Shown: positions 1 through 64,000 of the stretch, one piece after another
How the letters are laid out: the number at the start of each line of letters is the position of its first letter
Position numbering within the stretch: position 1 is the first letter of the stretch
Source: Leifsonia sp. Leaf336
Lineage (GTDB): Bacteria > Actinomycetota > Actinomycetes > Actinomycetales > Microbacteriaceae
DNA: 64,000 nucleotides
Assembly (NCBI RefSeq): GCF_001423695.1
Contig: NZ_LMOZ01000001.1
Location: 1,312,443 to 1,376,442 of the forward strand
Reading direction: 5' to 3'
The notes under the pieces: model-generated
The model's input: only the letters and a program-made list of their open reading frames with translations
Told to the model about the DNA's origin: nothing
The model's database searches: none
Translations under genes and position numbers: made by a program

Positions 1-42
1 GGAGGCCAGACGGGCGAGCGCGGGACGGGCCGGATCGGTCAC
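1..42 (-). CDS. Unidentified gene, first 14 codons only
   Basis: A GTG at 40-42 on the reverse strand opens a frame that runs off the left edge of the window. It is preceded by a clear GAGGAG ribosome-binding sequence (49-54 in plus coordinates) with a 6-base spacer. Only 14 residues are visible (MTDPARPALARLAS), too few to name a family. It lies downstream of qcrB in the same direction but beyond a strong terminator, so it is probably a separate transcription unit. It could be a spurious start; the good ribosome-binding site is the main support. Confidence 0.45.
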   Translation of the reverse strand, partial: MTDPARPALARLAS

Positions 43-96
43 AGGAAGCTCCTCGGACGTGCCGGGCGTGGAAGCCGAGCGGCGGTGGAAACGGGA

Positions 97-127
97 AAGC
101 GCCGATCGTCGATGACGATCGGCGCTT
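97..127 (-). terminator. Intrinsic terminator after qcrB
   Basis: A perfect 14-bp inverted repeat (97-110 with 114-127) with a 3-base loop lies 20 bases beyond the qcrB stop. Reading in the qcrB direction, the stem is followed by a T/C-rich stretch. It most likely ends the ctaE-qcrCAB transcript. Confidence 0.8.
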
Positions 128-146
128 CCACGGAAGGTTCAGCGGA

Positions 147-1766
147 TCAGTGGTGACCGTGACCCGACTCGAGCTCCCCGCGGGTCGGCGGGACGAGACG
201 GTCTTCGAAGAACCAGCGGGACAGGCTCGCGCGCATCCGCGTGCCGGCCGTGATCTTGCCGCGCTTGTTCGGGCGGATCATCAGCGGTTCGTACGCCTCG
301 AAGCTCACCAGACGCCAGCGCTCGTAGTCGCTGAGCTGCTCGTGCACCTCGATGAACTCGCCACCGGGGAGCTTGACGATGCGGCCCGTCTCGTAGCCGT
401 GAAGCGCGACCGAACGGTCCTTCTTCTGGAGCGCGAGGCAGACGCGCTTGGTGAGGAAGTACGCGACGACCGGACCGACGAAGAGCAGCGCCTGGAGCGT
501 GTGGATCACGCCCTCCATCGTCAGCATGAAGTGCGTGGCGATGATGTCGGACGACGCCGCAGCCCAGAACACCGCGTAGAACGTCACGCCGGCAGCACCG
601 ATGGCGGTGCGGGTGGCCGCGTTGCGCGGACGGTCGAGGATGTGGTGCTCGCGCTTGTCGCCGGTGATCCACGCCTCGATGAAGGGGTAGATCATCACGG
701 TCACGATGAAGACACCGAGAATGACGACCGGCACGATGATGTTGAACGACCAGGTGCGGTTGAGCCAGACGAACTCCCAGCCCGGCGGAACCAGACGCAG
801 GGCGCCGTCCGCGAAGCCGATGTACCAGTCGGGCTGGGTGCCGGCGGAGACGGGGGAGGGGTCGTACGGGCCGTAGTTCCAGATCGGGTTGATGGTGAAG
901 AGCGACGCCATGAGCGCGACGACACCGAACACGATGAAGAAGAAGCCGCCGGCCTTCGCGGCGTACACCGGGAGGACCGGGTAGCCCACGACGTTGCCCT
1001 GTGTGCGGCCGGGAGCGGCGTACTGCGTGTGCTTGTGGACGACCACGAACACCAGGTGCAGCGCGATGAACGCGACCACGAGCGCCGGAAGCAGCAGGAT
1101 GTGCAGCGTGTAGAGGCGCCCGACGATCGCCGTGCCCGGGAACTCGCCGCCGAAGAGCAGGAACGAGATCCAGGTGCCGACGACGGGGAGGCCCTTGATC
1201 AGGCCGTCGATGATGCGGAGGCCGTTGCCGGACAGCAGGTCGTCGGGGAGCGAGTAGCCCGTGAAGCCCTCGGCCATCGCAAGGATGAACAGCGTGAAGC
1301 CGATCACCCAGTTGAGTTCGCGCGGCTTGCGGAACGCACCCGTGAAGAAGATGCGGAGCATGTGCAGGCCGATCGCGGCCACGAACAGCAGCGCCGCCCA
1401 GTGGTGGATCTGGCGCACGAGCAGGCCGCCGCGCACCTCGAACGAGATGTTGAGCGTGGACTCCATCGCCGCGGACATGTGGATGCCCTTGAGCGGCACG
1501 TACGAGCCGTTGTAGACGACCTCGGCCATCGACGCCTGGAAGAAGAACGTCAGGAACGTTCCCGTCAGCAGGATGACGATGAAGCTGTAGAGGGCGACCT
1601 CACCGAGCAGGAAGGACCAGTGGTCCGGGAAGATCTTGCGACCGAACTCCTTGACCGCGCCGGAGATGCTGGTGCGGTCCTCGATGTAGTTGGCGGCCGC
1701 CGCTGTGAAGCCGCCGCTCTTGACCGTGGTTTCTGCCGCAGGAGGTGCGGCGGTCGTGGTGCTCAA
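147..1766 (-). CDS. qcrB: Cytochrome bc1 complex cytochrome b subunit
   Basis: This is the membrane core of the menaquinol:cytochrome c oxidoreductase (539 aa). Two histidine pairs in transmembrane helices, about H121/H135 and H222/H237, are the expected ligands of the two b hemes, and the usual PDW-type quinol-site region follows near residue 310. The length and the C-terminal extension of over 100 residues beyond the core are typical of actinobacterial QcrB. The start is a TTG that overlaps the qcrA stop (TTGA, 1763-1766), with GGGAG 6 bases upstream; no ATG fits. It is the last gene of ctaE-qcrC-qcrA-qcrB and is translationally coupled to qcrA. Actinobacterial bc1 forms a supercomplex with the aa3 oxidase, for which ctaE in the same operon supplies subunit III. 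Confidence 0.96.
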   Translation of the reverse strand: MSTTTAAPPAAETTVKSGGFTAAAANYIEDRTSISGAVKEFGRKIFPDHWSFLLGEVALYSFIVILLTGTFLTFFFQASMAEVVYNGSYVPLKGIHMSAAMESTLNISFEVRGGLLVRQIHHWAALLFVAAIGLHMLRIFFTGAFRKPRELNWVIGFTLFILAMAEGFTGYSLPDDLLSGNGLRIIDGLIKGLPVVGTWISFLLFGGEFPGTAIVGRLYTLHILLLPALVVAFIALHLVFVVVHKHTQYAAPGRTQGNVVGYPVLPVYAAKAGGFFFIVFGVVALMASLFTINPIWNYGPYDPSPVSAGTQPDWYIGFADGALRLVPPGWEFVWLNRTWSFNIIVPVVILGVFIVTVMIYPFIEAWITGDKREHHILDRPRNAATRTAIGAAGVTFYAVFWAAASSDIIATHFMLTMEGVIHTLQALLFVGPVVAYFLTKRVCLALQKKDRSVALHGYETGRIVKLPGGEFIEVHEQLSDYERWRLVSFEAYEPLMIRPNKRGKITAGTRMRASLSRWFFEDRLVPPTRGELESGHGHH

Positions 1767-2836
1767 TGGCGCTCCCAGAAACTCGGGCCGACGGGCTCGT
1801 GGAAGTCGCTGCGGGCGACCAGGTAACCGTCGGCGTCAACGGTGATCGGCAGCTGCGGCAATGGCCGCTTCGCCGGTCCGAAGATGACCTCTGCCTCGTG
1901 CGTGATGTCGAACTGCGACTGGTGGCACGGGCACAGCAGGTGGTGGGTCTGCTGCTCGTAGAGCGCCACCGGGCACCCGACGTGCGTGCAGATCTTGGAG
2001 TAGGCGACGATGCCGTCGTAATTCCAGTTCTCACGGCCCTTGGAGACGTGCAGGTCTTCGGGCTTGAGGCGCATGAGCAGAACGGCCGCCTTGGCCTTCT
2101 GCTCCAGCATGTCCGGAGCGTCGTTCAGGCCCTCCGGAATGACGTGGAAGGCGCTGCCCAACGTGACGTCGGACGCCTTGATCGGGGTGCCGGAGGGGTC
2201 GCGCGTCAGGCGGATGCCCTTGGCCCACATGGTCTGCGAGAGCAGCTCGGCCGGGTCTTCGCCCTGCGGCGCGAGGCCGCGGAACAGGACCACGGCGGGA
2301 AGCGGGAAGGCGATCAGCGCGCCGATCAGGCTGTTGCGCACCAGGGTGCGGCGGTTGAAGCCGGACTCCTGGTCGGCCTGGCGGAAGATCTCGGCCGCGC
2401 GCTCGGTGGTCTGCTCGGAACCGCGGACCGGGTGGCGGAGGTCGACGCCCTCCTTCTCGTGCATCAGGGCCTTGCCCCAGTGCACGGCGCCGATGCCGAT
2501 GGCGAGCAGGGCCAGGGCGATGCCGAGGCCGATGAACAGGTTGTTCAGACGCACGGAGCCCGGGTCGCTGTCGTTGATCGGGAACGCCATGTAGGCGGCG
2601 ACCGCCCACACGGAGCCCGCGATGGACAGATAGAACAGCGTGTAGACGGTGCGCTCGGCGCGCCGCTCCTTCTTGGGGTCGAGGTCGGTCACCCGCGGGC
2701 GGTGCGGCGGGAAACCGGGGTTCTCGACGGCGTCGCGGATGATCACCGCCGTTCCGGGGTCTCCGGTCCGGTGCACGTCGACGGCCGACGAACTGGCTGG
2801 CGTCAGCTCGTGACCGCCGTTCTCGTCCTGTGCCAT
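1763..2836 (-). CDS. qcrA: Cytochrome bc1 complex Rieske iron-sulfur subunit
   Basis: Rieske [2Fe-2S] protein of the bc1 complex (357 aa). The cluster ligands are visible as CTHVGC (283-288) and CPCHQS (302-307). The N-terminal half has three hydrophobic segments (about 65-85, 98-118 and 168-186), the actinobacterial topology, unlike the single anchor of proteobacterial Rieske proteins. The start ATG has a strong AGAAGGAG ribosome-binding sequence. It moves electrons from menaquinol at QcrB to the diheme QcrC. The stop overlaps the qcrB TTG by four bases, while qcrC lies 44 bases upstream. Confidence 0.96.
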   Translation of the reverse strand: MAQDENGGHELTPASSSAVDVHRTGDPGTAVIIRDAVENPGFPPHRPRVTDLDPKKERRAERTVYTLFYLSIAGSVWAVAAYMAFPINDSDPGSVRLNNLFIGLGIALALLAIGIGAVHWGKALMHEKEGVDLRHPVRGSEQTTERAAEIFRQADQESGFNRRTLVRNSLIGALIAFPLPAVVLFRGLAPQGEDPAELLSQTMWAKGIRLTRDPSGTPIKASDVTLGSAFHVIPEGLNDAPDMLEQKAKAAVLLMRLKPEDLHVSKGRENWNYDGIVAYSKICTHVGCPVALYEQQTHHLLCPCHQSQFDITHEAEVIFGPAKRPLPQLPITVDADGYLVARSDFHEPVGPSFWERH

Positions 2837-2880
2837 TGTTCTCCTTCTTACGCTGTGCTTCTACAAGTACGACAGAACGG

Positions 2881-3732
2881 TCAGTTGGACTTCGCCGTGA
2901 TCCACACGGTCAGGGCGACGATGGCGCCCAGGCCGAAGATCCAGAGGAAGAGTCCCTCGGCCACCGGGCCGAGCGAGCCGAGCTCGAAGCCGCCCGGGGA
3001 CGGGTTGTTCTGGATGTACTTGAGGTACGTGATGATGTCGGCCTTGCCCTGGGGCGAGATGTTCAGGTCGTTGAACACCGGCATGTTCTGCGGGCCGGTG
3101 ATCATGGCCTCGTAGATGTGCTTGGCGCTGACACCGGTCAGCGGCGGGGCGAACTTGCCCTCGGTGAGCGCACCACCCGCGCCGGCGACGTTGTGGCACA
3201 TCGCGCAGTTGATGCGGAAGAGCTCGGCGCCGGCTGCGGCGTCGCCCTTGCCGTCGAGGTACTTCTGCTCGGGGACCGAGGGGCCGGGAGCCAGCGACGC
3301 GACGTAGGCGGCGAGGGCCGCGACGTCGGCGTCGGAGAATTGCACCGGCTTCTGCTCGGCCTGCGGCCCCTGCATCTGCATGGGCATGCGGCCGGTGCCG
3401 ACCTGGAAGTCGACAGCGGCGGCGCCGACGCCGATCAGGGTCGGTGCGTTGACCGTGCCCTGGGCGTCCATGCCGTGGCAGGTGGCGCAGTTGGCCTGGA
3501 ACAGCTTCTCGCCCTGCGCGATCTGCGACTGGGAGGCCGTCTGGACCGAAGCGGTGTCGGCCGAGGCCGTCGTGGTGGTGAACGCGGCGTACGCGCCGCC
3601 GGTGAGGCCGAGGCCGATGGCGAGCAGGGCGACGGTGGCGAGCGGGTGGCGGCGACCGGTCTTGCGCGCTGCCTTAGTGCGGCTGGGTGCCGTGGCGCGA
3701 GACTTCTGGGTGCCGGGAACGCGGGGACGCAT
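2881..3732 (-). CDS. qcrC: Diheme cytochrome c subunit of bc1 complex
   Basis: QcrC (283 aa) combines the roles of cytochrome c1 and soluble cytochrome c in actinobacteria. Two heme-attachment motifs, CATCH (82-86) and CAMCH (176-180), mark two c-type domains. A basic N-terminus followed by a hydrophobic segment (about 31-50) is the signal anchor, and a second hydrophobic segment near the C-terminus (about 255-277) is the expected membrane anchor, so the heme domains face outside. The start ATG at 3732 has AGGAG about 14 bases upstream, a longer spacer than ideal, but no better start is visible. It lies between ctaE and qcrA in the respiratory operon. Confidence 0.96.
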   Translation of the reverse strand: MRPRVPGTQKSRATAPSRTKAARKTGRRHPLATVALLAIGLGLTGGAYAAFTTTTASADTASVQTASQSQIAQGEKLFQANCATCHGMDAQGTVNAPTLIGVGAAAVDFQVGTGRMPMQMQGPQAEQKPVQFSDADVAALAAYVASLAPGPSVPEQKYLDGKGDAAAGAELFRINCAMCHNVAGAGGALTEGKFAPPLTGVSAKHIYEAMITGPQNMPVFNDLNISPQGKADIITYLKYIQNNPSPGGFELGSLGPVAEGLFLWIFGLGAIVALTVWITAKSN

Positions 3733-3756
3733 GAGGTGAGGTCAGCTCCTGTTGAT

Positions 3757-4392
3757 CTATCGGATGATGTAGATGACCGCGAACAGTCCGATCCACACGA
3801 CGTCGACGAAGTGCCAGTAGTACGACACGACGATGGCGCTCGTGGCCTCTTTGTGGCCGAAGGTCTTGACCGCGAAGGCGCGGCCGATGACGAGCAGGAA
3901 GGCGATGAGGCCGCCGGTGACGTGGAGGGCGTGGAAGCCGGTCGTCAGATAGAAGGCGGAGCCGTAGGCGTTGGCGTCGAACGCGATGCCCTCGGAGACG
4001 AGCGTTGCGTACTCGAGCACCTGGCCGGACACGAAGATGGCGCCCATGATGTACGAGAGGGCGAACCACTCGACGAGGCCCCACTTCCAGAACTGGAGCA
4101 CGCCGCCGCTGCGTCGCGGCTGGAGGCGCTCCGCGGCGAACACGCCCATCTGGCAGGTCACAGAGGACAGCACCAGGATCGTGGTGTTCACGGCCGCGTA
4201 CGGGATGTTCAAGTGCTGCGTCTCGGCGGCCCACAGATCGGGCGACGTCGACTTGAGCGTGAAGTAGATCGCGAAGAGACCCGCGAAGAACATCACCTCT
4301 GAGCCGAGCCAGACGATCGTGCCGACGGCCACGACATTGGGCCGGTTGATCGCCGGCGCACTCGTTGCAGGAGAAATGGAGGTGCTCGTCAC
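3757..4392 (-). CDS. ctaE: Cytochrome c oxidase subunit III
   Basis: Subunit III of the aa3 oxidase (about 211 aa), with five or more transmembrane helices and the COX3 signature around [16 protein letters not shown] near the centre. It stabilises the oxidase core and helps form the bc1-aa3 supercomplex. Start choice is uncertain. An ATG at 4401 gives three more residues but has no ribosome-binding sequence. The GTG at 4392 (reading MTSTSIS) lies 7 bases after CATAAT (plus 4400-4405), matching the leaderless pattern seen at many genes here, and that hexamer overlaps the ATG. It is the first gene of the qcr operon and divergent from trpD. Confidence 0.93.
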
Positions 4393-4521
4393 AAAACCCA
4401 TTATGGCTGAAAAGAAGCCGTGGTTTTCTCACCTGAAAGGCACGAATTCGCCTCGATTCGGGTAAGGGCAGCCTTACACCTGGTACAAAGCCCCTGCTCC
4501 CCGTGGCGTGTCGCCTCCCAA

Positions 4522-4533
4522 TAGGATCGCACT
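4522..4533 (+). promoter_or_regulatory. Probable leaderless promoter of trpD
   Basis: The -10-like hexamer TAGGAT (4522-4527) is followed by exactly six bases and then the trpD ATG. No ribosome-binding sequence lies upstream of the ATG. The same spacing recurs at 16 other genes in the window, so transcription probably starts at the A of the start codon. Confidence 0.65.
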
Positions 4534-5583
4534 ATGACGCAAATGCAGTCCTGGTCGTCCGTGCTCACCTCACTTCTCGCCCGCGAGGACCTGAGCGTGG
4601 CGGACGCGGCCTGGGCCATGGATCAGGTCATGTCGGGCGAGGCCACGGAGGCCCAGCTCGCCGCGTTCCTGATCGCATTGCGCGCCAAGGGCGAGACCGT
4701 CGACGAGATCGTCGGGTTCCGCGACGCCATCCTCGACCACGCCGTCCCGCTCCCCGTCGACCCGATGGCGCTCGACATCGTCGGCACCGGAGGAGACCGT
4801 TTCGGCACCGTGAACGTGTCAACGACGGCCTCCATCGTCGCCGCGGCGTCGGGGGTGCCCGTGATCAAGCACGGCAACCGGGCGGCCAGCTCGTCGTCGG
4901 GATCGTCCGACGTGCTCGCGGCGCTCGGCATCGACCTGACGCTGCCGCCCGAGCGGGTGGCCGAGGTGCTGCGCCGCACCGGGATCACGTTCGCGTTCGC
5001 CAGCGCCTTTCACCCCGGCTTCGCGAATGCGGGCCCCGTCCGTTCGCAGCTCGGGGTGCCGACGGTGTTCAACTTCCTCGGGCCGCTGTGCAACCCGGCG
5101 CGCCCGGAGGCGTCGGCCGTGGGGGTCGCGACGCTCGATCGCATCCCGCTGATCGTCGGCGTCTTCCAGACCCGCGGTGCGACCGCGCTGGTCTTCCGCG
5201 GAGACGACGGCCTCGACGAGCTGTCCACCACCGGTCACAGCCACGTCTGGGAGGTCTCCAGGGGGCTCGTCACCGAGCACGACATCGACCCGCGCGATCT
5301 GGGCATCCCGCGCGCCAGGATCGAGGATCTGCTCGGGAAGGACGCCGCGTACAACGCGGCTGTCGTGCGTGCCGTGCTCGCGGGCCAGGATGGCCCTGTG
5401 CGCGACATCGTGTTGCTCAACGCGGCGGCCGGGCTCGTGTCGTACGAGCTCGCGTCCGACCCGTCGAGGGTCCAGGAGTCCATCCTGGATCGGTTCCGTA
5501 CACAAATGGAGGTCGCCGCCCGGGCGATCGACTCCGGGGCTGCGGCCGCGAAGCTCGAGGAATGGGTGGCGGCTACGCACTGA
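4534..5583 (+). CDS. trpD: Anthranilate phosphoribosyltransferase
   Basis: TrpD (349 aa) joins anthranilate to phosphoribosyl pyrophosphate in tryptophan biosynthesis. The family motifs are clear: the PRPP-binding GTGGD near residue 88, NVSTT, and KHGNRAASSSSGSSDVL around residue 112, which carries the anthranilate- and Mg-binding residues. Length is normal. There is no other trp gene next to it; standalone trpD divergent from ctaE-qcrCAB is a common actinobacterial arrangement. dhaK begins 40 bases downstream in the same direction, so read-through into the dha genes is possible. Confidence 0.96.
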   Translation: MTQMQSWSSVLTSLLAREDLSVADAAWAMDQVMSGEATEAQLAAFLIALRAKGETVDEIVGFRDAILDHAVPLPVDPMALDIVGTGGDRFGTVNVSTTASIVAAASGVPVIKHGNRAASSSSGSSDVLAALGIDLTLPPERVAEVLRRTGITFAFASAFHPGFANAGPVRSQLGVPTVFNFLGPLCNPARPEASAVGVATLDRIPLIVGVFQTRGATALVFRGDDGLDELSTTGHSHVWEVSRGLVTEHDIDPRDLGIPRARIEDLLGKDAAYNAAVVRAVLAGQDGPVRDIVLLNAAAGLVSYELASDPSRVQESILDRFRTQMEVAARAIDSGAAAAKLEEWVAATH

Positions 5584-5623
5584 TGTAGCAAGCACCGACA
5601 GCAAGTGGAAGGAAGGGTTTTCA

Positions 5624-6625
5624 ATGAAGAAGCTCATCAACGACGTACCCGACGTCGTGGCCGAGTCCTTGGCGGGTTTCGGCCGAGCTCACGCTGACAT
5701 CGTCGCGGTGTCGCAGGACCCCCGCTTCGTCTCCCGGGCCGACGGCCCGGTGCGCGGCAAGGTCGGCCTGGTCAGCGGCGGCGGCAGCGGCCATGAGCCG
5801 CTCCACGCCGGATTCGTGGGCAAGGGCATGCTGGACGCCGCGGTTCCCGGCGAGGTGTTCACCTCCCCGACGCCGATGCCGATCGTGGAGGCAACCAAGG
5901 CTGCGGACGGCGGCGCCGGCGTGCTCCACATCGTCAAGAACTACACGGGAGACGTGCTCAACTTCGAGACGGCCGCCGACCTGGTGGGCGCGGAGGGCAT
6001 CACGGTGCGCGCCGTCGTCACCAACGACGACGTCGCGGTGCAGGACTCGCTCTACACGGCCGGGCGTCGCGGCGTCGCAGGAACCGTGCTCGTCGAGAAG
6101 ATCGCGGGGGCGGCAGCCGACCGCGGCGACGACCTCGACGCGGTGACCGCGGTCGCCGAGAAGGTCAACGCCAACGTCCGCTCGATCGGCCTCGCGCTGA
6201 CCGACGGCACGGTCCCGCACGCGGGCGAGCCCGGTTTCGTGCTCCCGGAGGACGAGATCGAGTTCGGCGTCGGCATCCACGGCGAGCCGGGCCGCGAGCG
6301 CATCAAGATCGAGCCGGCCGACCGGCTCGTCGACCGGATGATGGACGCGATCCTCACGGATCTGCCGTTCTCGTCGGGAGACACGGTGCTGCTGTTCGTG
6401 AACGGGATGGGCGGCACCCCGCTGTCCGAGCTCTACATCCTGTTCCGCCGCGCTGCGGAGATCCTGGACGAGAAGGGCATCGTGCTCGGCCGGTCGCTGG
6501 TCGGCAATTACGTCACCTCGCTCGAGATGCAGGGCGCCTCCATCTCGGTGCTGAAGCTGGACGACGAGCTGACCGCCCTGTGGGACGCTCCGGTGCACAC
6601 CGCCGCGCTCCGCTGGGGCGTCTGA
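5624..6625 (+). CDS. dhaK: Dihydroxyacetone kinase, substrate-binding subunit DhaK
   Basis: DhaK (333 aa) binds dihydroxyacetone and presents it to DhaL for phosphorylation. SGGGSGHEP (51-59) forms part of the substrate site, and His219 in the motif VGIHGEPG matches the histidine that binds the substrate as a hemiaminal in E. coli DhaK. The start ATG has GGAAGG upstream. An in-frame opening extends further upstream into trpD but lacks a reason to be used. It is the first gene of dhaK-dhaL-dhaM, a PTS-dependent kinase using phosphoenolpyruvate rather than ATP. Confidence 0.95.
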   Translation: MKKLINDVPDVVAESLAGFGRAHADIVAVSQDPRFVSRADGPVRGKVGLVSGGGSGHEPLHAGFVGKGMLDAAVPGEVFTSPTPMPIVEATKAADGGAGVLHIVKNYTGDVLNFETAADLVGAEGITVRAVVTNDDVAVQDSLYTAGRRGVAGTVLVEKIAGAAADRGDDLDAVTAVAEKVNANVRSIGLALTDGTVPHAGEPGFVLPEDEIEFGVGIHGEPGRERIKIEPADRLVDRMMDAILTDLPFSSGDTVLLFVNGMGGTPLSELYILFRRAAEILDEKGIVLGRSLVGNYVTSLEMQGASISVLKLDDELTALWDAPVHTAALRWGV

Positions 6626-6684
6626 CGGGCCCGCAGAACGACAGCACACCGAACGACACGGGTGACGAGAGGAAGGAAACACGC

Positions 6685-7317
6685 ATGGCGTTGGACACGG
6701 ACTGGGTCTCGTCCTGGATCTCGGCAGCGGCGCAGGCCGTGGCCGAGCACAAAGGCGAGCTGAACACGCTCGACCGGGAGATCGGCGACGGCGATCACGG
6801 CGAGAACATGGACCGCGGCATGCGCGCGTCCGTGGACGCGCTGGCGAAGCTGCCGGACGACGCGACGCCGTCGGCGGCGCTGCGCTCGATCGCGATGACC
6901 CTCATCTCCACGGTCGGTGGAGCCTCCGGACCGCTCTACGGCACCGCCTTCCTCAAGGCGGCAGAGCCGGTGGGCGATGCGCAGGCGATCGACGGGGAGG
7001 CGCTCGTGGCGCTGCTGGCGGCGGCGCGCGACGGGATCGTGTCCCGCGGCAAGGCGGAACCGGGCGACAAGACGATGATCGACGCCTGGACCCCCGCGGT
7101 GGAGGCGGCCTCGGCCTCCCTCGCCGCGGGGGCCGACCCGGCCGCGATCCTGGCCGCCGCCGCCGATGCGGCCGAGAAGGGCTCGGACGCGACCATCCCG
7201 CTCGTCGCCCGCAAGGGCCGCGCGAGCTACCTCGGTGAACGCTCCGCCGGCCACCGCGACCCCGGAGCCCAGTCGACGGCCTTGATCCTGAGGGCCGCGG
7301 CGGAGACCGCGGAATGA
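6685..7317 (+). CDS. dhaL: Dihydroxyacetone kinase, nucleotide-binding subunit DhaL
   Basis: DhaL (210 aa) carries a permanently bound ADP that DhaM rephosphorylates; it then passes the phosphate to dihydroxyacetone on DhaK. The metal-binding motif GDGDHGENM lies around residues 33-41, and GGASGPLYG is the conserved glycine-rich segment. The start ATG is preceded by GAGGAAGGAA. Its stop overlaps the dhaM start as ATGA (7314-7317), so the two are translationally coupled. Presence of a separate DhaM supports the PTS-dependent rather than ATP-dependent type. Confidence 0.95.
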   Translation: MALDTDWVSSWISAAAQAVAEHKGELNTLDREIGDGDHGENMDRGMRASVDALAKLPDDATPSAALRSIAMTLISTVGGASGPLYGTAFLKAAEPVGDAQAIDGEALVALLAAARDGIVSRGKAEPGDKTMIDAWTPAVEAASASLAAGADPAAILAAAADAAEKGSDATIPLVARKGRASYLGERSAGHRDPGAQSTALILRAAAETAE

Positions 7318-8039
7318 GCGCGACGGTCGGGATCGTCTTCGTCTCGCACAGCTCGCAGCTCGCCGCCGGCGCCGTCGCCCTCGCCGGGCAGATGGCGCCG
7401 TCGGTGAGGCTGCTGCCCGCGGGCGGGACGGACGACGACGGGATCGGCACGAGCTTCGGCAAGGTCATGACCGCGGTGGGGGAGGCCGACCAGGGCGCAG
7501 GCGTCGTGGTCGTCAGCGACCTCGGCTCCGCGTTGCTGACGGCCGAGACGGTGCTGGACCTCCTGCCGGACGACGAGCGTGCGCGCGTGCGCGTGGTCGA
7601 CGGGCCGTTCGTCGAGGGCGGCGTCGCGGCGGCGGTGGCCGCCGAGACCGGCGCCGACCTGGAGGGCGTGGCCGCCGCCGTCGAGGGAGCGCGCGCGGCG
7701 TGGGGCGGCGCGGAGGCCGCCGAGGCGCCGCCGGCCGAGGCTGCGGCCCCACAGCCTGCCGAGGGCGGCACGCGCGGCGAGGCCGGCTATGTGCGTGAAG
7801 TGCTGGTGCGCAACCCGCAAGGGCTGCACGCGCGCCCCGCCGCGGAGTTCGTGAAGCTGGCGAACACCTTCCCCGTGAAGGTGACCGTCAACGGCAAGGA
7901 CGCCAAGAGCCTGCTCGGCGTGATGTCGCTCGGGCTGACCGCCGGCGCGACAGCGACGATCGCGTCGTCCGACGACGACGGCGAAGCCGCGGTCGACGCA
8001 CTGGTCGAGATCATCGAGGGCGGCTTCGGAGAGGTCTGA
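7314..8039 (+). CDS. dhaM: PTS phosphotransfer protein DhaM, EIIA-HPr fusion
   Basis: DhaM (241 aa) relays phosphate from the PTS to the ADP on DhaL. Residues 1-130 are a mannose-type EIIA domain with the active His12 in VSHSSQLAAG. An Ala/Pro/Glu-rich linker (about 135-155) leads to a complete HPr domain (about 158-241) with the phosphorylated histidine in GLHARPAA (His172). Enterobacterial DhaM also has an EI-like third domain, which is absent here, so phosphorylation must come from a separate Enzyme I. The HPr part could also serve other sugar PTS systems; this is speculation. Confidence 0.93.
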   Translation: MSATVGIVFVSHSSQLAAGAVALAGQMAPSVRLLPAGGTDDDGIGTSFGKVMTAVGEADQGAGVVVVSDLGSALLTAETVLDLLPDDERARVRVVDGPFVEGGVAAAVAAETGADLEGVAAAVEGARAAWGGAEAAEAPPAEAAAPQPAEGGTRGEAGYVREVLVRNPQGLHARPAAEFVKLANTFPVKVTVNGKDAKSLLGVMSLGLTAGATATIASSDDDGEAAVDALVEIIEGGFGEV

Positions 8040-8042
8040 ACC

Positions 8043-8073
8043 CCGGGCTCACTCCGGGCTCACCCGGGCTCAC
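8043..8073. repeat. Three tandem copies of CCGGGCTCAC
   Basis: The short gap between the convergent dhaM and GNAT genes holds three copies of a 10-base unit (8043-8052, 8054-8063, 8064-8073). No stem-loop is obvious. It looks like a small slippage-prone tandem repeat. Confidence 0.6.
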
Positions 8074-8085
8074 CGCATCGCGGAA

Positions 8086-8628
8086 CTAGAGGTCGACCGC
8101 CATCTCCAGCTCGAGGGTCGTGGGATCGAGCGGATAGGGCAGCGTGCGGCCCGTGAAGGCGAAGCCGTGGCGCTCGTAATAGCGGATGGCGGGCACGTTG
8201 CTCTCATGGACTTCGAGCAGGAGGCGGCCGGAGCGCCGGCGTGCCCACGCCAGGACGGCCGTGAGGAGCGCGTCCGCGACACCGTGATCCCGGCCGCGCC
8301 ATCCGGGTGTCACGTAGACGCCGACCAGGTGTGGGTCGGGCGAGCTCGCCGCGTGGAAGCCGCCCATGGTGCCGATCCAGCGCCCGTCGGGCGTCACCGC
8401 GCCGAACAGCTCGCTGGAGGCCGAGCCGTTCGCCGCGCGGCGGCGCCAGTGCTCCTCGGGGTGCGCCTGGGCGGCCTCCCGCGTCTCGAGGAACGCGATG
8501 GGAGTGTCCTCGAGCATCTCCAGCCGGATCGCGCGATAGGCCTGCCAGTCGGCCTCCACGGCCGGGCGGACCACCCAGGGCCGCTCGGCCCCGGAGGAAC
8601 CCGTCGAGTCGCGCGGAAGCGCGCCCAC
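8086..8628 (-). CDS. GNAT family N-acetyltransferase
   Basis: A single-domain GNAT protein (180 aa). The acetyl-CoA-binding region is visible as VGVYVTPGWRGRDHGVADAL, in the usual R/Q-x-x-G-x-G/A position, followed by the HESNVPAIRYYERHGFAFTG motif typical of the C-terminal part of the fold. The substrate cannot be told from sequence. The GTG start follows the stop of the upstream aminotransferase after one base (TGA-C-GTG), so the two genes are almost certainly co-translated. Confidence 0.85.
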   Translation of the reverse strand: MGALPRDSTGSSGAERPWVVRPAVEADWQAYRAIRLEMLEDTPIAFLETREAAQAHPEEHWRRRAANGSASSELFGAVTPDGRWIGTMGGFHAASSPDPHLVGVYVTPGWRGRDHGVADALLTAVLAWARRRSGRLLLEVHESNVPAIRYYERHGFAFTGRTLPYPLDPTTLELEMAVDL

Positions 8629-8629
8629 G

Positions 8630-9919
8630 TCAGTTCCGCTCGGCCAGCAGCGCTTCGGCCTCCGCGAGCAGGATCGCCGTGCACAGGCCGTCGAGGGCCT
8701 CCGACAGCTCCGCCAACGGCGGGAAGGTCGGCGCGATGCGGATGTTCGCGTCGCGCGGGTCTTCGCCGTACGGGAAGGTCGCGCCGGCCGGCGTGACCGC
8801 GATCCCGGCCTCCTTGGCCAGCTGGACCGCTCGCTTCGCGCAGCCGTCGAGCACGTCGAGGCTGACGAAGTAGCCGCCGAGCGGTGCGTTCCACGCGCCG
8901 GCTCCCCACGGCTGCAGACGAGCGCGGAACGCCTCGTCGACGGCGGCGAACTTGGGCGCGAGGATGGCGCGGTGCTTCTCCATGTGCGCCGCCAGCCCGT
9001 CGGCGTCGCGAAGCAGCTGCACGTGACGCAGCTGGTTCAGCTTGTCGGGACCGATGCTCTGCGCCGCCGAGTTGTGCTGGAACCAGGCGATGTTCGTCTC
9101 GGAGCCGCCGATGAAGGCGACACCGGACCCGGGGAACGTGACCTTGGACGTGGAGGCGAAGATCAGCGGACGGTCGGGGTTGCCCGCCTCGGCGGCCAGG
9201 GCCAGGACGTCGATCGGCTCCGGGCGCTCGTCCGTCAGGTGGTGCACGACGTACGCGTTGTCCCAGAACAGCCGGAAGTCGGGCGCCGCGGGCAGCGAGA
9301 CCAGCGCCCGCGCGACCTCTTCGCTGTAGACCGCACCTGTGGGGTTGGAGTACACCGGCACGCACCACATGCCCTTGATGCTGTCGTCGGTGGCGAGCAG
9401 CGTCTCGACCGTCTCGATGTCGGGGCCGTCGTCGTTCATCGGGACCGCGATCATGCGGATGCCGAAGCGCTCGCAGATGGTGAAGTGGCGGTCGTAGCCC
9501 GGCACCGGCGCGAGGAACGAGATCGGCTGGTGGCTCCAGGGGAGGTCGCCGCCGGGGACGCCGTGGAGGAGGGCCTGCGCGACGGTGTCGTGCATGATCG
9601 TGAGGCTGGCGTTGCCGAGCGCGAGGAGCTGCGCGGGAGGCACCCGCAGTGCGTCGGCGAAGATCGCGCGCAGCTCCGGCAGGCCGTTCGGGCCTCCGTA
9701 GTTGCGCAGGTCGGTGCCGGCGGCGTCGCGGAACGCTCCGTCGGGCAGGTGCAGCAGCTCGTTCGAGAGGTCGAGCTGCTCGGCCGACGGCTTGCCGCGC
9801 GTGATGTCGAGCGCGAGGCCGCGGGACTTGAGGTCGTCGTAGGCACGGGCGAACTCCGCGTGTGCGGCGCGCAGCGCTTCGGTGTCGAGGTCGGCGAGGG
9901 GAGCGGGAGCGGTGGTCAC
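8630..9919 (-). CDS. aspT: Class Ic-like aspartate aminotransferase (MocR-type fold)
   Basis: A PLP-dependent aminotransferase (429 aa) of the Aminotran_MocR family. The N-terminal segment LDITRGKPSAEQLDLSNELL closely resembles the aspartate aminotransferase AspT of Corynebacterium, and the PLP lysine is expected in FASTSKVTFPGSGVAF. It probably interconverts aspartate and oxaloacetate. The start is a GTG at 9919, six bases after TACGAT, with no ribosome-binding sequence, matching the leaderless pattern. Longer upstream reading is unsupported. The GNAT gene follows after one base, and a DUF1345 gene is divergent 61 bases away. The fold is certain; the exact amino acid substrate is inferred. 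Confidence 0.85.
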   Translation of the reverse strand: MTTAPAPLADLDTEALRAAHAEFARAYDDLKSRGLALDITRGKPSAEQLDLSNELLHLPDGAFRDAAGTDLRNYGGPNGLPELRAIFADALRVPPAQLLALGNASLTIMHDTVAQALLHGVPGGDLPWSHQPISFLAPVPGYDRHFTICERFGIRMIAVPMNDDGPDIETVETLLATDDSIKGMWCVPVYSNPTGAVYSEEVARALVSLPAAPDFRLFWDNAYVVHHLTDERPEPIDVLALAAEAGNPDRPLIFASTSKVTFPGSGVAFIGGSETNIAWFQHNSAAQSIGPDKLNQLRHVQLLRDADGLAAHMEKHRAILAPKFAAVDEAFRARLQPWGAGAWNAPLGGYFVSLDVLDGCAKRAVQLAKEAGIAVTPAGATFPYGEDPRDANIRIAPTFPPLAELSEALDGLCTAILLAEAEALLAERN

Positions 9920-9980
9920 AATCCGATCGTACCGGCGCGCTGAGCGGGATGCCCGGTCGCGCTGTGCGAACATCCGGAGT

Positions 9981-10625
9981 GTGACGAACGAAGTGAAGCG
10001 CGGGCGGGGGCACACGCGGCTGAAGATGTACATCGCCCTGGCCGTCGGCGTCGTCGTCGCGGTCGCGACGTCGTTCTTCGATGCCGTCCACCACGCGGTC
10101 ATCGCCGGCTGGGCGGCCGCGTGCCTGGTCTACATCCTGTGGATCTGGACGAGCGTGTGGCGCATGGACGCCTCCACCACCCGGAGCCACGCGACGCTGG
10201 AGGACCCGGGCCGCAGGACCGCCGACCTGGTGCTGATCATCGCCGCCCTGGCGAGCGTCGTGGCCGTCGTGTGGGTTCTCGTCGACGCACGGAACCTCAA
10301 GGGCGGCGCGCAGCTGGGAGTCGCCCTGCTCGCCGTGCTGAGCGTCGCGCTGTCCTGGCTGCTCGTCCACACGATCTACATGCTGCGGTACGCGCGCATC
10401 TACTACCGCAACGACGGCGGTGTGGACTTCAACCAGGACGATCCGCCGCAGTACAGCGACTTCGCGTACCTCTCCCTCACTCTCGGGATGACGTTCCAGG
10501 TGTCGGACACGAACATCTCCAGCTCCTACATCCGCCGGACGATCCTCCGTCACACACTGCTGTCTTACGTCTTCGGAACGGTGATCGTCGCGGCGACGGT
10601 GAACCTGGTGGCCGGCCTCACCTGA
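9981..10625 (+). CDS. DUF1345 integral membrane protein
   Basis: A membrane protein (214 aa if the GTG at 9981 is used) with about five hydrophobic segments. The region YLSLTLGMTFQVSDTNISSSYIRR near the C-terminus is the conserved block of the DUF1345 family, whose function is unknown. The start is uncertain: a more upstream in-frame start exists, but the sequence before the GTG looks non-coding and sits in the divergent promoter region of the aminotransferase. The 3' end overlaps the convergent folA by 8 bases (10618-10625). Confidence 0.8.
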   Translation: MTNEVKRGRGHTRLKMYIALAVGVVVAVATSFFDAVHHAVIAGWAAACLVYILWIWTSVWRMDASTTRSHATLEDPGRRTADLVLIIAALASVVAVVWVLVDARNLKGGAQLGVALLAVLSVALSWLLVHTIYMLRYARIYYRNDGGVDFNQDDPPQYSDFAYLSLTLGMTFQVSDTNISSSYIRRTILRHTLLSYVFGTVIVAATVNLVAGLT

Positions 10626-11097
10626 CGTAGCGGATGAAGCGGTAGCGCAGCCCGCCCGCGGACTCCTGCCAGGCGTCCGCCGTCGCGGTCCACTCCATGC
10701 CGAGCGCGGGCGCGACGGTGTCGCCCGCCACGTCGAGGTCGATCTCGGTGACCTCGACGCGGTCGGCGAGCGGGAGGGCCTGGCCGTAGAGCTCGGCGCC
10801 GCCGATCACCCAGGTGGTCGCGGCCGCGGACGACGCGAGTGCGTCCTCCAGCGCGTGGACGACTGTCGCCCCCGGCGCGGAGTAATCGGCCTGTCTCGTC
10901 ACCACGATGTTGTCGCGGCCGGGAAGCGGACGGAACCGCTCGGGGAGCGACTCCCAGGTGCGGCGTCCCATCACCACGGGGTCGCCTCCGGTCAGCTCGC
11001 GGAAGTGCTTCAGATCCTCCGGGAGGTGCCACGGCATCACGCCGCGGGCGCCGATGACCCGGTCGTGGGCCTCGGCCCAGATGAGCGCGAGGCTCAT
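10618..11097 (-). CDS. folA: Dihydrofolate reductase
   Basis: A standard chromosomal dihydrofolate reductase (159 aa). Recognisable elements are [24 protein letters not shown], which carries the catalytic acidic residue and active-site Trp, [25 protein letters not shown], and [13 protein letters not shown]. It regenerates tetrahydrofolate after thymidylate synthesis. Its ATG overlaps the thyA stop as ATGA (11094-11097), so thyA and folA form a coupled pair. Confidence 0.96.
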
Positions 11098-11903
11098 ACG
11101 GCGACGGCCGCGCGGATCGCCGGGTGGTGCTGGTAGTCCTCGACGGAGAAGTCCTCGAACCGGTAGTCGAAGATGCTCTCCGGCGTGCGGGTGAAGCGCA
11201 GCGTCGGCGGGGGATACGGATCACGCGTGAGCTGCTCGGTCACCTGCTCGACGTGGTTGTCGTAGATGTGGCAGTCGCCGCCCGTCCAAACGAACTCGCC
11301 CGGCTCGAGTCCCACCTGCTGCGCGACCATCGCGGTGAGGAGGGCGTAGCTGGCGATGTTGAAGGGGACGCCGAGGAACATGTCGGCGCTGCGCTGGTAG
11401 AGCTGGCACGAGAGCCGGCCGTCGGCGACGTAGAACTGGAAGAACGCGTGGCAGGGCGCGAGGGCCATGTCCGGGATGTCGGCGACGTTCCACGCGGACA
11501 CGATGATCCGGCGGGAGTCGGGGTCGCGGCGCAGCGTGTCGATCACCTGCTGGATCTGGTCGATGTGCGTTCCGTCCGGAGCAGGCCACGACCTCCATTG
11601 CACGCCGTAAACGGGGCCGAGCTCGCCGCGCTCGTCGGCCCACTCGTCCCAGATCGTCACGCCGTTGTCACGCAGCCAGCCCACATTGCTCTCGCCGCGG
11701 AGGAACCACAGCAGCTCGTAGGCGATCGACTTGAAGTGGACGCGCTTGGTCGTGATCAGAGGGAAGCCCTCTGCGAGGTCGAACCGCAGCTGGCGGCCGA
11801 ACACGCTGCGCGTGCCTGTCCCGGTGCGGTCGGACTTGTGACTGCCGTTCGCGAGGACGTCGCGCAGCAGGTCTTCGTACGGAGTCGGGATCGGCGTGCT
11901 CAT
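11094..11903 (-). CDS. thyA: Thymidylate synthase
   Basis: ThyA (269 aa) methylates dUMP using methylenetetrahydrofolate. The catalytic Cys151 lies in [11 protein letters not shown], preceded by the phosphate-binding RRIIVSAWN and followed by [18 protein letters not shown]. The chosen ATG at 11903 is seven bases after TACCAT, the leaderless pattern; an extended reading to about 12005 would run past that hexamer and lacks support. It is coupled to folA. dut at 62.7 kb belongs to the same dTTP supply pathway. Confidence 0.96.
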
Positions 11904-11976
11904 CGAGACGATGGTACTTCGCCCAGGGCGCGGATGACCCCTGACCCGCCAGACGTTCGCGTCGTAGGCTTCGGGC

Positions 11977-14358
11977 ATGGCCGATGGTGTGGAGGGGGAA
12001 GGCATCGCCGAGCCGGACCGCAGGATCCGTCACAGCGACGACGAGCTGGCCGACGCCCTCCAGGCCGAAGTCGATCGCGTCACCGCGGCCATCCCGATCA
12101 TCGCCGGGCCGACCGCGTCGCGGCCCGATGCCGCATCGCTCAGCGACGACGAGGTCACGGCGATCGTGGACGCCGACCTGCGGGTGCACGACACCACGGC
12201 GGCGATCGCCCACCTGCAGTCGGTGCTGCAGGCCCGGGCGGCGACGTCGGCCGTTCCGGTCGTGGGGGCGGAGGGGTCTGTAGCCCCGGCGCCAGAGGCC
12301 GAGCCCGAGACCGAGCCCGCGACCGAGCGACCCGCGGACGACGAGGACGAAGACGCCTGGGTCGGGCCGCCGACGCAGCTGATCAGCTTCGACGACCTCC
12401 CGGTGCGGAGGCGCGACACCGGACCGCAGCCGACGTACAGCGCCTGGGTCGGCGCGGCGGTGCCGCAGCCGCAGCGCGTGGCGCGAGCGCAGCCTCCGGC
12501 ACCGGCGGCCGGGGTCGCAGAGGAGGTCGCGGACGAGGTCGCGCCCCCGAAGTTCCCGACCGTCGCGATGGAGGCGCCGTCGGCTCCGCAGGAGAGCGAG
12601 CCCGATGGCGGCGGGCACGGCGAGGCCGCCACGTCGGCCGCGCGCATCGAGCCGCTCGGGTTCGTCCCGGAGGAGTTCGCTCCGCGCGACTCCCAGCCCG
12701 TGCCCCTCGTCTCGGACGTGCTGCCGTCCGCGCCGGCGGTCGTGCCGCTCGCCGCCCAGGAGCCGCTGGTCGCGCACGACCTCGGCGCGACGACCACGAG
12801 TCCCGACCACATCGACCGGGATGTCGCAGACGACGCCGACGACGTGCGGGCCGGCGCCCCCACGCCTGTGGCGACGCCGCGGCTGGCCGACGGCTCCGTT
12901 CTCTTCGGCGCCCCGCCGGCGCCGCCCCCGCCGTTCGTCCCGGAGACCGCCGATCTGGAGCCGACGCCGCTGGAGCAGCGGGCCGGGAGGGCGTCCCGGC
13001 TGTTCTGGCTGTGGTTCGCCGGCACGTCCTCCCTGATCAGCGTCGGGGTGGGCGCGACCCTCTTCTTGCTCGGGCTCAGCCTCCGGCAGCTGCTGGTCGC
13101 GACGCTCGTCGGTGTCGCGCTCTCGTTCCTCCCGCTGGGGCTGGGCACGCTGGCGGGCAAGTGGAGCGGGCAGCCGACGATGGTCGTCTCCCGCGCCACC
13201 TTCGGGCTGCTCGGCAACGCCGTGCCGACCGCGCTGGCCCTGGTCACCAAGGTGTTCTGGGGCGCAGTGCTGCTGTGGCTGGCGGGCTCGGCGGCGGGAT
13301 CGGTGGCGATCGCCGGCGGCTGGTCGCTGCTCGGTGTCGGACCGACTGCGTTCGCGCTCCTGCTCACGGTGGGGATCGCGGGCGCCGTCGCGTTCTACGG
13401 CTACGGGCTGCTCGCGCGGGTGCAGCTGGTGCTGACGATCGCCTCCGCGGTGCTGATCGTCGTGATGATCGCCGCCACCTGGCGGCACGTCGACCTCTCG
13501 CGGGCGCTCGCCGTGCCCGACGCCCTGTGGACCCACGTCGTCACCGGAGCCGTCCTCGTGTTCAGCTACGTCGGGCTGGCGTGGGCGATGAGCAGCGCGG
13601 AGGTCGCCCGCTATCAGCACCCGAAGTCCTCCGGCGCCGCCGGCATGCTCTGGGCGACCTTCGGAGCCGGGGTGCCGCCGTTCGTGCTCGTCTCCTACGG
13701 CGGTCTGCTCGCCGCCTCCGACCCGCCGCTGGCCGCCGCCCTCGCGCGCGACCCCGTCGCCGGGCTGACCCGGCTCGGCCTGCCGGTCTGGTACCCGGTG
13801 CCGCTGCTGCTCGCGGTCGGTCTCAGCCTGATCTCCGCTCTCGTGCTGACGATGTACTCGGGAGGCTTCACGCTCGACGCGCTGGGCGTCCGGATCGGGA
13901 GGCGGTGGAGCACCGTCGTCGTCGGCGGTGCGATCGCGCTCGCCGGGATCGCCCTGGCGCTCACGGTGCGCGACCTCGACGACGTGCTGCGCGGCCTCCC
14001 CACCACGCTGGCGGTTCCGGTGGCGGCGTGGGCCGGGCTGTTCACGGGCGAGATGATGCTGCGCACCCGTCGGTTCCATCAGGCGTCGCTGGTGAACCGC
14101 GGCGGCGTCTATCCGGACTGGCGGTGGACGAACCTGGCGATGCTCGTGGTGGCCAGTGCGGTGGGCCTCGGATTCGTGAGCTCGCCGCTGCCCTGGCTCG
14201 CGTGGGAGGGCTACCTCTTCCGGCTGCTGGGCGCCGACCCGAACGCGGGCATCGGCGCGAGCAACATCGGCGTCGTGATCGCGCTCGCTGTCGGCCTCCT
14301 CACCCCGATCGTCTCGGCCGTGCCCGCCGTCCGCCGCCAGGAGCGCGCGCAGGCATAG
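11977..14358 (+). CDS. NCS1-like permease with 340-residue soluble N-terminus
   Basis: A 793-residue protein in two parts. Residues 1 to about 340 are hydrophilic, rich in Ala, Pro, Glu and Asp, with no recognised fold apart from a short helical-looking section at the start. Residues 345-790 have about 12 transmembrane helices and resemble the purine-cytosine permease (NCS1) family: [21 protein letters not shown] at the start and [17 protein letters not shown] shortly after are typical of its first helices. Typical NCS1 permeases are 400-500 aa, so the N-terminal extension is unusual. The start ATG is six bases after TAGGCT (11965-11970), a leaderless arrangement. Substrate is not predictable; a nucleobase-type cation symporter is the best guess. 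Confidence 0.78.
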
Positions 14359-14370
14359 CCGTGTCCGTGG

Positions 14371-14474
14371 CCAACGGAGGAGATCCGAGCTGTGGAGGTC
14401 GTGAAGGGCGGTCGACGGAGGAGATCCGTGGGTCGCGGGGCCGGATCTCCTCCTTTGCCTCTCCTCCTTTGCCG
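14371..14474. repeat. Intergenic GGAGGAGATC repeat array, locus 1
   Basis: Four copies of a box with the core GGAGGAGATCC lie between the permease and nif3: two forward (14371-14390, 14414-14428) and two reversed (14441-14459, 14460-14474). The second and third form a 12-bp inverted repeat (14417-14428 with 14442-14453) followed by TTTG, so the array may also terminate the permease transcript. The same box occurs five times at 56588-56813 and was not noticed elsewhere in the window. Confidence 0.75.
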
Positions 14475-14514
14475 CCGCAGCCGGGCCGGAGGCCGATCAC
14501 GTAGGCTCTACTGC

Positions 14515-15333
14515 GTGCCGCACACTCTCCGTTCCGTCTGCGAGGTCGTCGAATCGCTCTGGCCGATCGCCGGCGCGGAAGGGTGGGATGCGCCCGGCCT
14601 GGTCTCGGGCGATCCGGAGGCTCCGGTCGACCGCATCCTCCTCACGGTGGACGCCGTGGCCGCCACCGTCGACGAAGCCGTCGGCCTCGATGCCGACCTC
14701 GTCATCGCACACCATCCGCTTCTGCTGCGCGGTGTCACCTCCATCGCCGAGGACCGCTACAAGGGCGCCCTCCTGGCCACGCTGATCCGCGCCGACTGCG
14801 CCCTCATCGCAGCCCACACCAACGCCGACGTCGTCGCCGACGGCACCAGCGCCGTGCTGGCCGCGAAGCTCGGACTCGTCGACACCGCTCCGATCGAGCC
14901 GGCGCCCGACGGCATCACCGGCATCGGGCGCGTCGGCACGCTCCGCGAGCCGACGACGCTCGGAGCCCTCGCCCGGGTCGTCGCCGACCTGCTGCCGCCC
15001 ACCGCGGGCGGCGTGCGCGCGGCGGGCGACTATCACCAGCCGGTCTCGCGGGTCGCCGTGTGCGGCGGCGCGGGCGACTCGCTGCTCGCGACGGAGGCCG
15101 TCCGAGGCGCCGACGTCTACATCACTGCCGACCTCCGGCATCATCCCGCGTCGGAGGCGCGCGAGCAGGCGGTGCTCGGCGGCGGCCCCGCCCTGCTCGA
15201 TGTCTCGCACTGGGCGAGCGAGTGGCTGTGGCTCGACACGGCGGCGGAGGCGTTGCGCGGCGCTCTCCCCGGTGTGGAGGTCACGGTCAGCGAGCTGCGC
15301 ACCGACCCGTGGGACTTCGCCATCCTGCAATGA
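14515..15333 (+). CDS. Nif3-like dinuclear metal center protein
   Basis: A Nif3/YqfO family protein (272 aa). The metal-binding motifs HHPLLLRG (near residue 64) and AAHTNAD (near residue 101) are visible, as is the C-terminal SHWASEW segment. The family is often annotated as GTP cyclohydrolase I type 2, but its physiological role is unsettled. The GTG start is seven bases after TAGGCT (14502-14507), suggesting leaderless translation. The coiled-coil gene downstream commonly accompanies nif3 in actinobacteria and is likely in the same operon. Confidence 0.88.
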   Translation: MPHTLRSVCEVVESLWPIAGAEGWDAPGLVSGDPEAPVDRILLTVDAVAATVDEAVGLDADLVIAHHPLLLRGVTSIAEDRYKGALLATLIRADCALIAAHTNADVVADGTSAVLAAKLGLVDTAPIEPAPDGITGIGRVGTLREPTTLGALARVVADLLPPTAGGVRAAGDYHQPVSRVAVCGGAGDSLLATEAVRGADVYITADLRHHPASEAREQAVLGGGPALLDVSHWASEWLWLDTAAEALRGALPGVEVTVSELRTDPWDFAILQ

Positions 15334-15370
15334 GCCTCCATCAGCGACGATGAACACACCGAGCACCCGA

Positions 15371-15400
15371 GCGATGAACACGACAGCGATGAACACGACA
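15371..15400 (+). repeat. 15-bp tandem repeat before the coiled-coil gene
   Basis: The unit GCGATGAACACGACA occurs twice in perfect tandem, with a partial copy (CGATGAACAC) just upstream near 15348. It fills most of the 84-base gap between nif3 and the next gene. It may vary in copy number and so alter gene spacing. Confidence 0.65.
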
Positions 15401-15417
15401 GCAGAGAGCAGAGCACT

Positions 15418-16152
15418 GTGAAAGCCAGCCCCTCCGATCAGAACGAGCTCTTGAGGCTGCAAGCCGCCGACACGCGGCTCAGCCAGCTCGACCACGCCGT
15501 CAAGAACCTCCCGCAGGCCAAAGAGCTCGCCGCCCTTCAGCCGGAGGTCGACGCTCTCCGGGCGCGCTGGATCGCGGCGACCGGCGAGGTCGAGGACGCC
15601 CGGTCCGAGCTCAAGCGTGTCGAGTCGGACGTCGAGATCGTGGAGGCGCGCAAGCGCCGCGACACCGAGCGGGTGCAGCACACGTCGTCGATGAAGGATG
15701 TGCAGGCGCTCGAAGCCGAGCTCGCCTCCCTCGGCAAGCGGCAGAACGACCTCGAGGAGATCGAGCTCACCGTCATGGAGCGCGTCGAATCCCTCGAGGG
15801 CGCGCTGGCGGCCATCGAGGCCGAGCGCTCCGAGCTCGAGAGCCGGGTGCAGACGCTGGAGGCCGCGCGCGACGCCGAGGCCGGAACCGTCGGCGCCCAG
15901 CGCGACGCCCTCGCCCGCGACCGGGCCACCATCGCCGGAGCACTCCCGGACGACCTGGTCGCCCTGTACGAGCGCCAGCGCGCGCGCTACGGTCTGGGCG
16001 CCGCCCTCCTCGTGCGCGGGGTGTCGATGGGCTCGAACGTCAAGCTCACCGAGTCCGACCTCGCCGAGATCCGCCGTGCGGCCGACGACGACGTCGTGCT
16101 GTGCCCGGACAGCGGCGCCATCCTCATCCGCAACGAGGAATCGGGACTCTGA
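15418..16152 (+). CDS. Coiled-coil protein of the C4 zinc-ribbon family, ribbon degenerate
   Basis: A 244-residue protein. Residues 5-175 are a long heptad-rich coiled coil (many Leu, Glu, Arg), and the C-terminus aligns with the zinc-ribbon domain of the actinobacterial family that pairs with Nif3 (the Rv2229c type). The usual ribbon has two CxxC pairs. Here the first pair reads SMGS and the second CPDS, leaving one cysteine (LCPDSGAILI), so zinc binding by this site is unlikely. The flanking GAALL and GAILIR residues are conserved. Function is unknown; a scaffold role is a guess. The GTG start has a purine-rich AGAGAGCAGAG upstream. Confidence 0.85.
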   Translation: MKASPSDQNELLRLQAADTRLSQLDHAVKNLPQAKELAALQPEVDALRARWIAATGEVEDARSELKRVESDVEIVEARKRRDTERVQHTSSMKDVQALEAELASLGKRQNDLEEIELTVMERVESLEGALAAIEAERSELESRVQTLEAARDAEAGTVGAQRDALARDRATIAGALPDDLVALYERQRARYGLGAALLVRGVSMGSNVKLTESDLAEIRRAADDDVVLCPDSGAILIRNEESGL

Positions 16153-16193
16153 CCCGACTGTGATCGCCGGGCTGCCGGCCAGCTGCTCTGCGC

Positions 16194-16199
16194 TAGGGT
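16194..16199 (+). promoter_or_regulatory. -10 element of rnpB
   Basis: TAGGGT lies six bases before the predicted 5' end of the RNase P RNA at about 16206, the expected distance from a -10 element to the transcription start. No convincing -35 hexamer is seen. Confidence 0.65.
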
Positions 16200-16205
16200 G
16201 GAGGC

Positions 16206-16581
16206 CGGAACGGGACGGCCAGACGGTCGCGTCGGCCCGCGCGAGCGGGCTGCCGAGGAACGTCCGGGCTCCACAGAGCAGGGTGGTGGGTAACACCCAC
16301 CCGGGGTGACCCGCGAGAAAGTGCAACAGAGAGCAGACCGCCTCGCACGCGAGTGCGCGGTAAGGGTGAAACGGTGGTGTAAGAGACCACCAGCGGCCGG
16401 GGTGACTCGGCCGGCTGGGTAAACCTCGCCTGGAGCAAGGTCAGACAGGGGACCATGAGGTGGCTCGCCTCGTCCCCGGGTAGACCGCTAGAGGGCGGCG
16501 GCAACGTCGTCCCGAGAGAGATGGCCGTCCGCGGCGCGCGAGCGCCGTGACAGAACCCGGCGTATCGGCCGTCCCGTTCCG
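16206..16581 (+). ncRNA. rnpB: RNase P RNA, bacterial type A
   Basis: The catalytic RNA of RNase P, about 376 nt, matures tRNA 5' ends. The conserved 5' block GAGGAACGTCCGGGCTCC begins near 16255, and the 3' block ACAGAACCCGGCGTAT begins near 16550; they form the P4 pseudoknot region. The two ends pair perfectly as helix P1 (16206-16220 with 16567-16581), which fixes the boundaries. Actinobacterial hallmarks, including GGGTAACACCCA and GAGAGAGATG-like segments, are present. It stands alone between the coiled-coil gene and the convergent kdpE. Confidence 0.97.
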
Positions 16582-16596
16582 CTCACGAGCTTCCGC

Positions 16597-17301
16597 TCAC
16601 TCGGCCCCTGGCTCGGGGTCGGGGGAGAAGCGGTAGCCCATGCCTGCCTCCGTCAGCAGGTAGCGCGGGGCGGAGGGCACGGGCTCGAGCTTCTTGCGCA
16701 GCTGCGCCAGATAGAGCCGCAGGTAGCCGGTGTCGTTCGTGTACTGCGGACCCCAGACCTGCGTGAGCAGCGCCTGCCGGGTCACCAGCCGGCGCGGGTT
16801 GCGCAGCAGCACCTCCAGGATCGCCCACTCGGTGGGGGTGAGGCGCACGGGGCTCTCGCCGTCGGCCGTGCGTCTGAGCACCTGGTGCGCCGCGAGGTCG
16901 ACCGTGACGTCCCCGAACCGCACCGCGGGCTCGTCGGAGGAGCTCGACTGGCGGCGGGTCAGGGCGCGGATGCGCGCGAGCAGCTCGTCCGCCGCGAAGG
17001 GCTTCGTCACATAGTCGTCGGCGCCGGCATCGAGCGCGTCCACCTTGTCGGCGGAGCCCGTGCGACCGGAGACGACGAGGATCGGCACCGACGACCAGCC
17101 ACGCAGCCCTTCGATGACCTCGATGCCGTTCAGCTCCGGCATTCCCAGGTCGAGCATGACGAGGTCGGGATGGTGCTCGACCGCCTGCGACAGCGCCTCG
17201 GCGCCCGTCTGGGCGGTGATCACCTCGTAACCGCGCGCCCCGAGCAGGATGCGGAGCGCGCGGAGGATCTGCTGGTCGTCGTCGGCGATCAGGATCCTCA
17301 T
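16597..17301 (-). CDS. kdpE: KdpE-type response regulator
   Basis: An OmpR/PhoB-type response regulator (234 aa). The receiver domain has the acidic pocket ADDD (6-9) and phosphorylation site Asp51 in LVMLDLGMPE. The C-terminal winged helix includes LTPTEWAILEVLLRNPRRLVTRQALL and the recognition region near TNDTGYLRLYLAQLRKKLE. Its ATG overlaps the kdpD stop as ATGA, so it is coupled to its sensor. In most bacteria it activates the high-affinity K+ pump operon kdpFABC, which is not adjacent here. Confidence 0.93.
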   Translation of the reverse strand: MRILIADDDQQILRALRILLGARGYEVITAQTGAEALSQAVEHHPDLVMLDLGMPELNGIEVIEGLRGWSSVPILVVSGRTGSADKVDALDAGADDYVTKPFAADELLARIRALTRRQSSSSDEPAVRFGDVTVDLAAHQVLRRTADGESPVRLTPTEWAILEVLLRNPRRLVTRQALLTQVWGPQYTNDTGYLRLYLAQLRKKLEPVPSAPRYLLTEAGMGYRFSPDPEPGAE

Positions 17302-19838
17302 CGCTGTCCCTCCGTGTCATCGGTAGCAGTGTGTTCGGTAGCCGTGCGGTCGGTGGCCGTGCGGTCGGTGGCCGCGGGGAGCGAGACCACCATCGTGAGG
17401 CCGCCTCCCGGCGTGTCCTCGGCCTCCAGTGTGCCGCCCATGCCCTCGGCGAATCCCTTCGACAGCGCGAGGCCGAGGCCGATCCCCGCGTCGTTGTCGG
17501 TGTCGCCGAGACGCTGGAACGGCTGGAAGACGGCCTCGCGGCGCTCGCCGGGGATGCCAGGCCCGTGGTCGATCACCCGCAGCTGCACCGTGCCCCCGAA
17601 CTCGCTCGCCGCGATGACGGGAGGCTGGTCGCGCGGCGAGAAACGCAGTGCGTTGCCCAGCAGGTTCACCAGGACCCGCTGCAGGAGCACGCCGTCGGCG
17701 ATCACAGCGGGGATTCCCTCGGGAAGGTCGAGGTCCACCTCGGCGGGACCGAGCCCCAGCTCGTCCAGAGCGGGCGGGATGACATCGTCGATCTCGGTCG
17801 GTGCGAGCGACACCCCGAGCACGCCGGCCTCCACCCGGCTCGCGTCGAGCAGGTTGGTGACGAGGGTCGCCAGCGCGCGGAGGCTGTCCTCCGCGGTCTC
17901 CAGGAGCGCCTCCCGGTCGGCCTCGTCGAGGGAGACGTCGGTCTGTCGCAGGGTGGTGACGGCCGCGGTCGCGGCGGCCAGCGGACGGCGGAGGTCGTGG
18001 CCGACCGCCGCGAGGAGGGCGCTCCGCACGCGGTCGGTTTCGGCGAGCGGCCCGAGTTCGCTGGCGGTGGCGGCGAGGTCCCTGTGCTCCAGCGCGGCAT
18101 CCAGCTGGGCGATGATCGCGGCCAGCAGGCGCCGGTCGGCGGCCTCCAGGTCGCGGCCCGAGAGCTCGAGCGTGCCGCGCTCGCCGACCGGCATGCGCTG
18201 CGTGTGGGCGGGGTCCGCCGGCTCTCCGTCTGTGGCGATCACTTCGTCGCCGTCGAGGAGCCGCACGCCGGTCAGGCCGAACGCCTCGCGCGTGCGGGTC
18301 ACCAGCGCCTGCAGGGCGTCTTCACCGCGGATGACGCCGCCGGCGACCGTGGCAAGGAGTTCCGCCTCGGCCGCCGCCCGTTGCGCCGCCCGGGTGCGGC
18401 GCGCGGCCTGGTCGACGACCAGGCTGACCAGCGCGGCGATGACGAGGAAGAGCACGAGCGCGACCAGGTGGGACGGCTCGGCGATCGTGATCGTGTACAG
18501 GGGGTCCACGAAGAAGAAGTCGAGCGTCAGCCCGGAGAACAGTGCAGCGAACAGTGCGGGCCAGATCCCGCCGACCAGGGCGACGATCACGACCAGCAAC
18601 TGGTAGCTGAGAACGTCGGCCGTCATCGAGTCGGAGGAGCGGGAGTTCACCAGCAGCAGTGTCAGCAGCGGTCCGCCGATCAGCGCCAGGAGGAAGCCGT
18701 AGACCTGTCGCCGCAGGGTCAGCGCGCCCCGTCGCCGGGGGAGGGGGAACCGCCCTCCCGCTCGCGAGTGGGACACGATGTGCACGTCGATGTCTCCGGA
18801 CTCCCGGATAACGGTCGCGCCGATCCCCGGCCCGGTGAGCAGCGCGGCGAGCCGGCTGCGCCGCGAGACGCCGATCACCAGCTGGGTCGCGTTCTCACCG
18901 CGCGCGAAGTCGACGAGCGCGCGCGGGATGTCGCTGCCGACCACTTGGTGGTAGCTGCCGCCGAGTTGCTCGACCAGGGCGCGCTGGGAGGCGAGTGCTC
19001 CTGGCGTGGCCTCGCGGAGGCCGTCCTGGCTGGTGATGTGGACCGCCAGCAGCTCCCCGCCGGCCGAGCGGGCGGCGATGCGCGCGCCGCGGCGCAGCAG
19101 CGTCTCGCCTTCCGGGCCGCCGGTGAGGGCGACCACGACGCGCTCGCGAGCCTCCCATTTGCCGGCGATGCCGTGCTCGGCGCGGTATCTCTGCAGCGCG
19201 GAGTCGACTTCGTCGGCCAGCCAGAGCAGGGCGAGCTCGCGCAGTGCGGTCAGGTTGCCGAGGCGGAAGTAGTTCGACAGTGCCGCGTCCACCCGCGCTG
19301 CCGGATAGACGACGCCCTCGGCCAGCCGGTCGCGCAGCGCCTGCGGTGCGAGGTCGACGACCTCGATCTGGTCGGCGCGGCGCAGCACGGCGTCGGGGAT
19401 CGTCTCGCGCTGTTGCACGCCGGTGATCTGCTCGACGACATCGTTCAGCGACTCGATGTGCTGGATGTTGACCGTCGACATCACGTCGATGCCGGCGGCG
19501 AGCATCGCCTCCACGTCCTCCCAGCGCTTCTCGTTCTGGAGGCCGGGGGCGTTGGTGTGGGCCAGCTCGTCCACCAGGGCGACCTCCGGCCGGCGGGCGA
19601 GCACGGCGTCCAGATCGAGCTCGCTGAGCTCGACGCCGCGATGCTCGACCGTGCGGCGGGGCACGACCTCCAGCCCGCCGAGGAGGGCAGCGGTGGCAGC
19701 GCGGCCGTGGGTCTCAACGACCGCGACCACTACATCCTTGCCCAGAGCCCGGAGTCGCTTGCCCTCTTCGAGCATGGCGTAGGTCTTACCGACGCCGGGT
19801 GCCGCGCCGAGCATGACCCGGAGATGACCACGCGACAT
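17298..19838 (-). CDS. kdpD: Sensor histidine kinase KdpD
   Basis: A full-length KdpD (846 aa). Order of domains: the KdpD N-terminal domain with Walker A GAAPGVGKT (11-19) and the DELAHTN segment; a universal-stress-protein-like domain (about 215-345); four closely spaced transmembrane helices (DUF4118, about 370-480); a GAF-like region; and the kinase core with His614 in GHDLRRPL and ATP-binding boxes near the end (DHGPGIPG, GIGLGLAL). It senses K+ limitation or ionic stress in known cases and phosphorylates KdpE. It starts 12 bases after ppgK with AGGAG upstream, so it is probably in a ppgK-kdpD-kdpE operon. Confidence 0.95.
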   Translation of the reverse strand: MSRGHLRVMLGAAPGVGKTYAMLEEGKRLRALGKDVVVAVVETHGRAATAALLGGLEVVPRRTVEHRGVELSELDLDAVLARRPEVALVDELAHTNAPGLQNEKRWEDVEAMLAAGIDVMSTVNIQHIESLNDVVEQITGVQQRETIPDAVLRRADQIEVVDLAPQALRDRLAEGVVYPAARVDAALSNYFRLGNLTALRELALLWLADEVDSALQRYRAEHGIAGKWEARERVVVALTGGPEGETLLRRGARIAARSAGGELLAVHITSQDGLREATPGALASQRALVEQLGGSYHQVVGSDIPRALVDFARGENATQLVIGVSRRSRLAALLTGPGIGATVIRESGDIDVHIVSHSRAGGRFPLPRRRGALTLRRQVYGFLLALIGGPLLTLLLVNSRSSDSMTADVLSYQLLVVIVALVGGIWPALFAALFSGLTLDFFFVDPLYTITIAEPSHLVALVLFLVIAALVSLVVDQAARRTRAAQRAAAEAELLATVAGGVIRGEDALQALVTRTREAFGLTGVRLLDGDEVIATDGEPADPAHTQRMPVGERGTLELSGRDLEAADRRLLAAIIAQLDAALEHRDLAATASELGPLAETDRVRSALLAAVGHDLRRPLAAATAAVTTLRQTDVSLDEADREALLETAEDSLRALATLVTNLLDASRVEAGVLGVSLAPTEIDDVIPPALDELGLGPAEVDLDLPEGIPAVIADGVLLQRVLVNLLGNALRFSPRDQPPVIAASEFGGTVQLRVIDHGPGIPGERREAVFQPFQRLGDTDNDAGIGLGLALSKGFAEGMGGTLEAEDTPGGGLTMVVSLPAATDRTATDRTATEHTATDDTEGQR

Positions 19839-19850
19839 GGGCTCTCGCTC

Positions 19851-20666
19851 CTAACTCTCGGGCGGGATGCCCACCTCGGCCGACCGCCCGCGCTCGCCGG
19901 CGTCGCGGCGCTCGCCGCGGACCGCCAGCGCCGCCGCCCCGAGGATGCCCGCGTTGTTGCGGTGCACCGCAGGCACGATCTCGGTCTTGAGATCCAGCAG
20001 CGGCAGGAAGTCCTGATAGTTCTTCGACACCCCGCCGCCGACGATGAAGAGGTCGGGCGTGAACAGGAACTCGACCGTCGAGTAGTACTTCTGGAGGCGC
20101 TTGGCCCACTTCTCCCAGGAGAGCTCCTCGCGCTCCTTCGCCGAGTAGGCGGCGCGGGACTCCGCGTCGTGGCCGTCGATCTCGAGGTGACCCAGCTCCG
20201 CGTTCGGGATGAGCACTCCGTCGTAGATGAGGGCCGAGCCGATGCCCGTGCCGAGCGTCGTCATGATGACCAGCCCGTCCCGTCCCTTCGCTGCGCCGAA
20301 CCGGGTCTCGGCGTAGCCGGCTGCATCGGCGTCGTTGACGAAGTGGATGTCGCGGCCCAGCCCCTTCTCGAAGAGCTCTTCGGCGTGGAGGCCGATCCAT
20401 TTCTTGGAGACGTTGGCCGCCGACAGCGTGACGCCATGGCTGACGATCGCCGGGAAGCACACGCCGACCGGCGCGTCCGGATCCTCGGCGGCCAGCTTCT
20501 CGACGATCTCCTTCGTGGTCTCCACGATGTCGTCGGGCTTTCCGCCTTCCGGGGTCGGCAGCTTGACCCGGTCGCTGAGCAGTTCCCCGGTCTCGAGGTC
20601 GACCAGCGCCCCCTTGATGCCCGTTCCGCCGACGTCGATTCCGATTGCGTGGTTCTGCGCGCTCAT
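19851..20666 (-). CDS. ppgK: Polyphosphate glucokinase
   Basis: A ROK-type kinase (271 aa) that phosphorylates glucose using polyphosphate or ATP. IGIDVGGTGIKGALVD near the N-terminus is the phosphate-binding loop, VNDADAAGYAE carries the catalytic Asp, and MTTLGTGIGSALIYDG plus ELGHLEIDG are typical. The polyphosphate subtype is supported by SWEKWAKRLQKYYSTVEFLFTPDLFIVGGGVSK. The ATG at 20666 is seven bases after TAGATT (plus 20674-20679), a leaderless arrangement that lies at the TetR stop codon. A longer upstream reading is not supported. Confidence 0.93.
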   Translation of the reverse strand: MSAQNHAIGIDVGGTGIKGALVDLETGELLSDRVKLPTPEGGKPDDIVETTKEIVEKLAAEDPDAPVGVCFPAIVSHGVTLSAANVSKKWIGLHAEELFEKGLGRDIHFVNDADAAGYAETRFGAAKGRDGLVIMTTLGTGIGSALIYDGVLIPNAELGHLEIDGHDAESRAAYSAKEREELSWEKWAKRLQKYYSTVEFLFTPDLFIVGGGVSKNYQDFLPLLDLKTEIVPAVHRNNAGILGAAALAVRGERRDAGERGRSAEVGIPPES

Positions 20667-20676
20667 GCCCACGAAT

Positions 20677-21282
20677 CTACCCTGCGGCGGCTCCGCCGGT
20701 GGCGAGCGGCAGGAAGACGTCATCGACGATCGAGACGATCGTCGCGTCATCGGCGGGGCCCATCCGCATCAGGAGCTCGTGGCGCAGCAGCATGAACGGC
20801 AGCTGCTCCACCATCGGCGGCAGAGTCACGCGGTCGAGCTCGCCGCGGGCCTGCGCGCGGTCGAGGAGGACGTCCAGTCCGGTGGGGCGGCCGCCGATGA
20901 GCTGATCGCGGAGGTCGGCGAGGCCGCCGTTGCCGTCTCCCAGGATGCCGTTGAAGCGCAGCATCAGCGGCACCGCCAGCTGGCTGCGGCGCTCGTTCGC
21001 CTGCCGCAGATAGTCGAGGAGGTCGTCGCGCAGGGTGCCGTGATCGGGTACCTGGATCGGCTCGGCGGCGAAATGGTGGCGGATGGCCGCGAGTGCGAGC
21101 TCGCTGCGCGTGGGCCAGCGGCGTGCGATCACCGGACGGCTGGTGCCTGCGCGCGCGGCCACGGCCTCCATCGTCAGGGCGGAGTAGCCGTTCTCGTCCA
21201 GCTCGTCCCACGCGGCCTCCAGCAGCGCCGACTCGAGCTCGGCGCCCCGCCGGCGGCGGGCGGGGGACTCGTCAAGATCCAT
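20677..21282 (-). CDS. TetR family transcriptional regulator
   Basis: A 201-residue TetR regulator. The N-terminal helix-turn-helix spans about 18-60, with TMEAVAARAGTSRPVIARRWPTRSELALAAI as the recognition segment, and the C-terminal part resembles the effector-binding TetR_C domain. It is divergent from an MFS exporter 70 bases away, the usual layout of a local repressor and its drug pump. Two similar 22-bp imperfect palindromes lie in and beside the gap; one covers its own start codon, suggesting autorepression. Confidence 0.9.
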   Translation of the reverse strand: MDLDESPARRRRGAELESALLEAAWDELDENGYSALTMEAVAARAGTSRPVIARRWPTRSELALAAIRHHFAAEPIQVPDHGTLRDDLLDYLRQANERRSQLAVPLMLRFNGILGDGNGGLADLRDQLIGGRPTGLDVLLDRAQARGELDRVTLPPMVEQLPFMLLRHELLMRMGPADDATIVSIVDDVFLPLATGGAAAG

Positions 21283-21294
21283 TTGTGCATCTTA
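21273..21294. promoter_or_regulatory. Candidate TetR operator O1 over the tetR start
   Basis: An imperfect palindrome with half-sites CAAGATCC and GCATCTTA separated by six bases. It matches the site at 21321-21342 at 16 of 22 positions, with the right half-site identical. It covers the start codon of the TetR gene (21280-21282). Confidence 0.6.
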
Positions 21295-21320
21295 TCGAAG
21301 AGAGCTATCGTGATGGTGAA

Positions 21321-21342
21321 TTAGATACATGTCCGCATCTTA
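21321..21342. promoter_or_regulatory. Candidate TetR operator O2 before the MFS gene
   Basis: An imperfect palindrome with half-sites TTAGATAC and GCATCTTA separated by six bases, ending at the ribosome-binding sequence (TAAGGAG) of the MFS gene. It lies exactly 48 bp from O1, centre to centre, and probably overlaps the exporter promoter, so binding would block transcription. Confidence 0.6.
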
Positions 21343-21352
21343 AGGAGCAGCT

Positions 21353-22810
21353 ATGGCGGAGAAGCTCGACAAGACGGTCGTCCGGACCGCGACCGCGCTG
21401 GTGATCGGCGCGCTGGCGGTCGTCTTCGACACGACGATCCTCAGCGTCGCGCTGCATACGCTCGCGATCGACCTGCACACCTCGGTCGCGCAGATCCAGT
21501 GGGTGACGACCGGCTATCTGCTGGCGCTCGCCGCCACGGTGCCGCTCTCCGCGTGGCTCCTGGCCCGGTTCGGCGGCAAGCGGGTCTGGATGGTAGCGCT
21601 GGCGATCTTCCTGGCCGGCTCGATCCTCTCGGGGCTGGCGTGGAACGCGGAGTCGCTGATCGCGTTCCGCGTCCTGCAGGGCGTCGGGGGCGGCCTGATG
21701 CTGCCCGTGATGACGACGCTGGTGATGGAGGTCGCCGGCGGCAGGCAGCTCGGCCGGGTGTCGGCCGTCATCGGGCTGCCGGCGATGGCCGGCCCCGTGC
21801 TCGGTCCGGTGCTCGGTGGGCTCATCCTGGCGCTGGGGGACTGGCGCTGGATCTTCTGGGTCAACATCCCGTTCACGGTCGTCGGCCTCCTGTTGGCCTG
21901 GCGGATGCTGCCCTCCGACCGCGGTCGCGACCCCGAGCGCCGGCTCGACGTCGTCGGTGTCGTGCTGCTGGTTCCGGGTCTCGCGGGCCTCCTGCTGGGG
22001 CTCTCGAACTCGGTGCAGCCCGGCGGCTTCGGCCGGGTCGACGCCTGGCTTCCGCTCTCGGGCGGCGCGGGGCTCGTCGCGGCGTTCGCATTCTGGGCGC
22101 TCCGGAGGCGCGGGAACGCGCTGGTCGATGTGCGGCTGCTGCGTGTGCGATCCGTCTGGTCGGCCTCCACCCTGCTCTTCCTGTCGAGCGTCGCGCTCTA
22201 CGGAGCGATGCTGCTCCTCCCGCTCTTCTGGCAGCAGGTGCGCGGCACCGACGCGCTCGGCGCCGGCCTCCTACTGGTGCCGCAAGGACTGGGAACGCTG
22301 GCCTGCCGTCCGATCGCCGGTCGGCTCATCGATCGCGTCGGCGCGCGCTGGATCGCCGTGGTCGGCTTCGCGATCGTCGCCGTCGCGACGGTCCCGTTCG
22401 CGCTGAGCCCGGCCTCCGCCGCCGACCCGCTGCTTCTCGTCGCGCTCTTCGTCAGGGGCTTCGGCCTCGGGGCCGTCACCATGCCGCTCATGGTCGCGTC
22501 GTACCAGGGCCTCGCCGGTGAGCAGATCGCGCACTCGAGCATCCTCACGCGAACGGCCCAGCAGCTCGGCGGGTCGTTCGGCACTGCGCTGTTCGCGGTG
22601 CTCCTGCAGGCGGCGGTGCAGGGCGGGGCGAGCCTCACGGCCGCGTTCGACCTGGCGTTCTGGGTGGCGTCGGCCGCCACCCTGCTCGGCGCCGGGATCT
22701 CGTTCGTGCTCCCGTCGGCCGGGGCCGCGAAGGCTGCGGTCGCATCGACGCCCGCGCCGTCACCGGCGCCGGTCACGGCAGCGTCAGGATCTCCGCGCCC
22801 TGCTCGGTGA
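21353..22810 (+). CDS. MFS exporter of the DHA2 (EmrB/QacA) type
   Basis: A 485-residue drug:H+ antiporter family protein with about 14 transmembrane helices. [10 protein letters not shown] in helix 1 is the DHA2 motif D1, [10 protein letters not shown] is motif A, and [10 protein letters not shown] in helix 5 is motif C of antiporters. The start ATG has a good TAAGGAG sequence. The divergent TetR gene is the likely repressor. The substrate is unknown. Its 3' end overlaps the convergent map gene by 38 bases (22773-22810), and the Ala/Pro-rich C-terminal tail is encoded in that overlap. Confidence 0.92.
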
Positions 22811-23639
22811 CCACGAGAGTGTGCTCGAACTGGGCGGTGATGCTCCGGTCGCGGGTGACGACCGTCCAGTCGTCCGCCCACATGTCCCACTCGTACGTGC
22901 CCAGGGTCAGCATCGGCTCGATCGTGAACACCATCCCGACCTCCATCACGTCGTCGAACGCGGGCGCCGAGTCGTAGTGCGGGATGATCAGGCCCGAGTG
23001 GAAGGTCGCCCCGACGCCGTGCCCGGTGAAGTCGCGCACGACGCCGTAGCCGTAGCGCTTGGCGTACGACTCGATCGCGCGGCCGATCACGTTGACCTGG
23101 CGTCCGGGCGCGACGGCTTTGATGCCGCGGTTCAGCGCCTCCCTGGTGCGCTCGACGAGCAGCGTGACCTCCTGGGAGGCCGTGCCCACGATGAAGGTCT
23201 GGTTGCTGTCGCCGTGGAAGCCGTTCTTGTACGCGGTGATGTCGATGTTGATGATGTCGCCGTCCTCCAGAACGGTGTCGTCGGGGATGCCGTGGCAGAC
23301 GACTTCGTTGACCGAGCTGCAGAGCGACTTGGGGTAGCCGCGGTAGCCGAGGGTCGACGGGTAGGCGTCGTGCTCGATCAGGAACTCGTGGCCGATCGCA
23401 TCGAGCTCCTCGGTGGTGACCCCTGAGCGCACCGCCTGGCCGACCCGCTCGATCGCCCGTGCCGCGATCCGGCCGGACTCGCGGATCAGCTCGACCTCCT
23501 CTGGCGTGTACACGTCACCGCGGTCCGACGGCGTCGGACCGGGCTTGCCGACGTACTCCGGTCGCGGGATGCGCGAGGGGACGGGGCGCATCGCGGTGAC
23601 GCGGCCCGGGATCAGGTGACCGGCGGAATCCTTGGGCAT
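22773..23639 (-). CDS. map: Methionine aminopeptidase type I
   Basis: Map (288 aa) removes the initiator methionine from nascent proteins. The metal ligands are visible in [21 protein letters not shown] (two Asp), [17 protein letters not shown] (His) and FTIEPML (Glu), with the last Glu in QFEHT. The N-terminal extension of about 40 residues containing [10 protein letters not shown] is the kind found in actinobacterial MapB-type enzymes. The ATG at 23639 is seven bases after TAAGCT, a leaderless arrangement. Only 12 bases separate it from the start of the divergent gene. Confidence 0.95.
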
Positions 23640-23654
23640 AGGATCAAGCTTATG
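23637..23654. promoter_or_regulatory. Interlocked divergent leaderless promoters (map / 70-aa gene)
   Basis: The two start codons (minus ATG 23637-23639, plus ATG 23652-23654) flank 12 bases. Forward TAGGAT (23639-23644) is seven bases before the plus ATG. Reverse TAAGCT (plus 23647-23652) is seven bases before the minus ATG. Each hexamer shares one base with the other gene's start codon, so the arrangement is symmetric and binding at the two would be mutually exclusive. Confidence 0.6.
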
Positions 23655-23864
23655 ACCGGCGAGAACGACTACGGGATCCGCCAGGATGCCGAGCACAAGT
23701 ACTGGTACAACATGAAGACCGGCCAGGTCGAGCAGGGCTTCCTGTCGCCCGCACCCGACCGTGTCGGCCCGTTCGACACCCGGGCCGAGGCCGAGAACGC
23801 CCTCGAGAAGCTCCGCGAGAACAGCGCGAAGTGGGCGGAAGAGGACGCCGAAGAGGGCCGTTAG
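23652..23864 (+). CDS. Conserved small actinobacterial protein
   Basis: A 70-residue acidic protein with the pattern [14 protein letters not shown] followed by [16 protein letters not shown] and a charged helical C-terminus. Similar short proteins are widespread in actinobacteria, sometimes labelled SPOR-domain-like; the aromatic YWYN and the DPYPT-like GPFDTRAEA section fit a one-motif SPOR-like fold, but this is not certain. The function is unknown. It is divergent from map with an interlocked promoter, and its stop overlaps the stop of the convergent MerR gene by four bases. Confidence 0.82.
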
Positions 23865-24616
23865 CCCGTACTCTTCGCAGTGCCGCCGGCCGGAGGCGTC
23901 AGTAAGTCGGCGAGATCCGCGCCGGCTCGCAGGAGCGCCTCGGACTGCTCCGCGATGCTCCGGAGCCGCCTCTCCAGGGCTTCGCGCGCCTCGCCGGAGC
24001 CGCCGGCGCCGACCAGTGCTGCCAGCACGGCCCGCACCTGCGGGATGCCGTAGCCGCCGGCGCGAAGTGCGCGGACGATCCGAGCGTCCCGCGCCGCCTC
24101 CGGCGGATACCGGCGTGCGCCGGTGGCGTCATCGCGCTCCGGCGAGACCAGGCCCTCCTGCTCCCAGAACCGCAGTGTCGAGGAACGCACGCCGAGCGCC
24201 AGCGCGAGCTCGGTGATGGTCAGCGCATCCTCGGGGAGGGCGGCAGCGTCGTGGACGCGCTCGTCGACGATGGCTTCGAGCGCGCGCAGAGCGGCCACCG
24301 TGTCGTCGCGCGCACCGGAGAGCACCACGTGCAGCGCCACGATTCGAGCGACCGCCTCGTCGAACGGGGACGCACGGAGCTCGCGCATCGCTGCGCGCGC
24401 CGCGACGGGACCGACCGCGACCGCGAGGCCGCGGTACGCGCGCAGGGCGACGAGGTGCTGCCGGCTGAACCGGCGGTAGCCGTTCGGCAGACGAACCGCA
24501 GGCGGGATCACCGCGAGCCGTTCGAGATCGCGGATCTGCTGCACGGAGTAGCCGCTCGCTGAGGCCAACCGGCTGGTCGAGAAGGACCCGCCGGCATCGG
24601 CGCCCGGATCGCTCAT
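23861..24616 (-). CDS. MerR-family regulator with two HTH domains
   Basis: A 251-residue protein that contains two MerR-type DNA-binding domains. The first (about residues 15-75) includes [19 protein letters not shown] and [14 protein letters not shown]. The second (about 135-205) includes [19 protein letters not shown] and [19 protein letters not shown] typical MerR has one HTH and then a dimerisation helix. The ATG at 24616 is chosen for the GGAGGG sequence seven bases upstream; in-frame ATG 24631 and GTG 24637 are possible. It is divergent from a DUF6194 gene that it may regulate through a palindrome at 24636-24644. Confidence 0.85.
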
Positions 24617-24635
24617 CGGCAAACCCTCCATAACC

Positions 24636-24644
24636 ACTTCAAGT
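24636..24644. promoter_or_regulatory. Candidate MerR operator core
   Basis: The 9-base palindrome ACTTCAAGT lies between the divergent MerR and DUF6194 genes. It resembles the ACTT/AAGT half-sites common in MerR-family operators. It sits 14 bases before the DUF6194 start, overlapping where a -10 element would be. Confidence 0.4.
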
Positions 24645-24657
24645 AGACACTCGAACC

Positions 24658-25125
24658 ATGACGATGGAACGGATTCTCTCAGAGGTCAGGGGCCTCGACG
24701 GCGTGCTCGAGCTCGCTCCGCAGGCGGGCAGCGTGTTCCCGGAGGTCTCCTGGGGCGACCATTTCTTCTACTTCGCGCCGGACGGGCAGGTGCCGACCAA
24801 CCGGCAGCCGTACGCGACGATCGTGACGAAGGACTACCCCGACGACGCCGCGTCCCGTCTCGACGCCCCCGACCGGTGGCGGCTGAACATCCACGTGGGG
24901 GCGAAGACCGCCGCCGAGCTCGTCGTTCCTGCCGGTGGAGATCCCGGCGCCGAGGTGGACTACGGCGCGGAGGACGTCTTCCTCCCGCATCCGCTCTACG
25001 GAGCCCTCGGCTGGGTCTGCGTCGTCAACCCCGGCGCGGCCACGCTCGACCGCGCCCTGGAGGCCCTGCGCGACGCGCACCGGGACGACCGGAGACGGGT
25101 CGAACGGCGGGCGACCTCCGGCTGA
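24658..25125 (+). CDS. DUF6194 family protein
   Basis: A soluble 155-residue protein. The blocks SWGDHFFYFAPDGQ, QPYATIVTKDYPDD, RLNIHVG and DVFLPHPLYGALGWVCVVNPG match the DUF6194 family, which has a YjbR-like or luciferase-associated appearance but no established function. No signal peptide or membrane segment is seen. The ATG lies six bases after GACACT, a weak form of the leaderless pattern. The divergent MerR gene is the likely regulator. Confidence 0.78.
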   Translation: MTMERILSEVRGLDGVLELAPQAGSVFPEVSWGDHFFYFAPDGQVPTNRQPYATIVTKDYPDDAASRLDAPDRWRLNIHVGAKTAAELVVPAGGDPGAEVDYGAEDVFLPHPLYGALGWVCVVNPGAATLDRALEALRDAHRDDRRRVERRATSG

Positions 25126-25137
25126 TCGGGCCGCCGG

Positions 25138-25989
25138 CTAGAAGCTGTGCTCCTCCGTCGGGAACTGCCCGCCCTTGACGTCCTCCTTGTACGCGCGCGC
25201 GGCCTCCGAGAGGACGCCCTTCAGGTCGGCGTACTGCTTCACGAACCGCGGGATGCGGCCGGTCGTGAACCCCGCCCAGTCCGTCCACACCAGCAGCTGG
25301 CCGTCGACGTGCGGTCCGGCGCCGACGCCGATCGTCGGGATGCGAAGCTCCTGCGTCACGCGCTGCGCGACGTCGGCGGGAACCATCTCCATCACGACGG
25401 CGAACGCGCCGGCCTCCTCGACCGCGTGGGCGTCGGCCAGCACCTGCGCCGCCCCCTCGCCACGGCCCTGCACGAGGTGGCCGCCGAGCCCGTGCTCGCT
25501 CTGCGGGGTGAAGCCGATGTGCGCCATCACCGGGATACCGGCGTCGACGATGCGCCGGATCTGCTTCGCGCTGCGCTCGCCGCCCTCGAGCTTGACCGCG
25601 TGCGCGCCCGTCTCCTTCATGAAGCGCACGGCGGTGTGCAGCGCCTCCTGCGGGCCGGTCTCGTACGAGCCGAACGGCATGTCGGCGACGACGAACGCGC
25701 GCTTGACCGCTTTGGCGACCGCGCGGGTCAGCGGGATGAGATCGTCGACCGTCACCGGGAGGGTCGTGTCGTAGCCGAGGACGTTGTTGCCGGCGGAGTC
25801 GCCGACCAGCAGGAAGTCGATCCCCGCTTCGTCGAAGATCTGGGCCGTCAGCATGTCGTAGCTGGTCAGGCCGGTGAACGGCGACCCCTCCTCCTTGGCC
25901 GCCTGGAAGTGGCGGGTGCGCACCCGCTTCAGCGACTCCATCGACGAGGTGAAGGGGTGGACGGAGGGCACAGGGGACTGCTCGCTCAT
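25138..25989 (-). CDS. panB: 3-methyl-2-oxobutanoate hydroxymethyltransferase
   Basis: PanB (283 aa) makes ketopantoate, the first committed step to pantothenate and coenzyme A. Conserved blocks: [37 protein letters not shown] (Mg and substrate site), [41 protein letters not shown] and [15 protein letters not shown]. Length is normal. The ATG is seven bases after TAGACT (plus 25997-26002), a leaderless arrangement. No other pan gene is adjacent. It is divergent from glnA2 and convergent with the DUF6194 gene. Confidence 0.96.
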
Positions 25990-26080
25990 GCGCCTCAGTC
26001 TAGTGACGCGTCCGAGGCGCGATTCGGCTCGTATCCGAGCACGAAGCCACTAGTCTGGGAAAGCTGACGAAAGGGGCAGG

Positions 26081-27418
26081 ATGGACAAGCAGCGCGACTT
26101 CGTTCTTCGGACCATCGAGGAACGCGGCGTCAAGTTCGTGAGGCTGTGGTTCACCGACGTCGTCGGCACGCTCAAGTCGGTGGCGATCGCGCCGGCGGAG
26201 GTCGAGGGCGCGTTCTCCGAGGGCCTCGGCTTCGACGGCTCCGCCATCGAGGGGCTGACGCGCGCGTTCGAGTCCGACCTCCTCGCGCATCCCGACCCCA
26301 CCACCTTCCAGATCCTCCCGTGGCGCGGGGAGGTCGACCCGACCGCCCGCATGTTCTGCGACATCACGACGCCCGACGGGCAGCCGTCGGTGTCCGATCC
26401 GCGCAACGTGCTCAAGCGCACGCTCGAGAAGGCCGCCGACCGCGGGTTCACCTTCTACACGCACCCCGAGATCGAGTTCTACCTCCTCAAGTCCTCCACC
26501 TTCGGCGACGAGGGCCCGGAGCCCGTCGACTCGGCCGGGTACTTCGACAACGTGCCGGGCGGCACGGCGCACGACTTCCGTCGCCGGTCGGTGCGGATGC
26601 TCGAAGACCTCGGCATCTCGGTCGAGTTCAGCCACCACGAGGCCGGCCCCGGCCAGAACGAGATCGACCTCCGTTACGCCGATGCGCTGACCACGGCCGA
26701 CAACATCATGACCTTCCGCACGGTGATCAAGGAGGTGGCGATCGAGCAGGGCGTCTACGCGACGTTCATGCCCAAGCCGCTCTCGGGGCACCCGGGCTCG
26801 GGCATGCACACCCACATGTCGCTGTTCGAGGGCGACACCAACGCGTTCTTCGAGGCCGGTGCGCAGTACCAGCTGTCGAAGGTCGGCCGCCAGTTCATCG
26901 CGGGCCTGCTCAAGCACGCTCCCGAGATCACCGCGGTCACCAACCAGTTCGTCAACTCCTACAAGCGCCTCTGGGGCGGCGACGAGGCTCCCAGCTTCGT
27001 CTGCTGGGGTCACAACAACCGCTCGGCGCTCGTGCGGGTGCCGCTCTACAAGCCCAACAAGGGCCAGAGCTCGCGCGTCGAGTACCGGGCGATCGACTCG
27101 GCGGCCAACCCCTACCTCGCGTTCTCGCTCATGCTGGCCGCGGGCCTCAAGGGCATCGAGGGGCAGTACGAACTGCCTCCGGAGGCCGAGGACAACGTCT
27201 GGGCGCTGTCCGACGCCGAGCGCCGTGCTCTCGGCTACAACCAGCTCCCCGCCAGCCTCGACCACGCGATCGCCCTCATGGAGGACTCGGAGCTCGTCGC
27301 CGAGACGCTGGGGGAGCAGGTGTTCAACTACGCCCTGCTCAACAAGCGCAGGGAGTGGGCCGAGTACCGCGCGCAGGTGACGCCGTTCGAGCTGCGCACC
27401 AACCTCGAGATCCTCTGA
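26081..27418 (+). CDS. glnA2: Glutamine synthetase, GlnA2 type
   Basis: A type I glutamine synthetase (445 aa). Signature regions: GLGFDGSAIEGL near residue 49, EIEFYLL (metal Glu), HHEAGPGQNEIDLRY, FMPKPLSGHPGSGMHTHMSL (ATP/metal) and NNRSALVRVP. Near the C-terminus there is no tyrosine at the adenylylation position (the region reads ALSDAERRALGYNQLPASL), in contrast to GlnA1 at 34555-35979. In mycobacteria and streptomycetes GlnA2 is the non-essential paralogue. A TAGTCT -10 at 26051-26056 and AAAGGGG ribosome-binding sequence precede it. glnE follows after 8 bases. Confidence 0.94.
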   Translation: MDKQRDFVLRTIEERGVKFVRLWFTDVVGTLKSVAIAPAEVEGAFSEGLGFDGSAIEGLTRAFESDLLAHPDPTTFQILPWRGEVDPTARMFCDITTPDGQPSVSDPRNVLKRTLEKAADRGFTFYTHPEIEFYLLKSSTFGDEGPEPVDSAGYFDNVPGGTAHDFRRRSVRMLEDLGISVEFSHHEAGPGQNEIDLRYADALTTADNIMTFRTVIKEVAIEQGVYATFMPKPLSGHPGSGMHTHMSLFEGDTNAFFEAGAQYQLSKVGRQFIAGLLKHAPEITAVTNQFVNSYKRLWGGDEAPSFVCWGHNNRSALVRVPLYKPNKGQSSRVEYRAIDSAANPYLAFSLMLAAGLKGIEGQYELPPEAEDNVWALSDAERRALGYNQLPASLDHAIALMEDSELVAETLGEQVFNYALLNKRREWAEYRAQVTPFELRTNLEIL

Positions 27419-27426
27419 CCGAAGTC

Positions 27427-30400
27427 GTGACGCGCGAGCAGCTCTCCCTCACCGCGCTCGCACGCGCCGGATTCGTGGGGCTGAGCTCGGTGCGCGGTCA
27501 GCTGGACGAGCTGGTCGAGCTGACCGGCTTCGACGTCGACGATCTGCTGCCCGCACTCTCGGCGGCGGCCGACCCGGACACCGCGCTGGCTCTCGCGCTG
27601 CGGTTGCTGCGGCACGCTCCGGTGCAGTCGGCCCGCTACGTGCCGTCGCGCAACGACGCCCGCCGGGTGCTGCGCGTGATCGGGGCGTCGGAGGGCGCTG
27701 CCGAGTTCTTCCTGCGGCAGCCGACGGAGCTGAGCGCTCTCGACTACCCGATCACCTCGCTGCCGACCGCCGACGAGCTGCGCGCCGACCTGCTCGAGTC
27801 GGTGGGAGCCGTCGACGGCGTCGCGACACTGGAGGACGACGAGGCCCGCGTCGCCCTACGCGTCCGCTACCGCCGGCGTCTCGTCCAGATCGCGAGCTTC
27901 GACCTCGAGCAGGAGGACCCGGTCGGCGGGTTCGACGGGGTCGCCGCCGCGCTCTCCGACCTCGCCGCCGCCGCGCTCGAGGCCGCCCTCGCCGTCGCAC
28001 GCCGCCAGACGATCGGCACCGGGCCGGGTCGCTTCCCGGAGGCCGAGGTGCGTGCGACGCCGTTCGCGGTCATCGGCATGGGCAAGGCCGGTGCGCGTGA
28101 GCTCAACTACGTGAGCGACGTCGATGTGATCTACGTGACGGAGGGCGTGGAGTCCGCCGGCCTCAGTGCGGGCCGGGCGGTCGACATCGCGACCCGGCTG
28201 GCGATGCTCACGCAGCGCGGCATCCACGAGCCGGCCATCGAGCCGGGGCTCTGGGAGGTCGACCCCAACCTGCGGCCGGAGGGCAAGGACGGCGCCCTCG
28301 TGCGCACGCTCGAATCCCACATCGCCTACTACGATCGCTGGGCCAAGGGCTGGGAGTTCCAGGCGCTGCTCAAGGCCCGCCCGCTCGCCGGTGACGCCGA
28401 CCTCGGAGCCCGCTACGTCGCCGCGCTCGCCCCCAAGGTGTGGAGCAGCGCGTCGCGCGAGAACTTCGTGGAGTCAGTGCAGCGGATGCGCGAGCGCGTC
28501 ACCGACAACATCCCCGACGACGAGGTGCACTACCAGCTGAAACTCGGGCCTGGCGGCCTGCGCGACGTCGAGTTCACCGTGCAGCTGCTGCAGCTCGTGC
28601 ACGGCCAGACCGACGAGCTGGTGCGCCAGCGCGACACCCTCTCCGCACTCGCCGCTCTCGCCGCCCAGGGGTACATCGGGCGCGAGGAAGCGGCGGCCTT
28701 CTCGCAGGATTACCGCACGCTGCGGCTCATGGAGCACCGCCTCCAGCTCCGCCACCTCACCCGCACGCACCTGATGCCGCGCGACGAGGGCGACGTCCGC
28801 GTGCTCGCCCGGGCGACCGGGCTGGCGCCGAGCGCCGAGCAGTTGATGGTGCGCTGGAACGAGATCAAGCACCGCGTCCGCGGCCTCCACGAGCGGCTGT
28901 TCTACCGGCCCTTGCTGAGCGCGGTCGCGGCGACCAACGAAGACAGCCGGCTCACAGACGCGACGACCGCCGACGGTGGCGCCGGGCTCACCAGCGAGCA
29001 GGCGGAGGCGCGTCTGGCCGCGATCGGGTTCCGCGATCCGCGCGGTGCGCTGGCGCACATCGCCGCCCTCACCGCGGGCGTCTCGCGGCGGGCCACCATC
29101 CAGCGTCACCTTCTGCCGGTCCTCCTGCAATGGTTCGCCGCCGGACCGGATCCCGATTACGGCCTTCTCACCTTCCGCCGCCTCAGTGAAGACCTGGGCT
29201 CGACGCACTGGTATCTGCGGATGCTGCGCGACTCCACCGGCGCCGCGGAACGGCTCACGCGCGTGCTGTCGGGCTCGCGGTTCGCCGGCGAACTGCTGGG
29301 CCGCATCCCCGAATCGGTGGCGTGGCTGGAGTCGGAGGAGGACCTCCGTCCGCGCACCGCCGAGGAGTTGCGGGAGGAGACCGTCGCGATCCTCGGCAGG
29401 CACGAGTCGGCGGCCACGGCTGCGGCGTCGTTGCGCGCCGTCCGCCGGCGCGAGGTGCTTCGCCTGGCGTTCTCCGCCATCCTGGGCTTCAGCACGATCG
29501 AGGAGCTCGCCCGGGGGCTCACGGATGTCACCGAGAACGTCATCGTCGGCGTGCTGTCGGCGATCCGCGCCGAGCGCGGGGACGCCGACGCGCTCGAGTT
29601 CGCGATCATCGGCATGGGGCGCTTCGGGGGCCGCGAGCTCGGTTTCGGCTCCGACGCCGACGTGATGTATGTCTTCCGACCGCTCGCGGCCGACCAAGAC
29701 GGGGTGCACAAGGCGGCTCTCGCCATCGTCGCCGAGCTCAACCGTCTCACCGAAGACAGCCGCCTCCCGCTCGACCTCGACATCGGACTGCGACCGGAGG
29801 GCAAGAACGGTCCGGCGGTGCGCTCCCTCGACGCCTACCGGGCGTACTACCGCCGCTGGTCGCTCACCTGGGAGGCGCAGGCGCTCCTCCGCGCCCGCGG
29901 CGTCGCGGGCGACGCCGCTCTGCTCGCAGACTTCGAGACGGTCGCCGACGAGGTGCGGTATCCCGCGAGCATCGGCGAGCAGGAGATCCGTGAGGTCAAA
30001 CGCATCAAGGCGCGCGTCGAGAACGAGCGGCTGCCGCAGGGCGCCGACCCGTCGCGCCACCTCAAGCTCGGCCGCGGTTCGCTCAGCGACGTCGAGTGGT
30101 TCGTGCAACTCGTCCAGCTGCAGCACGCGGCAGCGATCCCCGCGCTGCGCACGACCTCCACCCTGGAGGCTCTTGCGGTCGCGGTGGAGCACGACTTCAT
30201 CGACGCGGAGGACGCCGCGAAGCTGCACGACGCCTGGCTGTTCGCCTCCCGGGCCCGATCGGCGATGACGTTGTGGACCAACAAGACCGCCGACGTGCTG
30301 CCGGCCGACCGGGTGGCGCTGGAGGGCGTGGCCAGGCTCATGGAGTACCCGCCCGGTTCCGCGAGCCGGGTCGAGGAGGACTACCTGGCAGTCACCCGAC

Positions 30401-30465
30401 GGGCCCGCGCGGTCTTCGAGCGCTCGTTCTACGGGGTCCAGCAGCGCCCGACGCCGACCGGCTGA
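27427..30465 (+). CDS. glnE: Bifunctional glutamine synthetase adenylyltransferase/deadenylase
   Basis: GlnE (about 1012 aa) switches glutamine synthetase activity off and on by adding or removing AMP on a tyrosine. It contains two nucleotidyltransferase halves: the first has NYVSDVDVIYV (near residue 230) and the second GFGSDADVMYVF (near residue 740), each with the paired Asp residues of the active site. The EGKDGALVRTLESHIAYY and EGKNGPAVRSLDAYRAYY segments repeat the duplicated architecture. The GTG start 8 bases after glnA2 is the first plausible start; a longer open frame over glnA2 is not real. The target here is presumably GlnA1, which has the modifiable Tyr402. Confidence 0.95.
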   Translation: MTREQLSLTALARAGFVGLSSVRGQLDELVELTGFDVDDLLPALSAAADPDTALALALRLLRHAPVQSARYVPSRNDARRVLRVIGASEGAAEFFLRQPTELSALDYPITSLPTADELRADLLESVGAVDGVATLEDDEARVALRVRYRRRLVQIASFDLEQEDPVGGFDGVAAALSDLAAAALEAALAVARRQTIGTGPGRFPEAEVRATPFAVIGMGKAGARELNYVSDVDVIYVTEGVESAGLSAGRAVDIATRLAMLTQRGIHEPAIEPGLWEVDPNLRPEGKDGALVRTLESHIAYYDRWAKGWEFQALLKARPLAGDADLGARYVAALAPKVWSSASRENFVESVQRMRERVTDNIPDDEVHYQLKLGPGGLRDVEFTVQLLQLVHGQTDELVRQRDTLSALAALAAQGYIGREEAAAFSQDYRTLRLMEHRLQLRHLTRTHLMPRDEGDVRVLARATGLAPSAEQLMVRWNEIKHRVRGLHERLFYRPLLSAVAATNEDSRLTDATTADGGAGLTSEQAEARLAAIGFRDPRGALAHIAALTAGVSRRATIQRHLLPVLLQWFAAGPDPDYGLLTFRRLSEDLGSTHWYLRMLRDSTGAAERLTRVLSGSRFAGELLGRIPESVAWLESEEDLRPRTAEELREETVAILGRHESAATAAASLRAVRRREVLRLAFSAILGFSTIEELARGLTDVTENVIVGVLSAIRAERGDADALEFAIIGMGRFGGRELGFGSDADVMYVFRPLAADQDGVHKAALAIVAELNRLTEDSRLPLDLDIGLRPEGKNGPAVRSLDAYRAYYRRWSLTWEAQALLRARGVAGDAALLADFETVADEVRYPASIGEQEIREVKRIKARVENERLPQGADPSRHLKLGRGSLSDVEWFVQLVQLQHAAAIPALRTTSTLEALAVAVEHDFIDAEDAAKLHDAWLFASRARSAMTLWTNKTADVLPADRVALEGVARLMEYPPGSASRVEEDYLAVTRRARAVFERSFYGVQQRPTPTG

Positions 30466-30478
30466 CGTTTCCGGCTCG

Positions 30479-30587
30479 TAAACTCTCGTTCTCGGCCGTT
30501 GCTGATGAGCAGGGTGACCCCCAAGATGGGGCCACCAGAGTTCCCGACGATGTGGACGCACCACCCTCCCGATCCGGAGGTGACACC
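30479..30587 (+). promoter_or_regulatory. Promoter and structured leader of the GH26 gene
   Basis: TAAACT (30479-30484) is a good -10, putting the transcript start near 30491 and giving a leader of about 97 nt. The leader can form three hairpins: H1 (30513-30536), GGTG-a-CCCC paired with GGGG-c-CACC; H2 (30552-30564), GTGG with CCAC; and H3 (30565-30580), where CCTCC pairs with the ribosome-binding GGAGG (30576-30580). H3 would hide the ribosome site, so the leader may control translation. It does not match a riboswitch class that I recognise. Confidence 0.5.
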
Positions 30588-32045
30588 ATGTCGACTTCCT
30601 CCTCCCGTTTCTGGGCGCGCAGCCGCACCAACGCCCGGTTCACTGCCGTGGCGGCGTCCGCTCTCGTCGTGCTGCTCGGGGCCATCTCCTGGTTCGTCTG
30701 GTCGTCGCCCGACAGCCCGGTGCGGAAGGCGGCGGACACGATAGCGCAGGCCGTCGACCCTCTCGCCGCCCAGAACGTCGTCCTGAAGAAGCAGCTGACG
30801 GCGGCCAAGGGAACGATCGGATCGCAGCAGGGAAGACTCACGAGCGCGAAGCAGGCCGCGTCGGCCGCGGCCGCAGCGCACGCCGCGCAGATCGCTGCTC
30901 TGCACCAGCAGCTCGCCGCGGCGAGGGGACAGGTCTCTGCGCTGCAGGCGCAGCAGCAGGGCGGCACGGCGGCATCGCCGCACACCGCCTCGGGCGGCGC
31001 CACCGCGAACCACGTCGGCAGCAGCGGTAGTGGCGCCCGGACTGCGAGTGCCATCACCGCTCCGGACCGCGCGACGCTCCTCCACCCGGACAAGCGCTAT
31101 TTCGGCATGTACACCGATCAGGCGCCGTTCAACTGGGCGACCTTCGACGCGACGTCCAAGAAGATCGGGGTCTCGCCCGATCTGGTCGGATACTTCTCCG
31201 GCTGGGACGAGAACTTCCGGGCGAGCGCCGTCACGCGAGCGTGGCAGCAGGGCAGGCTCCCGCTGATGACCTGGGAGTCCCGGCCCATCTCCGCCGGCAA
31301 CAACAGCAACTCAGCTCCGGACTACTCGCTCCCGAAGATCATCGGCGGAGGCTTCGACGCCTACCTGCACCAGTACGCCAAGGCCATCGTGGCCACCGGC
31401 CTCCCGCTCGCCATTCGTCTCGACCACGAGATGAACGGCACCTGGTACCCCTGGTCGGAGCTGAACGGATCGAATCAGCCCATCAACGGCAACAGCGTCG
31501 GCGACTACGTGACGATGTGGCGGCATGTGCACGACATCTTCCAGCAGGAGGGTGCCAACGATCTCGTCATCTGGCTGTGGGCTCCGAACATCGTCAACAA
31601 CCTGGAGCCGGCCACGCACGCGACTCAGCAGTTCCTTGCCGGCTACTACCCGGGAGACGACTACGTCGACTGGGTCGGCCTGTCGGGTTACCTGCGGCCG
31701 CCGTGGCGTGCGGGCAACGACTTCACGTTCGGTTACACGTTCGACCGCAGCCTCGCCCAGCTGCGAACGCTCACGACCAAGCCGATCCTCCTCGCCGAGG
31801 TGGGCGCCTCCGAGACGGACGGCCACAAACCGACGTGGGTGAAGAGCTTCTTCGACGGCTTCGCCGACCCGAAGAACGCCGACATCATCGGCTTCTCCTG
31901 GTTCAGCCTCGCGATCACCAGCTACGTCGGAGGGGAGCGCTCCACGAACGACTGGCGGATCGACTCCCGCGCCGACTCCCTCGCCGCCTTCGCGACAGGC
32001 ATCGTGCGCCCGGAGGACGACTTCACGCTCATCCCGTCGGGGTGA
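30588..32045 (+). CDS. GH26 family glycoside hydrolase, membrane-anchored or secreted
   Basis: A 485-residue extracytoplasmic protein. Residues 20-42 are a hydrophobic signal anchor after a basic start; residues 60-125 form an Ala/Gln-rich coiled coil; 125-160 is a Gly/Ser/Thr linker. Residues 165-480 resemble GH26 beta-mannanase-type enzymes. The acid/base is probably Glu281 in RLDHEMNGTWYPW and the nucleophile Glu404 in ILLAEVGAS. Similar proteins in actinobacteria are linked to mannose-containing or exopolysaccharide hydrolysis; the substrate here is unknown. GGAGGTGA precedes the ATG. Its own promoter and leader separate it from glnE. Confidence 0.85.
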   Translation: MSTSSSRFWARSRTNARFTAVAASALVVLLGAISWFVWSSPDSPVRKAADTIAQAVDPLAAQNVVLKKQLTAAKGTIGSQQGRLTSAKQAASAAAAAHAAQIAALHQQLAAARGQVSALQAQQQGGTAASPHTASGGATANHVGSSGSGARTASAITAPDRATLLHPDKRYFGMYTDQAPFNWATFDATSKKIGVSPDLVGYFSGWDENFRASAVTRAWQQGRLPLMTWESRPISAGNNSNSAPDYSLPKIIGGGFDAYLHQYAKAIVATGLPLAIRLDHEMNGTWYPWSELNGSNQPINGNSVGDYVTMWRHVHDIFQQEGANDLVIWLWAPNIVNNLEPATHATQQFLAGYYPGDDYVDWVGLSGYLRPPWRAGNDFTFGYTFDRSLAQLRTLTTKPILLAEVGASETDGHKPTWVKSFFDGFADPKNADIIGFSWFSLAITSYVGGERSTNDWRIDSRADSLAAFATGIVRPEDDFTLIPSG

Positions 32046-32057
32046 GCGCACCAGCTG

Positions 32058-32110
32058 CCTGGCAGGGCGCTCCCGTCCATCCCCGACCCCTGTCGGCGTG
32101 TCCTGCCAGG
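32058..32110. terminator. Long-range inverted repeat between convergent genes
   Basis: CCTGGCAGG (32058-32066) and CCTGCCAGG (32102-32110) are perfect 9-bp complements 35 bases apart, between the convergent GH26 and YCII genes. It could act as a bidirectional terminator, though the loop is long and no T-run is present. Confidence 0.35.
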
Positions 32111-32132
32111 TCGAATCTCAGGGAATCGCGGT

Positions 32133-32444
32133 TCACATCCCCGGAACCGGCGTCAGCTCGTAGACGTCGATCGTGCCGCCCATCGCGCGGTGCGGGTGGC
32201 CGGTGAGCAGGCTCTCGACGGCATCGGCGCCATCCGCCTCGATGAGCGTGTAGCCACCGACGCTGCGGTCGGCGCCGTCGGAGACTGCCGCGGTCGGCGC
32301 GCCGAAGTCGATCAGGCCGCTGCCGACCTGCTGCGCCCAGGCGTTCCACGCGGCGTTCATCTGCTCGGCCTGTTCGGGAGTGGGCTCCGGCATCGAGGCC
32401 ATCGCCTCGGGGTCGGCGCGGTAGAGGAGGAGATAGCGGGCCAT
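32133..32444 (-). CDS. YCII-domain protein
   Basis: A 103-residue YCII-related protein (dimeric ferredoxin-like fold). MARYLLLYRADPEAMASMPEPTPEQAEQMNAAWNAWAQQVG at the start and the GGYTLIEADGADAVESLL segment match small actinobacterial YCII proteins, often found with ECF sigma factors. No such sigma gene is next to it. A GGAGACC ribosome-binding sequence precedes the ATG. The biochemical role is unknown. Confidence 0.82.
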   Translation of the reverse strand: MARYLLLYRADPEAMASMPEPTPEQAEQMNAAWNAWAQQVGSGLIDFGAPTAAVSDGADRSVGGYTLIEADGADAVESLLTGHPHRAMGGTIDVYELTPVPGM

Positions 32445-32587
32445 GGTGGTCTCCGATCAGTCGCGGAGTCCGATCGGCCCCGGCGCGACCGAATCTAGTC
32501 CGACGGGTGCTTCGCGGGAACACGTCTACCTGGGAGTCCGTCGCCCGTTTCCTTTCCCTCCTGCAGAACGGTGGGACGATCGGGCCG

Positions 32588-33910
32588 ATGAACCCGACTG
32601 CGCAACCCGACCCCGCCTTCCCGTCCGGTTCGGACGGCTCCGACGTGCCCGAGAGGGCGAACGTCGCGCACGCGGGGGCTCGGCGTCCCTCCGTGCGCAA
32701 ACGGATCGTCCTCTCGGTCGTCGCCGTCGTGACGGCTCTGGTCGTGGCGGTCGGCGGCTTCGCCCTGTACTCGTATGTCGACCTGTCCAACGGCCTGCAC
32801 CGTTCGACGGTCGCGCTCCCAGGCGCCGGGAAGAAGCACGACGTCGCGGAGACCAACATCCTCGTGATGGGCCTCGACAGCCGCCTCGACGAGAACGGCG
32901 ACCCGTTGCCGAAGGACGTGTACGACGCACTGCACGCCGGCGACCAGTCGGACGGCGGCTACAACGCCAACGTCCTGATGCTGATCCACATCCCGGCCGG
33001 CGGCAAGAAGGCCGTGGGCATCTCGATCCCGCGCGACGACTACGCCCCGCTCTCCGGCAGCCCCGATGGAGTGTCCGCGTCGAAGATCAAGGAGGCCTAC
33101 GGACTCGCCCTCGATCAGAAGCTGACGGAGCTGACGAACGCGGGAGGCCTCAGCCAGGCCGACGCATACCAGCAGGCGCGCACCTTCGCGCGCCAGACCG
33201 AGCTCCAGACGGTCTCGGACTTCCTCGGCGGCGTGCGCATCGACCACTTCGTCGAGGTGACGATGGCTGCGTTCTACCAGGTCGCCCAGGCCGTGCAGCC
33301 CGTGACGGTATGCGTTGCGCAGGCCACGAAGGACCCGTACTCGGGCGCCGACTTCGCGGCAGGGGTCCAGCAGCTGACGGCGTCGCAGGCGGTCAGCTTC
33401 GTGCGTCAGCGACGCGACGAGAGCAACCCGGCTCTCAACTTCACCGACCTCGACCGAGAGCGTCGCCAGCAGGCGTTCATCGTCTCGCTCGCCACCAAGC
33501 TCAAGAAAGCCGACACCTTCGCGAACCCGGCGACGCTGTCCTCCCTGATCTCGACGGCCAAGCAGAACATCGCCCTGGATTCCGGCTTCGACCTCCTGAG
33601 CTTCGCGTCGGAGGCGCAGCACCTCGCCGGCGGCAACATCACCTTCACGACCCTGCCGATCACCGGCTACGGGGTGAAGGACGGCAAGGATGTCAACCTG
33701 GTGGATCCGGCGCAGATCCACGCCGTCGTGCAGCAGCTGCTGAACGCGGGAGCGGCGACGGCTTCGCCTTCGCCGGCGACCCCACCGGTGACCTCGTCGG
33801 CACCCACGCCCGCGCCGACACCTGCGCCCACGCATCCGGCCGGCCCGAACGGCACCTACACCGACCCGACAGCACCTCTGCCGTCCGGTGGAGTGCCGTG
33901 CGTCAAGTGA
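32588..33910 (+). CDS. LytR-CpsA-Psr (LCP) family cell-wall glycopolymer transferase
   Basis: A 440-residue LCP protein. One transmembrane helix (about residues 40-62) follows a hydrophilic cytoplasmic start. The LCP domain (about 90-300) shows TNILVMGLDSRLD, ADVLM-like NANVLMLIHIP, and GISIPRDDYAPLSG, with the conserved Asp and Arg residues that bind the pyrophosphate lipid substrate. Family members attach glycopolymers to peptidoglycan. The C-terminus is a Pro/Thr/Ala-rich tail of about 60 residues with a terminal Cys. The ATG at 32588 has no obvious ribosome-binding sequence; a GTG at 32507 is an alternative. Confidence 0.88.
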   Translation: MNPTAQPDPAFPSGSDGSDVPERANVAHAGARRPSVRKRIVLSVVAVVTALVVAVGGFALYSYVDLSNGLHRSTVALPGAGKKHDVAETNILVMGLDSRLDENGDPLPKDVYDALHAGDQSDGGYNANVLMLIHIPAGGKKAVGISIPRDDYAPLSGSPDGVSASKIKEAYGLALDQKLTELTNAGGLSQADAYQQARTFARQTELQTVSDFLGGVRIDHFVEVTMAAFYQVAQAVQPVTVCVAQATKDPYSGADFAAGVQQLTASQAVSFVRQRRDESNPALNFTDLDRERRQQAFIVSLATKLKKADTFANPATLSSLISTAKQNIALDSGFDLLSFASEAQHLAGGNITFTTLPITGYGVKDGKDVNLVDPAQIHAVVQQLLNAGAATASPSPATPPVTSSAPTPAPTPAPTHPAGPNGTYTDPTAPLPSGGVPCVK

Positions 33911-33913
33911 TCC

Positions 33914-34423
33914 CTATTCGCCCAGCGCCTCGATCAGCGATGCATACAAGCGAGTGAACCGCAGGCGATGGTCGTCCGACTCGATCGGGCTGAGCGGGAA
34001 GGTCACCTTGGCCCCGTAGGACCACTCCGCGGTGACCGTGAAGTCGCCCGGCCACCGATCGAAGACATCGCGCCGGTTCGTCGAGTTCGCGTCCGAGATG
34101 GTCAGCTGCGAGAGGCCGTGGCGTGGCCGGGCGACGACGAGCGTCTTGACGTCGTACGGGTTGATGCTCGCACCGGCAGCGTCCGCGAACACGATGGTCC
34201 GGTCGGTGAAGACGACCACTTTCGCCGAGAAGATCCCTCCGTCGTCGATCCTGACCCCCGAGTCCAGGTGCTCGATCGGTCGCAGACCGACGGCGAGCGC
34301 GATGCCGCCGACGAAGTGGCCGAGCCACTCGGCACGATCGTCATTGCGGATGCGGGTCCAGGCCGGGCTGGACAATTGTCCGTCGATCTCCGCGAGCACC
34401 GCGTTCAGATCCCTGTCGCCCAT
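33914..34423 (-). CDS. Unrecognised conserved-looking soluble protein
   Basis: A 169-residue protein of unknown family. It has no signal peptide or membrane helix. A beta-rich middle (RIDDGGIFSAKVVVFTDRTIVFAD) and a C-terminal region with DFTVTAEWSYGAKVTFPL suggest a mixed alpha/beta fold. The ATG at 34423 is supported by AGGAGG seven bases upstream, which argues that it is a real gene. It faces the LCP gene with 3 bases between the stops. It is divergent from nothing obvious; glnA1 ends upstream in the same direction. Confidence 0.65.
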   Translation of the reverse strand: MGDRDLNAVLAEIDGQLSSPAWTRIRNDDRAEWLGHFVGGIALAVGLRPIEHLDSGVRIDDGGIFSAKVVVFTDRTIVFADAAGASINPYDVKTLVVARPRHGLSQLTISDANSTNRRDVFDRWPGDFTVTAEWSYGAKVTFPLSPIESDDHRLRFTRLYASLIEALGE

Positions 34424-34502
34424 CGGGCACCTCCTCGGTGTTCGCTCCGCAACAGCCAATGACAACCGTAGCGGTCAGCGGCCGCGCGCGCACCGGAACG
34501 CG

Positions 34503-34537
34503 GGAAGGGCCGCACCCTTTCGGGATGCGGCCCTTCC
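34503..34537 (-). terminator. Terminator hairpin after glnA1
   Basis: A 12-bp perfect stem (34503-34514 with 34526-34537), extended inward by CCC/GGG with one bulged base and a TTTC loop, lies 17 bases past the glnA1 stop. There is no T-run on the glnA1 strand, which is common in high-GC actinobacteria. Confidence 0.65.
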
Positions 34538-34554
34538 ACTGGTGACTGCGGTCG

Positions 34555-35979
34555 TCAGACCCCGTAGTACAGCTCGTACTCGAACGGGTGCGGGCGCTGC
34601 GCGAGGGGCTTGATCTCCTTCTCGCGCTTGTACTCGATCCAGGTCTCGATGAGCTCCGGGGTGAACACGCCGCCCGCGGTGAGGAAGTCGTGGTCGGCCT
34701 CGAGCGCGTCGAGGGCCTCGCCGAGCGACGCCGGCACCTGGGGGATGTTCTTGGCCTCCTCGGGCGGCAGCTCGTAGAGGTCCTTGTCGACCGGCTCGTG
34801 CGGCTCGATGCGGTTCTTGATACCGTCGAGGCCGGCCATGAGCTGGGCGGCGAAGGCGAGGTACGGGTTGCCCGAGGCGTCCGGCGCGCGGAACTCGATG
34901 CGCTTGGCCTTCGGGTTGGTGCCCGTGATCGGGATGCGGATGGACGCCGAGCGGTTTCCGGCCGAGTAGACCAGGTTGACCGGGGCCTCGAAGCCGGGGA
35001 CCAGGCGGTGGAAGGAGTTCACCGTCGGGTTCGTGAAGGCCAGCACCGCCGGGGCGTGCTTGAGGAGGCCGCCGATGTACCAGCGGGCGATGTCTGAGAG
35101 GCCGCCGTAGCCGGCCTCGTCGTAGAACAGCGGCTTGCCGTCGTTCCACAGCGACTGGTGGGTGTGCATGCCCGAGCCGTTGTCGCCGAAGAGCGGCTTC
35201 GGCATGAACGTGGCGGTCTTGCCCCACTGCTCGGCCGTGTTCTTGACGATGTACTTGAACTTCAGGATGTCGTCCGCCGCGTGGACCATGGTGTCGAAGC
35301 GGTAGTTGATCTCGGCCTGGCCACCGGTGCCCACCTCGTGGTGCGCGCGCTCCAGGATGAGGCCGGCGTCGATCAGCTTCAGCGAGATGTCGTCGCGCAG
35401 GTCGGCCTGCTTGTCGACCGGGCTCACCGGGAAGTAGCCGCCCTTGTACGGGGTCTTGTTGCCGAGGTTGCCGCCCTCTTCGACGCGGCCGGAGTTCCAG
35501 GCGCCCTCCTCGGAGTCGACCGAGTAGAAGGAGGAGTTCTGCTTCACTTCGTAACGCACGTCGTCGAAGATGTAGAACTCGGCCTCGGGGGCGAAGAACG
35601 CCGTGTCGGCGATGCCGGTGGAGGCGAGGTACTTCTCGGCCTTCTTGGCGACCTGGCGGGGGTCCTTCGCGTAGATCTCACCGTTGCGCGGGTTGTAGAT
35701 GTCGAAGACCATGATCAGCGTGCGCTCGACGCGGAACGGGTCGATGTAGGCGGTCGAGACATCCGGGATCAGCTGCATGTCCGACTCGTGGATCGACGCG
35801 AAACCGCGGATCGAGGAACCGTCGAACAGCTGGCCGACGGAGAAGAACTCCTCGTCGACGGTCGCTGCGGGGATGTTGAAGTGCTGCTGCACACCGGGCA
35901 GGTCGGTGAAGCGGATATCAAGGAACTTGACGTCGGTGTCCTTGATGAACTTGAGCACCTCGGAAGAATCACGGAACAT
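34555..35979 (-). CDS. glnA: Glutamine synthetase type I, GlnA1
   Basis: The main ammonia-assimilating glutamine synthetase (474 aa, close to 478 in Mycobacterium tuberculosis). Signature regions: [58 protein letters not shown] and NRSASIRIP. The adenylylation tyrosine is Tyr402 in [10 protein letters not shown], so it is a GlnE target. The ATG at 35979 with GGGAG eight bases upstream is preferred over an in-frame TTG at 35994. A four-half-site GlnR operator (36051-36088) lies just upstream of TAGCGT, the likely -10 (plus 36035-36040). Confidence 0.97.
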
Positions 35980-36050
35980 ACGGAGGACTCCCAATGGCTT
36001 TGCGGTGAGGGACTGCGCGTGCAGCCCAAGCTACACGCTAGGGGGAGGCC

Positions 36051-36088
36051 GTTTCCCTCCGGTGACGCAAATGTTTCCGGCATGTTAC
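36051..36088 (-). promoter_or_regulatory. GlnR operator upstream of glnA1
   Basis: On the glnA1 strand the sequence reads GTAAC-N6-GAAAC-N6-GTCAC-N6-GAAAC. This matches the actinobacterial GlnR consensus of alternating a- and b-sites (GTnAC and GAAAC, 6-base spacers) at all four half-sites. It ends about 10 bases upstream of the predicted -10 (TAGCGT), so it covers the -35 position. GlnR activates or represses glnA according to nitrogen supply; the position here fits activation from an overlapping site. Confidence 0.85.
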
Positions 36089-36116
36089 GACGTGGTCCTC
36101 CCGGTAAACTCGTCAG

Positions 36117-36542
36117 GTGCCTCAGAAGCCCCCGTCCTCCCGCTCGGGAGACATCGCGCCCAGCCGTTACCCGGGCGAACGGCTCGGCCTCCCGGAGGCG
36201 GGCCCGCGCTCGGTGGGCCGCCTCGGTCGCCGCCTCGGCGCGATCGTCGTCGACTGGGCGCTCGCCTCGCTCATCTCGCTCGCGTTCTTCCATTACGACC
36301 AGTGGGCGACGCTGGGTGTCTTCGCGCTGATGCAGATCGTCTTCATCCCCACGATCGGGGGCAGCATCGGCCACCGGGTGTTCGGGATGCGCGTGGTCGC
36401 GGTCGCCGGAGGCTGGGTCGGCGTCTGGCGGCCGATCGTGCGCACCGTCCTCCTCTGCATCGTCATCCCCGCGCTGGTCTGGGACTCCGACCAGCGCGGC
36501 TTCCACGACAAAGTCGCGGGCACGGTTCTCATCCGCGCCTGA
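36117..36542 (+). CDS. RDD family membrane protein
   Basis: A 141-residue membrane protein. The RDD pattern is seen in RRLGAIVVDWALASLISL (Arg and Asp in the first helix) and near the C-terminus as DQRGFHDKVAGTVLI, the usual closing block. It has about three transmembrane helices and a hydrophilic N-terminus of about 45 residues. The function of RDD proteins is not settled. The GTG start is six bases after TAAACT (36105-36110), a leaderless arrangement. It is divergent from glnA1, so the GlnR site might influence it too. Confidence 0.87.
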   Translation: MPQKPPSSRSGDIAPSRYPGERLGLPEAGPRSVGRLGRRLGAIVVDWALASLISLAFFHYDQWATLGVFALMQIVFIPTIGGSIGHRVFGMRVVAVAGGWVGVWRPIVRTVLLCIVIPALVWDSDQRGFHDKVAGTVLIRA

Positions 36543-36596
36543 CTCCACGGGGCTGAGGTCGGCCGCCGTCACGAGGGACGCAGCTACACTCCTGCC

Positions 36597-37793
36597 ATGC
36601 GCGCGTTCGGCTTCCCCCGCGATGTGCTGCGGTCGGAGGCCGCAGACGCCCACCGGGTGACCTACACCGAGCTCTTCTTCGACCTCGTGTTCGTGTTCGC
36701 CGTCACCCAGGTCTCGCACGTGCTGCTCCAGGAGCAGTCCGCACTGTCGCTGCTCCACACCGTGATGCTCGCGATGGTGGTCTGGTGGGTGTGGATGTTC
36801 ACCACCTGGGCCTCGAGCTGGCTCGACCCGGAGACCGGACCGGTCCGCGCGCTCTTCGTCGTGCTCATGCTGCTCGGTCTCCTGCTCGCGTCGGCGATCC
36901 CGGAGGCCTTCGGCGACCGTGCCGTGCTGTTCGCGGTGAGCCTCGTGCTCATGCAGCTCAGCAGGAGTGTCTTCACCTTCTTCGCCTTCTCGGGGGCGCA
37001 GCGCGACCACGCGGTCAACTTCGTCCGCATCATCGTGTGGCACGCGGTGGCGGGCGCGCTCTGGATCACGGGAGCGTTCCTCCCCGACGAGGCGCGGCTC
37101 ACCGTCTGGCTGATCGCACTGGCCATCGATTACATCGGGCCGAGGCTGCGGTTCTGGACGCCGGGGCTCGGCCGGTCACAGCTGTCGACCTGGAACATCT
37201 CCGGCACCCACATGTCCGAGCGGGTGAGTCTGTTCCTCATCATCGCGCTGGGTGAGTCGATCGTGGTCACGGGTGCGGCCTTCTCGACGGCGCCGCTCGA
37301 CGTCGTGCATCTCGGCGCGTTCCTGGCAGCGTTCGCGGGCACGGTGCTGCTCTGGCTGCTCTACTTCGCGCACGCGCAGCGGGGCGGGAGCGAGTATCTG
37401 GAAGGCGCAGCGGAGCCGGGGCTGATCGCGCAGACGGCGTACACCTACATCCCGCTGCTCCTCGTGCTCGGGATCGTGCTCTCCGCCGTCGCCGACGGGC
37501 TCGTCCTCGAGCATCCGACCGGCAGGCCGGCACCGTGGACGACGGGACTGCTGTGCGGTTCGGCGATCGTCTACCTGATCGGCCTGCTGCTCTTCCGCCG
37601 GGCGACGGGGATGCGCTGGTCGCTCACCGTCGTGGTCGGCGCACTCGCGCTCGGAGTGCTCTGGCCGATGGGCGGCCTCCTGCCGACGGCCGTCGTGGCC
37701 TGGGCCGTGAACCTCGTGCTGGCGGTCGTGCTCGTCGCCGACCAACTCCTGTATCGCCGCCGTGTGCGTGACACCGAGGCTGCCGCCGCGTAG
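36597..37793 (+). CDS. Low temperature requirement protein A (LtrA) family membrane protein
   Basis: A 398-residue integral membrane protein with about 11-12 hydrophobic helices. TYTELFFDLVFVFAVTQVSH at the start and ISGTHMSERVSLFLIIALGESIVVTG in the middle are the LtrA signatures. The family is named for a Listeria gene needed for growth in the cold, but its molecular function is unknown. The ATG is six bases after TACACT (36585-36590), another leaderless start. Confidence 0.9.
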   Translation: MRAFGFPRDVLRSEAADAHRVTYTELFFDLVFVFAVTQVSHVLLQEQSALSLLHTVMLAMVVWWVWMFTTWASSWLDPETGPVRALFVVLMLLGLLLASAIPEAFGDRAVLFAVSLVLMQLSRSVFTFFAFSGAQRDHAVNFVRIIVWHAVAGALWITGAFLPDEARLTVWLIALAIDYIGPRLRFWTPGLGRSQLSTWNISGTHMSERVSLFLIIALGESIVVTGAAFSTAPLDVVHLGAFLAAFAGTVLLWLLYFAHAQRGGSEYLEGAAEPGLIAQTAYTYIPLLLVLGIVLSAVADGLVLEHPTGRPAPWTTGLLCGSAIVYLIGLLLFRRATGMRWSLTVVVGALALGVLWPMGGLLPTAVVAWAVNLVLAVVLVADQLLYRRRVRDTEAAAA

Positions 37794-37823
37794 GCGACAC
37801 TCGGGACTGGTCGGGTGCTCGGG

Positions 37824-38522
37824 TCAGCGCGCGCGCTGAGCGCGCACCTTCATCGGGTCGACGCCCTTGGGGATGGGCATCGGGTTCTCGAGCGACTGGA
37901 GGCGGTTGCTGATCGCCAGCACCTCCGCCTTGGTGAGCGACGGCTTGATCTTGGCGAGCGTCCGCGGGATCTTGTGCAGCGGAACGGAGTCGGCGTCGGG
38001 GCCGACCGAGATCGTGGTGACGGGCACGTTGGGCAGCACGCGCGTGATCTTGCGGCGCTCCTCGTCCACCATGCGCTGCGTGCGGGTCTTGGGGCCTTCG
38101 CTGATGAGCACCACGCCGCCGCGACCGGTCGCGCGGTAGACGGCGTCCTGGGTCTTGCCGTTGACCGCGATCGGCATCTCGGAGCCGCGCCAGCTGCGCT
38201 TGAGCGAGCTGCGCAGCACGGCGCCCACGGCTCCCGGCTGGCCCTCGATCTGCGAGTACGCGGCACGCTCGGCACGACGCCCCAGGATGACCAGGCCGAC
38301 GAGCACGCCCGCGAGGACGCCCGCCACGATCCAGAGCACCATGGTGAAGACGTTGCCGCCGGACAGGAACACCGCCATCGCGATGCCGGCCAGGATCGGC
38401 AGCACGATTCCGCCCACGATGTAGAGCAGGGCACGATCGTCGTAGCGACGGGTCATCTGGAAGACCTGCCACATCTGCTTCAGCCGACCGGGCTCCTTGG
38501 TGGACTTGTCCTTGCGTGCCAT
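37824..38522 (-). CDS. DUF4191 membrane protein
   Basis: A 232-residue actinobacterial protein of the DUF4191 family: a basic N-terminus (MARKDKSTKEPGRLKQMWQVFQMTRRYD), two transmembrane helices (about 35-80), and a cytoplasmic C-terminal domain with GRRAERAAYSQIEGQPGAVGAVL and VYRATGRGGVVLISEG. The function is unknown. It is characteristically located next to lipA, as here. The ATG is seven bases after TATCCT (plus 38530-38535), so the transcript may be leaderless and separate from lipA. Confidence 0.9.
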   Translation of the reverse strand: MARKDKSTKEPGRLKQMWQVFQMTRRYDDRALLYIVGGIVLPILAGIAMAVFLSGGNVFTMVLWIVAGVLAGVLVGLVILGRRAERAAYSQIEGQPGAVGAVLRSSLKRSWRGSEMPIAVNGKTQDAVYRATGRGGVVLISEGPKTRTQRMVDEERRKITRVLPNVPVTTISVGPDADSVPLHKIPRTLAKIKPSLTKAEVLAISNRLQSLENPMPIPKGVDPMKVRAQRAR

Positions 38523-38607
38523 AGTCACAAGGATACCGGCTCGGCCGCTCCCTTGATGACCTGTTCACGGCCGGCGTAGTGCCGGCCGGGGGCTGTCGTC
38601 CGGGCGG

Positions 38608-39597
38608 TCAGGAGACAGCCTGCGCGAACCCGGAGGAGGCGTCCGCGAGGTGCTGCAGCTCGGCCGGGACCGGCCGTCCCTTCGCCTGCATCGACTGCGC
38701 CCAGAGCCGGCCAGCACGGTACGACGAGCGCACCAGCGGACCCGACAGCACGCCGAGGAAGCCGATCTCCTCGGCCTCCTGCTTGAGCTCGACGAACTCG
38801 TCCGGGTGCACCCAGCGCGCCACGGGAAGGTGGCGCGGACTCGGCCGCAGGTACTGGGTGATCGTGATGATGTCGGTGCCGGCGTCGTGGAGGTCATGGA
38901 GCGCCTGACTGATCTCGGCGCGCTCCTCGCCCATCCCGAGGATGAGGTTCGACTTCGTGATGAGGCCGGCGGCTCGACCCTGGGTGATCACGTCGAGCGA
39001 GCGCTCGTACCGGAACGCCGGCCGGATGCGCTTGAAGATGCGCGGGACCGTCTCGACGTTGTGCGCGAACACCTCCGGCTCGGCGGAGAACACTTCGCCG
39101 AGGTACTCCGGGTTGCCGGAGAAGTCGGGCACCAGGATCTCCACTCCCGTGCCGGGGCTCTGCCGGTGGATCTCGCGGATGGTCTCGGCGTACAGCCACG
39201 ACCCCTCGTCCTCCAGGTCGTCGCGGGCCACGCCGGTCACCGTAGAGTAGCGCAGTCCCATCTTCGCAACCGACTCGCCCACGCGTCGCGGTTCGTCGCG
39301 GTCGAACTCGGCGGGCTTGCCGGTGTCGATCTGACAGAAGTCGCAGCGCCGGGTGCACTGGGAGCCGCCGATGAGGAACGTCGCCTCGCGATCCTCCCAG
39401 CACTCGTAGATGTTGGGGCAGCCGGCCTCCTGGCAGACGGTGTGCAGTTCTTCGGATTTCACCAGGTTCTGCAGCTGCCGGTACTCCGGGCCCATCTTGG
39501 CCTTCGTCTTGATCCAGGCGGGCTTGCGCTCGATGGGCGTCTGGGCGTTGCGCACCTCGAGCCGGAGGAGCTTGCGACCCTCGACCGGGGCGCTCAT
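38608..39597 (-). CDS. lipA: Lipoyl synthase
   Basis: LipA (329 aa) inserts two sulfurs into protein-bound octanoate. Radical SAM cysteines are Cys81, Cys85 and Cys88 (CTRRCDFC). The auxiliary cluster that supplies sulfur uses Cys55, Cys60 and Cys66 ([12 protein letters not shown]), and the RSSYRAG motif near the C-terminus provides its serine ligand. The ATG overlaps the lipB stop as ATGA, so lipB and lipA are coupled. Likely clients are the E2 protein SucB (41.7 kb) and the glycine cleavage H protein elsewhere. Confidence 0.97.
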
Positions 39598-40304
39598 GCG
39601 GCGACCTCCTGCGCGGTGCCTTCGGTGCGGGTCGCTGCCGCGACCGGGCTGGAGGCCGGATCGGCCAGCCTGCGGTCGAGGGCGGCCTGCACCAGCGGGG
39701 CGACCTCCTGCGGCGTGACCGTGCGCCCGAGCACGCGCGAGATCGTCGTGACGCCGGCATCGCGGATGCCGCAGGCGACGATCGTGTCGTAGGCGTCGAG
39801 GCTGTTGGAGCAGTTCAGCGCGAAGCCGTGCATGGTCACGCCCTCGGCCACACGGATGCCGATCGCGGCGATCTTCTCGTCACGGGCCGTCCCGTCGTCG
39901 CCGGGCAGGCCGCGCAGCCAGACCCCGGATCGTCCGTCGACGCGCTCGCCTGGCACTCCCAGACCGCTCAGCACGCCGATGAGCACGTCTTCGAGCCAGC
40001 GGACGTAGCCGACGACGTCGATCGGCTCGGCGAGCCGCAGGATCGGGTAGCCGACGAGCTGACCCGGCCCGTGCCAGGTGATCTTTCCGCCGCGGTCGAC
40101 GTCGATCACCGGGGTGCCGTCTGTCGGTCGCTCCTCGGGGGAGGTGCGCTTGCCGGCGGTGAAGACGGATTCGTGCTCCAGGAGCAGGACGGTGTCGGGC
40201 GCGGCGCCGGAGGAGACCTGGGCGTGGACGGCGCGCTGGCGCAGCAGCGCCTCGTCGTAGGGAACAGGGTGGGAGCCGACCCCGGAGACATCGAAGACAG
40301 TCAT
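39594..40304 (-). CDS. lipB: Lipoyl(octanoyl) transferase
   Basis: LipB (236 aa) moves octanoate from acyl carrier protein to the lipoyl domain. [17 protein letters not shown] is the family signature; the acyl-thioester cysteine is Cys178 in [11 protein letters not shown] and the catalytic lysine is Lys144 in [10 protein letters not shown]. The ATG is six bases after TAGGAT (plus 40311-40316), the leaderless pattern. It is the first gene of lipB-lipA. Confidence 0.96.
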
Positions 40305-40310
40305 GAGAGC

Positions 40311-40331
40311 ATCCTATGTGGACTCAGTCCA
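40311..40331 (-). promoter_or_regulatory. lipB promoter with adjacent palindrome
   Basis: The lipB -10 hexamer TAGGAT occupies plus 40311-40316. Immediately upstream lies the near-perfect palindrome TGGACTCAGTCCA (40319-40331), at about -20 to -30 relative to the predicted start, a position where a bound repressor would block RNA polymerase. No regulator is known for it. Confidence 0.4.
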
Positions 40332-40439
40332 GAAATTCGAAACTGTGCTGCTTTCGCTCCTTCCGTCCTTCACAGATGGGCGCATGGACGGGTTCTCCAC
40401 CGATCTTCGGACCGGCCGCCTGCACGCGGTTCGGGCGGG

Positions 40440-41723
40440 ATGAGATGTGGCATGGGCATCTACACGCGGCGACCGATCGATCTGGCACGGCGGGCTGCGG
40501 CTGTCGCCGCGGAGGCGGGGTGGGTGATCGAGCGGTGGGGTGACGGGCGACGGGAGGGTGACGGCGTGTCGATCGTCGTCAGCGGGGGAGAGCTGCGTGG
40601 CCCGGCACTCGCGACCGTGAGCGTTCGAGACGAGGACGCTGCGTTCGCGCAAGACGGATTGCCGGGAGCCGTGTCGGAGCACCTTCCTCGGACACTGTCC
40701 CCGCCGCCGCTCCGCGCGACGCGTGGGCGAGGAGGTCGGGCAGTCGTGGTGCGCCTCGTCGAGCATCCGGCAGGCGGAACGCTCGACGAGCTTGTCGCGC
40801 GCCGTGCGAGGCTGGCGGTGGGGGAGGCCGTCACGGTGCTGGTGGCGGTCGCGCGCGGTCTCGCCGACCTCCATGCGTGCGGCCGGGCGGGTGTGCGGCT
40901 CACGCCGCACGGCGTCGGATTCCGCGACGACGGCTGTCCGGTCCTTACGGGCATCGATCCGGTGAGGCCGCTCGATCACGACGCTGCCAAGGCTGATGTG
41001 AAGGCGTACGCCAGCCTCGCCGCGACGGTGTGCGCCGCGGTGGGCGGAGCGCCCGGTGCGGCACTGCTGGCAGCGGCCACCGCCGCCGGTCACCGGCGCT
41101 GGGAGGACGTCATCCGTGCGGTCCTGTGCACAGCGGACCCGATCGCCGTCGCGAGGCAGCGGGAGGCGCACTCGGACGTCCTACGGACGGAGAACGCGCC
41201 GGTTGCCGAGGAGGCCGCGCGTGCTGTGTCGTCGTCGCCGGAGCTCGAGGCGTCGGTCGGTCGTGAGGCGGTGCGATCCGCCGAGGGAGAGCGACGAGCG
41301 GCGAGTCCCGAGGTCATCCCGCGGAGTCGAGCGGACGACGAAGGGTTCGTGCCGCCGGGCACCGCGCCACTGCCCGCCACTCGGCACCGGGCGTCGTCAC
41401 GACAAGCGAAGGCGCCCGCGCGCGACCCCGCAGGGGGCGATCGGATGTTGCGGGCTGTGGAGCGGCTGCTCGACGGGATCGGGGATCGGCCCGTGGGGAG
41501 GGCGATGGGCGTCGTGCGCGCGTGGGCGGTCGCCCGGCCGCTGGTCGTCGCCGTCGCCGTCGTCCCGGTAGCGGCTGTGCTGCTCGCGCTGGTGCTGTTC
41601 CCGCCCGCTCAAGACGGAGGCGACGCGGTCGGGAAAAGCAGTTCGGCCCCGTTCCGCGAAAGCGGAACAGGGCCGAACAGGTGCGAATTCGCGGCCGGCA
41701 GCCGCGACTCGTGCGACGGCTGA
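40440..41723 (+). CDS. Pseudokinase-like single-pass membrane protein
   Basis: A 427-residue protein. Residues 100-230 look like the C-lobe of a Ser/Thr kinase: ARGLADLHACGRAGVRLTPHGVGFRDDGCPVLTGID lines up with the catalytic and activation segments, but HRD is replaced by VRLTPHG and DFG by TGID. No N-lobe glycine loop or lysine is seen. A long charged region (240-350) leads to one transmembrane helix (about 378-398) and a short outer tail with two Cys. The start is uncertain (40440 or 40452). Such degenerate kinases often act as scaffolds; the role here is unknown. Confidence 0.68.
   Translation: MRCGMGIYTRRPIDLARRAAAVAAEAGWVIERWGDGRREGDGVSIVVSGGELRGPALATVSVRDEDAAFAQDGLPGAVSEHLPRTLSPPPLRATRGRGGRAVVVRLVEHPAGGTLDELVARRARLAVGEAVTVLVAVARGLADLHACGRAGVRLTPHGVGFRDDGCPVLTGIDPVRPLDHDAAKADVKAYASLAATVCAAVGGAPGAALLAAATAAGHRRWEDVIRAVLCTADPIAVARQREAHSDVLRTENAPVAEEAARAVSSSPELEASVGREAVRSAEGERRAASPEVIPRSRADDEGFVPPGTAPLPATRHRASSRQAKAPARDPAGGDRMLRAVERLLDGIGDRPVGRAMGVVRAWAVARPLVVAVAVVPVAAVLLALVLFPPAQDGGDAVGKSSSAPFRESGTGPNRCEFAAGSRDSCDG
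41641..41678 (-). terminator. Terminator of sucB, embedded in the pseudokinase 3' end
   Basis: A 17-bp stem with one mismatch (41641-41657 with 41662-41678) and a GAAA loop lies 58 bases past the sucB stop. On the sucB strand it is followed by TGCTTTTCCC. The hairpin lies entirely inside the last codons of the convergent pseudokinase gene. Confidence 0.75.
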
Positions 41724-41736
41724 CGTCGCGCGTGGG

Positions 41737-43206
41737 TCAGATGCCGAGGCTGCCCTCGAACGCGCCACCCTCGAGGCGGTTCTTCACCGCGACCAGGAAG
41801 CGGGCGGCGTCCGCGCCATCGACGATGCGGTGGTCGTACGACAGGGCGAGGTACACCGTCGAGCGGATCGCGATCGAGTCGGTGCCGTCGGCCGAGATGA
41901 CGACCGGCTTCTTCGTGACGATGCCCGTTCCCAGGATCGCGACCTGCGGGAGGAAGACGACCGGGGTGTCGAACAGGGCGCCGCGCGAACCGGTGTTGGT
42001 CAGCGTGAAGGTGCCGCCGGCGAGCTCGTCCGGCTTGAGGCGGTTGTCGCGCGTCCGCTCGGCCAGGTCGGCGATCTCACGCGCGAGACCCGCGATGTCG
42101 AGGTCGGACGCGTTGCGGATGACCGGGGTCAGCAGCCCGCGCTCGGTGTCGACGGCGATCGAGATGTTCTCGTGGTCCGGGTAGACGATGCTGTCCCCGT
42201 CGACCGTGGCATTGATGACCGGGTAGGCCTTCAGCGCCTCGGCGGCGGCGAGAGCGAAGAACGGCAGGAAGGAGAGCTTCGTGCCGGTCTTGGCGAGGAA
42301 GTCGGCCTTGACCTTGTCGCGAAGGGCGGCGACCTTCGTCACGTCCACCTCGACGACGGTCGTCAGCTGAGCGGTCGACTGCATCGAGACGACGGCGCGC
42401 TCGGCCACGACCTTGCGCAGGCGCGTCATCTGCTGCGTGGTGCCGCGCAGCGGCGAGACCTCGACGACCGGGGCCGCCGCGGCGGGAGCGGCAGCCGCGG
42501 GCGCCGGAGCGGCGGCCGACAGGATGTCCTCCTTGCGGATACGTCCGCCGACACCGGTGCCGGTGACGGTCGACAGGTCGACGCCCTGCTCGTTCGCGAG
42601 CTTGCGCACGATCGGGGTGACGTAGCCGGCGTTGCCGGCGTGCGCACCCGAGGTGGCGGCCGGAGCCGGAGTGGGCTCTGCGGCGGGGGCCGGAGCCTCC
42701 TGAGCGGGCGCGGGAGCCGGCTCGGCGGCGGGAGCCTCCTGAGCCGGTGCGGCGGGGGCAGGCGCCTCCTGAGCCGGTGCGGCGGCGGCAGGAGCGGCCT
42801 CCTGTGCGGGAGCTGCGGCGGGTGCCGGAGCAGCCTCCTGTGCGGGGGCCGCAGCCGGGGTCGGAGCAGCCTCCTGCGCGGGAGCAGCAGCCTCGGCGGG
42901 AGCAGCCTCAGCGGCCGGAGCGGCCTCAGCAGCCGGGGCGGCGGCCTCGGGAGCCGAGCCGGCCCCGGAGCCGTCGCCGATCGTCACGAGCGCGGTGCCC
43001 ACCTCGACGGTCTCGTCCTCCTGCACCAGGATCGCCTCGATGACGCCCGCGACGGGCGAGGGGATCTCGGTGTCGACCTTGTCGGTCGAGACTTCGAGCA
43101 AGGGCTCGTCGACCTCGACACGGTCGCCAACGTTCTTCAGCCAGCGGGTGACCGTGCCTTCCGTGACACTCTCGCCGAGTGCCGGGAGGCTGACGGATTC
43201 GCTCAT
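41737..43206 (-). CDS. sucB: Dihydrolipoamide acyltransferase E2 (SucB/DlaT type)
   Basis: E2 core of a 2-oxoacid dehydrogenase (489 aa). A lipoyl domain (1-78) carries the modified Lys43 in VSTDKVD. A flexible Ala/Pro/Glu linker of about 110 residues, built from PAQEA-type repeats, leads to the E1/E3-binding domain (about 195-232) and the acyltransferase domain (about 260-489) with the catalytic His in SYDHRIVDG. In actinobacteria this protein can serve the pyruvate dehydrogenase and, with OdhA/Kgd, the oxoglutarate complex; the substrate is therefore ambiguous. lpdA (E3) is 66 bases upstream and lipBA nearby. Confidence 0.94.
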
Positions 43207-43272
43207 GAGCTTCTCTCCTTCAAAACCTGATCGTTCAGTAGCTTATTGCAGCCGCTTCCGCGGCAGACGTCT

Positions 43273-44646
43273 TTAGAGGGTGTGCAGCGGCTTGCCGGCG
43301 AGGTACAGGAAGGCCTCGCCCAGCGACTCGTTCTGCGTCGGGTGCGCGTGGATGAACGGGGCGATGTCCTCCGGGTACGCCTCCCAGTTCACGACAAGCT
43401 GCGCCTCGCCGATGAGTTCGCCGACACGGGCGCCGATCATGTGCACGCCGACGACGGGGCCGTCGTTCACGCGCACGACCTTGACCGAGCCGTTGGTGTT
43501 GATGATCTCGCTCTTGGCGTTGCCGGCCAGGCTGTAGTCGTAGCTGCTCACCGCGTCGGCGCCGTACTGCTCGACCGCTTTCGCCTCGGTGAGGCCGATC
43601 GAGGCGACCTCCGGGTCGCAGTAGGTCACCTTGGGGATGTTGACGTCGGGGACGATGATCGGGTTCAGGCCCGCGATCTCCTCGGCGACGAAGATGCCCT
43701 GCTGGAAGCCGCGGTGAGCGAGCTGCAGGCCGGGGACGATGTCGCCGACGGCGTAGACGCCGGGGATGTTGGTCTGGAGGCGCTCGTCGGTGATGACGAA
43801 GCCGCGGTCGAGCGTGATGCCGACCTCGTCGTAGCCCAGGCCCTGCGTGAGCGGGCCGCGGCCGACGGCGACGAGCAGGAGCTCGGCCTCGACGGTGCTG
43901 CCGTCTTCGAGCGAGACGACGACGCCGCTCTCGTTCTGGGTCACGCCGGAGAAGCGGACGCCGAGACGGTAGTCGATGCCGCGGCGGCGGAAGGCGCGCT
44001 CGAGCGACTTGCTGATCGACTCGTCCTCGTTGGGGACCAGGTGCGGAAGGGCCTCGATGATCGTGACCTCGGCGCCGAACGACTTCCAGACGCTGGCGAA
44101 CTCGACGCCGATGACGCCGCCGCCGAGCACGGCGACCTTCTTGGGCACGAAGTCGAGCTCGAGAGCCTGCTCGCTGGCGATCACGCGGCCGCCGATCTCG
44201 AGGCCGGGGAGGCTGCGCGAGTAGGAGCCGGTGGCGAGGATGACGTTCTTGCCGACGATGGTGTCGTCGCCGACCTGCACGGTGGTCGGGGAGGTGAGGC
44301 GGCCCTCGCCCTCGATGACGGTGATGCCGCGGGCCTTCACCAGGCCCTGCAGGCCCTTGTACTTCTTCGCGACGATTCCGGTGCGGTACTCGGTGACGCC
44401 GTTGATGTCGACGCCCTGCATCTCGGTCACGATTCCGTACTTGGCCGACTCGCGGGTGTAGTCCGCGACCTCCGCCGCGTGGAGCAGCGCCTTCGTCGGG
44501 ACGCAGCCGCGGTGCAGGCAGGTGCCGCCGACCTTGTCCTTCTCGATCATGCCGACGGTGAAACCGAGTTCGGCCGCCCGCAGCGCTGCTGCGTAGCCTC
44601 CACTCCCACCGCCGAGCACCACAATGTCAAAGTTCTGCTCAGACAC
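43273..44646 (-). CDS. lpdA: Dihydrolipoyl dehydrogenase
   Basis: E3 flavoprotein (457 aa) that reoxidises the dihydrolipoyl group with NAD+. The FAD-binding VVLGGGSGGYAAALRAAELG is at the start, the redox-active Cys43 and Cys48 are in GGTCLHRGCVPTK, the NAD-binding VAVLGGGVIGVEFA lies near residue 175, and the catalytic His-Glu pair is in HAHPTQNESLGEAF. The GTG start has GGGAG seven bases upstream. It precedes sucB in an E3-E2 operon; no E1 gene is present in the window. Confidence 0.96.
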   Translation of the reverse strand: MSEQNFDIVVLGGGSGGYAAALRAAELGFTVGMIEKDKVGGTCLHRGCVPTKALLHAAEVADYTRESAKYGIVTEMQGVDINGVTEYRTGIVAKKYKGLQGLVKARGITVIEGEGRLTSPTTVQVGDDTIVGKNVILATGSYSRSLPGLEIGGRVIASEQALELDFVPKKVAVLGGGVIGVEFASVWKSFGAEVTIIEALPHLVPNEDESISKSLERAFRRRGIDYRLGVRFSGVTQNESGVVVSLEDGSTVEAELLLVAVGRGPLTQGLGYDEVGITLDRGFVITDERLQTNIPGVYAVGDIVPGLQLAHRGFQQGIFVAEEIAGLNPIIVPDVNIPKVTYCDPEVASIGLTEAKAVEQYGADAVSSYDYSLAGNAKSEIINTNGSVKVVRVNDGPVVGVHMIGARVGELIGEAQLVVNWEAYPEDIAPFIHAHPTQNESLGEAFLYLAGKPLHTL

Positions 44647-44720
44647 CCAGCTACTCCCTCGCGTGCATCAGGATTCGTGACACGATCCTGCCCCGAGGGG
44701 TGGCTCGAGGCAGGTTTGCA

Positions 44721-44741
44721 TGGGCAGGATTTTCCCGCCCA
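44721..44741 (-). terminator. Possible terminator between pepA and lpdA
   Basis: An 8-bp stem with one mismatch (44721-44728 with 44734-44741) lies 11 bases past the pepA stop. It may end the pepA transcript. A TAGGGT hexamer on the same strand (near 44750) could start the lpdA transcript, in which case the hairpin would lie in its leader. Confidence 0.35.
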
Positions 44742-44751
44742 TACGACCCTA

Positions 44752-46233
44752 CTACCTCTGGGAAAAGTCCTCGGCCAAACGGATGAGCGCGCGTACGCTC
44801 ACGGCGGACGGTCCCTTGGCGGTGAAGCCGTAGGGCGCCGACGGACCCTTGGCCGGGCCCGCGATGTCGAGGTGCGCCCACGGGATGCGAGGGGCGTCCT
44901 CCGCGTCGCCGGTGCGGCCGATGAACTCCTGCAGGAAGACGCCGGCCAGCAGCATTCCGCCCGCGGTGACTCCCGGGTTGGCGTTGGCGATGTCGGCGAC
45001 GTCGGAGTTGATGGTCGCGCGCAGCTCGCTCGCGAGCGGCATCGGCCAGAGCAGCTCGCCGGAGGCCTTGGCCGCGGCGAGGACGTCGCCGACCAGGTCG
45101 TCGGAGCCCATGACGGCCGCGTAGCGGGTGCCCAGTGCGACCATCGCCGCGCCGGTGAGCGTCGCGACGTCGACGATCGCGTCCGGGTGCTCCTCACCGG
45201 CGGCGACGAGACCGTCCGCGAGCACGAGCCGGCCCTCCGCGTCGGTGTTGAGCACCTCGACGGTGCGGCCGCCGCGGATGCGCAGCACGTCGTTGGGGCG
45301 GATGGCCGACCCTGACGGCATGTTCTCGGCCAGGCAGAGCCACGCGGTGACGCGCACCGGCAGCGCGAGGCGCGCGGCGGCGAGGGCGACGGCGAGCACC
45401 GTTGCGGCGCCGGTCATGTCGTACTTCATCCCGACCATGCCGGAGGCGGGCTTGAGCGAGAGGCCGCCTGAGTCGAAGGTGATGCCCTTGCCGACCAGGG
45501 CGAGGTGCTTGCCTGCGTCCGCCGGCGCGTAGTCGACCTTCACCAGCCGCGGGGGACGGGTCGACCCCTGGCCGACGCCCAGGATGCCGCCGAATCCTTC
45601 TGCGGCCAGCCGGCGCTCGTCCCAGACCTCGAACGTGACGGGGAGACCCTCCGCGGCCTCCTCGACCCGCGCGGCGAACGAGGCGGGGTAGAGGTCGATC
45701 GGGGGAGTGTTGACCAGGTCTTTCACGAGGGAGGCGGCGCCCGAGACGGCCAGGGCGCGGGCGACGAGGGTGTCGCCCGCGTCGGACGAACCGATCGCCT
45801 CGATCGTCTCGACAGGAGCCTTCACCCCCGCGCGGCTCGCCGAGCGGTACTCGGTGAAGGCGTAGGCGCCGAGCGCCGCCCCTTCGAGCACGGCGCCCAG
45901 CTGGGCGTCGTCGGCCGTCGGGAGGTCGAGGGCGACGTGGCCGACGCCCGCGAGCTGCCGGATCGCCGTTCCCGCCGCATACCGGAGGGCGTCCTCGTCG
46001 ACCGGCTCGGGGAGGCCGACGATCGCGAGCCCGGGACCTCCCGCGGCGCCGGGGAGGCGCACCAGCTCGTCCTTGCCCCCGCCGAAGCCGACCGCGGCCA
46101 GTTCGCCGGCGAGCCCGTCGCGTGCGCCCGTGGAGACGACGGTGACGCCGTCGGAACCGGTGCGCGCCGCGAGCACGAGGACGGCGGCTTCGGGCGAGGG
46201 AGCGGACGAGAGACGGAGTGCGGGAGCGGTCAT
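44752..46233 (-). CDS. pepA: Leucyl aminopeptidase (M17)
   Basis: Leucyl aminopeptidase (493 aa), a hexameric metallopeptidase that removes N-terminal residues from peptides. The C-terminal catalytic domain shows VGKGITFDSGGLSLKP (metal-binding Lys and Asp), MKYDMTGAA, and the family signature NTDAEGRL. The N-terminal domain is variable, as usual. The ATG is six bases after TAATGT (plus 46240-46245), the leaderless pattern. Confidence 0.95.
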   Translation of the reverse strand: MTAPALRLSSAPSPEAAVLVLAARTGSDGVTVVSTGARDGLAGELAAVGFGGGKDELVRLPGAAGGPGLAIVGLPEPVDEDALRYAAGTAIRQLAGVGHVALDLPTADDAQLGAVLEGAALGAYAFTEYRSASRAGVKAPVETIEAIGSSDAGDTLVARALAVSGAASLVKDLVNTPPIDLYPASFAARVEEAAEGLPVTFEVWDERRLAAEGFGGILGVGQGSTRPPRLVKVDYAPADAGKHLALVGKGITFDSGGLSLKPASGMVGMKYDMTGAATVLAVALAAARLALPVRVTAWLCLAENMPSGSAIRPNDVLRIRGGRTVEVLNTDAEGRLVLADGLVAAGEEHPDAIVDVATLTGAAMVALGTRYAAVMGSDDLVGDVLAAAKASGELLWPMPLASELRATINSDVADIANANPGVTAGGMLLAGVFLQEFIGRTGDAEDAPRIPWAHLDIAGPAKGPSAPYGFTAKGPSAVSVRALIRLAEDFSQR

Positions 46234-46351
46234 GCCTCGACATTAGCCGTTGCCGACCGTCTCCTCGCGGATGCCGCCTGTTCGCTGTGGGCGTGCTGCG
46301 AGCGGGTCCGGTCGCAGAGCGCGGGCCGGGAGCTCGGCCTAGAGTTGAGAT

Positions 46352-47281
46352 ATGCGAGACCCCGGCGAACTGTACGAGCTGAACCCGGCACTGGAGGTGC
46401 CGGAGGGCCTTCCGCTGATCGCGGGGCTCACCGGGTTCGCCGACGCCGGCTCCGGGGTCAGCCAGCTCGGCACCTATCTTCTCGGCACGCTCGACAGCGA
46501 GGTCGTCGCGACCTTCGACGCCGACATCCTCCTCGACTACCGTGCGCGCCGGCCGATCATCTACTTCGACCAGGACCACCTCGCCGACTACCAGCCGTCG
46601 ACGCTGCGCCTGCACCTGGTCTACGACGAGCTCCGCCAGCCCTTCCTCTTCCTCTCCGGCTTCGAGCCCGACTTCCGGTGGGAGGCGTTCACCGACGCCG
46701 TGCTCGGCCTCATCGACCGCTTCAAGGTCAAGAGCGTGACCTGGGTGCACGCCATCCCCATGCCGGTGCCGCACACGCGCCCGATCGGCGTGACCGTCAG
46801 CGGCAACCGCAGCGACCTGATCGAGGCCATGTCGATCTGGAAGCCGCAGACCCAGGTGCCCGGCAACGCCCTCCACCTCCTCGAGTACCGCCTCCAGCAG
46901 CTGTCGTACCCGATCGCGGGATTCGTCCTGCTGATCCCGCACTACCTGGCCGACACCGAGTATCCCGCGGCCGCGATCGCCGGGCTCGAGAGCATCAGCG
47001 CCGCGACCGGACTCATCTTCCCCACCGACCGCCTCCGCGAGGAAGACCGCGAGTTCGTCGCGAACATCGACGAGCAGGTCGCAGGCAATGCCGAGCTCGG
47101 CAAGCTGGTCGGCACGCTGGAGGAGCGTCACGACAGCTACATGGAGGACACCCAGCTGCGCTCGCCGCTGACCGATCGCGACGGCGAGCTGCCGAGCGCC
47201 GATGAGATCGCCGCCGAGCTTGAGAACTTCCTCGCCTTCCGCCGTCACGGCGACGACGAGAACCCCCGCGGCGACCGCTGA
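46352..47281 (+). CDS. PAC2 family protein
   Basis: A 309-residue PAC2-family (proteasome-assembling-chaperone-like) protein common in actinobacteria. Conserved segments: GLTGFADAGSGVSQLGTYLL, RRPIIYFDQDHLADY, LSGFEPDFRWEAFTDAV, WVHAIPMPVPHTRPIGVTVSGN and LLIPHYLADTEYPAAAIAGLESISAATGL. Its link to proteasome assembly in bacteria is unproven, and no proteasome genes are visible here. The ATG is six bases after TAGAGT (46340-46345), a leaderless arrangement. Confidence 0.9.
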   Translation: MRDPGELYELNPALEVPEGLPLIAGLTGFADAGSGVSQLGTYLLGTLDSEVVATFDADILLDYRARRPIIYFDQDHLADYQPSTLRLHLVYDELRQPFLFLSGFEPDFRWEAFTDAVLGLIDRFKVKSVTWVHAIPMPVPHTRPIGVTVSGNRSDLIEAMSIWKPQTQVPGNALHLLEYRLQQLSYPIAGFVLLIPHYLADTEYPAAAIAGLESISAATGLIFPTDRLREEDREFVANIDEQVAGNAELGKLVGTLEERHDSYMEDTQLRSPLTDRDGELPSADEIAAELENFLAFRRHGDDENPRGDR

Positions 47282-47341
47282 TCCGTCGGGGAGACGACGC
47301 CCCGTCCGGGTGATGCGGTGCCCCGGGCATAGGATCGTGGG

Positions 47342-48682
47342 GTGAATTCGCGGCGGTCCTGGGTCATCTTCGGGATCGGGGTGTTCGCTTATCTCGTCGC
47401 CGTCATGCAGCGCACCAGCATCGGCGTCGCCGGTGTGGCGGCCACCGAGCGGTTCCATGTCTCGGCAGCCGTGCTCTCGTCGCTCGCCGTCGTGCAGCTG
47501 ATCGTGTACGCAGCCATGCAGGTCCCCGTCGGCGTCCTCATCGACCGGGTGGGCTCCCGCGCGCTCATGATCGCCGGCACGGCGCTGATGGTGGTCGGGC
47601 AGGTCACCGTCGCCTTCGCGCCGACGATCACGTTGGCGATCATCGGCCGCATCCTGGTCGGGGCGGGCGACGCCACGGTCTTCACCTCTCTCATGCGGCT
47701 GGTGAACTCGTGGTTCCGCGGCAAACTGGTCCCTCAGCTCTCGCAGTGGATCGGCAACATCGGTCAGCTCGGCCAGGTGCTGTCGGCCGTCCCGTTCGCC
47801 CTCCTGCTGCACCAGTCCGGCTGGACGACCGCCTTCCTGAGCGCGGCGTCGGTATCGGTGGTCGCGCTCGTCGGCATCGTCGCCGCCATCCGCGACCGGC
47901 CGGTCGGATCGAGCGAGGGGCCGCGTCCCGCCTCCTGGTCGGAGTCGATCCGGCAGCTGCGCATCAGCCTGGCGCGGCCGGGCACGCAGCTCGGCTTCTG
48001 GTCGCACTTCACGACGCAGTCGTCTGGCACCGTCTTCAGCCTGATGTGGGGTCTGCCGTTCATGGTGTTCGCGCTGGGCATCGACCCGGCCGAGGCCAGC
48101 GGCCTCCTCATCGTGTCTGTCGTCGCCGGACTGATCGCAGGGCCGATCCTCGGGCTGCTGACCGCCCGCTTCCCGCTGCGGCGCAGCAACCTGGTGCTCG
48201 GGATCGTCGCGATGATGGGACTGGTCTGGGCTCTCGTGCTGCTGTGGCCGGGAACCCCTCCGCTCTGGTTGCTGATCCTGCTGCTGGTGGCGATCGGCAT
48301 CGGCGGACCCGGATCGCTGATCGGTTTCGACTTCGCACGCACTTCGAACCCGCTGCACAGTCTCGGGTCCGCCAACGGCATCGTGAACGTGGGAGGGTTC
48401 CTCGCCAGCTTCGTGATGATGTTCCTCATCGGCGTCGCCCTCGACGCCCAGAACACCGCCCACACGACCGCGGGACTGTACGCTCTCGACTCCTTTCGCT
48501 GGGCCTTCGCCGTGCAGTACGTGATCGTCGGGATCGGCGTCGTCTTCCTGGTGCGGGCACGCCGCCGCACGCGCCGGCGGCTGGCGCAGGACGAGGGAAT
48601 AGAAGTGGGGCCTCTGTGGGTTGCACTCATAGACGTTTGGCGGAGGCGAAGTGGTCGGGAGCCTGGCGAGAACGTGCAATAA
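47342..48682 (+). CDS. MFS transporter
   Basis: A 446-residue major facilitator with 12 predicted helices. Motif A-like sequences occur as [12 protein letters not shown] after helix 2, and the central loop is hydrophilic (about 185-215). It resembles the sugar/nitrate-type MFS annotated broadly in actinobacteria; no substrate can be assigned. The GTG start is six bases after TAGGAT (47330-47335), a leaderless arrangement. The gene ends about 160 bases before sigA, and there is no divergent regulator. Confidence 0.87.
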
Positions 48683-48843
48683 TTGATATCTGGACCCGTT
48701 CATGTCCTGGGGTCGGAGCACTCGATGGTGCCCGTCGCACTCACCCAGTACTTGACATGGGTCTTAGTAATGTCCGCACGCGACCTGAGTCGGGCGCCCG
48801 GTCGGCGCACCACGGCCTTCCGCCCGGTATGAAAGGTGTTCAC

Positions 48844-50154
<1,311 letters not shown>

Positions 50155-50155
50155 G

Positions 50156-51430
50156 GTGCGCTACCGACTGGCGGTCATCGCCGGCCGCCTCGCCCGCTGG
50201 CTTCTGCGCCTGCGGGGAGGCGGCTCCGCGGTGCCGGGGCGTGTCGCGCTCGCGATCGCGCCGAAGTTCCTCGAACGTGCTGTCAGCCGCCTCCCGCTCG
50301 GCGTCGTCTTCGTCTCCGGCTCGAACGGCAAGTCGACCACGACGAACATGCTCACGGCCATCCTGCGCGAGCACGGGCTGAACGTCTTCACGAACCCTTC
50401 CGGAGGCAACCTCCCGCAGGGGATCGCCTCCGCCCTGCTGGCCGACGTGCCGCTCGACGGCTACGTCCGCGGCGACGTCGGGGTGATCGAGGTCGACGAG
50501 GCGTACGGCGTCGATCTGGCGAACGTGCTCAAGCCGCGCGGCTCGCTGCTGCTCAACGTGCAGATCGATCAGCTCAACCGGTTCTTCGAGCCCACCCGGG
50601 TGATCGGGATGCTCCGCACCATCGCCGAGCGGTCGGGCGAGTTCGTCGTGGTGAACGCCGACGACGACAGCCTCGCGCGGGTCGGGGCCGAGCTCGCGGC
50701 CGCGGGCCGGGACGTCACCACGTTCGCGGTGGCGCCGGCGATCATCGAGTCCTCTCCGAACGGTCTCGCCAACGTCACCGACTTCTCCGGTGCGGCCGCG
50801 GGAGCGCTGCCGGTTCCGGCGGTCTTCGTCAGCAAGCTCGAGACCCAGAGCGCGCAGTTGACCATCGGCGGCGAGTCCGTCCGCATCGGCCTTCCGGCGC
50901 GCGGCCTCCATTACGCGGTCGACGCGGCCGGGGCGACCGCGATGGCGCGCCGCGTGCTGGGCGACGATTTCCGCTCGGAGGCCGTGGTCGCGGCGATGAG
51001 CTCGCTCCGGACCGTCTACGGCCGCGGCGAGACGCTGCGGGTCGGCGACGAGGACATCGAGATCATCATGATGAAGAACCCGCCGAGCCTGCAGCTCAAC
51101 CTCGACTACCTGAGCCACAGTCCCGAGCAGGTGTTCGTCTCCGTCGACGAGGGCACGCCCGATCCGTCGTGGGTGTACGACATCGACCTCTCCAAGCTGG
51201 AGCACGTCGACATCGTGTCGGGCACGAAGGCCTGGCAGTTCGCGACCCGGTTCGCCTACGCCGGCATCGAGGTCGACCAGGTGATGCCGGAGCTCAAGCC
51301 GGCCCTGCAGGCGTTCCTCGCCCTGCCGAAGCCCGCGCGCGGCACCAAGACGATGATCGTGAACTACGAGCAGATGATGGCGATCCGCAAGCAGCTGGGC
51401 TTCCTCGACCTGGAAGGCGGAGCCGCATGA
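50156..51430 (+). CDS. murT: MurT-like Mur ligase, lacking the zinc-ribbon cysteines
   Basis: A 424-residue Mur-ligase-fold protein. The ATP loop is GSNGKST (55-61) with the following TTTNMLTAIL; the C-terminal domain retains the DPSWVYDIDL segment that corresponds to the MurT ...SWIWD... motif. MurT with GatD normally amidates the alpha-carboxyl of D-Glu in lipid II. Most MurT proteins carry four cysteines of a zinc ribbon inserted in the central domain; this protein has no cysteine at all, and that region reads AIIESSPNGLANVTDFSG. The KNPAGxN block reads KNPPSLQ. The GTG start is one base after sigA, and the stop overlaps gatD as ATGA. Confidence 0.85.
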   Translation: MRYRLAVIAGRLARWLLRLRGGGSAVPGRVALAIAPKFLERAVSRLPLGVVFVSGSNGKSTTTNMLTAILREHGLNVFTNPSGGNLPQGIASALLADVPLDGYVRGDVGVIEVDEAYGVDLANVLKPRGSLLLNVQIDQLNRFFEPTRVIGMLRTIAERSGEFVVVNADDDSLARVGAELAAAGRDVTTFAVAPAIIESSPNGLANVTDFSGAAAGALPVPAVFVSKLETQSAQLTIGGESVRIGLPARGLHYAVDAAGATAMARRVLGDDFRSEAVVAAMSSLRTVYGRGETLRVGDEDIEIIMMKNPPSLQLNLDYLSHSPEQVFVSVDEGTPDPSWVYDIDLSKLEHVDIVSGTKAWQFATRFAYAGIEVDQVMPELKPALQAFLALPKPARGTKTMIVNYEQMMAIRKQLGFLDLEGGAA

Positions 51431-52143
51431 CCGTCCTGCGCATCCTCCACCTCTACCCCCGCGAGCTCGGGATCAACGGCGACGCGGGCAACGTGCTCGC
51501 GCTGGCCGAGCGTGCCCGCTGGCGCGGTGTGGAGGCCGAGGTCGTGACGCACGCACCGGGCGGCGACCTGCCCACCAGCGTCGACATCGTTCACATCGGC
51601 TCCGGACCGCTCTCATCGCAGCGCGCCGTCATCCGCGACGTCGCGCGCATCGCTCCCCAGCTGCGGCAGTGGCGGGATGCGGGCGTCCCGATCCTCGCGA
51701 TCGCCGGCGGCTGGCAGCTGCTCGGCACCGAAATCGAGACACCGGAGGGCGAGACGCTTGCGGGCGCCGGTGTCTTCCCCACGCGCGCCGCGCTCGGCTC
51801 GCGTCGTCACGTCGCCGAGGTGGTGGTGAAGACGCGCGACGGCCTCACGCTCGCCGGGTTCGAGAACCACTCCGCGACGACGAAGCTGGACGGCGGCGAG
51901 CCGCTCGGCGATGTCGTGAGCGGCTTCGGCAACGGCGACCGCACGGAGGGCGTCGTCGTCGGCAGTGCGATCGGCACGCACCTGCACGGTCCCGTCCTCC
52001 CGATGAACCCGGCTCTGGCCGACCGGCTGCTGCAGACCGCGTTGCGCGGCGAGCTTCCGCCGGTCACGCAGACCGAGCGCGTCGACCGCTACGCGACGAA
52101 CGCCCGCCGGGCGATCGCCGAGCGCCTCAACGTCGCGCTCTGA
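51427..52143 (+). CDS. gatD: GatD-like amidotransferase, nucleophile cysteine replaced
   Basis: A 238-residue protein of the class I (CobB/CobQ-like) glutaminase fold. HLYPRELGINGDAGNVLALAERARWRG and the GTHLHGPVLPMNP block (catalytic His187) match GatD well. The nucleophile position, ICGGYQ in Staphylococcus GatD (Cys94), reads IAGGWQ here, with Ala93 encoded by GCC at 51703-51705. The Gln-contacting FENHGGRT reads FENHSATT. The protein has no cysteine, so it cannot hydrolyse glutamine by the usual mechanism. It may act as a structural partner of MurT. Confidence 0.87.
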   Translation: MTVLRILHLYPRELGINGDAGNVLALAERARWRGVEAEVVTHAPGGDLPTSVDIVHIGSGPLSSQRAVIRDVARIAPQLRQWRDAGVPILAIAGGWQLLGTEIETPEGETLAGAGVFPTRAALGSRRHVAEVVVKTRDGLTLAGFENHSATTKLDGGEPLGDVVSGFGNGDRTEGVVVGSAIGTHLHGPVLPMNPALADRLLQTALRGELPPVTQTERVDRYATNARRAIAERLNVAL

Positions 52144-52158
52144 CACCCGGGAGGGTGG

Positions 52159-53235
52159 TCAGTTCTCGTAGACGCGGGGGACGCGCGCGCCGACGCCGGT
52201 GACCATCTCGTCGGCGATCGTCTCGGCCCAGTCGGCGTACTTCTCCGCGGTGACGTCACCGGACCGGCCGGTGCCGAACAGCACGGCCGTGTCGCCCACG
52301 TTCACCCGGGCGGAGCCGGGGTCGACGATCATCGAGTCGACCTCCACGTCGATCACCGGGCAGCGGTGGCCGCCCAGCAGAACGGACGTCTTGGCTATGC
52401 CGAGCGTCGGCACACCGTCGCCATAGCCGATCGCGAGCCGCGCGCGGGTGGTTCCGCCGACGTGGACCTCGGTGACGGGGGCCTCCAGGCGCATCACGGG
52501 CTCCAGCCCGAGCTCCGCGCCCGTGCAGTTGTCGAACGGCGAGAACCCGTAGGCGGCGATGCCGAAGCGCACGAAGTCGAATCGTGCCTCCGGCATGCGG
52601 ATGCCTGCTGAACTCGCCGCGAGGTGCAGCACCTCGAACCGGGCACCCCGCTCCTCCGCCTCGGCGACCGCGCTCCGGAACTCCACGAGTGCGGCCTCGT
52701 CGTCGGCGATGGAGGCGTCTGCCAGGTGCGACCACGCGGCACGGATCCGGACGATCCCGCGCCGCTCGAGGTCGAGGGCGGTGTCGATCAGGTGCGGCCA
52801 CTCCTCACGCGTTGCGCCGTTGCGGCTGAGCCCGGTGTCGACCTTGAGGTGCACCACCGCGGGCCGGTCGGCGCCGGCCTCGGCGATCGCCTTCAGCTGC
52901 CAGACCGCGGAGATGCCGAGCTCGATGTCGACCTCGATCGCGGCGCGCCAGTCGGTGTCGCGGCCGTGCAGCCACGCGAGGAGCGGAACCGTGATGCCCG
53001 CACTGCGCAGCACGAGCCCGGCCGGGACCTCCAGCACGGCGAGGGAGGTCGCCCCCGCCTCCAGCCCGGCCTCCGCGATCGGGATCAGGCCGTGGCCGTA
53101 CGCGTCCGCTTTCACGGCGAGCATGGTCTGCGCCGGGGCGATCAACTGGGTGAGATGCGCCACATTGCGGCGGAGGGCCGCCAGATCGATGACCGCGCGG
53201 GGGAGGGGCTCGGCGATCGCGTCCACGATGGTCAT
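52159..53235 (-). CDS. Alanine racemase paralogue 1: PLP barrel intact, catalytic Tyr absent
   Basis: A 358-residue fold-type III PLP enzyme. The barrel is complete: Lys42 in AVKADAYGHG binds PLP, KVDTGLSRNG supplies the conserved Arg, HLAASSAG the phosphate site, and FVRFGIAAYG the Arg facing the PLP ring nitrogen. The C-terminal domain is altered. The SYGxTY motif that contains the catalytic tyrosine (Tyr265 in Geobacillus Alr) reads VHVGGTT with Val259 in its place and a 7-residue shortening before GYGDG, and the CMDQ motif reads VEVDSM. It starts 28 bases after Alr2 with GAGGAG upstream, in one operon. Confidence 0.88.
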   Translation of the reverse strand: MTIVDAIAEPLPRAVIDLAALRRNVAHLTQLIAPAQTMLAVKADAYGHGLIPIAEAGLEAGATSLAVLEVPAGLVLRSAGITVPLLAWLHGRDTDWRAAIEVDIELGISAVWQLKAIAEAGADRPAVVHLKVDTGLSRNGATREEWPHLIDTALDLERRGIVRIRAAWSHLADASIADDEAALVEFRSAVAEAEERGARFEVLHLAASSAGIRMPEARFDFVRFGIAAYGFSPFDNCTGAELGLEPVMRLEAPVTEVHVGGTTRARLAIGYGDGVPTLGIAKTSVLLGGHRCPVIDVEVDSMIVDPGSARVNVGDTAVLFGTGRSGDVTAEKYADWAETIADEMVTGVGARVPRVYEN

Positions 53236-53263
53236 GCGGCGCTGCTCCTCGTGCTGTCGGTGG

Positions 53264-53992
53264 TCACGGCGTGTAAACCCGTTCGATGCGTCGGCCCAGC
53301 CGGCTCGCGATGACCGGCGCGGCGACGCCGAGCGCGGCCTCCCAGTCGGCCGCCGAGGGTTCGCCGCGCGCCGGGTCGCCGAACAGGATGACCGGATCGC
53401 CGGGAACGGCGTCGGCGTCGCCGATGTCGACGACGAACTGGTCCATCGCGATGCGGCCGGTGATTCGCCCCGTCGTCTCGCCGACGAGCACGGGCGCCTT
53501 GTTGGACGCCACCCGCAGGATGCCGTCGGCGTAGCCGAGCGCGACCAGCACGAGCGTGCTCGGTCGCGCGGTGCGGTACGTGTAGCCGTACGACACGCCC
53601 CGGTCGGCCCCGACGCGCTTGACGGCGATGATCTCGCCGGTCAGCCGAAGGGCGGCAGCCGTCGGCCGGGAGGCGATGAGACCGAACAACTCGGGGCCGA
53701 GGAGGTTCTCCGGACCGCGAGCATGGCGGCCGGCCGGGACTCCGATATGGGCGGGGACGGGAATGCCCTCATCGGCCAGGGCCGAAGCGTCCTCCACCCG
53801 GGAGACGAGAAAACCGCCGACCCCCGCGTCCGTCAGCGCACGCGCCACGGGGATGAGCCCGTGGCCGTACGCGTCGGCGCGGAGGTCGGCGGTGCAGTCG
53901 GGGAGGGGTGCGGTGGCTGTCTCTGAAGCGTTCGAGCGGATGGCGTCGAGATCGACGAATGCGCGTCTGCGCACGCCGGTGGCTCCTGCCAT
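53264..53992 (-). CDS. Alanine racemase paralogue 2: C-terminal domain intact, PLP lysine and half of barrel absent
   Basis: A short (242 aa) racemase relative. The PLP-lysine motif reads LRADAYGHG, with Arg38 (codon 53879-53881) for Lys. About 130 residues of the barrel, including the usual PLP-contact residues, are missing between residues 85 and 125. The C-terminal domain is well preserved: GVSYGYTY (Tyr135, equivalent to the catalytic Tyr265), GYADG (Tyr154) and GRIAMDQ (Met183). Alone it cannot bind PLP normally. It lies upstream of Alr1 in the same operon and complements exactly what Alr1 lacks. Confidence 0.87.
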   Translation of the reverse strand: MAGATGVRRRAFVDLDAIRSNASETATAPLPDCTADLRADAYGHGLIPVARALTDAGVGGFLVSRVEDASALADEGIPVPAHIGVPAGRHARGPENLLGPELFGLIASRPTAAALRLTGEIIAVKRVGADRGVSYGYTYRTARPSTLVLVALGYADGILRVASNKAPVLVGETTGRITGRIAMDQFVVDIGDADAVPGDPVILFGDPARGEPSAADWEAALGVAAPVIASRLGRRIERVYTP

Positions 53993-54040
53993 CGCCCGAT
54001 CAGCTCCGTCTCGAGGCTCGCCCGCGTTCCCGCGGCAGAC

Positions 54041-54277
54041 CTAGGCGCGCTGCTCTTCGAAGAGACGCGCGGTCTCGTCGTGCCAGCTGTGCGCGATCTG
54101 CGAGAGCTTCTCCTGGTGCTTCTTGCCGTGGTGGGCGCAGAAGAGGAGTTCGCCGTTGTTGACGACGACGCGGATGTACGCCTGAGCGCCACAGCTGTCG
54201 CAGCGGTCCGCGGCCGTCAGTTGCGGCCCCGACTCGAGCTCGTCAACCGCACCGTTCTCCGAGGTGATAGTAGACAT
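54041..54277 (-). CDS. DUF7455-type small zinc-finger protein
   Basis: A 78-residue protein with a CDSCGAQAYIRVVVNNGELLFCAHH core: CxxC followed by CxxH at the right spacing for one zinc. The C-terminus is helical and acidic (WHDETARLFEEQRA). Such proteins are widespread next to topoisomerase or sigma genes in actinobacteria; their function is unknown. AAAGGAG precedes the ATG, and TATAGA-type sequence near 54343 could be the -10. alr2 begins 48 bases downstream in the same direction, so it may be in that operon. Confidence 0.85.
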   Translation of the reverse strand: MSTITSENGAVDELESGPQLTAADRCDSCGAQAYIRVVVNNGELLFCAHHGKKHQEKLSQIAHSWHDETARLFEEQRA

Positions 54278-54502
54278 GTGATGCTCCTTTCCGTCGCAAC
54301 CGGTGAACTCGGTATCTCTATAGAACCACGTAAACCCGGCTCCCAGGCGCGTATTGGCTGCTATTTCGCTCAACGCGTAGCCTCCGGCCTCGCGGGTGTC
54401 GATCGCGGGTTCACCCGGCGCACCGCTTAGTGTGGAAGATGCGCCGCGCCTTCGATCCGTAACGGGCGCGCGCGGAACACGCACGGAACACAAGGAGCGC
54501 TC

Positions 54503-56587
54503 GTGGCCAGCTCGGACTATTCGGCGAGACACCTCTCGGTGCTCGAGGGCCTGGAAGCGGTGCGCAAACGGCCCGGCATGTACATCGGTTCCACCGACTC
54601 CCGCGGCCTCATGCACTGCCTCTGGGAGATCATCGACAACTCCGTCGACGAGGCGCTTGCCGGGCACGGCACGGCGATCGAGGTCATCCTGCACTCCGAC
54701 GACAGCGTCGAGGTGCGCGACACGGCGCGCGGCATCCCGGTCGACGTGGAGCCCAAGACCGGGCTGACCGGTGTGGAGGTCGTGTTCACCAAGCTGCACG
54801 CCGGCGGCAAATTCGGCACGGGTTCGTACGCGGCGTCCGGCGGCCTCCACGGCGTCGGCGCGTCGGTCGTCAACGCGCTGTCCGAGCGGCTCGACGTGGA
54901 GGTCGACCGCGACGGCAAGACCTGGGCGATGTCCTTCCACCGCGGTGAGCCCGGCGTGTTCGCCGACGGCTCGGCCGCGCCGAGCCCCGACGCCACCTTC
55001 TCGCCGTTCGTGAGCGGCAGCGAGCTGCGCGTCGCCGGCAAGGTCGCCAAGGGCGTGACGGGCACGCGCATCCGCTACTGGGCAGACCGCCAGGTGTTCA
55101 CGAAGGGCGCCGAGTTCTCGGTCGACGACCTGATCGGCCGCGCCCGGCAGACCGCCTTTCTGGTGCCGGGTCTCGCGATCACCATCGACGACAAGCGGTC
55201 GCCCGAAGGGGAGCGGACCACCTTCAGCTACGACGGCGGCATCTCGGAGTTCGTGGACTTCCTCGCGCCCGACAGCCCGATCACCGAGACCTGGCGGCTC
55301 ACCGGGGAGGGCCACTTCACCGAGACGGTGCCGGTGCTGTCCGACGGCGGCGCGATGGTGCCGACCGAGCTCAAGCGCGAGTGCCAGGTCGACATCGCCC
55401 TGCGCTGGGGCACGGGCTACGACACCGTGATGCGGTCGTTCGTCAACATCATCGCGACGCCCAAGGGCGGCAGCCACCAGACCGGGTTCGACCAGGGGCT
55501 GCTCAAGTTCCTGCGTCAGCAGGTGGAACAGAACGCGCGCCGTCTCAAGGCGGGTACGGACAAGCTCGAGAAGGACGACGTGATGGCGGGCCTCACCGCA
55601 GTGCTCACGGTGCGCCTCCCCGAGCCGCAGTTCGAGGGCCAGACCAAGGAGGTGCTCGGCACTCCGGCCGTGCGGACCATCGTCGCGAACGTGATCCAGA
55701 AGACGCTCGCCGAGCGTTTCTCGTCGTCGAAGCGCGACGACAAGACGCAGTCGGCGCTCGTGCTCGACAAGGTCGTCGCCGAGATGAAGTCGCGGATCTC
55801 CGCGCGGGCGCACAAGGAGACGCAGCGCCGTAAGAACGCGCTCGAGACCTCCTCGCTGCCCGCGAAGCTCGTCGACTGCCGCTCGAGCGACGTGGCCAAC
55901 AGCGAGCTGTTCATCGTGGAGGGCGACTCGGCCCTCGGCACCGCGCGTCGCGCCCGCGACAGCGAGTACCAGGCGCTGTTGCCCATCCGCGGCAAGATCC
56001 TCAACGTGCAGAAGGCCTCGGTGTCCGACATGCTGTCGAACGCCGAGTGCGCGGCCATCATCCAGGTGATCGGCGCGGGTTCGGGCCGGTCGTTCGAGCT
56101 GGGTTCCGCGCGCTACGGCAAGGTCATCATCATGTCGGACGCCGACGTCGACGGGGCGCACATCCGCACCCTGCTGCTGACGCTGTTCTTCCGCTACATG
56201 CGTCCGATGATCGAGGAGGGACGCGTGTTCGCGGCCGTGCCTCCACTGCACCGCGTGATCGTGGTGAATCCGGGATCGAAGCCCAACGAGACGATCTACA
56301 CGTATTCGGAGGCCGAGCTGCAGGCGGTGCTCGCGGACCTGAAGAAGCGCGGCAAGAAGTACCAGGAGCCGATCCAGCGCTACAAGGGCCTCGGCGAGAT
56401 GGATGCCGACCAGCTGGCGACGACGACGATGGACCGCACCCACCGCACGCTGCGGCGGGTGCGTGTCGCGGACGCGGAGGCCGCGAACCGCGTGTTCGAG
56501 CTGCTGATGGGCAACGACGTCGCCCCGCGCAAGGAGTTCATCATCGCCGGCGCGGACGACCTGAGCCGCGCCCGCATCGACGTGTAG
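54503..56587 (+). CDS. parE: DNA topoisomerase IV subunit B (GyrB/ParE family)
   Basis: A 694-residue type IIA topoisomerase ATPase subunit. GHKL ATPase motifs: EIIDNSVDEALAGHG, DTARGIPVD, GGKFGTGSYAASGGLHGVGASVVNALS. The Toprim domain has EGDSALG and DADVDGAHI with the metal-binding Asp residues. It lacks the extra insert of enterobacterial GyrB and is not next to gyrA/dnaA genes, so ParE is more likely than the main gyrase B; this assignment is inferred. AAGGAG precedes the GTG start. The partner parC is convergent, with a repeat array between the stops. Confidence 0.9.
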   Translation: MASSDYSARHLSVLEGLEAVRKRPGMYIGSTDSRGLMHCLWEIIDNSVDEALAGHGTAIEVILHSDDSVEVRDTARGIPVDVEPKTGLTGVEVVFTKLHAGGKFGTGSYAASGGLHGVGASVVNALSERLDVEVDRDGKTWAMSFHRGEPGVFADGSAAPSPDATFSPFVSGSELRVAGKVAKGVTGTRIRYWADRQVFTKGAEFSVDDLIGRARQTAFLVPGLAITIDDKRSPEGERTTFSYDGGISEFVDFLAPDSPITETWRLTGEGHFTETVPVLSDGGAMVPTELKRECQVDIALRWGTGYDTVMRSFVNIIATPKGGSHQTGFDQGLLKFLRQQVEQNARRLKAGTDKLEKDDVMAGLTAVLTVRLPEPQFEGQTKEVLGTPAVRTIVANVIQKTLAERFSSSKRDDKTQSALVLDKVVAEMKSRISARAHKETQRRKNALETSSLPAKLVDCRSSDVANSELFIVEGDSALGTARRARDSEYQALLPIRGKILNVQKASVSDMLSNAECAAIIQVIGAGSGRSFELGSARYGKVIIMSDADVDGAHIRTLLLTLFFRYMRPMIEEGRVFAAVPPLHRVIVVNPGSKPNETIYTYSEAELQAVLADLKKRGKKYQEPIQRYKGLGEMDADQLATTTMDRTHRTLRRVRVADAEAANRVFELLMGNDVAPRKEFIIAGADDLSRARIDV

Positions 56588-56813
56588 TCGGCAACGGAGG
56601 AGATCTGCGTCGCGGTGCCGCGCGGAGGCAGTTAACGAAGGAATTCCACGCCTGCTTGCGCCGCAAACTCCTCCGTTGGCCAAGCCGAGGCGGCTCGGAT
56701 CGTTATGGACGCTCCGCGCCGTCAGCGGAGGAGATCCGGGTGAAACCCGGCCCGGACTCCTCCGTTACCCGAGGGCGTGCTCGGTCGGCGGCGGGATCTC
56801 CTCCCTTGCCCGC
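56588..56813. repeat. Intergenic GGAGGAGATC repeat array, locus 2
   Basis: The entire 226-base gap between the convergent parE and parC holds five copies of the box also seen at 14371-14474: forward at 56588-56608 and 56723-56740; reversed at 56665-56681, 56753-56771 and 56791-56813. The shared core is GCAACGGAGGAGATCC with variants. Opposed pairs could form several alternative hairpins (for example 56723-56740 with 56753-56771), so it may also terminate both genes. Confidence 0.78.
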
Positions 56814-59285
56814 CTACGCCAGGCGGCGGCCGATGGAGCCGACGACCATGTCGAGCGGCGTGCCCGAGCCGTCGCGGCGTGCGCCGCCCTCGGGGAGCAC
56901 GCGCGAGGCGCCGTCCGGTCCGACCGCGAGCGCGGGGGAGGCGCCGACCCAGGCGAGCGAGAGCTCGGTCTCGCCCTTGAGGAAACGCTGCGACCGCACG
57001 CCGCCGGTGGCCCGGCCCTTGGCGGGGAACTCGCCGAAGTCGCTCACCTTGCCGCTGCCCGGGTCGGCGCCGGGGAGGGTCTGGTCGCTGACGGCGATGG
57101 TGACGACCTCCGCCTGGTCCCGCTCGGAGGCCTCCACGGCCCCGAAGAACACGACGTGGGCGTCTGCGCCCAGGTTGATGCCGGCCATGCCGCCCGCCGA
57201 GCGGCCCTGCGGGCGCACCGACTTCGCGCCGAACCGCAGCAGCTGCGCGTCGCTCGCCACGAAGACGAGCTCGGCGTCGTCGGAGGTCTGCACGGCGCCG
57301 ACCACGGCGTCGCCGGCCTTCAATGCGATGATCTCGAACTCCGGCTTGTTGGCCCAGTCGCCCGGTGTGACGCGCTTGACGATGCCCTGCCGGGTGCCGA
57401 GGGCGATCGGCAGCGGCGAGTCGAGCGAGACCACCGCGAGCACGCGCTCCTTGCGGTCGGCCAGCGCGAGGTAGTCGCCCACCTTCACCCCGGCACCGAG
57501 TTGCACCGAGTTGAGGGGTGCCGCGGGAAGGTCGACCGGCGAGAACCGGATGAGGCGTCCGCGGTCGGTGATCGCGCCGATCTCGCTGCGGCTCGTCGTG
57601 TCGAGCCCCGAGAGGATCGCGTCGTGCTTGCTGCGGCGGGCGGGAGGCTGGATGCGGTCCAGCCCCTCGCCTTCGCCGCCGGCGTCCACACGGAGGATAC
57701 GGCCCGTGGTCGACAGATAGACGCGGCAGGGGACGTCGGCGACCTCCAGCTGGACGGTCATCGCCTTGCTGCGGGAACCGGCGCCGGCGATCGACGGCTT
57801 GGCCTCGGTGAGCAGCGTGCGGCGCGGGGTGCCGAACTTCGCGGCGACCTGCTCCAGCTCGTCGGACACGAGCTGCTCGATGCGGGCACGACTGGCGAGG
57901 ATCTTCTCCAGCTCGGCGATCTCGGCCTGCAACTGGTCGCGCTCGGTCTCGAGCTCGATGCGCGAGAACCGGGTCAGTCGGCGCAGGCGCAGCTCGAGGA
58001 TGTAGTCGGCCTGCAGGGTGCTCAGGTCGAAGACCTGCTGCAGGCGTGTGCGCGCCGCGTCGGTGTCGTCGGAGGTGCGGATGACCTGGATGACCTCGTC
58101 GATGTCGAGGATCGCGACGAGCAGGCCTTCGACCAGGTGCAGCCGTTCCTTGCGCCGGCGCAGTCGGAACTCCGAGCGCCGGGTGACGACGCGGACGCGG
58201 TGGTCGAGGTAGACGCGCAGCAGCTCGCGCAGACCGAGTGTCTGCGGGCCGCCGGCGACGAGGGCGACGTTGTTGATCGCGAAGCCCTCTTCGAGCGGCG
58301 TGTGACGGTAGAGCTGCTCGAGCACCGCCTCCGGGCTGAAGCCGGTCTTGATGCCGATGACGAGACGGAGGCCGTGCTGCCGGTCGGACAGATCGGTGAC
58401 GTCGGAGATGCCGTTCAGCTTCTTGGCGTTGACGCCGTCCTTGATCTTCTCGATGACCTTCTCGGGGCCGACCATGTACGGCAGCTCGGTGACCACCAGG
58501 CCGCTCTTGCGGGCGGTGATCGACTCGACCGACACCTTGGCGCGCATCCGGAAGCTGCCGCGACCCGTGGCGTAGGCGTCGCGCACCCCGGAGAGCCCGG
58601 CGATGGTTCCACCGCTCGGGAGGTCGGGGCCGGGGACGTAGTCCATCAGCTCGTCGAGCGTCGCCTCCGGGTTCGCCAGCAGGTGCCGCGCCGCGCCGAC
58701 GACCTCCACGAGGTTGTGCGGGGCCATGTTGGTGGCCATGCCGACGGCGATGCCGCTCGCGCCGTTGACGAGGAGGTTCGGGAAGGCGGCGGGCAGCACG
58801 TCCGGCTGCAGCAGCTGGTTGTCGTAGTTCGGGACGAAGTCGACGACGTCCTCGTCGAGGTCCTCCGTGAGCGCGAGCGCGGCGGCGGCGAGCCGGGCCT
58901 CCGTGTAACGCGCAGCCGCCGGGCCGTCGTCGAGCGAGCCGAAGTTGCCGTGGCCGTCGACCAGCGGGACGCGCAGGGTGAAGTCTTGCGCCATGCGCAC
59001 CAGGGCGTCGTAGATGGCGCTGTCGCCGTGCGGGTGCAGCTTTCCCATCACCTCGCCGGTGACGCGCGCGGACTTGACGTGACCGCGGTCGGGCCGCAGT
59101 CCCATCTCGGTCATCATGTAGAGGATGCGGCGCTGCACCGGCTTGAGGCCGTCCCGGGCGTCGGGGAGCGCTCGCGAATAGATGACCGAGTACGCGTACT
59201 CGAGGAACGACCCCTGCATCTCCGTCGTGACGTCGACGTCTTCGATGCGTTCTGTTGTCGGGGCCTGATCGTCTGCTGGTGTCAT
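56814..59285 (-). CDS. parC: DNA topoisomerase IV subunit A (GyrA/ParC family)
   Basis: An 823-residue DNA-cleaving subunit. The winged helix contains [19 protein letters not shown] and [20 protein letters not shown] (quinolone-resistance region), and the active-site tyrosine is in AARYTEARL. The C-terminal half is a six-bladed beta-pinwheel, with repeats such as [15 protein letters not shown] and [27 protein letters not shown]. The classic GyrA box (QRRGGKG) is not seen, which supports a topoisomerase IV role. There is no strong ribosome-binding sequence before the ATG. Confidence 0.9.
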
Positions 59286-59363
59286 TCGTGCATTCGGTGA
59301 TGGGGCGGCAGGAGGCGCGGGTTCGACGGCTCCCGTCCGTCCAGCTGTGACAGACTGGGCCGG

Positions 59364-60497
59364 ATGCCCCCCATGCTACCGGCCGCGTTCACCACCCCGG
59401 CGAGCCTCGCCACGGTTCTGCCGAGTTGCCTCGCAGCGGTGCAGGGGCAGGAGAACGCGCTCGGCCTCCGCCCGCTGCAGCATGCGGTGGTGGTCGTGGT
59501 CGACGGCCTCGGGGCTGCCGCTCTGCGGGCACGGGAGGGCCACGCGCGTACGCTGGCCTCCCGCCTCGGAAAGACGACCACGATCGACGCGGGATTCCCC
59601 ACGACGACGGCCGCAGCGCTCGCCACTCTCACCACAGGCACGACGCCCGGAGAGCACGGGTTGGTCGGCTACCGGGTGCGCGACGACGCGGGGAGGCTCA
59701 GCAACCAGCTGAGCGGCTGGGACGAGCGGATGGACCCGGCGACCTGGCAGCGCTCGCGGACGGTGTTCGAGAGGGCGTCGACCGAGGGCGTCGCCGCGTA
59801 CGCCGTCGGGGTGCCGGCCTACGCCGACTCGGGTTTCACCCATGCCGTCCTCCGGGGAGCCGAGTTCATCGGGGGCCGCACGATGGCCGATCGGTTCGAC
59901 GCCGTGCGGGAGATCCTCCGCACGCCGGGCCCCGCGCTCACCTATCTCTACGTCGCCGAGCTCGACCAGGCCGCCCACGCGCGCGGCTGGGAGTCGCCGC
60001 GGTGGACCGCGGAGCTGGAGACGCTCGACGGTCTCGTCGCGCAGCTGGCGGCCTCACTCGGCCCGGCCCACGGCGTGCTGGTGACGGCCGACCACGGGAT
60101 CGTGGACATCCCCGAGAGCGGCCACGTGCTCTACGACACCGCGCCGGAGTTGCTGGAGGGCGTCGAGGAGATCGCGGGAGAACCGCGACTGCTGCACCTT
60201 TATGTCGACTCCGGCGCGTCCCCCGAGGAGGTCGCCGCCCGCTGGAACGCGGTCGAGGGCGGCCGGTCGTGGGTCGCGACCCGGGCGGAAGCCATCGCCG
60301 CCGGCTGGTTCGGTCCGACGGTGGACCCGGCGGTGGCGCCCCGGATCGGCGACGTGCTCGTCGCCGCCCGCAAGCGGATCGCCTACTACGACTCGCGCGA
60401 CCCGCAGCGCACCGGGCGCAGCATGATCGGGCAGCACGGCTCGCTCACGGTGGAGGAGACCCGCGTCCCGCTGCTGCGGTTCGGCGCGGCGGTCTGA
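59364..60497 (+). CDS. Nucleotide pyrophosphatase/phosphodiesterase (alkaline phosphatase superfamily)
   Basis: A 377-residue type I phosphodiesterase/NPP-like protein. VVVVVDGLG carries the first metal Asp, FPTTTAAA the nucleophile Thr, [10 protein letters not shown] a second Asp/His set, VTADHGIVD an Asp-His pair and IGQHGSLT the last His, so the two-metal site looks complete. No signal peptide is visible, suggesting a cytoplasmic enzyme. The substrate is unknown. The ATG lies seven bases after CAGACT, a weak leaderless match. It is divergent from parC. Confidence 0.87.
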
Positions 60498-60524
60498 CCG
60501 CGCGAAGCCGAGCTGCGCGCGGGG

Positions 60525-61706
60525 TCAGGCCAGGTCGTCGTCCGTGCGTGCGCCGAAGACGATCTCGTCCCAGCTCGGCATCGCGGCACGGCCCTTGCGG
60601 CGGCCGCCGGTGGGTGCCTGCTCCTGCTGAGAGGACGCGGGCGACGGCGCGGAGGCCGGGGGAACAGCGGGAGTCGCGGGCCGCTCCGACGCGGGCGCGA
60701 ACTCCTCGACGATGGTGATGCTCTCCTCCACGAGCCGGAACGGCAGCGGGTCGAGAAGGGTGGGCTGCTCGGTCTCAGCGGGTCCGGCCTCGGGTCGGCC
60801 GTGCTCACGGCGGTCCGGCAGCTCGGTGCGCGGCGGAGTCCGGTCGTCGTAGGTGGCGGCTTCGCGCTCTCCACGCCGGCGCCGCAGAGCCTCCAGCAGG
60901 TCGGCGGTCTGGTGGAGGTCGCGCGGCGTCTCGTCGGCGCGGTTGATCGCCGAGACGGCGATGGAGTTGCTGGCGCGCCCCGGAGCGTGCGGCTCCAGCG
61001 GCTCGAGCGGCTGCGTCACCTCGGGGCCGAGCAGGTCGACTCCGGGCGCGGGGAAGGTGAAGGCGCCGCTGTCGAAACGGGAGGTGTCCGGCTCGCCCTC
61101 GTGCGGCAGCACCGCGCGCAGTCGCGGGATGAGCGCGCCTCCACGGAGCTCGCCGGCCTGCGAGAGCGTCGTGGCCTCCGAGTTCAGCGGAGCGAGCGCG
61201 TGCTTGCGGAGGTCGTAGCTCCAGCGGGCGTCGTGGTCGATCTCGTCGGCCGTGAACTCCAGCTTGACGATCCAGCCGGTCTCCTCGTCCTTCCAGCTCG
61301 CCCAGCGCTCTCCGGCGACGCCGAGGGAGGCCAGCCGGTCGCGGATGACCGAGCCGAAGGTGTCGGGGTCGCCCAGCGGGTCGACCTCGGCCGCGGTGCG
61401 CACGGGCACGCTGAGCGCGCTCGCGACGACGTGCTCGCGTTCGGCGACGATCGGGCCTTCGAAGCGCTGGACGTAGTCCAGCGGTGCCCCGGTGACCGCG
61501 GCGACGTCGTCGGCCGACATCCCGGAGCGGATGTGCGCCTGGATCTCGCGCGGGGAGAGTTTGGGCGTTTCGGCGGACGCCTGCTGACGCACCTGCCGGA
61601 TCTTCGACTGCAGCGTGTCGTCGACGGCGATGCGGAAGCGCTCACCGTCGTCGCCGACGGCGACGATCGCGCCGTTCTCGACCCCGATGACCTTCAAATC
61701 CTGCAT
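60525..61706 (-). CDS. sepH: Cell division protein SepH
   Basis: SepH (393 aa, DUF3071) is the actinobacterial protein that stimulates FtsZ assembly. The N-terminal domain has LKVIGVENGAIVAVGDDGERFRIAVDD and the HTH-like KLSPREIQAHIRSGMSADDVAAVTGAPLDYVQRFEGPI. The C-terminal half is long and disordered (Pro, Glu, Ala), ending in the conserved tip MPSWDEIVFGARTDDD. The ATG at 61706 has GGAAGG nine bases upstream; a longer reading extends into the promoter region. It is divergent from the DUF4193 gene. Confidence 0.94.
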   Translation of the reverse strand: MQDLKVIGVENGAIVAVGDDGERFRIAVDDTLQSKIRQVRQQASAETPKLSPREIQAHIRSGMSADDVAAVTGAPLDYVQRFEGPIVAEREHVVASALSVPVRTAAEVDPLGDPDTFGSVIRDRLASLGVAGERWASWKDEETGWIVKLEFTADEIDHDARWSYDLRKHALAPLNSEATTLSQAGELRGGALIPRLRAVLPHEGEPDTSRFDSGAFTFPAPGVDLLGPEVTQPLEPLEPHAPGRASNSIAVSAINRADETPRDLHQTADLLEALRRRRGEREAATYDDRTPPRTELPDRREHGRPEAGPAETEQPTLLDPLPFRLVEESITIVEEFAPASERPATPAVPPASAPSPASSQQEQAPTGGRRKGRAAMPSWDEIVFGARTDDDLA

Positions 61707-61833
61707 TGTGATGCCTTCCGAGCTCGCGTTCGTTCCGGCCCAGAATGCCACGAGAACGGGGGCTTTCGGGGGAATACCCCGGGCGTGCCGGAAGTTGAAT
61801 ACCGAGCAATCACTGAGAGGCTCCTGCGTGGTT

Positions 61834-61862
61834 TTGCTATTCGCAGGGGATTGATGCAAACT
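61834..61862 (+). promoter_or_regulatory. Promoter of the DUF4193 gene
   Basis: A -35-like TTGCTA (61834-61839) and -10-like CAAACT (61857-61862) are separated by 17 bases. The predicted leader (start near 61869) contains a 7-bp hairpin (61869-61875 with 61881-61887). Confidence 0.5.
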
Positions 61863-61911
61863 ATGGCCGCCGATTGCGAGAATCGGCCGTTACGACGAGA
61901 AGTGGATGGGC

Positions 61912-62205
61912 ATGGCAACGGATTACGACGCACCGCGGAAGACCGAGGACGACTCCGAGTCGATCGAGGCCCTCAAGGAGCGAGTTCCGGACAAGATGTC
62001 TGGTGTCGTCGACGTCGAGGACGCCGACAACCCGGGCGGCTACGAGCTCCCCGGTGCCGACCTGTCGGACCTCGACCTCGACGTCGTGGTGCTGCCTCCT
62101 CAGGCTGACGAGTTCACCTGCGTGAGCTGCTTCCTGGTGAAGCACCGCTCGCAGATCGACCACGAGAGCAAGCTCGGACCGATCTGCGTGGAGTGCGCCG
62201 CGTAA
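61912..62205 (+). CDS. DUF4193 protein with C-terminal zinc motif
   Basis: A 97-residue conserved actinobacterial protein. The start MATDYDAPRK and the acidic middle (DLSDLDLDVVVLPP) are typical of DUF4193; four cysteines in CVSCFLVKHRS...ICVEC probably bind zinc. The function is unknown; in related genomes it also lies between sepH and dut. ATG 61912 is preferred over 61906 because it begins the conserved MATDYD. A hairpin 70 bases downstream probably ends the transcript. Confidence 0.92.
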   Translation: MATDYDAPRKTEDDSESIEALKERVPDKMSGVVDVEDADNPGGYELPGADLSDLDLDVVVLPPQADEFTCVSCFLVKHRSQIDHESKLGPICVECAA

Positions 62206-62232
62206 GCCGCGCACCGCACCGCTACGACGCCG

Positions 62233-62694
62233 CTAGTCCCCGAGGGGGCTGGAGGAACGTCGGGCCTCATCGAGAACCCGGACCAACTGGTCCGGGTTTC
62301 TTGTTGAGATCAGCCAGTAGGGCGCCGGGTCGTCGACGTCGAGCACCGGCACCTTGACGACCGGCTTGATCCAGCCGCGGATGAGCAGCCAGGCGCGGGC
62401 GTCGAGACGCTGGCCGCGCTCGAGGGTGGCCTCCTCGGCCCGGAAGGCCTTGGGCTCTCCGATGAACTCGAGCGGGATGCTCGCGTGCCCGGCTTTCAGC
62501 TCGTCGGACGTGACACGGATGACCGGCGCGGAGACCAGCAGCGCGACCACGATGGCCGCGTAGAAGACGATCGCGAGCACGACGCCGACGGTGAAGTTGA
62601 TCGGGGCGAAGACGAGCATCACGGCCGGCACGACCAGGATGGTGGAGATGAAGAGCCAGGGGGTCGCCCAGAGCCGTTCGCGGTAGAGGTCCAT
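62233..62694 (-). CDS. DUF3093 membrane protein
   Basis: A 153-residue protein with two transmembrane helices near the N-terminus (about 12-55) and a cytoplasmic beta-rich C-terminal part (RGWIKPVVKVPVLDVDDPAPYWLISTRNPDQL). These are the features of DUF3093, an actinobacterial family of unknown function usually encoded divergently from dut, as here. The last codons contain the terminator of the convergent DUF4193 gene. Confidence 0.92.
   Translation of the reverse strand: MDLYRERLWATPWLFISTILVVPAVMLVFAPINFTVGVVLAIVFYAAIVVALLVSAPVIRVTSDELKAGHASIPLEFIGEPKAFRAEEATLERGQRLDARAWLLIRGWIKPVVKVPVLDVDDPAPYWLISTRNPDQLVRVLDEARRSSSPLGD
62275..62305 (+). terminator. Terminator of DUF4193, embedded in the DUF3093 3' end
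   Basis: A perfect 10-bp stem (62275-62284 with 62289-62298) with an AACT loop is followed on the plus strand by TTTCTTGTT. It is a textbook intrinsic terminator for the DUF4193 transcript, but it lies inside the coding sequence of the convergent DUF3093 gene, where it encodes NPDQLVRV. Confidence 0.82.
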
Positions 62695-62733
62695 ACGCCT
62701 ATTCGATCATCCTTCGTGCACTACCCTCGACAC

Positions 62734-63192
62734 GTGACCGAAACCGTGGACGTCCCGATCATCGCTCAGCACCTTCCGGCGTACGCCCACCCCGGTGACG
62801 CCGGCGCCGACCTGTGCGCGGCGGAGGCCGTCACGCTGGCCCCTGGCGAGCGGCACACGGTGCCGACCGGCGTCTCGATCGCACTTCCCGAGGGCTACCT
62901 CGCCTTCGTCGTTCCTCGCAGCGGCCTCGCCATGCGGCACGGCATCACCATCGTCAACGCGCCGGGGACGGTGGACGCCGGCTATCGCGGCGAGATCAAG
63001 GTGACCGTCCTGAATACGGACAGGTCGATGTCGTACGATATCGCCGTCGGCGACAGGATCGCCCAGCTGATCGTCATGCCGGTCGTGCAGGCCCGGTTCG
63101 TCCCCGTCGACACCCTCCCGGACAGCCACCGCGGCTCCGCGGGCTTCGGCTCGTCCGGCTACACCGTCACCCAGGCAGGAGAACACGCTTGA
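62734..63192 (+). CDS. dut: dUTP diphosphatase
   Basis: A trimeric dUTPase (152 aa) that keeps uracil out of DNA and supplies dUMP to ThyA. All five motifs are present: HPGDAGADLCA, PRSGLAMRHGI, NAPGTVDAGYRGEI, DRIAQLIV and RGSAGFGSSG. The GTG start is six bases after TACCCT (62722-62727), a leaderless arrangement; the longer open frame is over the DUF3093 region and not real. Its stop overlaps the next gene as TTGA. Confidence 0.97.
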   Translation: MTETVDVPIIAQHLPAYAHPGDAGADLCAAEAVTLAPGERHTVPTGVSIALPEGYLAFVVPRSGLAMRHGITIVNAPGTVDAGYRGEIKVTVLNTDRSMSYDIAVGDRIAQLIVMPVVQARFVPVDTLPDSHRGSAGFGSSGYTVTQAGEHA

Positions 63193-63833
63193 CCGACAGC
63201 AGCGACACCCCCGGCGAGGACCTCGCGGCTCCTCAGGACGCGGACAAGTCCGCACCGGAGGATCGTGAGACGGAAGGTCCCCTCGACGAGAGCGAGGCGA
63301 ACCCGGTCCGTCCTTATGTCGACCTCGGCGGCGTCAAGATCCTTCCCCGCGAGGGCCTCCACCTGCGATTGGAGGTCGAAGAGGAGTCGCAGCGCGTCGT
63401 CGCCGTCGGCCTCGACTACGCGAACTCCACGCTGCAGGTGCAGCCGTTCGCCGCGCCGCGCTCCACGGGGCTCTGGCACGAGATCCGCGGCCAGATCGCG
63501 GAGCAGGTTCAGCGCCAGGGCGGCCGCGTGAGCGAGCGCGACGGCGTCTTCGGCCCGGAGCTCGTCGCCGAGATCCCCGTGGCCCCTCCGCAGGGCGCGC
63601 CCGGCGAGACCCGTGTCGCGCGGTTCGTCGGCGTCGACGGCCCGCGCTGGTTCCTGCGCGGCGTGATCGCGGGCGACGCGGCCGTCAAGCCCGATGCGGC
63701 CGCGCTCGTCGAAGACCTCTTCCGCAGCATCGTCGTCGTCCGCGGCAATGTGCCGATGCCTCCGCGCGACCTCATCCCGCTGCGCATGCCGTCGGCGCCG
63801 AGCGCCGGCGACAGCGGCTACTCGTCTCTGTGA
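63189..63833 (+). CDS. DUF3710 protein
   Basis: A 214-residue protein with an acidic, disordered N-terminus (about 45 residues) and a compact domain beginning at RPYVDLGGVKILPREGLHLRLEVEE. The blocks GLWHEIRGQIAEQV and GVDGPRWFLRGVIAGDAA are diagnostic of DUF3710, an actinobacterial family of unknown function found downstream of dut. The start is a TTG that overlaps the dut stop, supported by AGGAGAA twelve bases upstream. Its own stop overlaps the next gene by GTGA. Confidence 0.92.
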   Translation: MTDSSDTPGEDLAAPQDADKSAPEDRETEGPLDESEANPVRPYVDLGGVKILPREGLHLRLEVEEESQRVVAVGLDYANSTLQVQPFAAPRSTGLWHEIRGQIAEQVQRQGGRVSERDGVFGPELVAEIPVAPPQGAPGETRVARFVGVDGPRWFLRGVIAGDAAVKPDAAALVEDLFRSIVVVRGNVPMPPRDLIPLRMPSAPSAGDSGYSSL

Positions 63834-64000
63834 GCGGTGCCGACGTGACCGATCAGCAGCACGACCCGGAGAAAGGCGCAGAGGCGTCCGGCGCGGAGGA
63901 GTCCGGCGCTGTGGAATCCGGCGCCGTGGAGCACGACGATCAGGTCGCCTCCACCGTCGGCGAGTCCCTCGCCCGCGCGGCGCGGAACTCGGGCATGGGC
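63830..64000 (+). CDS. Start of a probable DUF3159 membrane protein (truncated by window)
   Basis: A frame from GTG 63830 (overlapping the DUF3710 stop as GTGA) continues to the window end. The 57 residues seen are acidic with near-repeated SGAVE units, then TVGESLARAARNSGMG. That segment and the dut-DUF3710 context fit DUF3159 proteins, which have several membrane helices further on. An alternative start is GTG 63845. The identity rests mainly on gene order. Confidence 0.6.
   Translation, partial: MSGADVTDQQHDPEKGAEASGAEESGAVESGAVEHDDQVASTVGESLARAARNSGMG

Follow-up and report, generated by a model that had tools for sequence, protein, structure and literature searches.

The window, a 64-kb stretch of DNA from Leifsonia sp. 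Leaf336, contains two adjacent genes of the alanine racemase (Alr) family, alr2 and alr1, with the following features. Positions follow Geobacillus Alr, with a match of motifs to numbers that we take to be correct, and were assigned by motif in an alignment with the canonical alr of the window genome.

53264..53992, minus strand: alr2, leading gene of the operon, encoding the 242-aa Y-type subunit; residual barrel and complete C domain
53879..53881, minus strand: Arg38 of Alr2, at the position of the PLP lysine (Lys39); codon checked
53588..53590, minus strand: Tyr135 of Alr2, equivalent to the catalytic Tyr265'; codon checked
53444..53446, minus strand: Met183 of Alr2, equivalent to Met312' (MDQ motif); codon checked
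53236..53263, minus strand: 28-nt gap from the alr2 stop to the alr1 ATG, with a ribosome-binding-like GAGGAG upstream of that ATG
52159..53235, minus strand: alr1, encoding the 358-aa K-type subunit; the PLP barrel is complete, and the C domain has lost the Tyr265 loop and MDQ
53110..53112, minus strand: Lys42 of Alr1, equivalent to the PLP-binding Lys39; codon checked
52432..52470, minus strand: approximate place of the Tyr265-loop deletion in Alr1, ~16 residues; from the alignment
52210..52212, minus strand: Asp342 of Alr1, at the Tyr354 substrate-specificity position; from the alignment, codon checked

An earlier note on this DNA had described two intact frames 28 nt apart in one operon, with a ribosome-binding site for alr1, and the minus-strand open reading frames at 53992-53264 and 53235-52159 and the GAGGAG motif agree with that description. 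No promoter- or terminator-like match was found in the alr2-alr1 region. Lys42 and a complete barrel are present in Alr1 as claimed (Pfam N domain whole, 1-220), and the MDQ motif is indeed gone, with VDS in its place; the C domain is matched at positions 32-127 only, without 1-31. The claim that Val259 replaces the catalytic tyrosine had to be corrected: ~16 residues with the Tyr265 loop are deleted instead. For Alr2, codon checks upheld Arg38, Tyr135 and Met183, and the barrel is largely lost (N domain positions 1-71 only, C domain 2-127). Neither protein unites a full N domain with a full C domain, and neither combines the lysine with the tyrosine, the former being found only in Alr1 and the latter only in Alr2. 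Alr1 passes the TIGR00492 cut-off (192.9 versus 168 bits), and Alr2 falls below it (126.6 bits). At the Tyr354 position, where Alr1 has Asp342, Alr2 has Pro in the alignment. Alr1 is 94.1% identical to its counterpart in L. shinshuensis (L080). A search for another alr in the genome, as had been suggested, found two further full-length copies (C1:627444-628520 and C2:199367-200431), and the split pair is unlikely to act as the principal alanine racemase of Leifsonia sp. Leaf336.

Relatives of both genes were collected in several searches. An Alr2 search of 299 family genomes, with loci fetched for 30 of its best places, gave 27 loci with a short Y-type gene and an adjoining K-type gene, two with two intact alr in tandem (L039, L040), and one with a single alr (L042). 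A DNA pattern scan for the Arg-bearing motif in one genome per species (84,980 species) returned 52 loci; ten of these, which lack any alr-like gene, were set aside (L057, L058, L061, L075, L083-L086, L089, L093), and 42 contain Alr2. A K-type gene adjoins it in 39 of the 42 (in two frames in L074), and the sequence ends inside or just past the Alr2 gene in the other three (L047, L052, L059). The pair was found in Leifsonia, Agreia, Pseudoclavibacter, Gulosibacter, Homoserinibacter, Salinibacterium, Diaminobutyricibacter, and Protaetiibacter, and also in Microbacterium (M. mangrovi and MAGs) and in MAGs with wider labels. An Alr1 search of 299 family genomes added 40 regions and later nine more, with one from an order search; these ten later regions hold six K-type genes, each with a reciprocal Y-type, and four single intact alr. 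At E <= 1e-78, the order-wide search matched 5 of 396 genomes, all of the same family; among them are the window genome, another genome with a pair (G584, L186), and one with a canonical alr (G142, L173). As this cut-off would miss weaker K-types and the pattern scan detects Arg-motif Y-types only, split pairs may also occur outside the family.

Residues were counted at loci L013-L174, which hold 287 alr-like rows including the two canonical alr of the window genome; 16 truncated rows were left out, and 271 complete rows remain. Row counts exceed genome counts because some loci were fetched twice, and the residues of L175-L193 were read separately, outside the counts. Classes were defined by K39 and Y265, and for Y-types also by M312, with other sites free; D or E at position 354 separates K_D from K_Y among the K-types. 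No complete row (0/271) fell outside the intact, K-type, or Y-type classes.

Alanine racemase is a well-studied homodimer with shared active sites and an antibacterial drug target; His166 is one of its barrel residues. As described in the available portions of three papers (PMC3485190, PMC4517790, PMC3245724), each site joins Lys39 of one subunit to Tyr265' of the other, with Tyr43, KCX129, Arg136, Ser204, Arg219, and Tyr354 unprimed and Tyr265', Tyr284', Arg290', Arg309', and Met312' derived from the partner. Arg309 is printed without a prime in that portion of PMC3245724, and the matching arginine is primed in those of PMC3485190 and PMC4517790.

The survey shows these residues divided between the two genes. 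Tyr265 and Met312 are absent from all 83 unique K-types, in which six barrel positions are identical throughout. Each of K39, Y43, K129, R136, H166, S204, and R219 is present in 74/74 unique K_D proteins, Y265 and M312 in none, R290 in 3, and R309 in 1; position 354 is D in 55 and E in 19. The nine unique K_Y proteins all have K39, Y43, K129, R136, H166, R219, and Y354, with Thr at 204 (9/9), and none has Y265, M312, R290, or R309. Unique Y-types number 88, of which 80 are short and 8 are long-barrel: Y265, M312, and R290 are found in 88/88, Tyr or Phe at 284 in 88/88, and R309 in 78, while K39 (Arg in 67) and Tyr at 354 are found in none. Of the intact proteins, 22 have Asp354, and 41 have another residue there, namely Tyr (34), His, Ala, or Trp. 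Lys39 is replaced and most other PLP-site residues are lost in the eight long-barrel Y-types as well; therefore, the catalytic loss is independent of the barrel deletion. Whether relatives repeat the reciprocal loss was a check named in the earlier note, and every complete pair examined in related genomes does so without exception. A coupling of Arg39 (Y) with Asp313 (K) gave p = 0.004 over 79 pairs; we do not rely on it because the value is 0.07 within the first pair type and is uncorrected for descent.

The two genes are also tightly linked. A Y-type partner lies in the locus of 96 of 98 K-type rows, adjacent on the same strand in 89 and fused in 7, and the remaining two (L135, L170) lie where a contig ends, L170 still showing a cut-off piece of its partner; no orthologue keeping one gene only was seen, a pattern that the same note had listed as speaking against a heterodimer. 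Conversely, a K-type is present in the locus of 107/107 Y-type rows. In the 89 separate pairs, the two matches lie no more than 51 nt apart, and the order is Y-K in 84/84 separate K_D pairs. Fusions in a single frame occur as Y-K (L099, L161, L168) and as K-Y (L115-L118, L175-L178), all read as open frames; in L099, a single open frame of 832 codons covers both the Y and the K half, which are separated by an Ala-rich stretch. Window-type pair loci of at least 7.9 kb (n = 56) have parE, parC, or DUF7455 in reach in 55, rpoD in 44, murT or gatD in 39, and tsaE in none. The surroundings are different at 21/21 tandem loci and 9/9 second-pair loci (both described below), which have tsaE and none of parE/parC/DUF7455, rpoD, or murT/gatD. 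At one locus (L157, G225), 8 kb of DNA carry two window-type pairs that differ from each other, the Y-type being short in one and long-barrel in the other.

From the sequences, residue partition, linkage, fusions, and K-type tree, we infer the assembly and activity of a heterodimer: Alr1 and Alr2 very likely form an obligate heterodimeric PLP-dependent racemase with one active site, the reading already put forward in the earlier note and supported overall by this analysis. Alr1 would hold PLP on Lys42 in its barrel and contribute the residues from the PLP-binding side of the site. Across the interface, Alr2 would give the second catalytic base, Tyr135 (Tyr265'), together with Met183 (Met312') and Arg290'/Arg309'. 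The mirror-image second site of the old homodimer would be dead, as Alr2 is without Lys39 and most of the barrel and Alr1 is without the tyrosine loop. The pair is like alanine racemase (PF01168 + PF00842; TIGR00492) in its domains, PLP lysine, catalytic tyrosine, MDQ, and two-subunit site. Described alanine racemases, in contrast, are homodimers with two equal sites, whereas the residues of the window pair lie on two genes and could make one site at most.

Intact relatives of the PLP subunit survive. In 21 of 299 genomes, a canonical alr and an intact copy with Asp354 lie in tandem before tsaE; the Asp354 copy has all catalytic residues, and this tandem differs from the window pair in that all residues of both sites are present. 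At 10 of the 21 tandem loci (L110, L147-L154, L156), the Asp354-type alr and tsaE share one open frame and appear to be an Alr-TsaE fusion. A tree of 43 selected rows united the K_D proteins, Alr1 among them, with the intact Asp354 copy in one clade (100/100) and placed the K_Y proteins with canonical alr (100/100). A single origin of K_D and K_Y was rejected in this tree (AU p = 1.2e-37); therefore, the Tyr265 loop was lost independently at least twice. A C-domain tree of 140 thinned rows placed 57 of 59 Y-types, including Alr2, on the canonical side; the two exceptions, both belonging to the tsaE-linked pair of Agreia, fell within the clade of intact Asp354 copies, where a second tree of 67 rows again placed three Agreia Y-types (99/87). 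All Y-types as one clade was not rejected (AU p = 0.103). The Pseudoclavibacter and Gulosibacter Y halves, which have long branches, cluster with those of the first pair, and this placement stands against a simple two-event picture.

By its place in the tree, the PLP subunit is a descendant of the intact Asp354 alr lineage, a racemase whose intact copies survive behind canonical alr in relatives; this origin goes beyond the earlier note. The tyrosine donor would come from the canonical side of the C-domain tree, and the pair would have replaced the intact Asp354 racemase in its function. The K_D gene is present in at least 61 of 299 genomes (in 60 the partner is visible in whole or in part, and in 1 the gene lies at a contig end), and none of the 21 genomes with the intact Asp354 copy has K_D too among the matches listed. 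We infer that both halves descended from one tandem; if the placement of the Agreia Y-types holds, the two pairs would be mirror images of one ancestral tandem.

The second pair was found in Agreia, in reversed order (K-type first in 5/5) and before tsaE, where the housekeeping alr has its place. Tyr354 is retained in the K-type of this pair, and Thr occupies the lysine position of the Y-type. In Pseudoclavibacter and Gulosibacter, a K half and a Y half lie in one long frame; tsaE beside this fusion was checked for L115-L118 only. The substrate of the Agreia-type pair is probably alanine. Pseudoclavibacter L119-L121 carry, as a separate gene, an additional Bar-like racemase with Ala at the Tyr354 position, and a separate gene in Microbacterium mangrovi (L182) is Bar-like by resemblance.

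No intact alr was found in 11 genomes, which have split or fused pairs only: seven of Agreia (G192, G238, G077, G278, G140, G306, and G312, a count in which four genomes searched twice are merged), two of Gulosibacter (L044, L053), P. helvolus (L069), and G234. Each has four Ala_racemase_C matches, all within pairs, and full-length strong Ala_racemase_N matches in its two K-types only; the next Ala_racemase_N matches reach at most 68 bits, have no C domain, and are presumably of the YggS type. D-Ala-D-Ala ligase (Ddl) was present in all nine of these genomes that were searched (all but G306 and G312). A search of six of them (the other five Agreia and G234) for D-alanine transaminase (TIGR01121) gave only weak class-IV aminotransferase matches far below the cut-off (best match, 64.4 against 277.45 bits). 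With no intact alr in these 11 genomes, the split or fused pair very probably makes their D-alanine, if it is made in the cell, and their gene content suggests that activity needs the heteromer. These genomes, the fusions, and the second independent split are support for the heterodimer that the earlier note did not have.

The substrate of the window pair was considered from position 354 and its ancestry. Tyr354 gates substrate choice in Alr according to the accessible text of PMC3485190 and PMC4517790. Judging from Asp at 354 and the intact Asp354 ancestor, the window pair probably acts on something other than alanine. Our guess is that it serves group-B peptidoglycan by acting on a diamino acid, namely 2,4-diaminobutyrate, ornithine, or lysine, a reading that rests on one residue change and on the cell-wall composition of the family. 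An acidic residue at the Tyr354 place could hold the side-chain amine, with about an even chance at best. For family peptidoglycan, mostly of group-B types, the portions seen of PMC10757982 and PMC7033078 list D-ornithine, D-lysine, or 2,4-diaminobutyrate, with L-lysine and L-diaminobutyrate also reported in some genera, and a passage of PMC6113628 gives "DAB or D-ornithine" for Gulosibacter.

A real heterodimer might also make D-alanine (or D-serine) rather than a D-diamino acid in the window's case, which we regard as a distinct if lesser possibility. Membership of the Alr family and the Agreia-type pair, which keeps Tyr354 and probably serves alanine, point that way, as does the report, in excerpts of PMC3485190 and PMC4517790, that changing Tyr354 in Geobacillus Alr alters its substrate choice. 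Position 354, however, is Asp or Glu in 74/74 K_D proteins, the intact Asp354 copy stands beside a canonical alr in 21/21 tandem loci, and the window genome already has two intact alr; the pair is therefore dispensable for D-alanine there. Lyr and Bar racemases are alike in having the Alr fold, a replaced Tyr354, and larger substrates (PMC3485190, in part). They differ in being homodimers, according to the same excerpt, and in having Thr or Ala at 354, found in none of the 74 K_D proteins, which have Asp or Glu. We found no PLP-dependent racemase for the D-diamino acids of group-B peptidoglycan described in the open-access literature; a diaminobutyrate racemase that is PLP independent and belongs to another pathway is described in the part of PMC8225329 available to us.

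Under a different reading, Alr1 alone is the enzyme, working as a monomer or as a homodimer that uses some other proton donor, with Alr2 as a regulatory, activating, or stabilising pseudoenzyme. There is precedent for this: in trypanosomatids, deoxyhypusine synthase and AdoMetDC form heteromers with prozymes, catalytically dead paralogues that activate an impaired but active subunit (PMC3663545, as far as its text was available). The Alr pair likewise consists of paralogous partners of which one lacks catalytic residues. It is unlike the prozyme systems, apart from the other enzyme and domain of life, in that both partners lack some, the losses are complementary, and neither homodimer is predicted to form a site. 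A purely regulatory role would not explain why Y-types keep Arg290 (88/88), Arg309 (78/88), Tyr265, and Met312 after losing their own PLP site, nor why Alr1 lost exactly those residues. Given these trans residues, kept in Alr2 and lost in Alr1, we rejected a solo regulator as the main reading and consider it improbable.

Median dN/dS was 0.34 for Alr2 and 0.20 for Alr1 over 11 Leifsonia-type loci, in which both genes are under purifying selection, and 0.25 for canonical alr (n = 4); the decay of Alr2 in relatives that had been raised as a counter-indication was not seen. In Homoserinibacter gongjuensis (L181, L052), both pair genes are frame-broken near their 3' ends, and parC is broken in the same record, so that sequence errors are likely; Alr1 is split over two frames in one MAG (L074). 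Decay of one or both genes into functionless duplicates, which the large deletions, the lost catalytic residues, the two intact alr elsewhere in the genome, and these broken pairs might suggest, is highly improbable and was rejected as a simple pseudogene reading in view of the dN/dS values, the invariant trans residues, the constant linkage and place, the fusions, the genomes in which no other alr was found, and the broken parC of the H. gongjuensis record.

With the obligate heterodimer as the preferred reading, a broader history can be sketched tentatively, at somewhat less than even likelihood. Tandem racemases, perhaps once cross-dimerising, would have become single-site heterodimers by reciprocal loss in both directions, keeping the Asp354 site in the window's pair (for a D-diamino acid of group-B peptidoglycan) versus the alanine site in Agreia, Gulosibacter, and Pseudoclavibacter. 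Whole genera would have been left without a homodimeric alanine racemase, and some pairs would have fused into one chain. The active site of one family appears to have been split between two genes at least twice, and intact tandem duplicates, long-barrel intermediates, and fusions, all still found in living species, may together document with rare completeness the evolution of an obligate heteromer through complementary loss. The pair is also a candidate for the enzyme that provides group-B peptidoglycan with its D-diamino acids. We found no split or heterodimeric alanine racemase described in the open-access literature and nothing there on alanine racemase in Leifsonia; the matches for Microbacteriaceae were unrelated by title or the start of the abstract.

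Two further observations concern the genome of Leifsonia sp. Leaf336. The C2 alr, outside the window, has His at the Tyr354 position and adjoins a D-Ala-D-Ala-ligase-like gene (G000:C2:199367-201440); the two could be a small accessory D-amino-acid ligase cluster. Within the window, the genes at 50066-52143, which we take to be murT-gatD, adjoin the pair and are convergent with alr1, a neighbourhood that possibly reflects a functional link to group-B cross-linking.
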